Positions 1-43,289 of a stretch of DNA of 43,289 nucleotides are shown one piece after another (the first letter of the stretch is position 1; every line of letters begins with the position of its first letter). The position numbers and the translations under genes were made by a program. The notes under the pieces are model-generated. The model was not told the DNA's origin, made no database searches, and worked only from the letters and a program-made list of their open reading frames with translations. This DNA is from Desulfobacteraceae bacterium (lineage in GTDB: Bacteria > Desulfobacterota > Desulfobacteria > Desulfobacterales > Desulfosarcinaceae): positions 1-43,289 of the forward strand of contig JABDIN010000055.1 in assembly GCA_013003715.1 (NCBI GenBank), in the 5' to 3' direction.

Positions 1-773
1 GTGCCCATGGAATCCGTGGAGGTGGCCACATGGTCAAGCCCGACCAGATTAATCGTATGCTCCAGTGAACGGATATAGTCATCAAGTCCCGGCATGCCGG
101 GTTTGCCGTTCCAGATCAACGGCGCCCATGTGGTCACACAGATCACCCCCCCGGTATCCGCCACCGCCTTGATTTGATCATCGGTGATATTTCTGGGGTT
201 GTCCGATACGGCCTTGGGATTTGAATGGGTGGTAATCAACGGTTTTCTGGCACGGGCACATGCTTCCATATAGGTTCTTTCGCCGGCATGGGTCAGATCT
301 ATGGTAATACCCACACCTTCCATCTCCCGGATCAATACCTGACCGAATTTACTCAACCCGCCGTCGTTGAGTTCAAGACAGCCGTCACCCACCGGATTCT
401 TTTCATTATAGGTCAATTGGCAGACCCGGAGCCCCATCTGCTTCCATATCAGAAGATTTTTGGCGTCCGTTCCGATGAACAGGGAATCCTGGGAAAGGAA
501 AATATGCGCCATTTTCCCTTCCGCGTGGGCGCGACGGATGGCATCCGGCGAATCAGCGATGCAAAATAAGGGTTCAGAGGCGATGACATCGAGAAAATCA
601 CGCGCCCGGTAAAGGGTTTGGTAGGCATCTTCGCCCGGAATGGGTATGGTCAGCCCAACGGCGGTGAGGCCGGAAACGTCTGACCTGTCCGTTCGCCCGG
701 TGAGATATTGGACACTCATGTCGATGACGATGCTGTCCCCATGGAGCTTGGCAGCACTCTTGGAAATGGGCAT
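1..773 (-). CDS. Membrane-dipeptidase family (peptidase M19) protein, C-terminus cut by window edge
   Basis: Zinc-dependent dipeptidase of the renal/membrane dipeptidase family, expected to cleave dipeptides. About 257 N-terminal residues are visible. Family marks are the opening IVIDMSVQYL (a variant of the usual D-x-H start), GLRVCQLTYNEKNPVGDGCLE, GVGITIDLTHAGERT and LITTHSNPKAV, then NITDDQIKAVADTGGVI and the GLDHVATSTDSMG zinc-site region. The first metal-site histidine of the usual D-x-H motif appears to be replaced (DMS), so activity or metal content could differ from the norm. No signal peptide is seen, so it is probably cytoplasmic. The ATG is chosen because AGGAG stands just upstream. 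It lies 37 bp after the TPR gene on the same strand, in a peptidase operon. The coding region continues beyond base 1. Confidence 0.88.
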   Translation of the reverse strand, partial: MPISKSAAKLHGDSIVIDMSVQYLTGRTDRSDVSGLTAVGLTIPIPGEDAYQTLYRARDFLDVIASEPLFCIADSPDAIRRAHAEGKMAHIFLSQDSLFIGTDAKNLLIWKQMGLRVCQLTYNEKNPVGDGCLELNDGGLSKFGQVLIREMEGVGITIDLTHAGERTYMEACARARKPLITTHSNPKAVSDNPRNITDDQIKAVADTGGVICVTTWAPLIWNGKPGMPGLDDYIRSLEHTINLVGLDHVATSTDSMG

Positions 774-810
774 AATTTTCTCCTCTGATAGGGTTCGTTT
801 AAAGATAAAC

Positions 811-1692
811 TCAGTTTTTCATCCGGTATAAATCGGCTTCAGCGGCGATATATCCGAAAGCGGACCAGATCTCACACGCCAGAATCCGCTGGAAAGTCCG
901 GACCGCTGTTTCCCGGTCCCCATTGCAGAAATATCGATTGGCGATGCCATAGGCGATGGTGACGGATTCCAGGTTGCCGCCGCCCTCCAAGTCCAGGATG
1001 TCCCGTTCCTCCCGCAGTCCTCTATAATGCAACAGCAGGTGGTAGTAACCGGGGTCATCGACAACCGTCATATGTTCGGTGATCGGATCGAGCACGGCCA
1101 TGGCATCATCATTGCGGCCCATCTTCAGGAGGGTGTTGTATTGCCAGTTCGCCAACGCAATGATGGAATCATCGTTGGGGCAGAAATCAAGACAGGATGC
1201 GTAGCTGTCCAGGGCAGCCGGATAGTCTCCCATCAGGTATTGGGTCAGCCCCAGGTGGTACCAGATATTGAAGTGGTTGGTGCTGACCGGTGTTCCGGCC
1301 GCATTGGGCATGCCATCCGGCTCGATTTCATCGGGAACGCCTTGGATAAGGCGGGCGGCCGCGGTGAAATCCGCCAGGGCCGCATTGAATTTCCGGATGG
1401 ACAAATGGCGGTGACCGCGGTGGCGCAGCAGTTTGTAATTGTCCGGATGCAATTCCAGGCCTTTTGAGTAAATATCTATGGCCTCATTGCATCTCATGAG
1501 ATACCCCATGCGTCGTCCCAGCCAGATGATGGCATCCACGTCCTCCGGGTTCGATTCGTACGTTTGCCGGGCGACCCTCAGATTCTCCTCGAACTTTTGT
1601 TTTAATCCGGGTTTGAGAAGTGTCCGATGGAGCGGACGGCCGTCAATGGAATAGGCTTCGATGATCTTATCGTTTTGAGCGGAGATGTTCAT
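811..1692 (-). CDS. Cytoplasmic tetratricopeptide-repeat protein
   Basis: A 293-residue protein with no signal peptide or membrane segment. TPR-type helical repeats are visible at roughly residues 50-115 (DVDAIIWLGRRMGYLMRCNEAIDIYSKGLELHPDN is one unit, then YKLLRHRGHRHLSIRKFNAALADF), 145-175 (WYHLGLTQYLMGDYPAALDSY) and 180-215, with a further half-repeat near 250-275. TPRs hold proteins together, so a scaffold or partner-binding role is likely; no enzyme motif is seen. The start has an excellent AAGGAG seven bases upstream. It sits between an M24 peptidase and an M19 dipeptidase gene on the same strand, which suggests it works with peptide breakdown, but its exact job cannot be read from sequence. 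Confidence 0.85.
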   Translation of the reverse strand: MNISAQNDKIIEAYSIDGRPLHRTLLKPGLKQKFEENLRVARQTYESNPEDVDAIIWLGRRMGYLMRCNEAIDIYSKGLELHPDNYKLLRHRGHRHLSIRKFNAALADFTAAARLIQGVPDEIEPDGMPNAAGTPVSTNHFNIWYHLGLTQYLMGDYPAALDSYASCLDFCPNDDSIIALANWQYNTLLKMGRNDDAMAVLDPITEHMTVVDDPGYYHLLLHYRGLREERDILDLEGGGNLESVTIAYGIANRYFCNGDRETAVRTFQRILACEIWSAFGYIAAEADLYRMKN

Positions 1693-1772
1693 GTGTCACT
1701 CCTTACAGGTTAACAATTAAATGGTGTAAATACGGCCGGGCCCGTTCAGCAATCGCTTGATACTCTTTGATT

Positions 1773-2951
1773 TTAGAGCACCCTCAACTCATGGCTGACC
1801 GTGGACAGCAATTCATATCCGGTGTCGGTGACGAGGATATTTTGTTCGATACCGAACACACCGACATTTTCCTCATAAAAATCCGGTTCGATGGCCAGAA
1901 ACATTCCGGGTTCGAGAACTTCGGTGCTGCCGAGGCCGATGATCGGCGGTTCATGGATATGCTGGCCCAGACCGTGGCCGGACCATCCCGGTGTACGATA
2001 GCAGTCCGCAAACCTGGATTTCCGGGCGTAGGCATCGATCCGCCGGGTGACGGATTCGGCCGTAGCGCCCGCTTTTACCGCATTCAGGCCCTCCATGCAG
2101 GTTTCCACGCTGAAATCATAGAGCGCCCGCTGGCGGTCGGTTGGTTTACCGATGATGGCCTGTCGAATAATATCGGTGCTGTACCCTTTGTATAGCCCCC
2201 CCCCATCCACCAGGATCATCTCGCCTTTGCCAATGGGACGGGTGCTGGGTGATGAATTGCCCTGGGCGTACCGTTCCGCTCCGGCACGGATGCCCAGCGG
2301 CATCACCTCGTCGGCACCTAGCGTAAACATGTCAATGCAAAACCGGCGGTACAGATCCACTTCCGACATGCCGGGTGTGATGGCCGACAGGGCAATATCG
2401 AATGCCTCATTGTTGATATTGCTGATTTTTCGCAGCAGTTCGATCTCCAGCCGGCTTTTGATTTTTCTGACCGGCCAGACCACGGTATCGGTGCTGACGA
2501 TGTTCCGGTCGCCGATCAAGCCGATGAGTTTCCGCTGATTCTCGTAGGAAAGGTGCATTCGGGATTCCTTGCCGATCTCTAGGCCGATGGTGCCCGTATG
2601 CACTTTTTTTTCTTTCAGCACCTCATATACCATTTCGACATATCCGATCCCGCCAGGCGTGAAATTATCATAACCCCTCAGATCTTCGACACAAACGGAG
2701 ACGGCGATGGTATCGAGCCGCAGTTTGGATCCTACCATGGCCATATCCCCGTCTCTGGTGATGATGAGTATGCCGGGGGTGGCGATATTGCTCATCCAGA
2801 TGATGGTTTGAAATCCGCTGAAATACCGAAGATTGTCCCGGGACGTGAAGACCACGGCATCCATGTTTTGTTTTTCCATTTCGCGGACGAGCCGCGTTTT
2901 TCGCTGTTCGTATTCTTCAACGGGGAAGTCCAGCATCAGGGCATCTTTCAT
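1773..2951 (-). CDS. M24-family metallopeptidase (Xaa-Pro dipeptidase/creatinase type)
   Basis: A 392-residue two-domain enzyme. Residues about 10-140 form the creatinase/prolidase N-terminal domain; the rest is the pita-bread catalytic domain. Metal ligands of the M24 fold are present in order: the two Asp of VDGGGLYKGYSTDIIR, the His of SGHGLGQHIHEPP, the Glu of LAIEPDFYE and the Glu of FGIEQNIL. The family includes Xaa-Pro dipeptidases and aminopeptidases but also creatinase and DMSP lyase DddP, so the substrate is not certain. The reading frame stays open further upstream, but the ATG at 2951 follows CAGGAGG with good spacing and starts where family homology starts, so I prefer it. It is first gene of a likely operon with the TPR and M19 genes. 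The upstream gap holds a palindrome that could be the site of the neighbouring XRE regulator. Confidence 0.88.
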   Translation of the reverse strand: MKDALMLDFPVEEYEQRKTRLVREMEKQNMDAVVFTSRDNLRYFSGFQTIIWMSNIATPGILIITRDGDMAMVGSKLRLDTIAVSVCVEDLRGYDNFTPGGIGYVEMVYEVLKEKKVHTGTIGLEIGKESRMHLSYENQRKLIGLIGDRNIVSTDTVVWPVRKIKSRLEIELLRKISNINNEAFDIALSAITPGMSEVDLYRRFCIDMFTLGADEVMPLGIRAGAERYAQGNSSPSTRPIGKGEMILVDGGGLYKGYSTDIIRQAIIGKPTDRQRALYDFSVETCMEGLNAVKAGATAESVTRRIDAYARKSRFADCYRTPGWSGHGLGQHIHEPPIIGLGSTEVLEPGMFLAIEPDFYEENVGVFGIEQNILVTDTGYELLSTVSHELRVL

Positions 2952-3180
2952 TGGCAAACGGCCTCCTGTTTCATTTTTTAATCGGCCACCGCGGAAAGCG
3001 AGCGGTGTCGCATTTTTGACTAACCGGCTTTCAAAGAAGAGGGTTGTTGAATTAAATAATAAACTGTATTTTATTTTTAAGTAAATAGGGCAAGCACAAC
3101 CGCATGTCAACCAATTTTCACCTTGAATCGAGATTGATCGCAATTAAGGCGCGGCCATAACACAGCCGGAAACGGCATCG

Positions 3181-3199
3181 GTGAAATTTCAAATTTCAC
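3181..3199. promoter_or_regulatory. Perfect 9-1-9 palindrome upstream of the M24-TPR-M19 operon
   Basis: GTGAAATTT, one C, AAATTTCAC: a perfect inverted repeat in the 330-bp gap (2952-3281) between the XRE regulator gene and the M24 peptidase gene. The size and AT-rich centre fit a dimeric regulator site. A looser version lies at 4240-4259 just upstream of the XRE gene. Binding by that regulator is an inference. I see no clear promoter and nothing else notable in this gap. Confidence 0.45.
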
Positions 3200-3281
3200 G
3201 AGTGGTGGAATTGACGAAGTGAGCGTGCGATTGGACCGGGGAGACGCATGGGCGGACCTTGTCCGAAGACAACCGGCGTGG

Positions 3282-4220
3282 TCAAATGGTCAGATTGGAT
3301 AAATAGTCTATCAACCGATCACGGTCGGTGTATCTCTGAATAACAGCTTGTTTTACCGCCACCAGCTCATCTTTGAAGCTTTCGATCAGCGACTGGTTGC
3401 TGGTGGTAAAGCCGCTCAGGCGTCCCACCCTGTCGTAGGACACCCGGTGATGGGGCCAGAGTACCAGGAACAAGGTGTCGGATTTATCCGAATCAGGAGG
3501 GGATAATCTGAAAGTGTAGGCGGTGTTGGGGCATTTTGCCAGGAGGTGGAGATTGAAGTTGGCATGCGCTTTCAGCAGGTTGGTTATTTCCACCACATGC
3601 TGTCTCCTGAATGCCTTTTCATCATCATTGAGGAATCTGTGCAGGTACATTTCAAGACAATGAACGCAGATGTACTGATCGAAGCGATAGTGTTTCAGGC
3701 GATGATATAGCTGTTCGTGCCGCGCCTGGTTAAGGGCTTCTCCCAATTCGCCGTAAAGCGGGTGATCTTCCAGGTCACTTCGCGCCGCGACACGCCGGTA
3801 TCCTGTGGAATAAATGCAATAGGACGGCTCCGGAGACACCACGATATGGTCACCGGGATCTTTTTCGGCGCTGAGCTGCGCCAGGCCCAATGCCACGTCC
3901 CCGATAAGGGGCATCATCACCGATGAGGTGCGGATCCGGTCGGACACGCTTAAAAATATCGCAATATCATCAATGCTTAAGTGCATCCGATCGAAAAAAT
4001 CGAGTAATTCGTCCGTTTCCCTCAGACTTAGGCTCAGGGCCACGGCCAGGGCGATGAGTTTTTCACGGCGGACGTTACTGAAATTACCCTGCTCCAGGTC
4101 GATGATATACGTATTCGTCAATCCGGAGATGGCCGACAACTGGTTGCGCGGCAGTCTGCTTTTCTGAAGCAGTGCATTGATGTACGAGGATATTTCCGCT
4201 TTCCGCTTAAGTCTGCTCAT
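3282..4220 (-). CDS. XRE-type helix-turn-helix transcriptional regulator with large C-terminal domain
   Basis: A 312-residue protein. Residues about 9-65 form a Cro/C1-type helix-turn-helix (SYINALLQKSRLPRNQLSAI, then SGLTNTYIIDLEQGN as turn and recognition helix). The remaining roughly 240 residues match no family I can name. They contain CIYSTGYRR, a YICVHCLEMYLHRFL stretch and a predicted mixed fold, so they may sense a ligand. The gene is divergent from the PLP decarboxylase gene (495-bp gap) and sits upstream of the M24-TPR-M19 operon, so it is the obvious candidate regulator of both and of itself. It ends 330 bp before the peptidase start. The HTH call is firm; the regulon is inferred. 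Confidence 0.8.
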   Translation of the reverse strand: MSRLKRKAEISSYINALLQKSRLPRNQLSAISGLTNTYIIDLEQGNFSNVRREKLIALAVALSLSLRETDELLDFFDRMHLSIDDIAIFLSVSDRIRTSSVMMPLIGDVALGLAQLSAEKDPGDHIVVSPEPSYCIYSTGYRRVAARSDLEDHPLYGELGEALNQARHEQLYHRLKHYRFDQYICVHCLEMYLHRFLNDDEKAFRRQHVVEITNLLKAHANFNLHLLAKCPNTAYTFRLSPPDSDKSDTLFLVLWPHHRVSYDRVGRLSGFTTSNQSLIESFKDELVAVKQAVIQRYTDRDRLIDYLSNLTI

Positions 4221-4239
4221 GGGGCCTCCGGCCTTTCAG

Positions 4240-4259
4240 GTAATTTGAATCCAATTCAC
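4240..4259. promoter_or_regulatory. Imperfect inverted repeat upstream of the XRE regulator gene
   Basis: GTAATTTG, four bases, CAATTCAC: arms match at six of eight positions. It lies 20-39 bases upstream of the regulator start and resembles the perfect palindrome at 3181-3199 in its GTGAA...AATT...AC pattern. It could be an autoregulatory operator. Evidence is only the resemblance and position. Confidence 0.3.
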
Positions 4260-4384
4260 ATTTTATCCCGGAATAGTTTTGATGCCTTCATAACAGGAAA
4301 GCCGTCATTGGTAAAGCACGGGGTGGGGTGCCATCAGGGCGATCGCATATCTTTGATGGCATCAGATACAATAGAAAGTTGATA

Positions 4385-4440
4385 TGCGCTGACACAAGGC
4401 AGGCTAATAATGTCGAATGAAGGTATTTTATCAATTTTAA
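4385..4440. repeat. Divergent, shortened copy of the TGTCAAATGACAAA intergenic repeat
   Basis: This stretch (GACACAAGGCAGGCTAATAATGTC...) aligns with the left end of the full repeat at 34648-34720 (GATACAAGGCACGGTTAGAATGTC...), but lacks about 20 bases in the middle. It lies in the gap between the divergent XRE regulator and decarboxylase genes. The match is visible by eye but moderate. Confidence 0.4.
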
Positions 4441-4462
4441 AGAATCGCTTTTTACATAAAAA

Positions 4463-4555
4463 GGGGTTCGGGGAGTTTTTCCGATTGAGCCGCGTGCCGG
4501 ATAATTTTTCATTCCGTTGTGCAAACTCATGCGTAAGAACGCGTTTCTAAAAAAT
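4463..4555. repeat. Intergenic repeat, second family, copy 1
   Basis: Contains a 22-bp block at 4502-4523, starting TAATTTTTCATTCC and ending GTTGTGCA, that recurs exactly at 12586-12607. Flanking bases on both sides also align at lower identity. It lies in the leader of the decarboxylase gene. The copy's limits are approximate. The rest of the 4221-4715 gap holds the other repeat piece (4385-4440) and no promoter I can call with confidence. Confidence 0.55.
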
Positions 4556-4715
4556 AAGGTGATATCTTCTAATCCATTGAGGTTCCGGTGGTTCTCTGTT
4601 ATCACGAATTGTAGTCTTTTTACCGATGGACGGCGCCTGCAACATCACAACATTTAATTTCATGTGAGGATCAGGCAACTTCACCCATACGAAAAAAATT
4701 GGAGATAAATATATA

Positions 4716-6131
4716 ATGGAACATATGGACAAAGAAACTTTTCGCCGGGTTGGCCATGAATTGGTGGACTGGGTGGCCGAATATCTTGATACGGTTGACG
4801 CACGACCGGTGGTCCCCAGGATTGATCCGGGTGATATATTATCCCGGTTGGCGGACCATGCCCCTGAAACCCCGGAATCCATGAACCGGATAATGGATGA
4901 TTTCAAACATGTGATCATGCCGGGTATTTCCCACTGGCAGCATCCCGGGTGGTTTGGTTATTTCCCGGCCAACAGCAGCCCGCCTTCGATCCTGGCCGAA
5001 CTGCTCATCGCCGGGGTGGGCGCCCAATGCATGATCTGGCAGACGTCTCCGGCCGCCGCCGAGCTGGAAACGGTGGTGCTGGACTGGCTCCGGAAAATGC
5101 TGGGATTGCCGGAGAACATGACCGGCGTGATCCAGGATGGCGCCTCTGCCGCCACCTTGTGTGCCCTGCTTACCGCCCGCGAGGTGGCGACCGGTTTTAA
5201 ATCCAATCTGACCGGCATTACCATGCCGCTGACGGTTTATACCTCCGTGGAATCCCATTCCAGCGTGGAAAAAGGCGCCAAGATTGCCGGTTTCGGAAAG
5301 GATCATATCCGCCTGATTCCCACAGACCCTGAATTTGCCATGGATCCTGTTGAACTGGAAAGGGCCATTGTCCGGGACCGTAAGGCCGGTATGACACCCG
5401 CCTGCGTGGTGGCCACCATCGGTACGACCTCGTCCACGGCTGTTGATCCCATAGACCGCATCGGCCGGATCTGCCGGCAATACAATGTCCGGCTTCATGT
5501 GGACGCCGCCTATGCGGGGACGGCTGCGGTGGTTCCCGAGCTGCGGCATTTTTTCAAGGGGCTGGAATATGCCCATTCATTCGTATTTAATCCGCACAAA
5601 TGGATGTTGACCAATTTTGATTGTTCGGCCTATTTCGTTACGGAACCGGACCTGTTGACCCGTACCTTTGAAATTCATCCGGAGTATTTGAAAACGGGCC
5701 TTGAATCCCAGGTGACCAATTACCGGGACTGGGGTATCCCCCTCGGCCGTCGTTTCCGGGCCCTGAAATTATGGTTTGTGATTCGATCTTATGGTGTGGC
5801 GGGTATTCGCCGCATGGTGACCGAACATGTCCATTTTGCAAACACCTTCAAACGATGGGTAGCGGATCACCCCTCTTTTGAACTCATGGCGCCGGTGCAT
5901 TTCAGCCTGGTCTGTTTCCGGTTCAATGACGGCCGCCCCGAATCGACCTTAAATGAATTCAATGAGGCGTTGCTGGAAAACATAAATGAGCCCGGAGACG
6001 TTTTTCTCACCCATACGGTTTTAGGCGGCAAATACACCTTGCGGATGGCCATCGGTACCTGGAAAACCGAAGAGACGCATGTGAGACAGGCCTGGGAACG
6101 GATCGTGAATTGTGCAGAGGCGTCAGCCTAG
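4716..6131 (+). CDS. PLP-dependent group II decarboxylase, aromatic-L-amino-acid decarboxylase type
   Basis: A 471-residue cytosolic enzyme that removes the carboxyl group of an amino acid (tyrosine, tryptophan, phenylalanine or DOPA in this family) to give an amine. The length matches aromatic-L-amino-acid decarboxylases. Diagnostic motifs: HWQHPGWFGYFPANSS (about 73-88), VIQDGASAATL, ATIGTTSSTAVDP, the cofactor Asp of HVDAAYAG and the Schiff-base Lys295 in NPHKWMLTNFDCSAYF. The ATG follows GGAG with about 11 bases spacing; a second ATG three codons on is possible. It is divergent from the XRE regulator and ends convergent with the peptide transporter genes, which suggests that amino acids from imported peptides feed it. 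Tyrosine or tryptophan specificity cannot be decided by eye. Confidence 0.92.
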   Translation: MEHMDKETFRRVGHELVDWVAEYLDTVDARPVVPRIDPGDILSRLADHAPETPESMNRIMDDFKHVIMPGISHWQHPGWFGYFPANSSPPSILAELLIAGVGAQCMIWQTSPAAAELETVVLDWLRKMLGLPENMTGVIQDGASAATLCALLTAREVATGFKSNLTGITMPLTVYTSVESHSSVEKGAKIAGFGKDHIRLIPTDPEFAMDPVELERAIVRDRKAGMTPACVVATIGTTSSTAVDPIDRIGRICRQYNVRLHVDAAYAGTAAVVPELRHFFKGLEYAHSFVFNPHKWMLTNFDCSAYFVTEPDLLTRTFEIHPEYLKTGLESQVTNYRDWGIPLGRRFRALKLWFVIRSYGVAGIRRMVTEHVHFANTFKRWVADHPSFELMAPVHFSLVCFRFNDGRPESTLNEFNEALLENINEPGDVFLTHTVLGGKYTLRMAIGTWKTEETHVRQAWERIVNCAEASA

Positions 6132-6170
6132 TCGCCGCTCTTTGGTGACTTTTGTCGACCACCTCCGAAG

Positions 6171-7133
6171 CTAATCGTACAAATGGCACTCCACGAAGTG
6201 ATTGTCTTCAACCTCCCGGTATATCGGATGTTCCTTCGTGCAGATGTCCATGCGGCGTTCACAACGGGTATGAAACCGGCATCCTTCAGGCAAATCGATG
6301 GGGCTGGGGATGTCGCCTTGCAGCAGGCCCTGTTCCTGAATTTCATTGGGATTGGGGATGGGGATGGCCTTTAAAAGCCCCAGGGTATAGGGATGAAGCG
6401 GTTTGGAAAACAGTGTTTTCTTTTCCGCAATCTCAACTATCCGCCCGAGGTACATGACGGCTATGCGATTGCTGATATGCCGTACAATGCCCAGATCATG
6501 GGAGATGAAAAGGTATGTCAGGTTGTATTGGGCCTGGATGTCCTGCATCATGTTGACAATCTGGGCCTGAATGGAGACATCCAGCGCAGAAACCGGTTCG
6601 TCACAGACGATCAGCGAGGGGTTCAGCGCCAGGGCCCTGGCGATGCCGATTCGTTGCCGCTGGCCGCCGCTGAATTCATGGGGATACCGATCGAAAAATT
6701 CTTCCAACAGCCCGACATCCCTCATCAGCTTCAGCACGGTTTCATTGAGATTCTCTTTTTGCTTGTTGATGATAAGCGGTTCCATGATGATCTTTCCGGT
6801 CTTTTGGCGCGGATCCAGCGAAGAATAAGGGTCCTGGAAGATCATTTGGATTTCTTTCCTGAGGGCGGCGGTCTCCGTATTGTCCATCTGGTAAATATCA
6901 CGATCCCTGAAGGAAACGGTTCCGGCGGTGGGTTCCAATAATTTGACAATGACCTTGCCGACGGTGGATTTACCGCATCCGGACTCACCAACTAATCCCA
7001 GGGTTTCACCTTCACGAATGGTAAAACTGATACCATCAACCGCTTTTACATATTTTCTTCGCTCAAAAAAGGTGTCCTTTTTTACAGGAAAATATTTTTT
7101 CAGGTTTTTTATCGTCAGTATGTTCTCATTCAT
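6171..7133 (-). CDS. dppF: Dipeptide/oligopeptide ABC transporter ATP-binding protein, DppF/OppF type
   Basis: Cytoplasmic ATPase subunit, 320 residues, that powers peptide uptake with its DppD-type partner. Walker A is GESGCGKST (about 46-54), the ABC signature is [15 protein letters not shown], Walker B is [14 protein letters not shown], and the switch His is in FISHDLG. The C-terminus carries the oligopeptide-family tail with spaced cysteines ([15 protein letters not shown]). It is last in the five-gene transporter operon. The ATG at 7133 lies three bases after the dppD stop, so the two are probably translationally coupled. It ends 39 bp from the convergent decarboxylase gene, with no terminator hairpin visible between them. 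Confidence 0.93.
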
Positions 7134-7136
7134 GCA

Positions 7137-8120
7137 TTAGATTCCTTCAGTGTATTTCCAGCATCTGACTTTTCGGCCGTTTTCTTTCTCCTGATACGCC
7201 GGCTCTTTTTTCGCGCAGATGTCCATGACATCATCACACCTTGTGGCGTATTTGCATCCCGCCGGGAGTTTAAAAGGGCTGGGTATTATTCCCTTGATGA
7301 TCTTCAACCGGTCATGATCGTCATTTATCTGGGGGATGGAATTCAGGAGCCCTTTCGTGTAGGGGTGATAGGGGTTGTGAAAAATGGATTTTACATCGCC
7401 ATACTCAACGGCTTTGCCCATATACATCACCATCACATTTTCGGCCAGTTGCGCCACCACGCCAAGGTCATGGGTGATCAGGATAATGGCCGTCCGCATC
7501 TCTTTTTTGAGATCCATCAGCAATTTAATGATCTGGGATTGAATGGTCACATCCAGGGCCGTTGTTGGTTCGTCCGCCATAAGGATTCTGGGATTGCAGG
7601 CCAGGGCCATGGCGATCATGACCCTCTGTCTCATGCCACCGGAGAGTTGAAAGGGATAGTTATGAATACATTTTTCCGAATTGGGTATGCCCACCAGATC
7701 GAGCATTTCCGCTGCTTTCCGGTTTCCCGCTCTTTTATTCAGGCCCTGGTGGTATTTATAAACTTCCCGGATCTGTTTGCCGATGGTGAAAACAGGATTG
7801 AGAGATGTCATGGGCTCCTGGAATATCATGGATATCTCATTGCCGCGTATTTTTCGCATCTCTTTTTCACTTAAATCCAGAAGATTTCTGTCCCGGTAAT
7901 GAATCTCCCCATCCGTGATTCTGCCGGTGGGCTCCTGAATCAGTTTCAATATGGACAGGGCCGTTACACTTTTGCCGGAACCGGATTCTCCGACGATGGC
8001 AAGGGTTTCCTTTTCACGAAGGGAGATATCCACCCCGTCAACGGCGAAAACGGTTCCTTCTTCGAGAAAGAATTTCGTTTTTAAATCGTTAATCCGCAAT
8101 ATTTCATTTGGTGTGTTCAT
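7137..8120 (-). CDS. dppD: Dipeptide/oligopeptide ABC transporter ATP-binding protein, DppD/OppD type
   Basis: A 327-residue ATPase subunit. Walker A GESGSGKS (about 41-48), signature [15 protein letters not shown], Walker [14 protein letters not shown], switch His in [11 protein letters not shown], and the cysteine-containing peptide-transporter tail [15 protein letters not shown]. The frame is open well upstream inside the permease gene, but the ATG at 8120 has AAGGA seven bases before it, overlaps the dppC stop by one base (TGATG) and starts at the family's usual point ([10 protein letters not shown]), so the longer version is rejected. Confidence 0.93.
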
Positions 8121-8956
8121 CAATCGTTCCTTGACCTCGGATCCAATGCATCTCTCAACCCATCCCCCATCAGGCTGAAGCCCATGACAACGAGTGTTAT
8201 CGCTATTCCCGGAGCCAGGGCCGCAATGGGTGTGCTTCGCATCACCTCGCGGGCCTTGCTGAGCATCGCCCCCCATTCCGGGTCAGGGGGTTGAACGCCG
8301 AGTCCCAGAAATGAGAGCGCCGATGAGGTTAAAATGGCGGTACCCAGATTTAACGTGGTGTTGACGATGACCTGGGACAATGAATTCGGGACGATGTGGA
8401 AAATTATTGTCCGGAGATGAGACGCCCCGATAACCTTGGCAGCATGGATATACTCGGAATTGCGAATGGTTAAAACCGAACCGCGGACGATTCGTGCCAG
8501 ATAGGGTATGGAGAAAATAGCGATGGCGATTATGGTATTGATGATGCCGGTGCCAAGTATGGCGACGATGGCAATGGCAAGGAGCAGGCCCGGGAAAGCC
8601 AACAGGACATCCGTGGCCCTCATGATCACCGCATCCGTTTTTCCGCCGAAATAGCCGGCAATGACACCAAAGATCATGCCGATCAATGACCCGATAAACA
8701 CACTGGTAACGCTGATGATAAAGGTAATTCGCGCCCCGTATACCAGGCGGGTCAATGTATCTCTTCCTAGATTGTCCGTTCCCAGGAGATGTTCTCTGCT
8801 CGAGGATTGATATTTATTGAGGACATCGATATCCAGAGGATCATAAGCACACAGATATGGTCCCACAAGGGCCATAAACACAAACAGAACGATTATTACG
8901 GCACCCAGGACAGCGATTTTGCGTTTCATAAATCGTTTTAATACGGATTGTCTCAT
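8120..8956 (-). CDS. dppC: Dipeptide/oligopeptide ABC transporter permease, DppC/OppC type
   Basis: Inner-membrane permease of 278 residues, close to the family's usual 280-300. It has the N-terminal membrane segment (IAVLGAVIIVLFVFMALVGP) typical of DppC, followed by GTDNLGRDTLTRLVYGAR and five further membrane segments. The EAA loop that docks the ATPase is ARIVRGSVLTIRNSEYIHAAKVIGAS. The C-terminal LSFLGLGVQPPDPEWGAML is a hallmark of the subfamily. It lies 19 bp after dppB and overlaps dppD by one base. The Shine-Dalgarno is weak. Confidence 0.93.
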   Translation of the reverse strand: MRQSVLKRFMKRKIAVLGAVIIVLFVFMALVGPYLCAYDPLDIDVLNKYQSSSREHLLGTDNLGRDTLTRLVYGARITFIISVTSVFIGSLIGMIFGVIAGYFGGKTDAVIMRATDVLLAFPGLLLAIAIVAILGTGIINTIIAIAIFSIPYLARIVRGSVLTIRNSEYIHAAKVIGASHLRTIIFHIVPNSLSQVIVNTTLNLGTAILTSSALSFLGLGVQPPDPEWGAMLSKAREVMRSTPIAALAPGIAITLVVMGFSLMGDGLRDALDPRSRND

Positions 8957-8975
8957 CTCTCTATTTTTATCCTCG

Positions 8976-9893
8976 TTAACATTTTACTCTTGGATCAACT
9001 ATGCTGTATAAAATATCCACGATCAGGTTTATCATGACGAAGGTGACGGAAATAAACAATACGGTGGCCTGGATAACCGGATAATCTCTGGTCAATACGG
9101 CATCGATCATTAATCGTCCGATTCCGGGAATTGCGAAAACCATTTCAATCAGGGCTGATCCGGCCAGCAGGCCTCCAAACCGAAGACCCAGGATCGTCAA
9201 TACCGGAATCATCGCATTGCGCAGCGCATGAGAGAACACCACTTGAAACCAGGGGGCCCCTTTCGCCTTTGCCGTGGTGATATAATCCTGGTTCAAGGTG
9301 TCCAGCATGGCGGATCTCGTCATCCTTGCGATCAAGCCGATGGACTGTGTGCCCAAAGCGAAAATCGGCAGGACATAATGCCGCCATGAATAAACGCCGA
9401 TACTGGGAAACCAGCCCAAAAACAGGGAGAAGATTAAAATCAGGATCAGTGCCAGGAAGAATGAAGGCGTTGAGACCGACAAAAGGGAGATGACCATTAA
9501 AAAATTATCCCAGAACTTATTCTGTTTGATGGCGGAAACGATGCCCATCAATACCCCGAGAACGGATGCCACCAGGGTACCGCCGATGGCCAGAATCAAT
9601 GAATACCGGTATTTGTCCTTAATCTCCTGTATTACCGGCTTTTTTGTCCGGATGGATGTCCCCAGGTCTCCCTTTAGAATATTTATTAAAAAAGAAGTAT
9701 ACTGAATGTGCAGGGGCTTATTGAGTCCAAGCCGTTCCCGGGTCGCTTCGATGGCTTCCGGTTGCGCTTCCATGCCCAGCATATTGATCACCGGATCCCC
9801 GGGAATGAAGTGGACCATCAGGAAAACAAGAATTGAAACGAGAAAAAGAATGGGGATCACGGAAATGATTCTCGTGATTATAAACTTAAGCAT
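8976..9893 (-). CDS. dppB: Dipeptide/oligopeptide ABC transporter permease, DppB/OppB type
   Basis: A 305-residue inner-membrane permease. Hallmarks: N-terminal RIISVIPILFLVSILVFLM membrane segment, HFIPGDP, a periplasmic stretch with ATRERLGLNKPLHIQY, LAIGGTLVASVLGV, the EAA loop RSAMLDTLNQDYITTAKAKG and the ending DYPVIQATVLFI...VDILYSIVDPRVK. The reading frame extends 61 codons upstream, but those residues are not family-like and the MLKFIITRI start fits the expected N-terminus; no strong Shine-Dalgarno precedes it, so expression may be set lower than for the binding protein. It follows dppA by 248 bp, a gap that holds a strong hairpin. Confidence 0.9.
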   Translation of the reverse strand: MLKFIITRIISVIPILFLVSILVFLMVHFIPGDPVINMLGMEAQPEAIEATRERLGLNKPLHIQYTSFLINILKGDLGTSIRTKKPVIQEIKDKYRYSLILAIGGTLVASVLGVLMGIVSAIKQNKFWDNFLMVISLLSVSTPSFFLALILILIFSLFLGWFPSIGVYSWRHYVLPIFALGTQSIGLIARMTRSAMLDTLNQDYITTAKAKGAPWFQVVFSHALRNAMIPVLTILGLRFGGLLAGSALIEMVFAIPGIGRLMIDAVLTRDYPVIQATVLFISVTFVMINLIVDILYSIVDPRVKC

Positions 9894-10085
9894 GGGTGAT
9901 ACACTCTGTTTGACGTTTATGAATAACAATCCGGTTATCCGGAAATTCCAGGTTGCGGTTGGCCGACTTGGATTTTCAGTATAACCGGATGAATTGTGTT
10001 GATATTGATTTAAAGGACACGGATTGAGCAATAAAGTTTGCGGTTTTATAATAATCGTTCGATGATGGCGCGGCATCGGTTGCCG

Positions 10086-10120
10086 GCGTTAACCCGGTGA
10101 AGGATCTCCCGGGTTAACGC
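10086..10120 (-). promoter_or_regulatory. Strong 12-bp stem-loop between dppA and dppB
   Basis: Arms GCGTTAACCCGG and CCGGGTTAACGC pair perfectly around an 11-base loop, 21 bases after the binding-protein stop codon. No T-run follows on the minus strand, so it is not a classical terminator. Hairpins at this place in transporter operons are known to protect the upstream message from 3' decay and let the binding protein be made in excess over the membrane subunits. That role here is an inference. Confidence 0.6.
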
Positions 10121-10141
10121 ACCACTCACCACTGGCGGCAC

Positions 10142-11686
10142 TTATTTTTTCATAACCTCATCATAGAAGACCAGGCCGATTCCGTTAATCTTGATGTTTG
10201 ACAATTTGCTGCTGGCGGCAACAGTGGTCGGACGATCAAAAAGCCACATGGCAACAGGATCCTTGAGATAGAGGATCTCGGATGCCTTTTTATAGAGCTC
10301 CTTGCGCAGTTCGGGATCCGTTTCAGACATACCGGCCATCACCAGTTGATCAACTTCCTTGTTCGAATAGAAGCCGTAATTTCTTTCGTTGGTTCCGGTT
10401 TCCGTTGTGGTGTAAAGACCTCTCAGGGCGCCGTCCGCATCCATCATGGACGTTCCCGCACCCATCACGAAGATCGGTTGGTCAAAAACTTCCGGCGTTA
10501 CACCCTTCCAAAGCGGCAGAAGGACACTCCATTCCAGAACCTCTATTTTCGCTTTAATACCCACATCGGCCAATTGGGCGGAAATGGTTTCGGCCAATTC
10601 AACGCCTTTCGCATATCGGGGTGTCGTTACGATTTTGGTTTCAAAACCATTCGGATAACCGGCCTCGGCCAGTAATTTTTTGGATTTCGCAAGGTCCCTT
10701 TCGATAACGCCAAAGTTATGGTATCCCCAGACAACGGACGTAACCGGACCTGTTGAATGCAGGGACATGCCCGGGAAAAGTCCGTCAACAAAAGCTTTTC
10801 TGTCCAGGGCATGAACAATGGCCTGACGGACTTTGGTATTTTTCATGATTTTATCATTGCAGCCGAAACGGAACAGCCGGGCACCCACGGACGCCTTCTG
10901 GATAACATTTACCTTCGGGCTTTTCTTCAGCCTGTCCATGTCTTCGGCCGGAAACTGAGGAACAAAATCCACTTCTCCGGTTTCCAAAGCAATCACGCGG
11001 GATGCGGCTTCCGGGATCACCCTGAAGTGTAGCGCATCGGATTTGGCGGGTGTACCGAAATAGTCGTTGAATTTGACCAATACGATCTCTTCGTCCTTTT
11101 TCCAGGATTTTATTTTGTAGGAGCCCGTACCGACAACCGATACCGGGAAATTACCGGTAGACGCCTTGTGTTTTTCTATAATATCGGCATCCATAATGGC
11201 AAGGGAACGATTGCACAGAAGCGGCATCATGGGGCCATAGGGCTTGTCGGTGGTGACACTGACCTTGTATTTGCCGATGACTTCAACGGCTTCAAACATC
11301 TTCGTGATCTCTTTGACCACGAGCTGGGCACCGTCGGCATCGTCCCGCATGAATCGATCATAGGTGCCCTTTACATCGGCGGATGTCATCTCTTTGCCAT
11401 TGTGGAACTTGACGCCTTTTCTCAATTCAAACGTCCATGTCCGTTTATCCGGAGACACAGTATAGGATTCGGCCAGATCCGGAACAATTGTGCCGTCTTC
11501 TTCGAACTTGAGCAGCGTATTGTAGAGCATTGCCACCACCTGTTCCGAATGGCTATCGTTTTGAACATGGGGATCCAGGGTCGCGGCATCCGTGTTTACG
11601 GCAATAATCAGGCGTTCACCGGCAAGGCAGACAGCGGTGGAACTGATGGTCAACGCAATCAAAACAAACAATAAACATTTCTTCAT
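10142..11686 (-). CDS. dppA: Peptide ABC transporter substrate-binding protein (SBP_bac_5 / DppA-OppA type)
   Basis: Periplasmic binding protein, 514 residues, that captures peptides for the DppBCDF complex. A Sec signal peptide is clear: MKK, a hydrophobic core (LLFVLIALTISSTAVC) and an Ala-x-Gly-type cut near residue 22 (CLAG|E). The mature start LIIAVNTDAATLDPH, then PDLAESYTVSPDKRTWTFELRKGVKFHNG, is the family signature. GSYKIKSW and VRQAIVHALDRKAFV are also typical. The start is fixed by TAAAGGAGAT seven bases upstream; an in-frame start 13 codons earlier lacks one. It is first gene of the operon. The exact ligand (di-, oligopeptide, glutathione or other) is not readable. Nearby peptidase and decarboxylase genes favour peptides. 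Confidence 0.93.
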   Translation of the reverse strand: MKKCLLFVLIALTISSTAVCLAGERLIIAVNTDAATLDPHVQNDSHSEQVVAMLYNTLLKFEEDGTIVPDLAESYTVSPDKRTWTFELRKGVKFHNGKEMTSADVKGTYDRFMRDDADGAQLVVKEITKMFEAVEVIGKYKVSVTTDKPYGPMMPLLCNRSLAIMDADIIEKHKASTGNFPVSVVGTGSYKIKSWKKDEEIVLVKFNDYFGTPAKSDALHFRVIPEAASRVIALETGEVDFVPQFPAEDMDRLKKSPKVNVIQKASVGARLFRFGCNDKIMKNTKVRQAIVHALDRKAFVDGLFPGMSLHSTGPVTSVVWGYHNFGVIERDLAKSKKLLAEAGYPNGFETKIVTTPRYAKGVELAETISAQLADVGIKAKIEVLEWSVLLPLWKGVTPEVFDQPIFVMGAGTSMMDADGALRGLYTTTETGTNERNYGFYSNKEVDQLVMAGMSETDPELRKELYKKASEILYLKDPVAMWLFDRPTTVAASSKLSNIKINGIGLVFYDEVMKK

Positions 11687-11840
11687 TTTTATCTCCTTTA
11701 GGTTTGATATGGCGGCTATCCTCAATCAGGCGGAAAATTACCGGTTTATGACGATTCCTGATCGTTTATAAAACATATATTTCAGAGATACCAGCCCCGA
11801 TCGGACATGATCCAATGGGGAGGCAAGGCGTTGAAAAATT

Positions 11841-11869
11841 AAGGTAGGTAATAATTACAATGATGTCAA
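11841..11869 (-). promoter_or_regulatory. Candidate promoter of the dpp operon with internal palindrome
   Basis: On the minus strand a perfect -35 TTGACA (11869-11864) is followed after 17 bases by TACCTT (11846-11841), a poor -10. The spacer holds the palindrome GTAATAATTAC (11848-11858). The 155-base leader to dppA is otherwise unremarkable. The -35 and spacing are good; the -10 is weak, so this is tentative. Confidence 0.4.
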
Positions 11870-12014
11870 TAAAATAATAAAATAGGTTTTATTGTAAATA
11901 TTAGTTAGCTTTATTATCTGTTATCATTATGTTTATTCCAGCATCCATATTTGATATAAACCTTATAATTGTATCGCCAAGGTTATCTTTAACTGCGCAT
12001 CCGGGAGAAATCGA

Positions 12015-12043
12015 TTGACATATTAGTATAGGTGCTATACTAT
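12015..12043 (+). promoter_or_regulatory. marR promoter overlapped by a palindromic operator
   Basis: A perfect -35 TTGACA (12015-12020) and, 17 bases on, TACTAT (12038-12043). The spacer and -10 are covered by the perfect palindrome TAGTATAGgtgCTATACTA (12024-12042). A repressor there would block the polymerase, the classic arrangement for MarR autoregulation. Transcription from this -10 would begin at about 12050, at the ATG itself, so the message may be leaderless; no Shine-Dalgarno precedes the ATG. The same core recurs at 12786-12808. Confidence 0.7.
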
Positions 12044-12050
12044 TCATCCC

Positions 12051-12539
12051 ATGAAGAACGACCACATCACGGATTTGCCCAGACATCTAGTTGAAAAGTT
12101 TATGGGCATTGTCCGTCGGACCGCGGACCTGGAGAACCAACCATGGCATTTCGGCACTTCCGAGACCCTTTACCGGTCAGAGATTTTCCTGCTGGAACTC
12201 ATTGGAGATCAGGAGGGCATCAGCGTCACCGGGGGGGCCGATCTACTCCGTATCACAAAGGGCGCGGTTTCCCAGACACTGAAAAAACTCATGGTGAAGG
12301 GGTTGGTGGAAAAGCGGGCCGATTCGGAACATGGTTTGAAGGTGTGCCTTCACCTCACCAACAAAGGCAAGAGTGCATATTTTGCCCATAAGCACTGGCA
12401 TGAGACCATGGATGGCGGTTTTCAGTGTTATTTCAGTGGACTCAGCAAGGAAAATATCGACTTTCTTGATGAATTTTTTGATCAAGTGGCGCTCTTTTTG
12501 GACAAGTGGGCGGAAAGCCTGAGAATCCACACCAACTAA
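12051..12539 (+). CDS. MarR-family transcriptional regulator
   Basis: A 162-residue dimeric winged-helix regulator. The DNA-binding part spans about 45-110: LLELIGDQEGISVTGGADLL, the recognition helix RITKGAVSQTLKKLMVKGLV, then the wing EKRADSEHGLKVCLHLTNKG. Flanking helices form the usual dimer domain. It is divergent from the dpp operon and followed by a methyltransferase gene. Its own promoter contains a palindrome found again before that methyltransferase, so autoregulation and control of that gene are likely. The ATG has no ribosome-binding site, consistent with a leaderless transcript. The ligand is unknown. Confidence 0.88.
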   Translation: MKNDHITDLPRHLVEKFMGIVRRTADLENQPWHFGTSETLYRSEIFLLELIGDQEGISVTGGADLLRITKGAVSQTLKKLMVKGLVEKRADSEHGLKVCLHLTNKGKSAYFAHKHWHETMDGGFQCYFSGLSKENIDFLDEFFDQVALFLDKWAESLRIHTN

Positions 12540-12551
12540 ACGGTGTAGATA

Positions 12552-12650
12552 TTCAGGGTGTGTTTTCCTGAGGCCGCGAATCGGGTAATTTTTCATTCCG
12601 TTGTGCAGGCACATGCATGGAGCGTCGTAGCTGAAAAACGTCCCGGTACG
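12552..12650. repeat. Intergenic repeat, second family, copy 2
   Basis: Shares the exact 22-bp block (12586-12607) with copy 1 at 4502-4523, in the same orientation, and aligns beyond it on both sides with scattered changes. It starts right after the marR stop codon. The two copies bracket the dpp transporter and the decarboxylase. No ORF of note is inside it, so it is probably a non-coding interspersed repeat. Confidence 0.55.
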
Positions 12651-12750
12651 CCACCAATAACTTACGATGACATCCTGTCCTGATCATCTGAGGGCTACCG
12701 GTGGTGCGGGAACATTATGAAGCAGTGCAGGCGGGGAGTAATCTTATGGC

Positions 12751-12778
12751 GCCGGAACCTGCCGGTCCGGCATTTTTT
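12751..12778 (+). terminator. Intrinsic terminator after marR
   Basis: GCCGGA (12751-12756), nine-base loop, TCCGGC (12766-12771), then ATTTTTT. It lies 212 bases downstream of the marR stop and ends eight bases before the operator-like palindrome of the methyltransferase gene, so it separates the two transcription units cleanly. Confidence 0.7.
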
Positions 12779-12785
12779 AGAGGTG

Positions 12786-12808
12786 AAAAGTATAGGTGCT
12801 AAACTTTT
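12786..12808 (+). promoter_or_regulatory. Second copy of the MarR-type palindrome, upstream of the methyltransferase gene
   Basis: Arms AAAAGTATAG (12786-12795) and CTAAACTTTT (12799-12808) around gtg; nine of ten base pairs match. The core AGTATAGgtgCTAxACT is identical to the site in the marR promoter except one base. By analogy TAAACT (12800-12805) could be the -10, though I see no good -35. The methyltransferase ATG is 100 bases downstream. Shared control by the MarR protein is a strong inference. Confidence 0.62.
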
Positions 12809-12907
12809 TGCCGTGGCCTTGACCGGCCGAAAACATCAATCCGATACATATCATCAGCACCGGTTCCGACAACATTCCGTTGAACCGGCCAATTGGAGGT
12901 AATACCG

Positions 12908-13450
12908 ATGAACACGCACATATGCCCGGCATCCCATGCCGGGTTTTTATCAACATCGTTGAGACGATTGATCCAAAAACCGGAGAGAATTCTGGCGGGT
13001 CTGGTGACACCTGGGCAAACCGTGGCGGATATCGGGTGCGGCCCTGGTTTTTTTACGTTGTCAATGGTGAAATTGGTCGGAAAGCGCGGAACTGTCATCG
13101 CCGCCGATCTTCAACCAGCAATGCTGGAACGGCTGAAGGTCCGGGCTGTCAAGCAGGACAGCCATAACACCATCCGCTATCATTTGTGCGCGGCGGACAG
13201 TGTCGGGATCACCGAAAAAACAGACTTTATCCTGGCCTTTTATATGGTACACGAGGTGCCGGATCCCGGTGCCTTTTTCCGGGAAACACGTGGGATCATG
13301 AAACCCGGCGGCCGGATGCTCTATGTGGAGCCTAAATTCCACGTCACCAGGAGGCGATTTCAGACGATGGTGGGCCATGCGGAAGCCGCCGGCTGGCGTA
13401 TTGACGGGTCTCCTAAAATAAGCGTGAGCAGGGCTGTGCTGTTGTATTAA
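12908..13450 (+). CDS. Class I SAM-dependent methyltransferase
   Basis: A 180-residue cytosolic protein with the Rossmann methyltransferase fold. Motif I is VADIGCGPGFFTL (about 40-52), the acidic end of strand 2 is VIAADLQPAML, the motif near the post-I region is CAADSVG, and motif IV-like residues are DFILAFYMVHEVPDPGAFF, followed by KPGGRMLYVEP. It belongs to the broad Methyltransf_11/25 group. It methylates a small molecule or protein that cannot be named from sequence. ATG 12908 follows TTGGAGGT with good spacing. It is monocistronic, behind a terminator and a MarR-type operator. The methyltransferase at 40305 is of the same broad class but not closely similar. Confidence 0.85.
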   Translation: MNTHICPASHAGFLSTSLRRLIQKPERILAGLVTPGQTVADIGCGPGFFTLSMVKLVGKRGTVIAADLQPAMLERLKVRAVKQDSHNTIRYHLCAADSVGITEKTDFILAFYMVHEVPDPGAFFRETRGIMKPGGRMLYVEPKFHVTRRRFQTMVGHAEAAGWRIDGSPKISVSRAVLLY

Positions 13451-13471
13451 AGACGGCCTTGCCGTCATTTC

Positions 13472-16400
13472 CTAAACGGGGTCTTCCGACAGGAATCGTT
13501 TGATGGTTTCCAGCAGGATCTGCGGTCGTACCGGTTTGGTAATATAATCATCCATGCCGGCGGCAATGCATTTGTCCCGGTCTCCGGACATGGCATGGGC
13601 GGTCATGGCGATGACCGGTACTGCCGGATTCCGCACGGGGCTGGTGGAGCTCCGGATCGCCTGGGTTGCCGATAATCCGTCCATCTCCGGCATTTGTATA
13701 TCCATTAAAACGATATCATAGTTGATGAGTTGCAGTGCTTGGAGCGCCTCCTTGCCGTTGGCCACCGCATCGGCCCGGTATCCGAATTTTTCAAGCAGGC
13801 GGAGTGCCAGTTTTTGATTGACAGGGTTGTCTTCCGCCACCAGCAGCCGGACCCGGCTTTTTGCCTCGTCGTTGATCACATGCTGGGTGATGATACTATG
13901 GGCCGCGGCGGTATTGCCGGCATCTTGTTGTCGCCCGAGGACCGTGGACAGGCATTTGAAAAGGCTGGAGCGTTTGATGGGTTTGGTCAGATATGCGGAA
14001 AAACCCAATTGGCGCATGCGCTGTGCATCTCCCCGGTTGCCGGCGGATGTCAGCATGACGATCAGGGTTCGATTGATTTCGGGATCGGCCTTGATCATGG
14101 TGCCGAACTCTTCTCCGTCCACATACGGCATCATATGGTCGGTGAGAACAAGATCAAAAGGGTTGTTTTCCCGGTGATACTGCTTTAATAGGCGAAAACC
14201 GGTTTTTACATCTTCCGCCGTTTCATAGTTGCACTCCCATGAATCCAGATAAAGGGATAGCAAATCCCGGTTGATTTTAAAATCATCAACGATGAGCACG
14301 CGTTTGCCCCGAATATCCACGGGAAGAGTGGCGTCGGCGTCTTTTTGATCGAGTTGTTTTTTAAATACGGCGGTGAACCAGAAAGCGGACCCCTTACCTT
14401 CTTCGCTTTCCACCCCGATGGTGCCATCCATCAACTCGGAAAGCTGTTTTGAGATGGCAAGGCCCAGACCGGTGCCGCCGAATTGCCGGGTGGTTGACGC
14501 ATCCACCTGGGAAAAAGATTCGAATATGGTGGATATGCGATCCGGTGGTATCCCGATTCCCGAGTCCCTTACAATGAATCGCAGGACCGCCTGGGTGTCG
14601 GTGTCGGTTTCCGTAATCACCTCAATGGTGATCTCACCTTTTTCCGTGAATTTCAGTGCATTGCCGATGAGATTGATGATGATCTGCCGCAACCGGCCGG
14701 GATCGCCGCACAACCGCGAAGGGGTGTCGGGATGTATAACACAGGCAAATTCAAGGCCCCTGGCAAATATGCGATTACTGAACAGGTCGGTGATATCCTC
14801 CATGGTATTTCGTAAATCAAAGTCGACGATTTCCAGTTCGAGTTTGCCGGCCTCGATTTTTGAGAAATCAAGAATGTCATTGATAATCTGGAGGAGTGAA
14901 TCCGCACTGTTGCGAACAATCTGTGCGTACTCGAGCTGCTCCACGTCCAAATCAGTATCCAGAAGCAACCCCCCCATGCCGATAATGGCGTTCATGGGGG
15001 TCCGGATTTCATGACTCATGTTGGCCAGAAACTCGCTTTTTGCTTGGTTGGCTTCCTCGGCGGTGATTTTGGCGATCTCCAGTTCTTCCTGGGTTTTTTT
15101 ATACCGGATGATCTGGGAAATGAGGCTTGAAAAAATGTCCAGGGGCCGGACGGAGTGATGTGACGGAATGCGGCCGGAACGCGATTGATCGGCCGTGATG
15201 ACACCTATCAATCTGCCGTTGATATCACTCAGCCGCACCAGTAATTTGTCTCCGGACTGCCAGTTTTCCTTAAAATTACCCGATGCCGCCGGTGTGTCAA
15301 TGGATTCTGCAGTCGATAATGCCGCTTTGGAATCATGGGGAACGTAAAACGAAAATTGTCCGAGTTTTTTCTCGCTGGAGAATAACTCCTCGTATTCCGA
15401 TGGCGTCATTTTTATCCGTTTCAGGGTGTTGGCGGTTTCCGGCCGACCATTGTCATAGCCGGCGACTTTTTGGTGGGGCGCGGTATCCTGGAAGGTCACG
15501 ATGGCCACCCGGTTAAAATCGGTGAATTTGACCAGCGCCTGGCAAATTCGGTCGAAGAGTTCTTTTTCTTGCTGGATCGAAATAACCGAAGCGGCCACCA
15601 GACTTAATTCTTCAGTCTGCTGAGACAAACGCTTTATTTGCTCCTGGTTTGCCAAAAGGGCTTCTTCCGAACGTTTACGGTCGATGGCGATGGCCACCTG
15701 CTCGGATACGGCATTGAGAATCTCCACATCACGGTCGTCGTAGAGATCAGGATCGGAATAACTCTGGGTGACCATTGTTCCAATGGGTTCGCCCCTGACA
15801 ATCAGGGGGACACCAATCCATGTCAGTGAGACGGTTCCCACCAATTTGCTGTCAGCCGCACGTTTACTCATATCTTGTTCTTTGAGGAATATCGGCTTCA
15901 TGTTTCGGATGACGTCCCCGACCATGGATCCGGATCCTAAAAAGACGCGCTCGGAAGACAGGTCATCATACTGATCCACCCAATAGGGCCATGTGATCGT
16001 GTTCGATAGTTGATCATAGTAGGTGATGCCGAAATTGGTGACATCGATGATACGGCCCAACGATTTATGGATGGATTTATACAAGTCCACCAGGCTTGAA
16101 GAGGTGTTGACGGCATTGGATATCTCAAAAAGGGTGGTGTTGATGGCCTCACTTTGCTGCTGAGCGGATTCCGCCCGTTTCCGGTCAATGGCGATGGCGA
16201 TCTGTTCGGAGACCGATACGAGTATATCCCTGTCCTTTTCCGTATAGCGATACGGATCATCATAACTTTGGACCACCAGGGCGCCGATCACTGTGCCCTT
16301 GATGGTCAAGGGTACACCAAGCCATAATTCAGAGGGGGAGCCGATCAGTGATTTGCCCAGTCGCTCGGCCCTTTCCATCATCTGGCGTTTGTTGATAAAA

Positions 16401-17335
16401 AAGGGACGGCCGGACCGGATTACTTCCGCCAGCAGTGCGCCGGACTCACTGACATTGTGAAGTTCGGTGATGCCGTCGTCGGTTTCCTCCACCAGGTACG
16501 GATATTTAACACAATCCTTTTCAGCATCATAAATGGCAATGAAAAAATTGGATACATCGAGAATGCGTCCCAAGATTCGATGTATGGATTCATACAAGTC
16601 ATCCAGATTATCCGCAGAGTTTACCGCGTTTGAAATTTTAAATATGGTGCCGGTGATCTCTTCGCTGTCCTTGAGGGCTTCCTCAAAACGTTTTCGTTCG
16701 ATGGCAATGCCAACCTGCTCGGATACCGCGCTCAGGATGTGCTGTTCGGGCTCGTTTATCAGCGATGAATCCGTGTAAGTCTGGGTGACCATTGCACCGA
16801 CCACCTGGCCGTGCACCTTCAATGGCACACCCAGCCATTTTTCCGGAGGCGTGCCCAGGTCTTCATGGGTAGTCAGCTTCAGGTGGTCGATATAAGTTTT
16901 TTTGTCGGCGAGAATGGGTTGACCTTTTTTGATGACCTCAGCGGTGTATGAGTTGGAAGTACTCAGGCACATGGTGGTACGGCCGTCATCCACCGCCGTG
17001 AATTCATCCTTTTCATCTATATAGTAGACAAAACTGATCAAATCCGATTGGCCGTCGTACAATGCGATGTAAAAGCTTTCCGCCCGGATGGTTTGCCGCA
17101 GCAGGGAATGGATGGCGCGGAAGAATTGATCAAGGGTGGTTGTGGTGCTGATGGCGTTGGAAATGGTGACCAGCATCCGGTTGACGGCTTTGCCGTGCTC
17201 GTTTATCGCGCGTAGCTCCTGAAGAGAGTCCTCGGATTCCAGAGTCGCGAGACATGTTTTCAGATCTGAAATTTCGGATTTCAAACGGTCTGTTTCAGAT
17301 GGAGGGAGAGCGTCGCTGTGCCGATAACTCGCCAT
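13472..17335 (-). CDS. Hybrid sensor histidine kinase, four GAF domains, HisKA, HATPase and two receivers
   Basis: A 1287-residue soluble hybrid kinase. After a short N-terminal coiled coil come three similar GAF units (about 50-210, 225-380, 395-555), each with a W(L/I)GVPL...G...V(T/V)QSY block. A fourth divergent GAF follows (about 570-745). HisKA has phospho-acceptor His775 in [11 protein letters not shown]. The HATPase shows [18 protein letters not shown] and GTGLGLAI. Receiver 1 (about 1005-1125) has IVDD, LTDHMMP and LTKP. Receiver 2 (about 1155-1280) has VAEDN, LMDIQMP and ITKP. Both are complete. There is no transmembrane segment and no HPt, so phosphate must pass to a separate protein. 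I start at ATG 17335, behind GGAGAAG, rather than TTG 17353, which overlaps the upstream kinase's stop and has no ribosome site. Paralogue of the gene just upstream. Confidence 0.93.
15967..16325. repeat. Near-identical tract shared with the upstream kinase gene (copy in downstream kinase)
   Basis: Aligned without gaps to 19872-20230 (constant offset 3905), it differs at 14 of 359 bases by my count. It encodes the end of GAF 2, the linker and the start of GAF 3. Flanking parts of the two genes are plainly less similar, at both DNA and protein level. This is the signature of gene conversion or a recent exchange between the paralogues. Confidence 0.8.
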
Positions 17336-17349
17336 AGGTTCTTCTCCAG

Positions 17350-20300
17350 TCAATTTTCGGTTTCATCCGGTGTTTCGTTGTCCAGCGGGTCCGACAAGTA
17401 TTTTTTGATGGTTTCAAGTAAAATCTGCGGGCGGATGGGTTTGCTCACATAATCATTCATGCCGGCTGCTATGCATCGGTCACGGTCGCCGGCCATGGCA
17501 TGCGCAGTCATGGCAATGATCGGCACATGGGGATTGAGCACGGCTGAATTTGCGGACCTGATAGCCTGGGTAGCCGTTATTCCATCCATGACGGGCATCT
17601 GTACATCCATCAACACCATATCGTAATGCATCAGCTGCAATGATTTGATGGCCTCTTCTCCGTTCGCCACCGCATCCGCATGATATCCCATTTTTTCCAG
17701 CAAACGCAACGCGAGCTTCTGATTGACGATATTGTCCTCGGCCAGCAACAACCGGATGCGTTTTTTACCCGTATCTTTCAGTAGCAGTTTGGTAATGAGT
17801 GGTGGCTTGACGGAATTGGGTGTCCGGTGACGATCACGCCCAAGGGCTTCAGACAGGCAGCTGAACAGGCTCGTGCGTTTGATGGGTTTATTCAGGTAAG
17901 CCGAAAATCCGATATTCTGCATCCGCTCGGCATCCCCCCTTCTGCCCGCGGACGTCAACATCACCAAAATGGTGCCGTCCAACTCGGGATCCGCTTTGAT
18001 CATCTCCCCGAACTCTTCTCCGTCCAGATGGGGCATCATATGATCCGATATCACCAGGTCGAACGGATCGTTTTTGTCGACCTGTTTTTTTAACATCTGA
18101 AAACCGGTCCGGGCATCTCCGGCCGAAGCATGCCGGCACCCCCAACTGTCCAGGTACATACCCAGCAGATCGCGGTTGGTCTTATTGTCATCCACCACCA
18201 GGAAGTGTTTGCCCCGTATATCCGCCGGTAAATCCGCCGAAGGATCTTTTTGATCCTTCTGCTTGTCCACCACAATGGTGAATATGAAGGCGGAACCGGC
18301 ACCGGCTTTGCTCTCGACGCCGATCTCACCGCCCATCAGTTCGACGAGTTGTTTGGTGATGGTCAGTCCCAAACCGGTGCCGCCGAAGTTTCGGGTGGTG
18401 GATGTATCGACCTGGGAAAAAGAGTCGAAGATCGAGTCCAGACGGTCAGGCGGAATACCGATGCCGGTATCGGTTACTGAGAATCGTAAGGTGACATTTT
18501 CATCGGTTTCCCGGTCGACATCCACCTTGACGGTAATTTCACCCTGCTTCGTGAATTTTACGGCATTACCGATTAAATTAATCAACACCTGCCGTATCCG
18601 GCCCGGATCGCCGCATAACCAGGCCGGTGTATCGGGATGCACAATGCAGGCGAATTCCAAACCTTTTGTATAAATCCGGCTGCCGAACAGATCGGAGATA
18701 TCTTCCATGGTATTTCGCAGGTCGAAATCCAGTAATTCAAGTTCAAGTTTACCGGCTTCAATCTTGGAGAAATCCAGGATGTCGTTGATGATCTGCAGAA
18801 GAGACTCCGCGCTATTGCGGACAATTTCCGCAAATTCACGCTGTTCCTTGCTTAATGTTGTATCGAGCAGCAGCCCCCCCATACCGATGATGGCATTCAT
18901 GGGTGTCCGGATTTCATGGCTCATATTGGCCAGGAAATCGCTTTTCGCCTGGTTTGCCGCTTCCGCCGCCGTCTTGGCTTCCTCCAATTGCCGGCGTGTT
19001 TGTTTGTATAAAAAGATCTGTGAAATCAAACTTGAGAAGATATCAAGGGGCCTCACCGTATCATCGGAGGGAATGATACCGGATTTGGATTTTTCGGCAA
19101 TGATCACCCCGATCAGGTTTTCCCGGTCATCGCTGAGCCGAACCAGCAGTTTATCCGCGGGATGCCATTTCGGCGAATGCGTTTCCACTGACTTCAAGTG
19201 TTCGGCCGGAACCGCATCCTTTTCCGGTTGATCTGGATTACCCGACCAATAATATGAGAATTGTCCGAGCTTTGTACCCCTGGAAATCAGGTTTTTGTAG
19301 TGCGAAGCCAACATCACCCGGCTCTCCAATGTTGCCGCATCAATCAATTGATCCGTGTTGAATCCGGCGATTTCCCGGTATGGCGGGGTATCCGTAAAGG
19401 AAACGAGGATCACCTGGTTGAAATCCGAGAACTTGACGATGGCCCGGCAAATCCGCTCGTATAACTCCCGGTCGTCCTGAACGGTGATCACCGAGGCCGC
19501 CACCAGGCTGAGTTGCTCGGTTTGTTCGGACAGCCGTTTGATCTGCGCCTGGCTGCGTATGAGCGCTTCTTCGGATCTTTTGCGGTCGATGGCGATGGCC
19601 ACCTGCTCGGATACGGCATTGAGAATCTCCACGTCGCGTTCATTGTAAAGGTCCGGGTCGGTATAACTTTGGGTGACCATGGTGCCGATGGGGAGACCTT
19701 TGACGATCAGGGGAACCCCTATCCAGGTCAAAGACGGCGTCCCCACCAATTTGTTTTTGGCCACACGGTTTTCCATGTCCGCTTTCATCAGAAATATCGG
19801 TTTCATACTTCGAATGACATCCCCGACCATGGATCCGGATTCCATGAAAACGCGTGCGGAGGACAGATCGTCATACTGATCCACCCAATAGGGGAAAGTG
19901 ATCGTGTTCGATAGTTGATCATAGTAGGTGATGCCGAAATTGGTGACATCGATGATACGGCCCAACGATTTATGGATGGATTTATACAATTCCACCAGGC
20001 TGGAAGAGGTGTTGACGGCATTGGATATTTCAAAAAGGGTGGTGTTGATGGCCTCACTTTGCTGCTGAGCAGTTTCCGCCCGTTTCCGGTCAATGGCGAT
20101 GGCGATCTGTTCGGAGACCGATACGAGTATATCCCTGTCCTTTTCCGTATAGCGATACGGATCATCATAACTTTGGACGACCAGAGCACCGATCACTGTG
20201 TCCTTGATGGTCAAGGGCACGCCAAGCCATATTGCCGAAGGGGTTCCGATCAACGGTTTGTTTATCCGGCGTGACCGTTCGATCATCGCCGACTTCTTAA

Positions 20301-21255
20301 TGAAGAAAGGGTGTCCGGTTTTAATCACCTCGGCGACCAATGCACCCGATGAGCTGACATGGTTAAGCTCGGTCAGTTTATCGCCGGTTTCCTGGGCACG
20401 ATAGGGATACACCATGCGGTCTTTGTCCGGATCATAAATACCGATAAAAAAATTGGTGACATCGATGATACGGCCGAGGATCCTGTGGATCGACCCATAC
20501 AAATCATCCAGGTTGTCGGCGGTGTTAACGGCCGTGGAGATCTTGAAGATGGTATTGGTTATCTGTTCGCTCTCCTGTTTGGCCTCTTCAAACCGTTTTC
20601 GCTCGATGGCAATGCCCACCTGCTCGGAAACCGCCATCAGGATATCCTGATCCCGCCGGGTGAGGGCCAGGGGGTCCGTATAGCTCTGGGTGACCATGGC
20701 ACCGACCACCTGACCATGAACCTTGAGGGGTACTCCCAGCCAGACCTCCGGGGGGGTACCGAGCTTTTCGGTGGTCGTCCGGGTGAGTCTGTCAAGATAT
20801 TCAGCCTTGCCGATTAGTCTGGGCTGCCCGGTTTTGATGACCTCAGCTGTGAAGGAGTTTGAGGTGCTCAATCGCATTTTGAGGAGACCCGAGGCCAGTT
20901 CCGACCGGTCGTCTACTTCGTCTTCGTGATAGACGAACGGCACCAGATCGGTCTGGCCGTCCCACAGGGCTATATATAAATTATTTGCATTGATGATCCG
21001 GCAAAGGGATGCATGGAGGGCTTTGTAAAAATCATCGAGGGTGACGGTGGTGCTGATGGCGTTGGAAATGGTGACCAGCATGCGATTGACCGCCTTGATG
21101 TGCTGGTTCTCCTTCTTCAGTGCTTCCTTTCGGTCTGTTGAGTGGTATCCATTGATTTTCGCTTTGAGTTCGATGATTTGCTTTCTCAGATCCATGTTTT
21201 CATCGACCGTTTCATTGAAGGCTGCTTTTTCCGTCACGTTCATATCCTTGTTCAC
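17350..21255 (-). CDS. Hybrid sensor histidine kinase, paralogue of the downstream gene
   Basis: A protein of about 1301 residues with the same layout as its neighbour: N-terminal coiled coil, three similar GAF units (about 55-215, 232-385, 400-560), a divergent GAF (about 575-745), HisKA with His780 in [11 protein letters not shown], HATPase ([26 protein letters not shown]), receiver 1 (VVDDN, ISDHMMP, LNKP) and receiver 2 ([16 protein letters not shown]). All phosphotransfer residues are present. There is no membrane segment, so it senses an internal signal or acts on soluble partners. The start is uncertain: GTG 21255 lacks a Shine-Dalgarno and ATG 21243 has AAGGAT too close; either changes only four residues. 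Its stop lies 14 bp before the next kinase's ATG, so they are co-transcribed and may form heterodimers. Confidence 0.92.
19872..20230. repeat. Near-identical tract shared with the downstream kinase gene (copy in upstream kinase)
   Basis: Partner of 15967-16325: 345 of 359 bases identical with no gaps, including many synonymous positions. See that entry for interpretation. Confidence 0.8.
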
Positions 21256-21857
21256 CGTTAAGGGATGCTCGTTTATAGAGATTCACCTGATGGGAATAAA
21301 TCCGGGGGGAGATCGCACCGCTGTCGGTCGATGGTGAACCGGTGACAATCGACCGGCGCAGAAAGCAACGGGTCCGATGTATGCATCGTGTTTGTGCCGT
21401 TATCTCATGCCTTGCCGGCCCACTGAACAGATTGGCCGCTGATGTTACAGCTTGAGTCGATCTCAACCACTGGAGATGGGGATGCACTCTTCATTCAGAT
21501 CAATGTTGGAAATCGGCATCATGTGGAATACAATGGTATGAAAATCCCCATTATCCCCCGTTAAGTATAGCATGATGTATGCCAATTGTTTTCCGAAAGT
21601 GCCGAAGAATTCGGCGGCCGAAATCGCCCTGCGACATGGCAGATATTTAATTAAATAAGATAGCTAGGAATGCTTTGGTGGGCGGGTGCAGTCAGATACC
21701 GTATTTTTGAGGTTGCGGCGCTGAATGTCAAATGATTGACAACCTTCAGGCAGATAATACGGCTTTTAAGTCGACACGTATGTATATTATTTCGGACAGT
21801 ATTGCTGTCTAAAAAAACCGTTTCATGGTGAAACCGGGAACTGCTGTCCAATGATAT

Positions 21858-21883
21858 GCCCATGGTGGCATGCCACCATAGGC
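21858..21883. promoter_or_regulatory. 26-base near-perfect palindrome centred on GGTGGCATGCCACC
   Basis: ATGGTGGCATGCCACCAT (21862-21879) is a perfect 18-base palindrome; beyond one mismatched pair, GCC and GGC extend it to 26 bases. Neither strand has a T-run after it, so it is not an intrinsic terminator. It may be a protein site or a hairpin in the trailer of the thioredoxin operon. The function is unknown. Confidence 0.45.
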
Positions 21884-21928
21884 CGTCCGAATGTTGTTAA
21901 TCGAATTTTTTTGTCCGGTGTTTAATAT

Positions 21929-21954
21929 CCGGCGTTTAATATACAGAACGCCGG
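21929..21954 (-). terminator. Hairpin directly after the thioredoxin-like gene
   Basis: CCGGCGTT (reading the minus strand from 21954) pairs perfectly with AACGCCGG across a ten-base loop, starting right at the stop codon. No U-tract follows, so it may protect the 3' end or act with a factor. The adjacent plus-strand sequence has two tandem copies of CCGG(T/C)GTTTAATAT at 21915-21942. Confidence 0.4.
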
Positions 21955-22188
21955 CTATTTGGCGAGCCAGTTTTTTATCTCTTCCTTTGACGGAATTTTA
22001 CCCACGCTTTTGACCTCATTGTCCACCACCACGGCCGGTGTGCCCATGACGCCATATCCGGCAATTTCCATGATGTCCGTTACTTTTTCCACGGCCGCAT
22101 CGATGCCGTGTTCCGCGATGACTTCCTTTACCAGTGCTTCCACTTGTGTGCACCTGGCACATCCGGGGCCTAAAACTTTAATTTCCAT
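21955..22188 (-). CDS. Small redox-active thioredoxin-fold protein (CARC motif)
   Basis: A 77-residue cytosolic protein of the small redox-active disulfide / thioredoxin-like family found in archaea and anaerobes. The active site CARC lies at residues 11-14 (GPGCARCTQ), the cis-Pro is in GVMGTPAVVV and the ending KIPSKEEIKNWL is typical. It exchanges thiols and disulfides. AAGGAGAC lies eight bases before the ATG. It follows the permease gene by 88 bp. This trio (arsR, permease, small thioredoxin) recurs in bacterial arsenic/metal operons, which suggests the protein reduces a substrate or metal complex handled by the permease. Confidence 0.88.
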   Translation of the reverse strand: MEIKVLGPGCARCTQVEALVKEVIAEHGIDAAVEKVTDIMEIAGYGVMGTPAVVVDNEVKSVGKIPSKEEIKNWLAK

Positions 22189-22276
22189 TTCCTTGTCTCC
22201 TTTTTCAGGTTACGCCGTGTGCCTTCCATGTTATTTGTGGAACGGCGGTGAATCATAGTTGAAGGGCAAATGGCCG

Positions 22277-23449
22277 TTATCCGGCGATTGCCCCATAGAT
22301 CATGCCCGCCGTGGTGGACATGACGACGATTATGCCGCAAAAAGTAGCGGTTTTTTTGGCCCCCATCACCCGGCCGATGACCAGCATGTTGGGCAGGGAG
22401 AGCGCCGGACCTGCCAACAGCAGGGCCAGGGCGGGTCCCTTTCCCATGCCGGAACCCAGCAGGCCCTGTAAGATGGGAATTTCGGTAAGTGTCGCAAAAT
22501 ACATCAATGCCCCGGCCAGGGACGCTGCAAAGTTGGCCCCGATCGAGTTCCCCCCCAATATGGATTGCACGTATTGATCGGGAATCAGGGCCGGATGACC
22601 GGGCCTGCCCAACAAGAATCCGGCTGCCAGCACGCCTCCGGCCAATAGGGGGAATATCTGTTTCATGAAGCCCCAGGATGACGCGATCCAGGCATGGCGT
22701 TCATCGGTTTTAAACCAGGCCGCCAGCATGACCCCGAGCAGGCAAAGCAGTGCTATGGTGATGTACCATTTGGCTGAAAAAATCATCGGCCACAATCCTG
22801 TTTCACCGGCCGCGGGCTTGGCAAAGGCGGCGAAAATCAGGATCAAGACCATTGTCAAAATGAAAGAGGCGTCCTGAAACAGCGTCCTGGACTGCTCCCC
22901 TGTTTCCGGAACATAAATTTGGCCGGCGTTTCGGGCGTCATCGTCCTTTTTGAAAATCAGGGCCATGAGCAACCCGGTGATGATAGCGAAAAATACCGCA
23001 CCGATGGCGCGTGCCAGGCCAAGCTGCCACCCCAGTATTTTCGCCGTCAGTGTGATGGCCAGCACATTGATGGCCGGTCCGGAATATAAAAAGGCGGTGG
23101 CCGGCCCGATACCGGCACCCCTCGAATAAATACCGGCGAACAGGGGCAGCACCGTGCACGAGCATACCGCCAGAATCCCCCCGGATACGCTGGCCACGGA
23201 ATAGGCCAGCGCCTTATGCGCCTGGGCGCCGAAATACTTCAATACCGACGCCTGGGAGATAAACACGGCAATGGCGCCGGCAATGAAAAAGGCCGGCACC
23301 AGGCAGGCCAGGACATGTTCGCGGGCATACTCCTGAAGCATCATGAATGCCTCGAGTCCGGATTGGCGGATGATCGGGTGACTCCACGGGATATAATAGG
23401 CCCCAAGAAAAACAAGCGCAATGAGAAGCAGTTTGGATCGTTCTTTCAT
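22277..23449 (-). CDS. ArsP/YraQ-family (DUF318) permease
   Basis: A 390-residue inner-membrane protein with about ten hydrophobic segments. The hallmark VCSCTVLPLFAGIY followed by RGAGIGPATAFLYSGPAINVLAI is that of the two-repeat permease family that includes ArsP, the exporter of trivalent organoarsenicals. A second half-repeat near the C-terminus has ALLLAGPALSLPNMLVIGRVMG. The central loop, with many charged residues (KKDDDARNAG), faces the cytoplasm. Many members have unknown substrates, so I do not assign the symbol arsP. It lies between arsR- and thioredoxin-type genes in one operon. The Shine-Dalgarno is weak (AGAAAGATG). Confidence 0.88.
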   Translation of the reverse strand: MKERSKLLLIALVFLGAYYIPWSHPIIRQSGLEAFMMLQEYAREHVLACLVPAFFIAGAIAVFISQASVLKYFGAQAHKALAYSVASVSGGILAVCSCTVLPLFAGIYSRGAGIGPATAFLYSGPAINVLAITLTAKILGWQLGLARAIGAVFFAIITGLLMALIFKKDDDARNAGQIYVPETGEQSRTLFQDASFILTMVLILIFAAFAKPAAGETGLWPMIFSAKWYITIALLCLLGVMLAAWFKTDERHAWIASSWGFMKQIFPLLAGGVLAAGFLLGRPGHPALIPDQYVQSILGGNSIGANFAASLAGALMYFATLTEIPILQGLLGSGMGKGPALALLLAGPALSLPNMLVIGRVMGAKKTATFCGIIVVMSTTAGMIYGAIAG

Positions 23450-23502
23450 GTTTTCATCTTTCTGAAATGGTTTGGGATTTAAATCAATATATTCCTATAT
23501 GG

Positions 23503-23847
23503 TTATCGTTTGCACAGCGTTTCCCGGTCAAGCACGGGTATCTCCGTGATCATGCCGGTCAGCTCCGGATCCTCGTTCAGCCAGTGTTTCAGGCTTCCCA
23601 ACAAGGTGGCGGCATAGGGGCTTTGCCGGCCATCCGTCAGAAAATAGTCCACCCACAGGCCGTTTTTCTGGAAGTCCACCAACCCTGATGCCTCAAGTAT
23701 TTTAAGGTGCTTGGAGACGCTTGGCTGGGAAATGTTCAGGGCCGCCCGAAGTTCGCAGACACACATGCTTTTTTGTTCGAGCAATTTAATGATTTTGACC
23801 CGATTGGGATCGGATAACGCTTTCATGACCTGAATAAAGGGTTTCAT
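23503..23847 (-). CDS. ArsR-family metal(loid)-sensing repressor
   Basis: A 114-residue winged-helix dimer. It starts with the typical KALSDPNRVKIIKLLEQK, then CVCELRAAL (the ArsR-type metal site ELCVCDL with two cysteines one residue apart), the recognition helix NISQPSVSKHLKILEASGLV and wing DFQKNGLWVDYFL. As in ArsR, binding of As(III), Sb(III) or a similar thiophilic metal to the cysteines should release DNA. The promoter in front carries an operator-like palindrome. AGAGG precedes the ATG. It heads the arsR-permease-thioredoxin operon. Confidence 0.92.
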   Translation of the reverse strand: MKPFIQVMKALSDPNRVKIIKLLEQKSMCVCELRAALNISQPSVSKHLKILEASGLVDFQKNGLWVDYFLTDGRQSPYAATLLGSLKHWLNEDPELTGMITEIPVLDRETLCKR

Positions 23848-23859
23848 ATGGCCTCTCTA

Positions 23860-23904
23860 TATATTCTTTTTAGAGAATATACTGCATGTGTCTGCTGTCG
23901 TCAA
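23860..23904 (-). promoter_or_regulatory. Promoter and ArsR-type operator of the arsR-permease-thioredoxin operon
   Basis: On the minus strand, -35 TTGACG (23904-23899), a 17-base spacer and -10 TATATT (23881-23876). The -10 is one arm of a perfect inverted repeat, TATATTCT, six bases, AGAATATA (23860-23881). Operators of ArsR proteins are AT-rich repeats of this size, so bound repressor would cover the -10. The arsR ATG follows 13 bases after the operator. Confidence 0.75.
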
Positions 23905-24106
23905 GCCTAAATTTGTGAAGCCGGGGAGTTTATATTGGAATGAAAAATTATCCAGGGTGCGGGTCAACGGAAAAACAGCCCGGTACCTGGATTATTTAAC
24001 CCTTGATGATCTGAACTTTTAAAGGCATCATATTTCGCGTAACGCTTCTCCTTTTTTTGAGTCTATACGATTACACCATAACCCATACTTCCAGGGTCAC
24101 GCATAC

Positions 24107-24502
24107 ATGAAATCATACCGCCTTGTCATCGCCCATGAAAACGAGATGTTGTACCGGAGTATCCGGCGGATGTTGGGTCAGTTGCCGGGCACTGTCATCG
24201 TCGGCCACACCATGCACCTTTCCCAACTTCCGGAACTTATCAAAACCGAAACACCGGATGGTGTTGTGGTGGGATTTTTCAGTTCCAATCATTGTGCCGG
24301 CCGGATCATCGATACCCTTCGGCAAATGTCGCCGGAGTTGAAAATTGTCGTTTTGTTTAACGACGCAACGGAGATGGATGCCGCATTCCAGGCCGGTGCC
24401 GATGCCTATCTGTTGCATCAGGATTTAAACATCGAATTGTTTTCCGCCATTAAAATCACCCAGTCCGGCACCCGGTATATCTCCAGTCAAATCCAGAGCT
24501 GA
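24107..24502 (+). CDS. Stand-alone receiver-like protein lacking the phospho-acceptor aspartate
   Basis: A 131-residue single-domain protein with the layout of a NarL-type receiver: RLVIAHENEMLYRSIRRML at the N-terminus, TPDGVVVGFF at strand 3, LKIVVLFND at strand 4 and AGADAYLLHQDL at strand 5. The acceptor Asp at the end of strand 3 is Gly, one of the two Asp of the acidic pair is replaced (HE), and the Lys of the usual YLLKD is His. It therefore cannot be phosphorylated in the normal way and is a pseudo-receiver. No DNA-binding domain follows. It may bind a partner or ligand. It is monocistronic and convergent with the pab genes. No clear ribosome site precedes the ATG. Confidence 0.75.
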   Translation: MKSYRLVIAHENEMLYRSIRRMLGQLPGTVIVGHTMHLSQLPELIKTETPDGVVVGFFSSNHCAGRIIDTLRQMSPELKIVVLFNDATEMDAAFQAGADAYLLHQDLNIELFSAIKITQSGTRYISSQIQS

Positions 24503-24536
24503 TTTGCTTTTTTTTGATGACGCCCTGTCCTTCAAC

Positions 24537-24550
24537 CCGGTTTTAACCGG
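24537..24550. terminator. Short palindrome between convergent genes
   Basis: CCGGTTTTAACCGG in the 116-bp gap between the pseudo-receiver and the pabBC stop codons. It could form a small hairpin in either transcript, but no T-run follows, so a terminator role is weakly supported. Confidence 0.25.
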
Positions 24551-24618
24551 CCGGGAAGGCTTTCGGAAATGGGTTTCTGTGGAGGTGTGATGTCCATCGC
24601 GATCCCGGGAGGCCTCCG

Positions 24619-26877
24619 TCATTGAGGGAAAACCAGTGGATCCAGAGGTGTTGGTATGGATTGGCTGGATTTCAGGCGGCGGCCGTCCACGCTCAACACC
24701 GGCACGACGCCCATAAGTGAGTTGGTGACCAGTACCAGATCCGCCCGGAACATGTCGTCCGGCGTCAGGGCTTCGGTGCTAATCGTATAACCGCCGCGGG
24801 CCAGCAGACGGCAGGCGGTGTCGGCGGTGACACCCGGCAGTACACAAGCCGATTTCGGCCTTATGATCCGGTTGCCGGAGATCAGAAGCAGGTTCGCGGT
24901 ATTGGTTTCCGATACGGTACGGTCCGGATTCAGGATGATCGCCTCATCGTAACCATGGTGGTCCGCCCATTGCCCGGCCTGATGATAATATAAATAATTC
25001 AAAGTTTTATGGCCGGCCAATGGGGTTTGCCGGCGTTCCGGATAACAGCCGGTGTCCAAGCCGGCTTTTTGTAGTCCGGACAAGCGGTGAATATACGGTC
25101 CTGCGGTGACAACCAGGGTGTGGCGGGTCTGTGAATCTGTCGGATTGCCGGCCGTGGCCAGGAGTTTGACCTTTGCCAGGCGGTTCTCCAGCCGGTTCTC
25201 GGTCAACACCTGCGATATGATGTGTTCCCAGGTGAGGTCCGGGGGCGGTGATGAGAACAATGTCTCCCAGGACCTGTTGAACCGGGCGAGATGCCCGAGC
25301 AATAACCGGCACAACCCTTTTTCCGCCCTAATGGTTTCAAACAGACCAAAGCCATACAGCAATCCCTGGTCGTTCACGGGCACAACGGCAGCGGATTCAT
25401 CCACCATTCGTCCGTTCCACCACACGCGGGTGGTCCGGGGTTCGCGCCGGTCGTTTTTACTGAAAACCTGCATCAGGGAACGGCCTTTGTGCAAGGTTTC
25501 AGCGAACTCATCCGCCGGGTCCGAGTCAAAGACAATACCACCACCCACTGAAAAGATAATCCTGCCGTCGACCACGGTGGCGGTCCGGATGGCAATGGAA
25601 AAATCCATGGTGTCGTGAAAGCCGAGGTATCCGATGGAACCGGTATAGATATGCCGGCGATGGGGTTCGAGTTCGTCAATGATTTCCATGGCGCGGATTT
25701 TAGGACATCCGGTTATGGAACCGCCCGGAAACGTGGCCTGAATCAAGTCTAATGCGTCATGCACCGGTGACAGGGTGCCGCTGATTATCGATACCGAATG
25801 CCAGACATTCTCATATGCCTCGATCTGCCGGTGGGCGTCGACGTGAACCGAGCCGCCCACGCACACCTTGCCGATATCGTTCCGGAGCAGATCCACAATC
25901 ATGGACAGTTCCGCATCATCTTTTTCACTATTGATCAGTGACGTGCGCAGGCGTTTGTCCTCCTCCGGTTTGTTGCCGCGCGGGCGTGTGCCTTTGATCG
26001 GACGGGTCTCCACCAGATCTCCTTTTCTCATCACAAAGCGTTCCGGGGATGAAGAGATGATCTGATGATCGCCGGCATTGACAAAGGCGAAAAACGGGGC
26101 GGGGTTGATCCGGTACAGAGATTGAAAAAAAGCGTAGCTGCTGCCGGAAAACGCTGCCTCGAACCGTTGTGAGAGATTGACCTGGTAAACATCGCCGGCC
26201 GCGATATACTCCCTGATGCGGCTTACAGCCTGCAGGTAATCCTCACGGTTGAAATTCGACTGCAAACGGGTATCGCCGCTGAAGGTTTCTGCAATACCGG
26301 CACCGGCAGGATCGAGACTTTCCTTGAACGACTCCGCCGCATGGATGGCACTGGAACGACCATCCGTCCCATGGATTGGGATGAACAAGCGACTGATCCC
26401 TTCTGATTTATCATGAACGACCATGAGGCGTGGCAGATAAAAACAAACCTGCGGCAAATGGAGATCGTCCACACTCGTGCGCGGCAGGTTTTCCAGCTGA
26501 TCTTTGAAATCGTATGATATATAGCCCAATATCCCGGCATTGAGGGGCATGGCCGGCACCGGCGGCGTGGTGTGGAAATGGCGGATGAGCATCCGGAGGA
26601 CGTCCATCGAATTGCCCTTGTAACAGGTGGTGGTGTCGTCAATCGTCAGTTGGACATGTAGTCCCCGGCATTTTACGGAAAGCCGGGGATCAATGCCCAT
26701 CACATGATATCGGGCGCAATCAAGATTGCCCCCGCTCATCAACACCACCGTGCCTTCCCGGGTAGCAAATGGTGCGGCGATATCCTCAACACCGGCGTTC
26801 AGTTCTATCTTTTCAGTGTATATCTCTGAGATCGGCGGTATTTTTTCGATGAATGCCTGGATTTCAATTGGTGCCAT
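24619..26877 (-). CDS. pabBC: Fused aminodeoxychorismate synthase component I and 4-amino-4-deoxychorismate lyase (PabB-PabC)
   Basis: A 752-residue cytosolic fusion covering two steps from chorismate to p-aminobenzoate for folate. Residues about 1-460 are PabB: SPERF, ETRPIKGTRPRG (the Lys in PIKGT marks PabB; anthranilate synthase has Ala there), SEKDDAELSMIVDLLRNDIG and GSITGCPKIRAMEIIDEL. Residues about 480-752 are a class IV PLP lyase: VNDQGLLYGFGLFETIR, the PLP Lys in HKTLNYLYY, EAIILNPDRTVSETNTANLL and LPGVTADTACRLL. AGGATC precedes the ATG. It lies 29 bp after the amidotransferase gene on the same strand, giving a complete p-aminobenzoate pathway in two genes. Confidence 0.93.
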   Translation of the reverse strand: MAPIEIQAFIEKIPPISEIYTEKIELNAGVEDIAAPFATREGTVVLMSGGNLDCARYHVMGIDPRLSVKCRGLHVQLTIDDTTTCYKGNSMDVLRMLIRHFHTTPPVPAMPLNAGILGYISYDFKDQLENLPRTSVDDLHLPQVCFYLPRLMVVHDKSEGISRLFIPIHGTDGRSSAIHAAESFKESLDPAGAGIAETFSGDTRLQSNFNREDYLQAVSRIREYIAAGDVYQVNLSQRFEAAFSGSSYAFFQSLYRINPAPFFAFVNAGDHQIISSSPERFVMRKGDLVETRPIKGTRPRGNKPEEDKRLRTSLINSEKDDAELSMIVDLLRNDIGKVCVGGSVHVDAHRQIEAYENVWHSVSIISGTLSPVHDALDLIQATFPGGSITGCPKIRAMEIIDELEPHRRHIYTGSIGYLGFHDTMDFSIAIRTATVVDGRIIFSVGGGIVFDSDPADEFAETLHKGRSLMQVFSKNDRREPRTTRVWWNGRMVDESAAVVPVNDQGLLYGFGLFETIRAEKGLCRLLLGHLARFNRSWETLFSSPPPDLTWEHIISQVLTENRLENRLAKVKLLATAGNPTDSQTRHTLVVTAGPYIHRLSGLQKAGLDTGCYPERRQTPLAGHKTLNYLYYHQAGQWADHHGYDEAIILNPDRTVSETNTANLLLISGNRIIRPKSACVLPGVTADTACRLLARGGYTISTEALTPDDMFRADLVLVTNSLMGVVPVLSVDGRRLKSSQSIPTPLDPLVFPQ

Positions 26878-26906
26878 TGCAGGATCCTGTATGCCTGTGT
26901 GCGGAT

Positions 26907-27590
26907 TTAATAGCAGGCCTCTGCCGTCTCCGCTGATGCCCCTGCCGGTACACCGCGGAAAACCGGTTTATTGATCCCCGTATGTTCGTCCCGTTTCACA
27001 CTTGCCAGTGGGCCGAGGGCCAGAAAGTTCTCCACCAGATCATACCCGGACTCGGTCAAAAAACTTTCCGGATGAAATTGTACACCATGCAGCGGACAGG
27101 TCCGGTGGGAGATGCCCATGGGAATTCCGTCTTCGGTTTGAGCGGTGATGCCGAGCGGATTGCCGCCGTCGGTTGTTGTGGATAATTCGCAGAGCAGTGA
27201 GTGGTATCGTGCGGCGGTAAACGGTGACCGGATATTGCTGAATAAATGCTCCCCCGTGTGGAAGACCATGCTGGTTTTACCATGAACCGGATTTTCGGAA
27301 CGGACGGTCTTTCCGCCAAAGACCTCATTGATGCATTGCATTCCGAGGCATACACCTAAAATGGGAATTTTTTTATAATGCGCCTTGATCAACGGTTTGG
27401 ATATGCCGGCGCGGGCCGGATTCCGGGGGCCCGGGCTGATCAGAATATAATCGGGGTTGTACGCTTTTGCCTGATCCAGGGTGATCTTGTCATTTCGATG
27501 GACATGAATGTCCAGATCGTATTGCATGAACATCTGGACAATATTATAGGTAAAGGAATCATAATTATCTATTACCAGCAATCGAGCCAC
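26907..27590 (-). CDS. pabA: Aminodeoxychorismate/anthranilate synthase glutamine amidotransferase (PabA/TrpG)
   Basis: A 227-residue class I glutamine amidotransferase that supplies ammonia to PabB. It shows LLVIDNYDSFTYNIVQMF, ISPGPRNPARAG, the nucleophile Cys in LGVCLGMQ and the His-Glu pair in GVQFHPESFLT. The start is GTG 27590, five bases after GGAGG; an in-frame ATG at 27662 lies before a terminator-like hairpin and adds non-family residues. The C-terminus is about 35 residues longer than usual (about 190) with no recognised motif. Since the next gene is PabB-PabC, the folate role is likely, but such subunits often also serve TrpE, and no trp genes are visible here. Confidence 0.9.
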   Translation of the reverse strand: MARLLVIDNYDSFTYNIVQMFMQYDLDIHVHRNDKITLDQAKAYNPDYILISPGPRNPARAGISKPLIKAHYKKIPILGVCLGMQCINEVFGGKTVRSENPVHGKTSMVFHTGEHLFSNIRSPFTAARYHSLLCELSTTTDGGNPLGITAQTEDGIPMGISHRTCPLHGVQFHPESFLTESGYDLVENFLALGPLASVKRDEHTGINKPVFRGVPAGASAETAEACY

Positions 27591-27600
27591 GCGATCCTCC

Positions 27601-27634
27601 AAAAAAAAAGCCGCCCAAAGCGAGTCTGGGTGGC
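27601..27634 (-). terminator. Hairpin with nine U just before the pabA ribosome site (possible attenuator)
   Basis: On the minus strand GCCACCCA pairs with TGGGCGGC (seven of eight pairs, nine-base loop), followed at once by nine T and then GGAGG of pabA. It is built like an intrinsic terminator placed in the leader of the pab operon. Upstream, CCTGCC (27671-27666) can pair with GGCAGG (27651-27646), and GGCCATGGCC (27632-27641) overlaps the terminator arm, so alternative folds exist. Read-through control is an inference. Confidence 0.6.
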
Positions 27635-27804
27635 CATGGCCTGAACCTGCCGGGTGATACATGGGGGCAGGTGTTCATAACTCATCACATACATGTTTCT
27701 ATGGTAAAACCGTTTAATAGACGTCATCGTTTGTCCGGTCAAGGCATTTTTATGAAAAGTGTTGCCTAAAAAGTATTACCTTTTTTACTCAAAGACCTTG
27801 TCAT

Positions 27805-27858
27805 ATCAGATCAATCGCGGTCGGGTGGCCATCAATTGCTCACCGCGCTGATTTTTTT
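27805..27858 (+). terminator. Terminator-like stem-loop with T7 in the pabA-HTH intergenic region
   Basis: CGCGGT (27816-27821) pairs with ACCGCG (27842-27847), extended on the outside by ATCAG (27805-27809) with CTGAT (27848-27852), and then TTTTTT. No plus-strand gene ends nearby, so it could end a small RNA or a leader of the downstream HTH gene. The rest of the 27591-28152 gap holds the pab leader, no clear promoter and a possible small ORF at 27998. Confidence 0.4.
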
Positions 27859-27997
27859 ATCGATCTTCGGGGGAGTTGATGGTTTTTAAAATTTTCATAA
27901 TATACGGAATGTTACATATTTGACTGGCCGATGAGATTAATCCTCGGCGAGTATGACTCACTAATTTTGTTAAATAAAAAAGGAGATTTTTAAAATT

Positions 27998-28093
27998 GTG
28001 CATACGGTTTGCATTGTGGTGGGCGGAAAGGACGTTCAGTTCGTATCATTGCTCCGGCGGATAAGTGCGCAGAATCAGACATACGCCACATGA
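27998..28093 (+). CDS. Possible 31-residue small ORF with a strong ribosome site
   Basis: AAAAAAGGAGA at about 27976-27986 is a strong Shine-Dalgarno sequence with no annotated gene after it. GTG 27998 gives VHTVCIVVGGKDVQFVSLL and ends at TGA 28091-28093, 59 bases before the HTH gene. The spacing (about 12) is long. It may be a small or leader peptide, or the broken start of a lost gene. There is no homology I recognise. Confidence 0.25.
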   Translation: MHTVCIVVGGKDVQFVSLLRRISAQNQTYAT

Positions 28094-28152
28094 CCTATTT
28101 ATTCGCCAGGTAATAAAATGCTAATTGCGGAAAAATAGAAGTGGAGTGAAGT

Positions 28153-28626
28153 ATGTCGGACAAAAAAACAGATTCGGAACAGGAGCCGGAAATTCTGGTT
28201 GTTAAAAAAAAGAAACCGGAAGATTCAGCGAATAGACAAATCATGGACACCCAGGAAACAGCGCAGCAAAAAAAGGATATCGAGCATAGGATATCCACCA
28301 CGGTATGCACCAAAATTCTCCCGCTGATCGACTCGCTCCGGCAAATCGGCATCACTGAGGAAAAATGCGATTTGCTTGAGAAGGCCGCCCAGGAGCTGAC
28401 AACCCTCACCGGCGCCGACACCGGGGGCCTTCGTTCCATCTATCTGACGGATGTCGAGTCGCGCATCGGCACTTTGCTGGATAGCGGATATACAACCGAA
28501 GAGATCGCCCGCACGCTGAATATACAGGTGGAAACGGTTTACCGGCATCAGCAAAGTTTAAAGAAAAAACTCAACCTGATCGATCGCCGGACACCGGATG
28601 AAGAATTCCGGTTCACCTTGAACTAG
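28153..28626 (+). CDS. LuxR-type helix-turn-helix protein with helical N-terminal region
   Basis: A 157-residue protein. The first 40 residues are highly charged and probably disordered (VVKKKKPED). The middle (about 40-105) is helical and unrecognised. The C-terminus (about 105-150) is a LuxR/GerE-type HTH: ESRIGTLLDSGYTTEEIARTLN, then the recognition helix VETVYRHQQSLKKKLNL. No receiver or other sensor domain is attached. It lies 393 bp upstream of the FHA-MoxR-vWA cluster on the same strand and may regulate it, although a distinct promoter-like sequence in between argues for separate transcription. GTGGAGTGAAGT precedes the ATG. Confidence 0.78.
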   Translation: MSDKKTDSEQEPEILVVKKKKPEDSANRQIMDTQETAQQKKDIEHRISTTVCTKILPLIDSLRQIGITEEKCDLLEKAAQELTTLTGADTGGLRSIYLTDVESRIGTLLDSGYTTEEIARTLNIQVETVYRHQQSLKKKLNLIDRRTPDEEFRFTLN

Positions 28627-28642
28627 ATGAAGCTTCAAGGTG
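28614..28642 (+). terminator. Stem-loop spanning the stop codon of the HTH gene
   Basis: CACCTTGAA (28614-28622) pairs perfectly with TTCAAGGTG (28634-28642); the loop contains the TAG stop. No T-run follows. It may protect the 3' end or slow termination. It is placed at a gene end, which is why I list it. Confidence 0.35.
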
Positions 28643-28941
28643 GTCGGGGCGTTTGATATCAAGAATTGCGGAGGGCGGCGCAATGTAAAAAACACCCGTC
28701 ACATCAACGCGTTGCCGCATTTTTAAATCCGCATTTACGCCGGATGAACCGGACCTGTTTTTCACAACACACTCCCCGATACATCAGGTAATATTCACCT
28801 GCCTGTTCCCCCCTGCCGGCCAGGCCAGCGCAGTGGAGATGCCCATCGTCGCGACCCGTCAGGAGAATCCGTTGATCACCGCCTGTAGTTTTAAGCAGAT
28901 AAGCGATTTATCTTCATTACCTTGTGTGCTATGTTTGGTTG

Positions 28942-28992
28942 TATAATTTATAAAACCCGGGATAGATCTTAAGGTAACAGGGGTATATACCC
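28942..28992 (+). promoter_or_regulatory. Candidate promoter and palindrome before the FHA-MoxR-vWA cluster
   Basis: A consensus -10 TATAAT (28942-28947) without a convincing -35 lies 71 bases before the FHA gene. Downstream, GGGTATATACCC (28981-28992) is a perfect 12-base palindrome 26 bases before the ATG, in the presumed 5' leader; it could be an operator or a short hairpin. Otherwise the 28627-29018 gap shows nothing I can name. Confidence 0.35.
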
Positions 28993-29018
28993 ATAAAATC
29001 AAAGAGGGAGCGGGACCG

Positions 29019-29399
29019 ATGGCCATCATCGTTTTATTGCATGACGATCTGTCGATAAAAAAAATTTCCATTGAATCACCTGAACTGACAATCGGGCGAC
29101 ATCCGGAAAGTGACATTTACGTGGATGACGCCGTGGTCAGCAAGACACACGCGGTGATTGAAACGGTTGAACCGGCGGATGGTAAAGGTGAACCCGAATA
29201 CTATATCTCTGACCTGGACAGCACCAACCACACCTATGTAAACGGCGACAAAATCGATCGGATAATGCTCGCGCATAACGATTTGATACGGATCGGACGG
29301 CATAGTTTGAAATTCATCGACGAGTCCATACACCAGGACGACAAGACCTTGAAATTGCGCAAGAGCTGGATTCCGGGGGTCTATTACACCAAAGAGTAA
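29019..29399 (+). CDS. FHA-domain protein
   Basis: A 126-residue protein that is almost entirely one forkhead-associated domain, which binds phosphothreonine peptides. Key residues are in LTIGRHPESDIYVDD (the GR and S), VVSKTHAVIE (S-x-x-H) and STNHTYVNGDKI (the N-G turn), followed by DLIRIGRHSLKFI. No kinase domain or membrane segment is attached. It opens the MoxR/vWA cluster, so Ser/Thr phosphorylation may control assembly of that system; no kinase or phosphatase gene is in the window. GAGGGAG lies about nine bases before the ATG. Confidence 0.9.
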   Translation: MAIIVLLHDDLSIKKISIESPELTIGRHPESDIYVDDAVVSKTHAVIETVEPADGKGEPEYYISDLDSTNHTYVNGDKIDRIMLAHNDLIRIGRHSLKFIDESIHQDDKTLKLRKSWIPGVYYTKE

Positions 29400-29475
29400 A
29401 CGGAGTATAGGGCAACCGCATGCGAGGTCTACATTTCGTATGGGTTTTATGTGACCATTTGAGTGGGGTTTGCCG

Positions 29476-31428
29476 ATGCATCGAATCCGAAAAAAATGCC
29501 CACCGGTATTGTGGTTGCTGTTCTGCACCATGGTCACCACACCCGCGGTCTGGGCAAACACGTCAGTGGTCATGGAAAGCCATCTGGGTTTTGATGGCCG
29601 CTTTCACCTGAACGCCTTCACACCGGTGACGATGACGCTCGAAAACCGCGGCGGTTCCGTTTCCGGCACTCTCGAGGTGGTGATGACATCCGGCTCGGAG
29701 TATTACCGGAACCTTTATGATACGCACTACACAAGAGACGTCACCCTGCCGTCGAACTCAAAAAAGCAGTATGCGTTCACCGTTCGGCTCGATGCCTTTT
29801 CCCGCCCGCTGATCATTCGTTTCAAACAATCGGACCGCATTATTGTTTCCGAATCCATTGAGTTGAGGGACCGGTATACGAACTCGGAGTTGGTAATCGG
29901 TGTGGGCCGGAATTTGCGGCCACTGGTGTTTGATAATTTCCCCGGGTCCGCGATTCCGGTTACGGTTCGCCCGCCATATTTGCCGGAGACCCATATTGGG
30001 TATCAAGGCGTAGCCATGATGGTGATGGACGCCGGAATCATGGAACAGCTTACGGATAAGCAGTTTGATGCGGTTTACCAATGGGTGGAGACCGGTGGAT
30101 ATGTCATCATTGCCGGTGGATTGAATCTGGGTTTCTATTCCCATCCCCGGCTTCGCCGATTGCTTCCACTGACGGTTCACGGCGTAGAGAAGATGTCATC
30201 GGTTCAATCCATGCAATCTTTTTGCGGCAGCCCATTGTCCGGAACCGAGCCGTTTCTGGTGCTCGATACCACGGTGGCCGGGGGCAACACCATGGTGGTT
30301 GAAAACGGGATTCCGATCGTCACCCAAAAAAAGCTGGGCGCCGGACAGCTTGTTTTTCTATCCTTTGACTATCGCAACGCACCATTCAGCGATTGGGCCG
30401 GCCGGTTGAACTTCTGGGAAAAAATCCTTGGAATGGGGAAAATGACGGCCGGTGTAAAAGACGATGATATCGTTTCTGAAATTACCGGTGCCATCGCTCA
30501 GGCCGCCGGGTTCAGGTTTCCCGGCGGCATACGGATTTTCTTCTTGGGAGCGGGTTATATTGTCGCCTGTTTTTTGGCCTTCAGAAATATGGAATCCCGA
30601 AACCGACCGCTCATCAGGCAATTTGCCCTTGTGGTCGGTATTATATTGAGTTTTACCGCCGGTACGGTCATCTTTTTTCATCATGCACAATACACTGCGC
30701 GTCTGCGATACAACGGGTTTTTACGTCTGCGGTTGGCAAATCATCAGATGATCGCAGAAGGGAATTATACCATCGGTTTATACGGCATCCGGGATACGGA
30801 TATCGGATTCTCCCTGGATCAGGCCTTCCATCCCATACTCCCGGTATCGGTGAAAAATACCGAAGACACGGCAAGGGATTGGCTGCAACTCCATGAGAGC
30901 CGGCAGGGGCAACAGGTCAAAACCCGGCTGAGTGCCTGGTCCCAAAAGCACTACACCATGCAGACATGGATGCAATTCCCATTGAGCGGCCGTGTGATTA
31001 AGGAAGGTACGGACATTATTCTCGAGGTGAACAACTCGTCCGCGCACCGGATAGTGGATTGCCGGCTTTATTATGCCGGCCGGTTGATCTCCATTGGAGA
31101 TCTCGAGCCGGACATGCACCACCGGCAGCGGATAACCGGAGAAACCCTGCACGGCATCGAACCGCTCTCCTCTCCTTATTTGGAATTGATCCCCCGGTCA
31201 TACCCACCGGGGTTTCCCACGGCATTGTTCGAGTCGGTTCATTTGAATGTCGGTGAAGATCTGATCACGTCGGTACACGGTCGTTTTCAAGCGGATGCTG
31301 ACCATGCCTGCCTGCTCGGTTGGATCGGATCCGAAGTCGTACCCTTGACGCGGTCCGGCAACCCCGTACCCGGCGAAAGCCTTACATTTATTGAATTAAG
31401 CATGTCATTGAGATCGGAAATCGGGTGA
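29476..31428 (+). CDS. Exported membrane protein with amidotransferase-like domain, MoxR/vWA cluster
   Basis: A 650-residue protein. A signal peptide covers about 1-27 (RIRKKCPPVLWLLF, cut near VWA|N). A beta-rich domain follows (FTPVTMTLENRGG). Then comes a Rossmann/class I amidotransferase-like region (about 140-320) with GVAMMVMDAGIMEQLTDKQ, VETGGYVIIAGG and LVFLSFDYRNAPFSDW, but no catalytic Cys seen. Two membrane segments lie near 350-372 and 380-402, and the C-terminal 240 residues are a second soluble domain. Proteins of this build accompany MoxR/vWA operons; the function is unknown. I start at ATG 29476; a TTG two codons earlier is also possible. It ends three bases before the next gene. 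Confidence 0.75.
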   Translation: MHRIRKKCPPVLWLLFCTMVTTPAVWANTSVVMESHLGFDGRFHLNAFTPVTMTLENRGGSVSGTLEVVMTSGSEYYRNLYDTHYTRDVTLPSNSKKQYAFTVRLDAFSRPLIIRFKQSDRIIVSESIELRDRYTNSELVIGVGRNLRPLVFDNFPGSAIPVTVRPPYLPETHIGYQGVAMMVMDAGIMEQLTDKQFDAVYQWVETGGYVIIAGGLNLGFYSHPRLRRLLPLTVHGVEKMSSVQSMQSFCGSPLSGTEPFLVLDTTVAGGNTMVVENGIPIVTQKKLGAGQLVFLSFDYRNAPFSDWAGRLNFWEKILGMGKMTAGVKDDDIVSEITGAIAQAAGFRFPGGIRIFFLGAGYIVACFLAFRNMESRNRPLIRQFALVVGIILSFTAGTVIFFHHAQYTARLRYNGFLRLRLANHQMIAEGNYTIGLYGIRDTDIGFSLDQAFHPILPVSVKNTEDTARDWLQLHESRQGQQVKTRLSAWSQKHYTMQTWMQFPLSGRVIKEGTDIILEVNNSSAHRIVDCRLYYAGRLISIGDLEPDMHHRQRITGETLHGIEPLSSPYLELIPRSYPPGFPTALFESVHLNVGEDLITSVHGRFQADADHACLLGWIGSEVVPLTRSGNPVPGESLTFIELSMSLRSEIG

Positions 31429-31431
31429 CGA

Positions 31432-32184
31432 ATGCGTTTTGATTATTTTACAAAGGATTCCCCGCACCACATGGCGCCGTTTTTTTCCGCCGCCATGGTA
31501 AAGACGTATTCAACGGGCATATGGCTTCTCGGATCGGCCCTGCTGCTGTTCTGGCCGAAAAAGGCATTTTACATGTATTTTCAGGCCGGTCTGGAGCCGT
31601 TTTGCACGAACGGCATATATATGGCCGGTATCGTGATCCTGTCGTATATCAGCCTGCGTTGCGGCCGCGGCGAACTGGCCCAGGAGACAGATCCCATCAC
31701 CCGGAAAAAAAACAAATACCACGAAGAAAACCGGAATTTTTTCTCATATGGTCTGATCTCATTCATCACCCACACCCTTTTTTTCATTTGCCTGTTGTTG
31801 CCGTTTTTCCTCATCGCGGGACTCCTGTCCGGTTCACCGATCCGGATTTTCTTCCAATACCTGGTCATACTTTTCTTAACGGCCCTGTTATTTCGTCTGA
31901 TAGGTTTTTCCGCTTACATGTGTGTCCGCAGATGGCATAACTTCTCCTACATTCTCACCCGGTTTATTTTCGTCTTCTTTTTTTTCCTCAGCAGTAAATT
32001 CATTTCTGCTTTGAATCCGCTGTCGATGGTACATTCATTGTCCAAAACCAGTCGAATGCCGGATGCATTCACGATTACGGGGAGCCCGGGTTATCTTACT
32101 ATTGTTGCCGGACTGAGTGTGTCGCTCATCCTGCTGAACGCTTTCATCGTCAGCTATAAAACAAACAAATGGATCAGGAGATGA
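31432..32184 (+). CDS. Polytopic membrane protein of unknown function
   Basis: A 250-residue inner-membrane protein with about six hydrophobic segments: TGIWLLGSALLLFWP, GIYMAGIVILSYISL, FFICLLLPFFLIAGLL, FFQYLVILFLTALLF, FIFVFFFFLSS and YLTIVAGLSVSLILLN. A basic loop (RKKNKYHEENR) lies after the second. It resembles the membrane-spanning part of ABC-2 or Yip1-like proteins, but I cannot name the family. It is tightly packed between the exported protein and the next membrane protein (16-base overlap), so it is almost certainly a part of the same complex. Confidence 0.75.
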   Translation: MRFDYFTKDSPHHMAPFFSAAMVKTYSTGIWLLGSALLLFWPKKAFYMYFQAGLEPFCTNGIYMAGIVILSYISLRCGRGELAQETDPITRKKNKYHEENRNFFSYGLISFITHTLFFICLLLPFFLIAGLLSGSPIRIFFQYLVILFLTALLFRLIGFSAYMCVRRWHNFSYILTRFIFVFFFFLSSKFISALNPLSMVHSLSKTSRMPDAFTITGSPGYLTIVAGLSVSLILLNAFIVSYKTNKWIRR

Positions 32185-33665
32185 CAGCAGAAGCCGCCTT
32201 TAAGGCGGAACTCTCCCGTTTGCGCCGCTATTTGGGGCACCGCCGGCTGGCGAGGCTGTTGACCCTGTCCACCGTGACGGCCCTGGGCTTGAACCTTGTG
32301 GCGGTCTTATGCCGCAAATTCGGGGTGTTCGACGGGAACGGGCCGGTTGTGACCGTCGCATTGATCCTGGTATCCATCACCTCGGTTTGGGTGGCCCTCA
32401 AATTCAAGGGTCGACAGATGTCGGCCGAACTGGTGGACATCGATACCCGGATGTCACTGAACGACCTGTTGAGCACGGCATACGAGTATTCGGCAACCGG
32501 CAAAGACTCCTCTTTCAACGATCGGATGTACCTTGACGCCAGACATGTAATCGGTGGTCTGGATAAACGAAATGTATATCCCCGGCGTTTTGTCACGCAT
32601 CATGTGTTGATCTTGTTTTTCGCCATGGCATTGATTTTCATTCATTGGATCGACTTTCCGTCATTAAATTCCACCATCGACGGAATTGATTCGTTGGTGG
32701 GGGATTCCGGTGGGAACACCGGGACCCCGCCTGAAAGCATGCCGCCGGGTGGTCTCGAGTCGTTTTCCATGGAAGAATTTAAAGAGCGGATTCAGAGCAT
32801 GGCGGAGGCCATGAGATCCGGTTATTTATCCCGGCAAGCCTTTGAAAACAGCGTGCAAAGCCTGGCCGGTGAGGCTCGGTTCCACCAGGAAAGGCTGGCA
32901 AATGATCTCGCCGAAGCACTGGCCGGCGAGGGTTTTCCGGGCGCATCGGCCAACGACTCCCTTCGCCAGGATGCTGTCGGTGAAGAAAGTCTGAACCGCC
33001 TGAGAAGAGAAGTCGACGCTTTTTTCGACGGCGATATCCCCGAATCCGTAGAAAACTCGCTGTCCGACATGGAGAATATGCAAAAATCCATTCAATACCT
33101 GGACCAGCCGGAAAGGGACAATGCCGGGGACGGCAATACACCGGAGACGCAATTCTCCATCACCAGAAAGGAAAATCCAGTGGATATGCCGGGGACCCAA
33201 CCGGTTCCGCCGGAGGATCAAGGGGGGGATGCCGTCCCGTCGGATGGGGGTGTTTCCGATGATCCTGCCATGGCGTCATCGAACCGGGGTGCAGGTCCAT
33301 CCGAAGACCGGGGCGATTTGGAAGCCCTGCACGACCGAAACGGTGAGGAAGGCGGCGGTAGCGCCGGCACTGGTGCGGCCGGTGGAAAAGAGAGGGATGA
33401 CACGCAAATCCCCGAGGCCCAGGGGCCCGGTATCAGTGAAAAGGGGCGGATAATGCCGGGGCGCGAATACAAGATCAGCGTTCGGGCATTCCCTTCGCCG
33501 AATCCGGCGTCGTTGTTGCCCGAAATGGTTTTCCGGGAATACAGCAGACAAGTGGAGAGCGTCATCGACAAAGAGGATGTTCCGCTTAATTACCGCAACT
33601 TCATTAAAAACTATTTTATTTCCATCGGGTTGAGAAAGGAATCGGAAAATGACAATGCCCAATGA
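32169..33665 (+). CDS. Membrane protein with long acidic, low-complexity linker, MoxR/vWA cluster
   Basis: A 498-residue protein. Membrane segments lie at about 30-48 (LLTLSTVTALGLNLVAVLC), 55-75 (VVTVALILVSITSVWVAL) and 143-163 (HVLILFFAMALIFIHW). Then follow a helical region (about 190-310) and a Gly/Asp/Pro-rich disordered stretch (about 310-430). A compact C-terminal piece ends with FREYSRQVESVIDKEDVPLNYRNFIKNYF, a motif often seen at the ends of such proteins in MoxR operons. The function is unknown. ATG 32169 overlaps the previous gene by 16 bases; ATG 32181, in an ATGA overlap with its stop, is a fair alternative. It overlaps moxR by 17 bases, which points to translational coupling. 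Confidence 0.72.
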   Translation: MDQEMTAEAAFKAELSRLRRYLGHRRLARLLTLSTVTALGLNLVAVLCRKFGVFDGNGPVVTVALILVSITSVWVALKFKGRQMSAELVDIDTRMSLNDLLSTAYEYSATGKDSSFNDRMYLDARHVIGGLDKRNVYPRRFVTHHVLILFFAMALIFIHWIDFPSLNSTIDGIDSLVGDSGGNTGTPPESMPPGGLESFSMEEFKERIQSMAEAMRSGYLSRQAFENSVQSLAGEARFHQERLANDLAEALAGEGFPGASANDSLRQDAVGEESLNRLRREVDAFFDGDIPESVENSLSDMENMQKSIQYLDQPERDNAGDGNTPETQFSITRKENPVDMPGTQPVPPEDQGGDAVPSDGGVSDDPAMASSNRGAGPSEDRGDLEALHDRNGEEGGGSAGTGAAGGKERDDTQIPEAQGPGISEKGRIMPGREYKISVRAFPSPNPASLLPEMVFREYSRQVESVIDKEDVPLNYRNFIKNYFISIGLRKESENDNAQ

Positions 33666-34638
33666 TCCCACCGAAGCCATCAAAGCGAACTTCGATCTGC
33701 TCGCGGGCGAATTATCCAAACGCATCGTCGGTCATTCATCCCTGATCAGACACATGTACATCTGTCTGTTGTGCGGTGGCCACGCTCTCATTGAAGGATT
33801 ACCCGGACTCGGGAAAACATTGACCGTAAAAACATTCAGCCGCGCCCTGGACCTGGCCTATTCACGAATTCAATTCACACCGGACCTGATGCCGGCGGAT
33901 ATTCTCGGCACCAACATTGTCAACGTGGATGAAAAAGGACGGCGGTTCTTCGAGTTTTACAAAGGCCCCGTATTCGGCCAGGTCATCCTGGCAGATGAAA
34001 TCAACCGTGCCAGTCCCAAAACCCAATCCGCCCTGCTGGAGGCCATGCAGGAACAGCGGGTGACCCTGTACGGCAAAGGCTACCAACTGGACCCTCCGTT
34101 CATGGTCCTGGCCACGCAAAACCCCATCGAAATGGAGGGGACCTACCCGCTGCCCGAAGCCCAGATTGATCGATTCTTTTTTAAACTCAAGGTGTCATAT
34201 CCCGACAGCGACGAGTTGGTCGATATTATCGACAGGACCACGGCCGATGAGGCGGAGCCGGTGGCGCACGTGCTCGATGCGGAAACGATCCTGGGTATGC
34301 AGCTGCTGGCCAGACAAGTGCCCATTGCCGAACATGTGAAGCGTTACGCCGTGCGGCTGGTTGAAGCCAGCCACCCGGGAAACCGGGGTGCCATTGACAA
34401 AATCCGGAAATACGTGAGGTTCGGTGCCAGTCCACGTGGTGCGCAGACCCTTGTGATGGCGGCTAAAATCAACGCGTTGCTCTCCGGCCGCAGCAATGCC
34501 TCCCGGGATGATATTCGAACCATCGCCAAACCAGCGCTGCGGCACCGGATTATGTTGAATCTTCGCGGTGCCGCCGAAGGCGTGGATCCGGACGAAATCG
34601 TTAATGATCTCGTCGGTTTTACCCAGGGGAAGAAGTGA
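33649..34638 (+). CDS. MoxR-family AAA+ ATPase
   Basis: A 329-residue cytosolic AAA+ ATPase, the usual length for MoxR. Walker A is GLPGLGKTLT (about 50-59), Walker B is ILADEINRASPKTQSALLEAMQE, sensor 1 is VLATQNPIEMEGTYPLPEAQIDRF, and the C-terminal lid has GASPRGAQTL. MoxR ATPases act as chaperones that mature or remodel complexes with vWA-domain partners coded beside them, as here. AAGGA lies eight bases before the ATG, inside the previous gene. A repeat element (34669-34795) separates it from the DUF58 gene, so the operon may be split or re-wired at this point. Confidence 0.94.
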   Translation: MTMPNDPTEAIKANFDLLAGELSKRIVGHSSLIRHMYICLLCGGHALIEGLPGLGKTLTVKTFSRALDLAYSRIQFTPDLMPADILGTNIVNVDEKGRRFFEFYKGPVFGQVILADEINRASPKTQSALLEAMQEQRVTLYGKGYQLDPPFMVLATQNPIEMEGTYPLPEAQIDRFFFKLKVSYPDSDELVDIIDRTTADEAEPVAHVLDAETILGMQLLARQVPIAEHVKRYAVRLVEASHPGNRGAIDKIRKYVRFGASPRGAQTLVMAAKINALLSGRSNASRDDIRTIAKPALRHRIMLNLRGAAEGVDPDEIVNDLVGFTQGKK

Positions 34639-34668
34639 TAGATGCGTTGATACAAGGCACGGTTAGAA

Positions 34669-34795
34669 TGTCAAATGACAAAATCCAAATGCCAAATGAA
34701 GGAATACTGTCGATTTATCTTCATTTTCTCGTCAATGTGATCCTTAAAAATGGATAGCATACCGCCATTTGAATTTTGAGCTTTGTCATTTGACA
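34669..34795. repeat. MITE-like intergenic repeat with terminal inverted repeats (copy A)
   Basis: The two ends are inverted copies: TGTCAAATGACAAA at 34669-34682 returns inverted at 34782-34795, and the full 34-base arms match at 26 positions. The related sequence continues right to about 34857 and left to about 34648. A 55-base core at 34753-34807 recurs in inverted orientation at 40940-40994 with one mismatch. No ORF lies in it. It sits inside the MoxR/vWA cluster, between moxR and the DUF58 gene. Transposition by a trans-acting enzyme is possible but not shown; I see no clear target-site duplication. Confidence 0.75.
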
Positions 34796-34895
34796 TTTAA
34801 CACTACCCGTTTTCTTCGGACTCGATTCCGCCCATATCATTTTTACATGCAAAAACCCTGGTTGGGGTACCAGGAATCGGTAATCAGGTGACTTC

Positions 34896-35786
34896 ATGGC
34901 CCAACATGACGATTCATTTTTAGACGAGGGTTTTCTGCGGCGGCTGGAGCAGCTCAAATTTCTCGCCCGGCAGAGCCCCCGCAGTGCCTTCAAGGGAGAC
35001 TACTCAACCTCCAGAAGCGGTGCCAGTGTGGAGTTTCTGGACTATCGAAAATACCAGATTGGAGATGACCTGCGGTACGTGGACTGGAATGTATACAGCC
35101 GGCTGGATAAATTGTTCATCAAATTGTTTCGTGCCGAAAAAAATCAAACCGTCCATCTGCTGCTGGACATGAGCAGATCCATGGATTTCGGGGAACCGGC
35201 CAAACATCTTGTGGCCAGAAAAATTGCCGCGGCCATCGGGTATATCAGCCTCACCAGCATGAATTATGTCGGGGTGACGGCATTTGCAGACGCCCTTGAC
35301 GCCACCAATCGCCAGGCCGGCGGAAGACAGGCGTATCTGCCGCTGGTCGATTACCTGCTGTCGCTCCGGGTCCTTGAAAAAACCGATATCAATGGTTGCC
35401 TGGCCGAATATGCCGCCACCAGCAAACAACGGGGAATTGCCGTGATCCTGTCGGATCTGATGGATCCCGGCGGGTTTGAACACGGCATCCGTGCCATGCG
35501 ATTCGCCCGGTTTGACATCAGCCTGATTCAGGTATTGGATCATCAGGAGCTGTTCCCGGCGCTCAACGGCCATCTCGTCCTGCGGGATATGGAGACCGGG
35601 CAGGTGCGCCGTATTATCATGGATCAGGCGCTGCTGGAGGCCTACCGGAAAAAAATAGCCGGTTTTATCGACACCAACCGTGAGATATGCCTCCAGAACG
35701 GTGTTGATTACCATGTCTATGACACCCGGCAATCCTTTGAGGATTTCCTTATCACCTATGTAACCGAAGGGACAATGTTCAGGTAA
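34896..35786 (+). CDS. DUF58 (vWA-like) protein
   Basis: A 296-residue soluble protein. The DUF58 core is exact: SRSGASVEFLDYRKYQIGDDLRYVDWNVYSRLDKLFIKLF (about 45-85). It runs on into a vWA fold with a metal-site-like LLLDMSRSMDFG and VILSDLMDPGG. DUF58 proteins are standard partners of MoxR ATPases and are thought to be their adaptors or substrates. CAGGTG precedes the ATG. Its stop overlaps the start of the next gene by one base (TAATG), so the two are translationally coupled. Confidence 0.92.
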   Translation: MAQHDDSFLDEGFLRRLEQLKFLARQSPRSAFKGDYSTSRSGASVEFLDYRKYQIGDDLRYVDWNVYSRLDKLFIKLFRAEKNQTVHLLLDMSRSMDFGEPAKHLVARKIAAAIGYISLTSMNYVGVTAFADALDATNRQAGGRQAYLPLVDYLLSLRVLEKTDINGCLAEYAATSKQRGIAVILSDLMDPGGFEHGIRAMRFARFDISLIQVLDHQELFPALNGHLVLRDMETGQVRRIIMDQALLEAYRKKIAGFIDTNREICLQNGVDYHVYDTRQSFEDFLITYVTEGTMFR

Positions 35787-37639
35787 TGACGCTGATTAAT
35801 CCCACAGCATTGTGGTTGCTAAGCTTGATCCCGGTGGTCGTGCTTATTCACAGCCTTAAGCCCAAGCCCCGGCAACTGGATGTCTCCAGCCTTTTTTTAC
35901 TGGAAGAGGCCTTAAGTGCCAAGGGGGGCGGGCTCAACCTGCGGAAGATAGTGGTCAACAATCTCCCGCTGCTGCTGCAAATACTCATCATCCTGGCCGC
36001 CACCGCCGGACTGGCTGATCCGGTGTGGGAGTTTCAGGAAAAAACCACCTCCGACATGGTGGTGGTCATCGACACCAGTGCCAGCATGAAGGCCCGTACC
36101 GAGGCCGGCACGCGGTTTGACCAAGCACGGGCGGCTGCGTTGGCGTTGACGGACACCCTCGCAGACGGCCACCGAATGCTCATCATCGAGGCCGGCCGAA
36201 AAGCCGTCATTAAATCCGTATTCACCGCGGACAACGGAAAAATTCGTGAAACGCTGAACTCACTCACGGCCACGGATGTCACCGGCGATTTTGAAAAAGC
36301 GGTGTTCCTGGCGCTCTCATTCCTGGATATGGAAAAACGCGATACCCTGCATCTGATCACGGACGGCACCCGGGAACCGATGGAACGGATTCGCGGCCTA
36401 TATCCGTATATGTCGGTCACACAGGTAAGCGAAAAGAGCGACAATGTGGGGATCACCCGGTTTGAATTCCGATCCGAACTGATGGCCGAAGATCAGTACC
36501 AGATATTTTTGAGCATTCAAAATTTCAACCCGGTGGCGGTTGATTTTCCCGTCCGGATCACCATTGACAATACCGTGGTGGCCACCTTTCCTTATCATCT
36601 TGAACCCGGGGAGGAGAAGCGCTTCGTATTTCCCTACCGCGGATTGATCGCCGGTGCGGCCAAGGTTGCCATCGACCGGCCTGATGATCTCGAGGCCGAT
36701 AACAACGCCTATGCCGTACTCAGCCGGTCCCCGGATATCTGGGTATTGCTGGCGTCCGGTGGTAATTATTTTATTGAGCAGATCCTGGCCGCCTACCCGA
36801 ACGTGAAGATCAACCGAATAGACCGTATAGTCCCTTCCTCATGGGAACAACAGGTGAGATCCAACGATATCGTGATCATCGATCGGATGGATTTTCCACC
36901 TGTTGCGACTGGGAATTTCCTGTTGATCAACGCGTTTTCACGGGATATTCCCATCCGGCGCACCGGTACGGTCCGACATTCCGTGGTAACGGACTGGGAT
37001 CGGCGCCATCCCGTCACCCAACAGGTGGACCTGGATGCCATAGCCATTCGGGACGCCGCGCTCATACAAGGGCATGATGATGTCCGGCCCCTGGTGATGT
37101 CAGCGCAAACGGGATTGATACATAGCTACCAAACGGACAACCTCAAGGCTGTTTTTATCGGGTTTGACCCGTCAAACTCGGATCTGCCCTACCGGGTGGC
37201 GTTTCCGGTGCTGATGAGCAATGTCATCAATTGGTTATATCCGGATAAACTGAACCGCTCATCTTCTCAGGTGAAAAGCGGCCATACGATCAAGATACCG
37301 CTGGATACCCGGGTGCGGGAGGTCAGGGTACGGAATCCGGCGGGGAAATGGACCCGTCATGCAGTGGCCACCACACCTTTTCTGTTTCAGGGCACCACGG
37401 ATGTGGGCCTTTACACCATATTGGCGGGTAAAAAGCGCCGTTATTTCGCCGTCAACCTGCTCAGCCCCCATGAGTCCGACATCAATGCGGCTCACATCGA
37501 AACGAATACAGAAGCGGTGGAGGGGGCAGAAGCCGAACCGGTGGCAACGGTGCGAAAATCCTTCTGGTTCTATTTGATCTTCGGCGCCGCCATCATATTG
37601 CTCGGCGAGTGGGTGGCCTGGTTGAAATTCGGCAAATAG
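35786..37639 (+). CDS. BatA-like membrane protein with vWA domain
   Basis: A 617-residue inner-membrane protein. The N-terminus is BatA-type: NPTALWLLSLIPVVVLIHSLKP (membrane), SSLFLLEEA, then a second membrane segment (NNLPLLLQILIILAATAGLADP). A vWA domain (about 90-225) keeps the metal site DTSASM and ITDGTRE. A beta domain and an amidotransferase-like region follow (about 320-460, WVLLASGGNYFIEQILAAYP), and a last membrane segment at about 592-612 (FYLIFGAAIILLGEWVAWL). With MoxR and DUF58 this is the Bat-like core of the cluster. It is coupled to the DUF58 gene by a one-base overlap. Confidence 0.88.
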   Translation: MTLINPTALWLLSLIPVVVLIHSLKPKPRQLDVSSLFLLEEALSAKGGGLNLRKIVVNNLPLLLQILIILAATAGLADPVWEFQEKTTSDMVVVIDTSASMKARTEAGTRFDQARAAALALTDTLADGHRMLIIEAGRKAVIKSVFTADNGKIRETLNSLTATDVTGDFEKAVFLALSFLDMEKRDTLHLITDGTREPMERIRGLYPYMSVTQVSEKSDNVGITRFEFRSELMAEDQYQIFLSIQNFNPVAVDFPVRITIDNTVVATFPYHLEPGEEKRFVFPYRGLIAGAAKVAIDRPDDLEADNNAYAVLSRSPDIWVLLASGGNYFIEQILAAYPNVKINRIDRIVPSSWEQQVRSNDIVIIDRMDFPPVATGNFLLINAFSRDIPIRRTGTVRHSVVTDWDRRHPVTQQVDLDAIAIRDAALIQGHDDVRPLVMSAQTGLIHSYQTDNLKAVFIGFDPSNSDLPYRVAFPVLMSNVINWLYPDKLNRSSSQVKSGHTIKIPLDTRVREVRVRNPAGKWTRHAVATTPFLFQGTTDVGLYTILAGKKRRYFAVNLLSPHESDINAAHIETNTEAVEGAEAEPVATVRKSFWFYLIFGAAIILLGEWVAWLKFGK

Positions 37640-37697
37640 GAATTGACGTGATCATCAATTGTCGTTCATGGAATCGTAAATCCGACAAGGACCCCCA

Positions 37698-40286
37698 ATG
37701 CCTTTTGTGTTTTTAAAACCTGAATTTTTTACCATTCTCATACTGGTCCCGGTGATTTGGGTGATTCTTCTGCGCGTTTCCCGTCAGCCCTTGTCCCGGT
37801 CCCAATTGGCCTGGACCGGTGGGATGCGGACCTTGCTGGTGATGATATTGGCGGTTATCCTGGCGGACCCCCGCATGGTCAAGCCCACGGACCGGGTGAA
37901 CCTGTTTTTCTGCCTGGATATTTCCGACAGTATTGCCGGTGACGAGATGGCTCGGGCGCTGTCGTTTATCCGCCGCACCACCCATGGTATGAGCGACGAT
38001 GACCATGCCGGTCTGATCGTTTTTGCCAGGGAACCTTCGGTGGAGATTGATCTGACCCGGCATTTCGAGGTGGCGGATATACAATCCAGCGTCAACAGAA
38101 ATTATACGGATCTGGCGAAGGCGCTGCAGACGGCCATCGGCAAAATGCCCTTGGCCGGGACCAGCAGGATTGTCCTGTTGTCCGACGGTAACAGCGATGC
38201 GGAAGGTGCGCTGGATGCAGCATATTCCGCCAGGGCCATGGGCATGGATATTCACCCCGTGGCAATGAAAGCCTGGTATGGCCGGGATGAAGTGTACCTG
38301 AGGACCATGGAAGCCCCGGAATCGACACCCCTGGAAACACCATTTGAAATCAATATCATGGTCATGAGTGGATCGGACACCACCGGCGAATTGATCATTC
38401 TGAGAAACGACGTCCTTTATTACCGGAAGCAGGTGCAGCTGAAGACCGGACAGAACCGGCTTCAAATCGCGGACCGGCTGGACAGCCACGGACTGTATAC
38501 ATACCGGGCGGTGATCAATGCGGAAAACGACACCATTTTTGAAAATAACGAAAATATCGTTTTTGTCAGGGGCTCACGCAAATCCGATGTGCTTTACCTT
38601 GCCGCCCCGGACAAAGCCCTGAGCCCGTTTGTCCGCGCCTTGAACAGCCAGGGGGTGAATACGACCCACCGCCCCGTTCAAACTTTGTCCCTGCGCCTGA
38701 ATGACCTGACGGAATTCGGAACGGTGATTCTGGACAATGTGCCGGCCCATGCATTGACATTGGCGCAAATGGACCGGATCGACACCTATGTGAAAGACAT
38801 GGGCGGCGGATTGATCATGATCGGCGGGGATCAGAGTTTCGGCGCCGGTAAATACGGGAAAACCCCCATCGAAAAACTATTGCCGGTGGCCATCGATATG
38901 CCGTCCGAGCTTGAATATCCTGGCCTGGTGCTTGTTATCGTCATGGATAAATCTTCCAGCATGACCGGGCGGCTAGGTGATGAGAGCAAGCTTGAAATGG
39001 CAAAGATCGCGGCGTTTGCAGCCGCCGAACGATTAAACCCGGTGGACCTGCTCGGGATAATCGCCTTTGATATGGCGTTTCAATGGGTGATGCCGGTGGG
39101 CCCGGTGAAAACGCTCGGCCCGATCGCCCGGCGTTTGTCGATGCTGGCCGAAGACGGCGGCACCACCTTATTCCCGGCTCTCGAAGAAGCGTTTACCGTG
39201 CTCAAGGGCGCGGACGCCGCGAAAAAGCATATGATCATCTTGTCGGATGGATTGATTGAAGAAGCGGATTTCCAAGGCCTGGTGGCGGACATGAGAGAGG
39301 CGAACATTACGATTTCCACGGTGGCCATCGGAACGGACTCGGATATCGACCTTATGGCATCCATCGCCGGTTGGGGTGGTGGCCGCAGCTATTTCACCAA
39401 TGACGCACGGACGGTACCTAAAATTTTTGTGGATGAAACGAGAATTGCCAGCGAAGATGTGTTGGTTGAACAACCCCTTCATCCCCGGACATTGATGAAA
39501 AGCGATATCATCAGCGGCCTGACAGGTGTCCGGTGGCCGATGATCCAGGGCCAGGTGGTCACCTATCCCAAACCCTCCGCCCGTGTCATTCTGGGGACGG
39601 AACAGGGACCATTGCTGGCCGTAAGGCAATACGGGCTCGGGCACACAGCGGCCTTTACATCCGATCTGGCTGAACGGTGGCAAAAAGAGTGGGTGCTCTG
39701 GGATCAATACAGCCGTTTCATATCGCAACTGGTCAAATGGACCCATCGAAAGGACGCGGATCAACGGGTGATTCCCCGTATCGAACGGCACTTCGAAGAA
39801 GGTGTCATCACGGTGGATATTCTTGACAGGGATAATCGATATGTGAATTTATTAAACCTGAAGGCCAATGTCTCCACGACCCGGGCACCCGGAACGTACT
39901 ATGTTACCCTGGATCAGATTGCGCCGGGACGCTACCAGGGGGAATTCCCGGTGGAAAACAGCGGTGAATACTACCTGAATCTCTATAATGACGATCCTTC
40001 CACTGCATTTGTATTCCCGACCATCGGTTATGGTGTCCCGTTTTCAGCGGAATTTATTCAACAGGATACCGATACCGCCCTGTTGAAACAACTGGCGGGA
40101 ACTACAGGCGGGAAGTTGATGGACCTGTCTGATACCGCACCCGATCTGTTTACGGCCGACACCGGCACCCATTCATATGAAACCCGGCTCTGGCCTGTTT
40201 TCGCGGTTATTTTTCTCTCCTGTTTTGTTCTTGAAATCGCCGGCCGGAAGTGGATCGGATTGATAAATTTGAATAAAGACAGGTAG
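37698..40286 (+). CDS. Large membrane protein with two vWA domains and an amidotransferase-like domain
   Basis: An 862-residue inner-membrane protein. Two N-terminal membrane segments (about 8-26 and 38-54) precede vWA 1 (about 65-190; metal site LDISDS, LLSDGNS). A beta domain is followed by an amidotransferase-like fold (about 290-390; MGGGLIMIGGDQSFGAGKY). vWA 2 (about 405-570) has VMDKSSSMTG and ILSDGLIEE, both metal-site loops intact. A C-terminal beta domain ends with a membrane segment at about 830-850 (FAVIFLSCFVLEIAG). This resembles large vWA proteins next to BatA genes. A good AAGGAC stands before the ATG. Confidence 0.88.
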   Translation: MPFVFLKPEFFTILILVPVIWVILLRVSRQPLSRSQLAWTGGMRTLLVMILAVILADPRMVKPTDRVNLFFCLDISDSIAGDEMARALSFIRRTTHGMSDDDHAGLIVFAREPSVEIDLTRHFEVADIQSSVNRNYTDLAKALQTAIGKMPLAGTSRIVLLSDGNSDAEGALDAAYSARAMGMDIHPVAMKAWYGRDEVYLRTMEAPESTPLETPFEINIMVMSGSDTTGELIILRNDVLYYRKQVQLKTGQNRLQIADRLDSHGLYTYRAVINAENDTIFENNENIVFVRGSRKSDVLYLAAPDKALSPFVRALNSQGVNTTHRPVQTLSLRLNDLTEFGTVILDNVPAHALTLAQMDRIDTYVKDMGGGLIMIGGDQSFGAGKYGKTPIEKLLPVAIDMPSELEYPGLVLVIVMDKSSSMTGRLGDESKLEMAKIAAFAAAERLNPVDLLGIIAFDMAFQWVMPVGPVKTLGPIARRLSMLAEDGGTTLFPALEEAFTVLKGADAAKKHMIILSDGLIEEADFQGLVADMREANITISTVAIGTDSDIDLMASIAGWGGGRSYFTNDARTVPKIFVDETRIASEDVLVEQPLHPRTLMKSDIISGLTGVRWPMIQGQVVTYPKPSARVILGTEQGPLLAVRQYGLGHTAAFTSDLAERWQKEWVLWDQYSRFISQLVKWTHRKDADQRVIPRIERHFEEGVITVDILDRDNRYVNLLNLKANVSTTRAPGTYYVTLDQIAPGRYQGEFPVENSGEYYLNLYNDDPSTAFVFPTIGYGVPFSAEFIQQDTDTALLKQLAGTTGGKLMDLSDTAPDLFTADTGTHSYETRLWPVFAVIFLSCFVLEIAGRKWIGLINLNKDR

Positions 40287-40304
40287 TTATGAAAAGGGGT
40301 GACC

Positions 40305-40874
40305 ATGTGTAAAAAACCTGTTGCCGCAGGGCACAGCAGTTTTGATATCGTTGACCGGGGGGTTGTTTTTCAGGAACTTGATTTAAGCCGGTCCCGGATT
40401 TTTCTGGATGCCGCCTGCGGTACCGGTAAATATACATTGGAAGCGGCCTCCAAAATCGATGAGTTCGGTGTCATCACCGCTGTGGACTTGTGGGAAGCGG
40501 GTATCCGGAATCTGAAAGAGGAAGTGGCCGTCAGGAATCTCAGCCAAATACGAGCCCTCACCTGTGATATCAGCCGTCAAATCCCCGCGGAGCCGGAAAG
40601 TGTCGATACCTGCCTGCTGGCCACCGTGCTGCATGATCTGGCCATTGAAAACATCCACATGAACGCACTACATGAAATCTTCAGGGTAATGAAAAAGGAT
40701 GGCAAACTGGTGATCGTGGAATTTAAAAAAATCGACGGTCCGCCGGGGCCGCCGATCCATATTCGATTGGCACCGGAACAATTGACGGAAATGGTATGCC
40801 CGGTGGGATTTGATTTTCGGCATCAACGGGAAGCCGGCCCGTACACCTATTTGTCCACATTTGTTAAAGGGTAG
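40305..40874 (+). CDS. Class I SAM-dependent methyltransferase at the end of the vWA cluster
   Basis: A cytosolic protein of about 189 residues. Motif I is FLDAACGTGKYTLEAASKI, strand 2 ends VITAVDLWEAGI, motif II-like is ALTCDISRQIP, and motif IV region is DTCLLATVLHDL, followed by MKKDGKLVIVEF. It is UbiE/Methyltransf_25-like. The substrate is unknown. The ATG at 40305 has AAGGGG at good distance; GTG 40299 would add two residues. It follows the double-vWA gene by 18 bp, so it is probably co-transcribed, although the repeat at 40940 ends the unit. Confidence 0.85.
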   Translation: MCKKPVAAGHSSFDIVDRGVVFQELDLSRSRIFLDAACGTGKYTLEAASKIDEFGVITAVDLWEAGIRNLKEEVAVRNLSQIRALTCDISRQIPAEPESVDTCLLATVLHDLAIENIHMNALHEIFRVMKKDGKLVIVEFKKIDGPPGPPIHIRLAPEQLTEMVCPVGFDFRHQREAGPYTYLSTFVKG

Positions 40875-40892
40875 TCCTGATCAGCCCAGAAC

Positions 40893-41045
40893 TAACGAAT
40901 GTAAAAACGATAGGGTTGGGAAAGTGTCCGATGACAACAGGTAGTGTTAAATGTCAAATGACAAAGCTCAAATTTCAAATGGCGGTATGCTATCTGTTTT
41001 AAGGATCGCATTGATGATAAAGTGAATATAAAATGCCAACGGGAT
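40893..41045. repeat. Intergenic repeat copy B, inverted relative to copy A
   Basis: On the minus strand, 40994-40940 matches 34753-34807 at 54 of 55 bases. The similarity continues at lower level on both sides (for example ATCCTTAAAA and CATTTTTACAT blocks). It fills the gap between the methyltransferase and the PAS-LuxR gene and reaches nearly to that gene's ribosome site. Confidence 0.75.
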
Positions 41046-41059
41046 ATAAGGTGAATTGA

Positions 41060-41758
41060 GTGATATTTGACAGTACGGACAACCCATCCATCCATCATTT
41101 GTTGTCCGGTCTCGGACCGGCCGTTTTGCAGAGCATCCGGGATCCTTTCGGCATAGTGGCACCGGATTATACCGTGTTATGGATCAATCGCCAGTTGGCA
41201 GGTCTGCATGAGTGTGAACCGGCGGATGCCATCGGCAATGTCTGTTATGTCAGCATGGCGCATCGGGACAAGCCCTGCACGGATTGTCCGTTGACACCGG
41301 TGATCAACACCGGCCGAACCTATATCGTGGAGAAATGGCTGGATTTTCCGGACGGTGTCCGGCGGTGGGGAGAAGTCCGGTCTTATCCGGTGCGGGGCGC
41401 CAATAAATCTCTGAGCGCCGTCATTACGATTGTTTTCGATATAACGGCAAAAAAACACGATCTTCAGCAACAAAAAGACTACTCGACATTCCTGTCCGGA
41501 AAACTCAAAGAAAAAGTGGGCGGCAACCAAGAGATCCATCTGGATGACGGCCGCATTACCCTCCGGGTCGCGCTTTCCCGGCGCGAAACCGAAGTCCTGC
41601 GGCTTATCGCCGAGGGATATTCCAACATCCAGATATCTGATTTGTTGTCCATCAGCAACAACACGGTCAAAACCCACATCAACGGGATATTCAATAAGCT
41701 TGGTGTGAACGACCGCACCCATGCCGCTGTTCTGGCCGTCCGTCACAAATTGATCTGA
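41060..41758 (+). CDS. PAS-LuxR transcriptional regulator
   Basis: A 232-residue regulator. The PAS domain spans about 18-135 (IRDPFGIVAPDYTVLWINRQL) and carries a cysteine cluster, VCYVSMAHRDKPCTDCPL, seen in some PAS domains of sulfate reducers and possibly metal- or redox-linked. A short coiled linker follows. The C-terminal LuxR HTH (about 165-228) has LSRRETEVLRLIAEGYS, QISDLLSISNNTVKTHINGIFNKLG. It lacks a receiver, so the PAS domain itself is the likely sensor. GTG 41060 is preceded by AAGGTG. Its target genes are unknown; the nearest is the vWA cluster. Confidence 0.87.
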   Translation: MIFDSTDNPSIHHLLSGLGPAVLQSIRDPFGIVAPDYTVLWINRQLAGLHECEPADAIGNVCYVSMAHRDKPCTDCPLTPVINTGRTYIVEKWLDFPDGVRRWGEVRSYPVRGANKSLSAVITIVFDITAKKHDLQQQKDYSTFLSGKLKEKVGGNQEIHLDDGRITLRVALSRRETEVLRLIAEGYSNIQISDLLSISNNTVKTHINGIFNKLGVNDRTHAAVLAVRHKLI

Positions 41759-41868
41759 ATCATTCGTATCCCCCGATCGGGTGAAGTCCGTGTCCCGGCA
41801 TTGTGTTAATATCGGTTTCATCATCCGGGCCAGTACCTGGACCAAACCGTGTAAAAAAGGGGGATTGC

Positions 41869-42090
41869 ATGAACAGACACAGACAAATAGTGGAACAATA
41901 TCGAAAAGCTGCCGAGGATGAACGGATCTATCTATACCTGGATTGTCCGGCTCTGCGTGAGGCCTTCATCGAGATCGATCGCACAGAGGCCATGAACGTG
42001 GCGGTCGAAAACCGATCCGGCAAAAAACAGGCACATAAATTCAGGCGGACGGTATCCGCGATGTTGTCCGATTGCTGCGGACTTTTCTAG
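41869..42090 (+). CDS. Small protein of unknown function
   Basis: A 73-residue, charged, soluble protein starting MNRHRQIVEQYRKAAEDERI. It has a helical first half and ends with an SDCCGLF tail. AAGGGGG precedes the ATG. The frame is open further upstream but those residues lie outside the ribosome-site context. I recognise no family. It is followed at once by the repeat fragment at 42093. Confidence 0.6.
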   Translation: MNRHRQIVEQYRKAAEDERIYLYLDCPALREAFIEIDRTEAMNVAVENRSGKKQAHKFRRTVSAMLSDCCGLF

Positions 42091-42092
42091 CG

Positions 42093-42180
42093 GATAGCAT
42101 ACCACCATTGAAATTTGAGCTTTGTCATTGCCTTTTTGCTTCGGGCACTATTTCAAACCGAATCATTTCTACATGCGTCA
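42093..42180. repeat. Truncated intergenic repeat copy C
   Basis: GATAGCATACCACCA and the following GAAATTTGAGCTTTGTCATT match the core of copies A and B, in the orientation of copy A; the rest aligns weakly up to CATTTCTACATGC. The left half is missing. It lies just before the Nudix gene, so the longer upstream frame there is repeat DNA rather than protein. Confidence 0.65.
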
Positions 42181-42274
42181 GACCTGCGGTGGTTGCAGGG
42201 TGCCGGTGACACGTGATATGGTCCTGAACGATTTGTCAGGGGATATCGCCATTAACAGAAAAAATGATACCGGC

Positions 42275-42817
42275 ATGAAAAACCATACGCTGGAGTACTG
42301 CCCGGGCTGCGGCCATAAAACATTTCTTCCGAATTCCGATAAATCCTATCGGTGTTCAGCCTGTGGGTTTCTCCTGTACCGAAATGCCGTGGCGGCCGTC
42401 GCCGCCATCATTGAATGCCAACACAAGATATTGCTCACCATCCGTGCCAATGACCCGGATGCGGGCAAATTGGACCTGCCCGGCGGTTTCGTGGATAACG
42501 GCGAGACCGCCGAGGCCGCCATGGAACGGGAGTTGGCAGAAGAAATCGGATTCCGTCCCCCGTCGCTGACCTACTTTGGTTCCTACCCCAACACCTACCC
42601 GTATGCCGGTGTCGTTTACAAAACATTGGACCTGATTTTTACCTGCCCCCTGGAAGCATTGCCGGACCTTCAGCCCGATGATGATGTATCGGACCTCGTT
42701 TGGGTGTCAACACGGGCGATACCCTTTGAGCGAATTGCCTTTGACTCCTTGCGGAAGGCATTGGCGGATTATAGTGTTCACCACCGGTGCAATCCTGCGG
42801 GCACAATCGCCAGATAA
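42275..42817 (+). CDS. Nudix hydrolase with N-terminal zinc ribbon
   Basis: A 180-residue enzyme. Residues about 7-31 form a zinc ribbon (YCPGCGHKTF ... YRCSACGF). The Nudix box is complete: GGFVDNGETAEAAMERELAEEIGF, with the REL and EE metal residues. It hydrolyses a nucleoside diphosphate linked to another group; zinc-ribbon Nudix proteins include NADH pyrophosphatases and ADP-ribose hydrolases, so NADH- or ADP-ribose-type substrates are likely. The start is uncertain: no good ribosome site precedes ATG 42275; an in-frame ATG at 42218 would add 19 residues. The start upstream at 42122 falls in repeat DNA and is rejected. Confidence 0.82.
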   Translation: MKNHTLEYCPGCGHKTFLPNSDKSYRCSACGFLLYRNAVAAVAAIIECQHKILLTIRANDPDAGKLDLPGGFVDNGETAEAAMERELAEEIGFRPPSLTYFGSYPNTYPYAGVVYKTLDLIFTCPLEALPDLQPDDDVSDLVWVSTRAIPFERIAFDSLRKALADYSVHHRCNPAGTIAR

Positions 42818-43011
42818 TCCTTGTTCCCCTCAAGCTCTTGTACTATGAAAGCAATAAAGGCTTTTTTGAACCTGCTGATATTAGGAGTTGGCAGTACATA
42901 CCGTGGGAATTTTTATGGAAGTGGTTTGATGCTTATCGTTTCTGTGGCTGAAGTTCCGGGCCGAGGGGATAGTATGGCATCAGGTCCGTCCGGGTAGCGC
43001 CGGTCCATGAA

Positions 43012-43037
43012 AAAAACCAAGCGGTTCACCGGTTTTT
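43012..43037 (+). terminator. Weak stem-loop ending in T5 after the Nudix gene
   Basis: AAAAACC pairs with GGTTTTT across twelve bases in the 294-base gap between the Nudix gene and the sensor gene. AT-rich and weak; listed as the only terminator-like element there. No promoter is clear in this gap. Confidence 0.3.
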
Positions 43038-43111
43038 GCGTATCGCCATCGATGGAAACAAGAGGACGATGATTCCCGTTGAGTTGGGTAATCTTTTTTC
43101 AGGGACAGAAC

Positions 43112-43289
43112 ATGAGTATTCGACAAAAATTGATTTTAATGCTGATCATCGGGCTTTCCCTCCTGTGCCTGATTGCCGGCTATATCGCCTATAGCCAACA
43201 GGTGGCCCAAACCGAATTGGCCAAATCTTCCAATGCGGTAATCGAACTCAGCAAGGCTTTGGAAACACGCATATACATTCAGCTTCAGT
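43112..43289 (+). CDS. N-terminus of a membrane-anchored sensor (chemoreceptor or histidine kinase), cut by window edge
   Basis: Fifty-nine residues are visible: SIRQKLILMLIIGLSLLCLIAG is a membrane segment with a basic cytoplasmic start, followed by a helix with QQVAQTELAKSSNAVIELSKAL, the usual opening of a periplasmic sensor domain. The output domain is beyond the window, so chemoreceptor, kinase or cyclase cannot be told apart. AGGGA precedes the ATG. Confidence 0.65.
   Translation, partial: MSIRQKLILMLIIGLSLLCLIAGYIAYSQQVAQTELAKSSNAVIELSKALETRIYIQLQ

Follow-up and report, generated by a model that had tools for sequence, protein, structure and literature searches.

A conserved leader RNA with two exclusive folds precedes pABA synthesis genes or candidate pABA importers

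The closest described counterpart of the RNA element reported here is the HMP-PP riboswitch (thiS motif), in which a tiny aptamer lies within a terminator and transcription is permitted when the product of the other pathway branch is abundant (PMC6478431; this and the following comparisons refer to excerpts of the cited papers). The pab element resembles it in combining a very small putative aptamer with an overlapping intrinsic terminator, in a P1 helix that would replace the terminator in the ON state while the terminator is the predominant fold, and in serving one branch of a two-branch cofactor pathway (PMC6478431). The geometry differs: P2 of the thiS motif is the terminator tip, whereas P2 of the pab element competes with the terminator base, and the HMP-PP riboswitch is reported from two phyla including Firmicutes, whereas the pab element has no Rfam match (PMC6478431). 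The Tetrahydrofolate-II riboswitch (folE motif) likewise belongs to the folate pathway and occupies the 5' leader of a biosynthesis gene, but unlike the pab element it precedes folE-type genes, and the text of PMC6800512 does not mention folP. The ZTP riboswitch (pfl motif) is also tied to folate shortage; it is found on numerous folate and purine genes, whereas the pab element is found on pab genes, transporter genes and one other operon (PMC7266159). On the side of uptake, the sodium/solute symporter ThiV offers a parallel—an SSS vitamin-precursor importer behind a putative TPP riboswitch in an auxotroph—although both the vitamin and the RNA are different (PMC11452348). The terms pabA and aminobenzo do not occur in the texts of PMC8632094, PMC11109978, PMC7266159 and PMC6800512, nor do pabA and chorismate in that of PMC2864571. 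RNA control of pABA supply was found neither in Rfam nor in the main texts of the open-access literature searched, in line with the earlier note on this DNA, whose author knew of no pab attenuator of such form; pABA uptake or a pABA transporter is likewise not mentioned among the literature matches listed. We know of no established bacterial pABA importer.

The window, by which we mean the whole stretch of 43,289 nucleotides analysed here, encodes PabA and a PabBC fusion on its minus strand (Table 1). The former matches TIGR00566 (trpG/pabA) at 187 bits against a cut-off of 121, the latter TIGR00553 (pabB) at 348 bits against 328, and Pfam assigns GATase, Chorismate_bind and Aminotran_4 to the two proteins. 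Ahead of pabA, a G+C-rich stem, GCCACCCA/TGGGCGGC, in which 27634-27627 pairs with 27617-27610 on the minus strand around a single A.C mismatch (27631/27613), is followed by a U-run, the form of an intrinsic terminator. The terminator-like hairpin with U9 of the earlier note is real and lies on the minus strand, and its distance from GGAGG, given there as one base, is off by one, the U-run abutting GGAGG directly. The remark that the hairpin has no upstream gene to terminate also stands: no likely co-directional gene was seen upstream of the window leader, and the nearest plausible gene, 28153-28626, is divergent from pabA (a 114-aa minus-strand ORF at 28095-28439 is antisense to it). The putative promoter elements are separated by 17 bases and predict a leader of ~115 nt. 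Searched against Rfam 15, which includes THF, ZTP, HMP-PP and T-box, the window and 40 related loci gave no match on the element and two tRNAs elsewhere; three matches of the window leader fell far below cut-off. Known RNA families were rejected on this ground, the element having no Rfam match at the gathering cut-off.

Table 1. Positions of the leader elements and genes at the pab locus, numbered along the window
Feature	Position	Strand	Basis
Putative -35, TTGACC	27737..27742	-	consensus match only, by eye; absent from pattern scan
Putative -10, TATTAA	27714..27719	-	consensus match only, by eye; absent from pattern scan
P1 5' strand, UGAGUU	27679..27684	-	alignment; helix covaries
Conserved AUG of internal loop; start-codon role unsupported	27676..27678	-	alignment
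Inserted hairpin CCTGCC...GGCAGG inside internal loop	27646..27671	-	1/27 family leaders
P2 5' strand, GGC	27639..27641	-	nearly invariant, little covariation
P2 3' strand, GCC, common to terminator 5' arm	27632..27634	-	alignment
Conserved ACCCA, internal loop 3' side, common to terminator 5' arm	27627..27631	-	alignment
P1 3' strand, GACUCG, top of terminator hairpin	27621..27626	-	covariation, sequence reading
Intrinsic terminator hairpin	27610..27634	-	pattern scan, covariation, sequence reading
U9 tract	27601..27609	-	sequence reading
GGAGG, Shine-Dalgarno of pabA	27596..27600	-	sequence reading
pabA (glutamine amidotransferase of aminodeoxychorismate synthase), GTG start at 27590	26907..27590	-	family models
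pabBC fusion (chorismate-binding + class IV aminotransferase)	24619..26877	-	family models

Taken as a single sequence, the window hairpin does not exceed chance, and it is conservation in relatives that lifts it above. The folding energy of 27540-27700 (plus strand folded) has z = 0.03, with 95 of 200 shuffles equally good, and the pattern scan counted 13 terminator-like sites in 24000-32000 where 9.4 (sd 3.3) were expected. The window's own element is moreover a divergent one, carrying both the loop insertion and the A.C mismatch in the terminator. Loci for comparison were chosen by protein, not by motif: a PabA search in 30 genomes of the family located a PabA-type locus in 27, the remaining three having trpG-type loci only (L032-L034, left out of the 27). 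The leader element is present at 27 of 27 of these loci, each of which reads (G/A)(A/G)GTTATG, then CACCCAG after 21-51 nt, then a terminator-like stem; GAGUUAUG, AGGC and GCCACCCAG are near-invariant in the family alignment. The attenuator-like pabA leader proposed in the earlier note is thus kept at all 27 family loci, with an alternative fold that excludes the terminator, and the alignment of relatives that the note had called for finds the hairpin conserved and covarying rather than lacking conservation, the outcome named there as a refutation. By eye, an extra hairpin of variable sequence lies just upstream of the element in L007, L012, L013, L017, L025 and L030, and a clear one is absent from the window leader.

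At E <= 0.01, the covariance model built from the family leaders, R1, matched in 151 of the order's 291 genomes, in seven of them twice. By hand count, 21 of the 132 PabA-positive genomes of the order have no R1 match, and some of these may be misses because the filters were strict. The R2 model gave one match each in 75 of 395 genomes of the phylum at E <= 0.001; two of these genomes, G436 and G610, were left out of the examination of loci. The best E-values are 1e-20 for the order and 9e-17 for the phylum, and some of the weakest matches near the cut-offs are probably false. A sequence-pattern scan of named genomes returned at least 119 stretches, and the matches listed include, besides Desulfobacterota, records labelled Spirochaetes/Spirochaetota (one of them a 3.5-Mb chromosome), Dehalococcoidia and WOR-3. 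Identical leaders occur in two genome bins (L177 and L179, in G036 and G090), possibly through binning contamination.

The conserved element is a small hairpin composed of P1 (GAGUU/GACUC type), an asymmetric and conserved internal loop (AUG(N)YA / AYCCM) and P2 (GGC/GCC). Because this hairpin and the terminator share one strand, only one of them can form; the element's 5' strand takes no part in the terminator stem and is conserved all the same, which calls for a second fold. Most transporter loci of the order have the variant AGGUUAUGUCAGGC...GCCAUCCCGACCU, which shows GAGUU/GACUC to be one helix, and P1 covaries between GAGUU/GACUC, AGGUU/GACCU and GGGUC/GACCC. Both alternative folds of the earlier note can now be placed: the palindrome GGCCATGGCC (27641-27632, minus strand) survives as the antiterminator P2 overlapping the terminator 5' arm, whereas the CCTGCC/GGCAGG hairpin (arms at 27671-27666 and 27651-27646, minus strand) is an insertion found, among 27 family leaders, in the window genome only. 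Our first reading, in which GAGUU and the terminator loop formed an H-type pseudoknot, was set aside for the nested P1/P2 hairpin, which fits better and is preferred because transporter-type variants often have small terminator loops. A pseudoknot is possible for leaders with large ones. In L163 and L164 the terminator is altered; judged by eye, its 3' arm, GGGTGCTTTGCC, seems to pair with the 5' strand of P2 as well.

Covariation was counted in two author-selected subsets of loci, A2 (63 sequences) and A3 (100 sequences), with shuffles that ignore relatedness. In A2, 57 cells of P1+P2 changed on both sides against 27.8 after shuffling, and 36 cells of the terminator against 16.8; in A3, which was aligned to the P1+P2 model, the counts were 87 against 25.7 and 102 against 33.3, and in each of the four comparisons 0 of 500 shuffles were as high. 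All six P1 pairs have changes on both sides in A3, and P2 yields little covariation because it is nearly invariant. Sliding the partners by 1-3 columns in A3 lowers the pairing of P1+P2 from 95.9% to at most 48.5% and that of the terminator from 93.4% to at most 54.9%. Counted instead as pairs changed on both sides, three comparisons do not clearly exceed the shuffles: 53 of 500 shuffles were as high for the family alignment, 134 for P1+P2 in A2 and 175 for the terminator in A3. A pattern fixing GTTATG, AGGY and GCCAYCCMGACY supplied 53 of the 100 A3 rows; the 27 family loci are free of this bias, and in their 26 distinct rows the outermost P1 pair is UA 12 times, AU nine times and unpaired five times. 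We regard it as near certain that the element is a structured and conserved attenuator whose two folds are mutually exclusive, and that it is tied to pABA acquisition.

Folding with alternative pairings, another check put forward in the earlier note, reproduces both states: leaders cut before the terminator 3' arm are predicted to adopt the antiterminator in 83 of 100 cases, and full leaders the terminator in 96 of 100 and the antiterminator in none. The window leader is likewise predicted to fold both ways, its inserted hairpin making a three-way junction. The terminator is predicted to be the stronger structure in 100 of 100 sequences, with median energies of -20.3 kcal/mol for the terminator and -7.6 kcal/mol for the P1/P2 hairpin; termination is thus the predicted default, and the hairpin would need to be held in place, which points to an ON switch.

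The leader is probably a cis-acting transcription antitermination switch, and most likely a metabolite-sensing riboswitch that controls pABA acquisition. As in riboswitches, a conserved covarying structure of the 5' leader is joined to a mutually exclusive expression platform, here a predicted one, and from the energies the ON type is the most likely. After the promoter, the leader would first fold into P1, the asymmetric internal loop and P2; the 3' strands of P2 and of the loop also make up the terminator 5' arm, and a standing hairpin would block the terminator and let pabA-pabBC be transcribed. Unaided, the hairpin would be weaker than the terminator and transcription would end by default; binding of a ligand in the conserved loop would switch the genes on. 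The exchange of folds would take place during transcription, the ligand would report pABA shortage, and the target of this RNA in other genomes would be a pABA importer rather than the synthesis genes. The layout resembling that of the HMP-PP riboswitch suggests, by analogy, that the ligand could be the pterin pyrophosphate waiting for pABA.

The same parts could also work in the opposite sense, with pABA or folate favouring termination, for example through a pseudoknot between P1 and the terminator loop; such a variant is compatible with the riboswitch part of the preferred reading. For biosynthesis and uptake genes, control by the end product is usually of the OFF kind, and the family alignment leaves room for P1 to pair with the loop of the terminator while the stem stays closed; however, the predicted loops measure 3-5 nt in 65 of 100 sequences, too small for the 5-6 bp of P1, and the predicted energies make termination the default without ligand, so that we give the OFF variant a minor but appreciable share of the probability. 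BglG/LicT-type proteins block terminators by binding an RNA antiterminator, and their general layout is alike: there too a short hairpin, its asymmetric loop conserved, overlaps the terminator. That an RNA-binding regulator and not a metabolite binds the P1/loop/P2 hairpin and blocks the terminator nevertheless seems rather unlikely: no recurrent regulator was noticed among the neighbouring ORFs, viewed mostly by eye, and since the RNA occurs in records with Spirochaetes/Spirochaetota, Dehalococcoidia and WOR-3 labels, such a regulator would have to be widely shared.

Two further readings fare worse. A plain, unregulated terminator, serving to insulate pabA or to end a small RNA from upstream, would explain a hairpin that by pattern is a good intrinsic terminator, in a region where such sites are about as many as chance predicts, but it would not conserve a 5' strand outside the stem and an overlapping covarying helix, and we consider it very improbable. 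The earlier note had further suggested a short leader peptide from the in-frame ATG at 27662, and the near-invariant AUG of the motif might likewise start one in a ribosome-dependent attenuator. The former ATG sits within the insertion absent from the 26 other family leaders. From the conserved AUG, a stop follows within three codons in 45 of 127 leaders and none within 600 nt in 20, lengths vary widely, and a Shine-Dalgarno-like sequence precedes it in two. With no conserved short ORF from the motif AUG in the 127 leaders, the leader-peptide attenuator was rejected as scarcely credible.

The genes behind the element share a subject with the preferred reading, a riboswitch of pABA acquisition. 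Within 250 nt downstream, 89 of the 116 R1 loci examined have a pabA-like gene. Among the other 27, an SSS symporter follows the element at 18, a LivK-type binding protein at four and pabBC at one, and four loci have no such gene (L187 and L194, probably false; L139, without pab or transporter gene nearby; L179, at a contig end). The pattern-scan stretches listed divide into pabA 71, SSS 30, LivK-type 7, pabBC 1 and unclassified 10, the last comprising four with a hydrolase operon, two contig ends and four chance-like matches without terminator (L235, L290, L309, L314). Together with 24 R2 loci (n=143, partly the same places) they amount to pabA 93, SSS 31, LivK-type 8, pabBC 1 and unclassified 10, and 40 further R2 loci added pabA 18, SSS 16, LivK-type 4, hydrolase operon 1 and a probable false match (L400). 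At 21 pabA loci with downstream room the next ORFs fit pabB, pabBC or pabC, and no pterin-branch gene was recognised after pabA, both judged by size or eye. The symporter belongs to PF00474, its best NCBIfam models, sss and panF, being both below cut-off; SSS symporters behind the motif are mostly single genes (L169, L172-L178, L181, L182, L184, L185, L188-L193), and at L209 and L211 a LivK-type binding protein and permease-like genes form a cluster behind it. A recurring operon at L247, L294, L320, L333 and L397 encodes an isochorismatase-like hydrolase, a thioredoxin-reductase-like flavoprotein and an RlmN-like radical-SAM protein (family models covered only the L320 proteins). No pabB match at E <= 1e-30 was returned for the genomes of L247, L294, L320 and L333, and the operon is possibly a pABA route of its own kind.

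The earlier note needs one more correction: the element is not specific to pabA, and where PabA is missing it is found ahead of transporter genes. At E <= 1e-60, a cut set after the scores were seen, PabA is found in 132 of the order's 291 genomes and in 0 of its 22 transporter-type genomes, a hypergeometric P of 8e-7 if phylogeny is ignored; G061 has a 202-bit PabA match just below this cut, and G095/G166, with the motif before pabA, lie just above it at 209 bits. The PabBC fusion is also found in none of the 22, the best match reaching 285 bits against at least 792 in six of seven pabA-type controls (in G117, a 76-bit match covers the PabBC aminotransferase part alone), and pabB exceeds its cut-off in 0 of 16 transporter-type genomes tested against five of six controls. 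The pABA-using enzyme dihydropteroate synthase exceeds its cut-off in 20 of the 22, and the two genomes that miss it are 79-81% complete. The exchange is visible within genus g16, where the motif stands before pabA in G039 and before a symporter in G208, a genome lacking PabA at E <= 1e-60. Among 12 genomes reached via named loci (8 SSS, 4 hydrolase operon) none has pabB over cut-off, an absence that is weak because the cut-off is insensitive outside the phylum (4 of 14 controls over); pabB matches below cut-off occur in three of the eight SSS genomes. Dihydropteroate synthase is over cut-off in 11 of 13 genomes, these 12 and G619, and partial in two.

The targets thus form one metabolic theme, pABA synthesis or, in genomes without PabA, a transporter whose substrate would be pABA, and the element marks how the cell obtains this compound. 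The SSS symporters and LivK-type clusters behind the motif in such genomes are candidate pABA importers. Since the same element precedes pABA-making genes or likely importers in many bacteria, it looks like an undescribed folate-precursor switch. An RNA that sits on synthesis genes or, where these are missing, on a transporter provides a marker of pABA acquisition across anaerobes, and it points to two transporter groups and one odd operon as candidates. The most far-reaching version would be a new riboswitch class of several phyla, turned ON at pABA shortage by 6-hydroxymethyl-dihydropterin pyrophosphate or another folate-shortage signal and exposing both the missing pABA importers, an SSS symporter clade and a LivK-type ABC system, and, in the hydrolase, flavoprotein and radical-SAM operon of genomes where pabB was not detected, a third pABA route; as a whole we find this version unlikely. 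Were the ligand indeed the pterin partner, the logic of the HMP-PP switch would be repeated in a second vitamin.

One more observation concerns the internal loop. Of 83 distinct pabA leaders, 67 have a C..A loop (ACCCA) and 63 a 4-nt spacer; of 31 SSS leaders, 23 have a U..C loop (AUCCC) and 27 a 2-nt spacer; LivK-type leaders have mixed variants. The loop variants track the target gene, which may reflect lineage or a difference of ligand.
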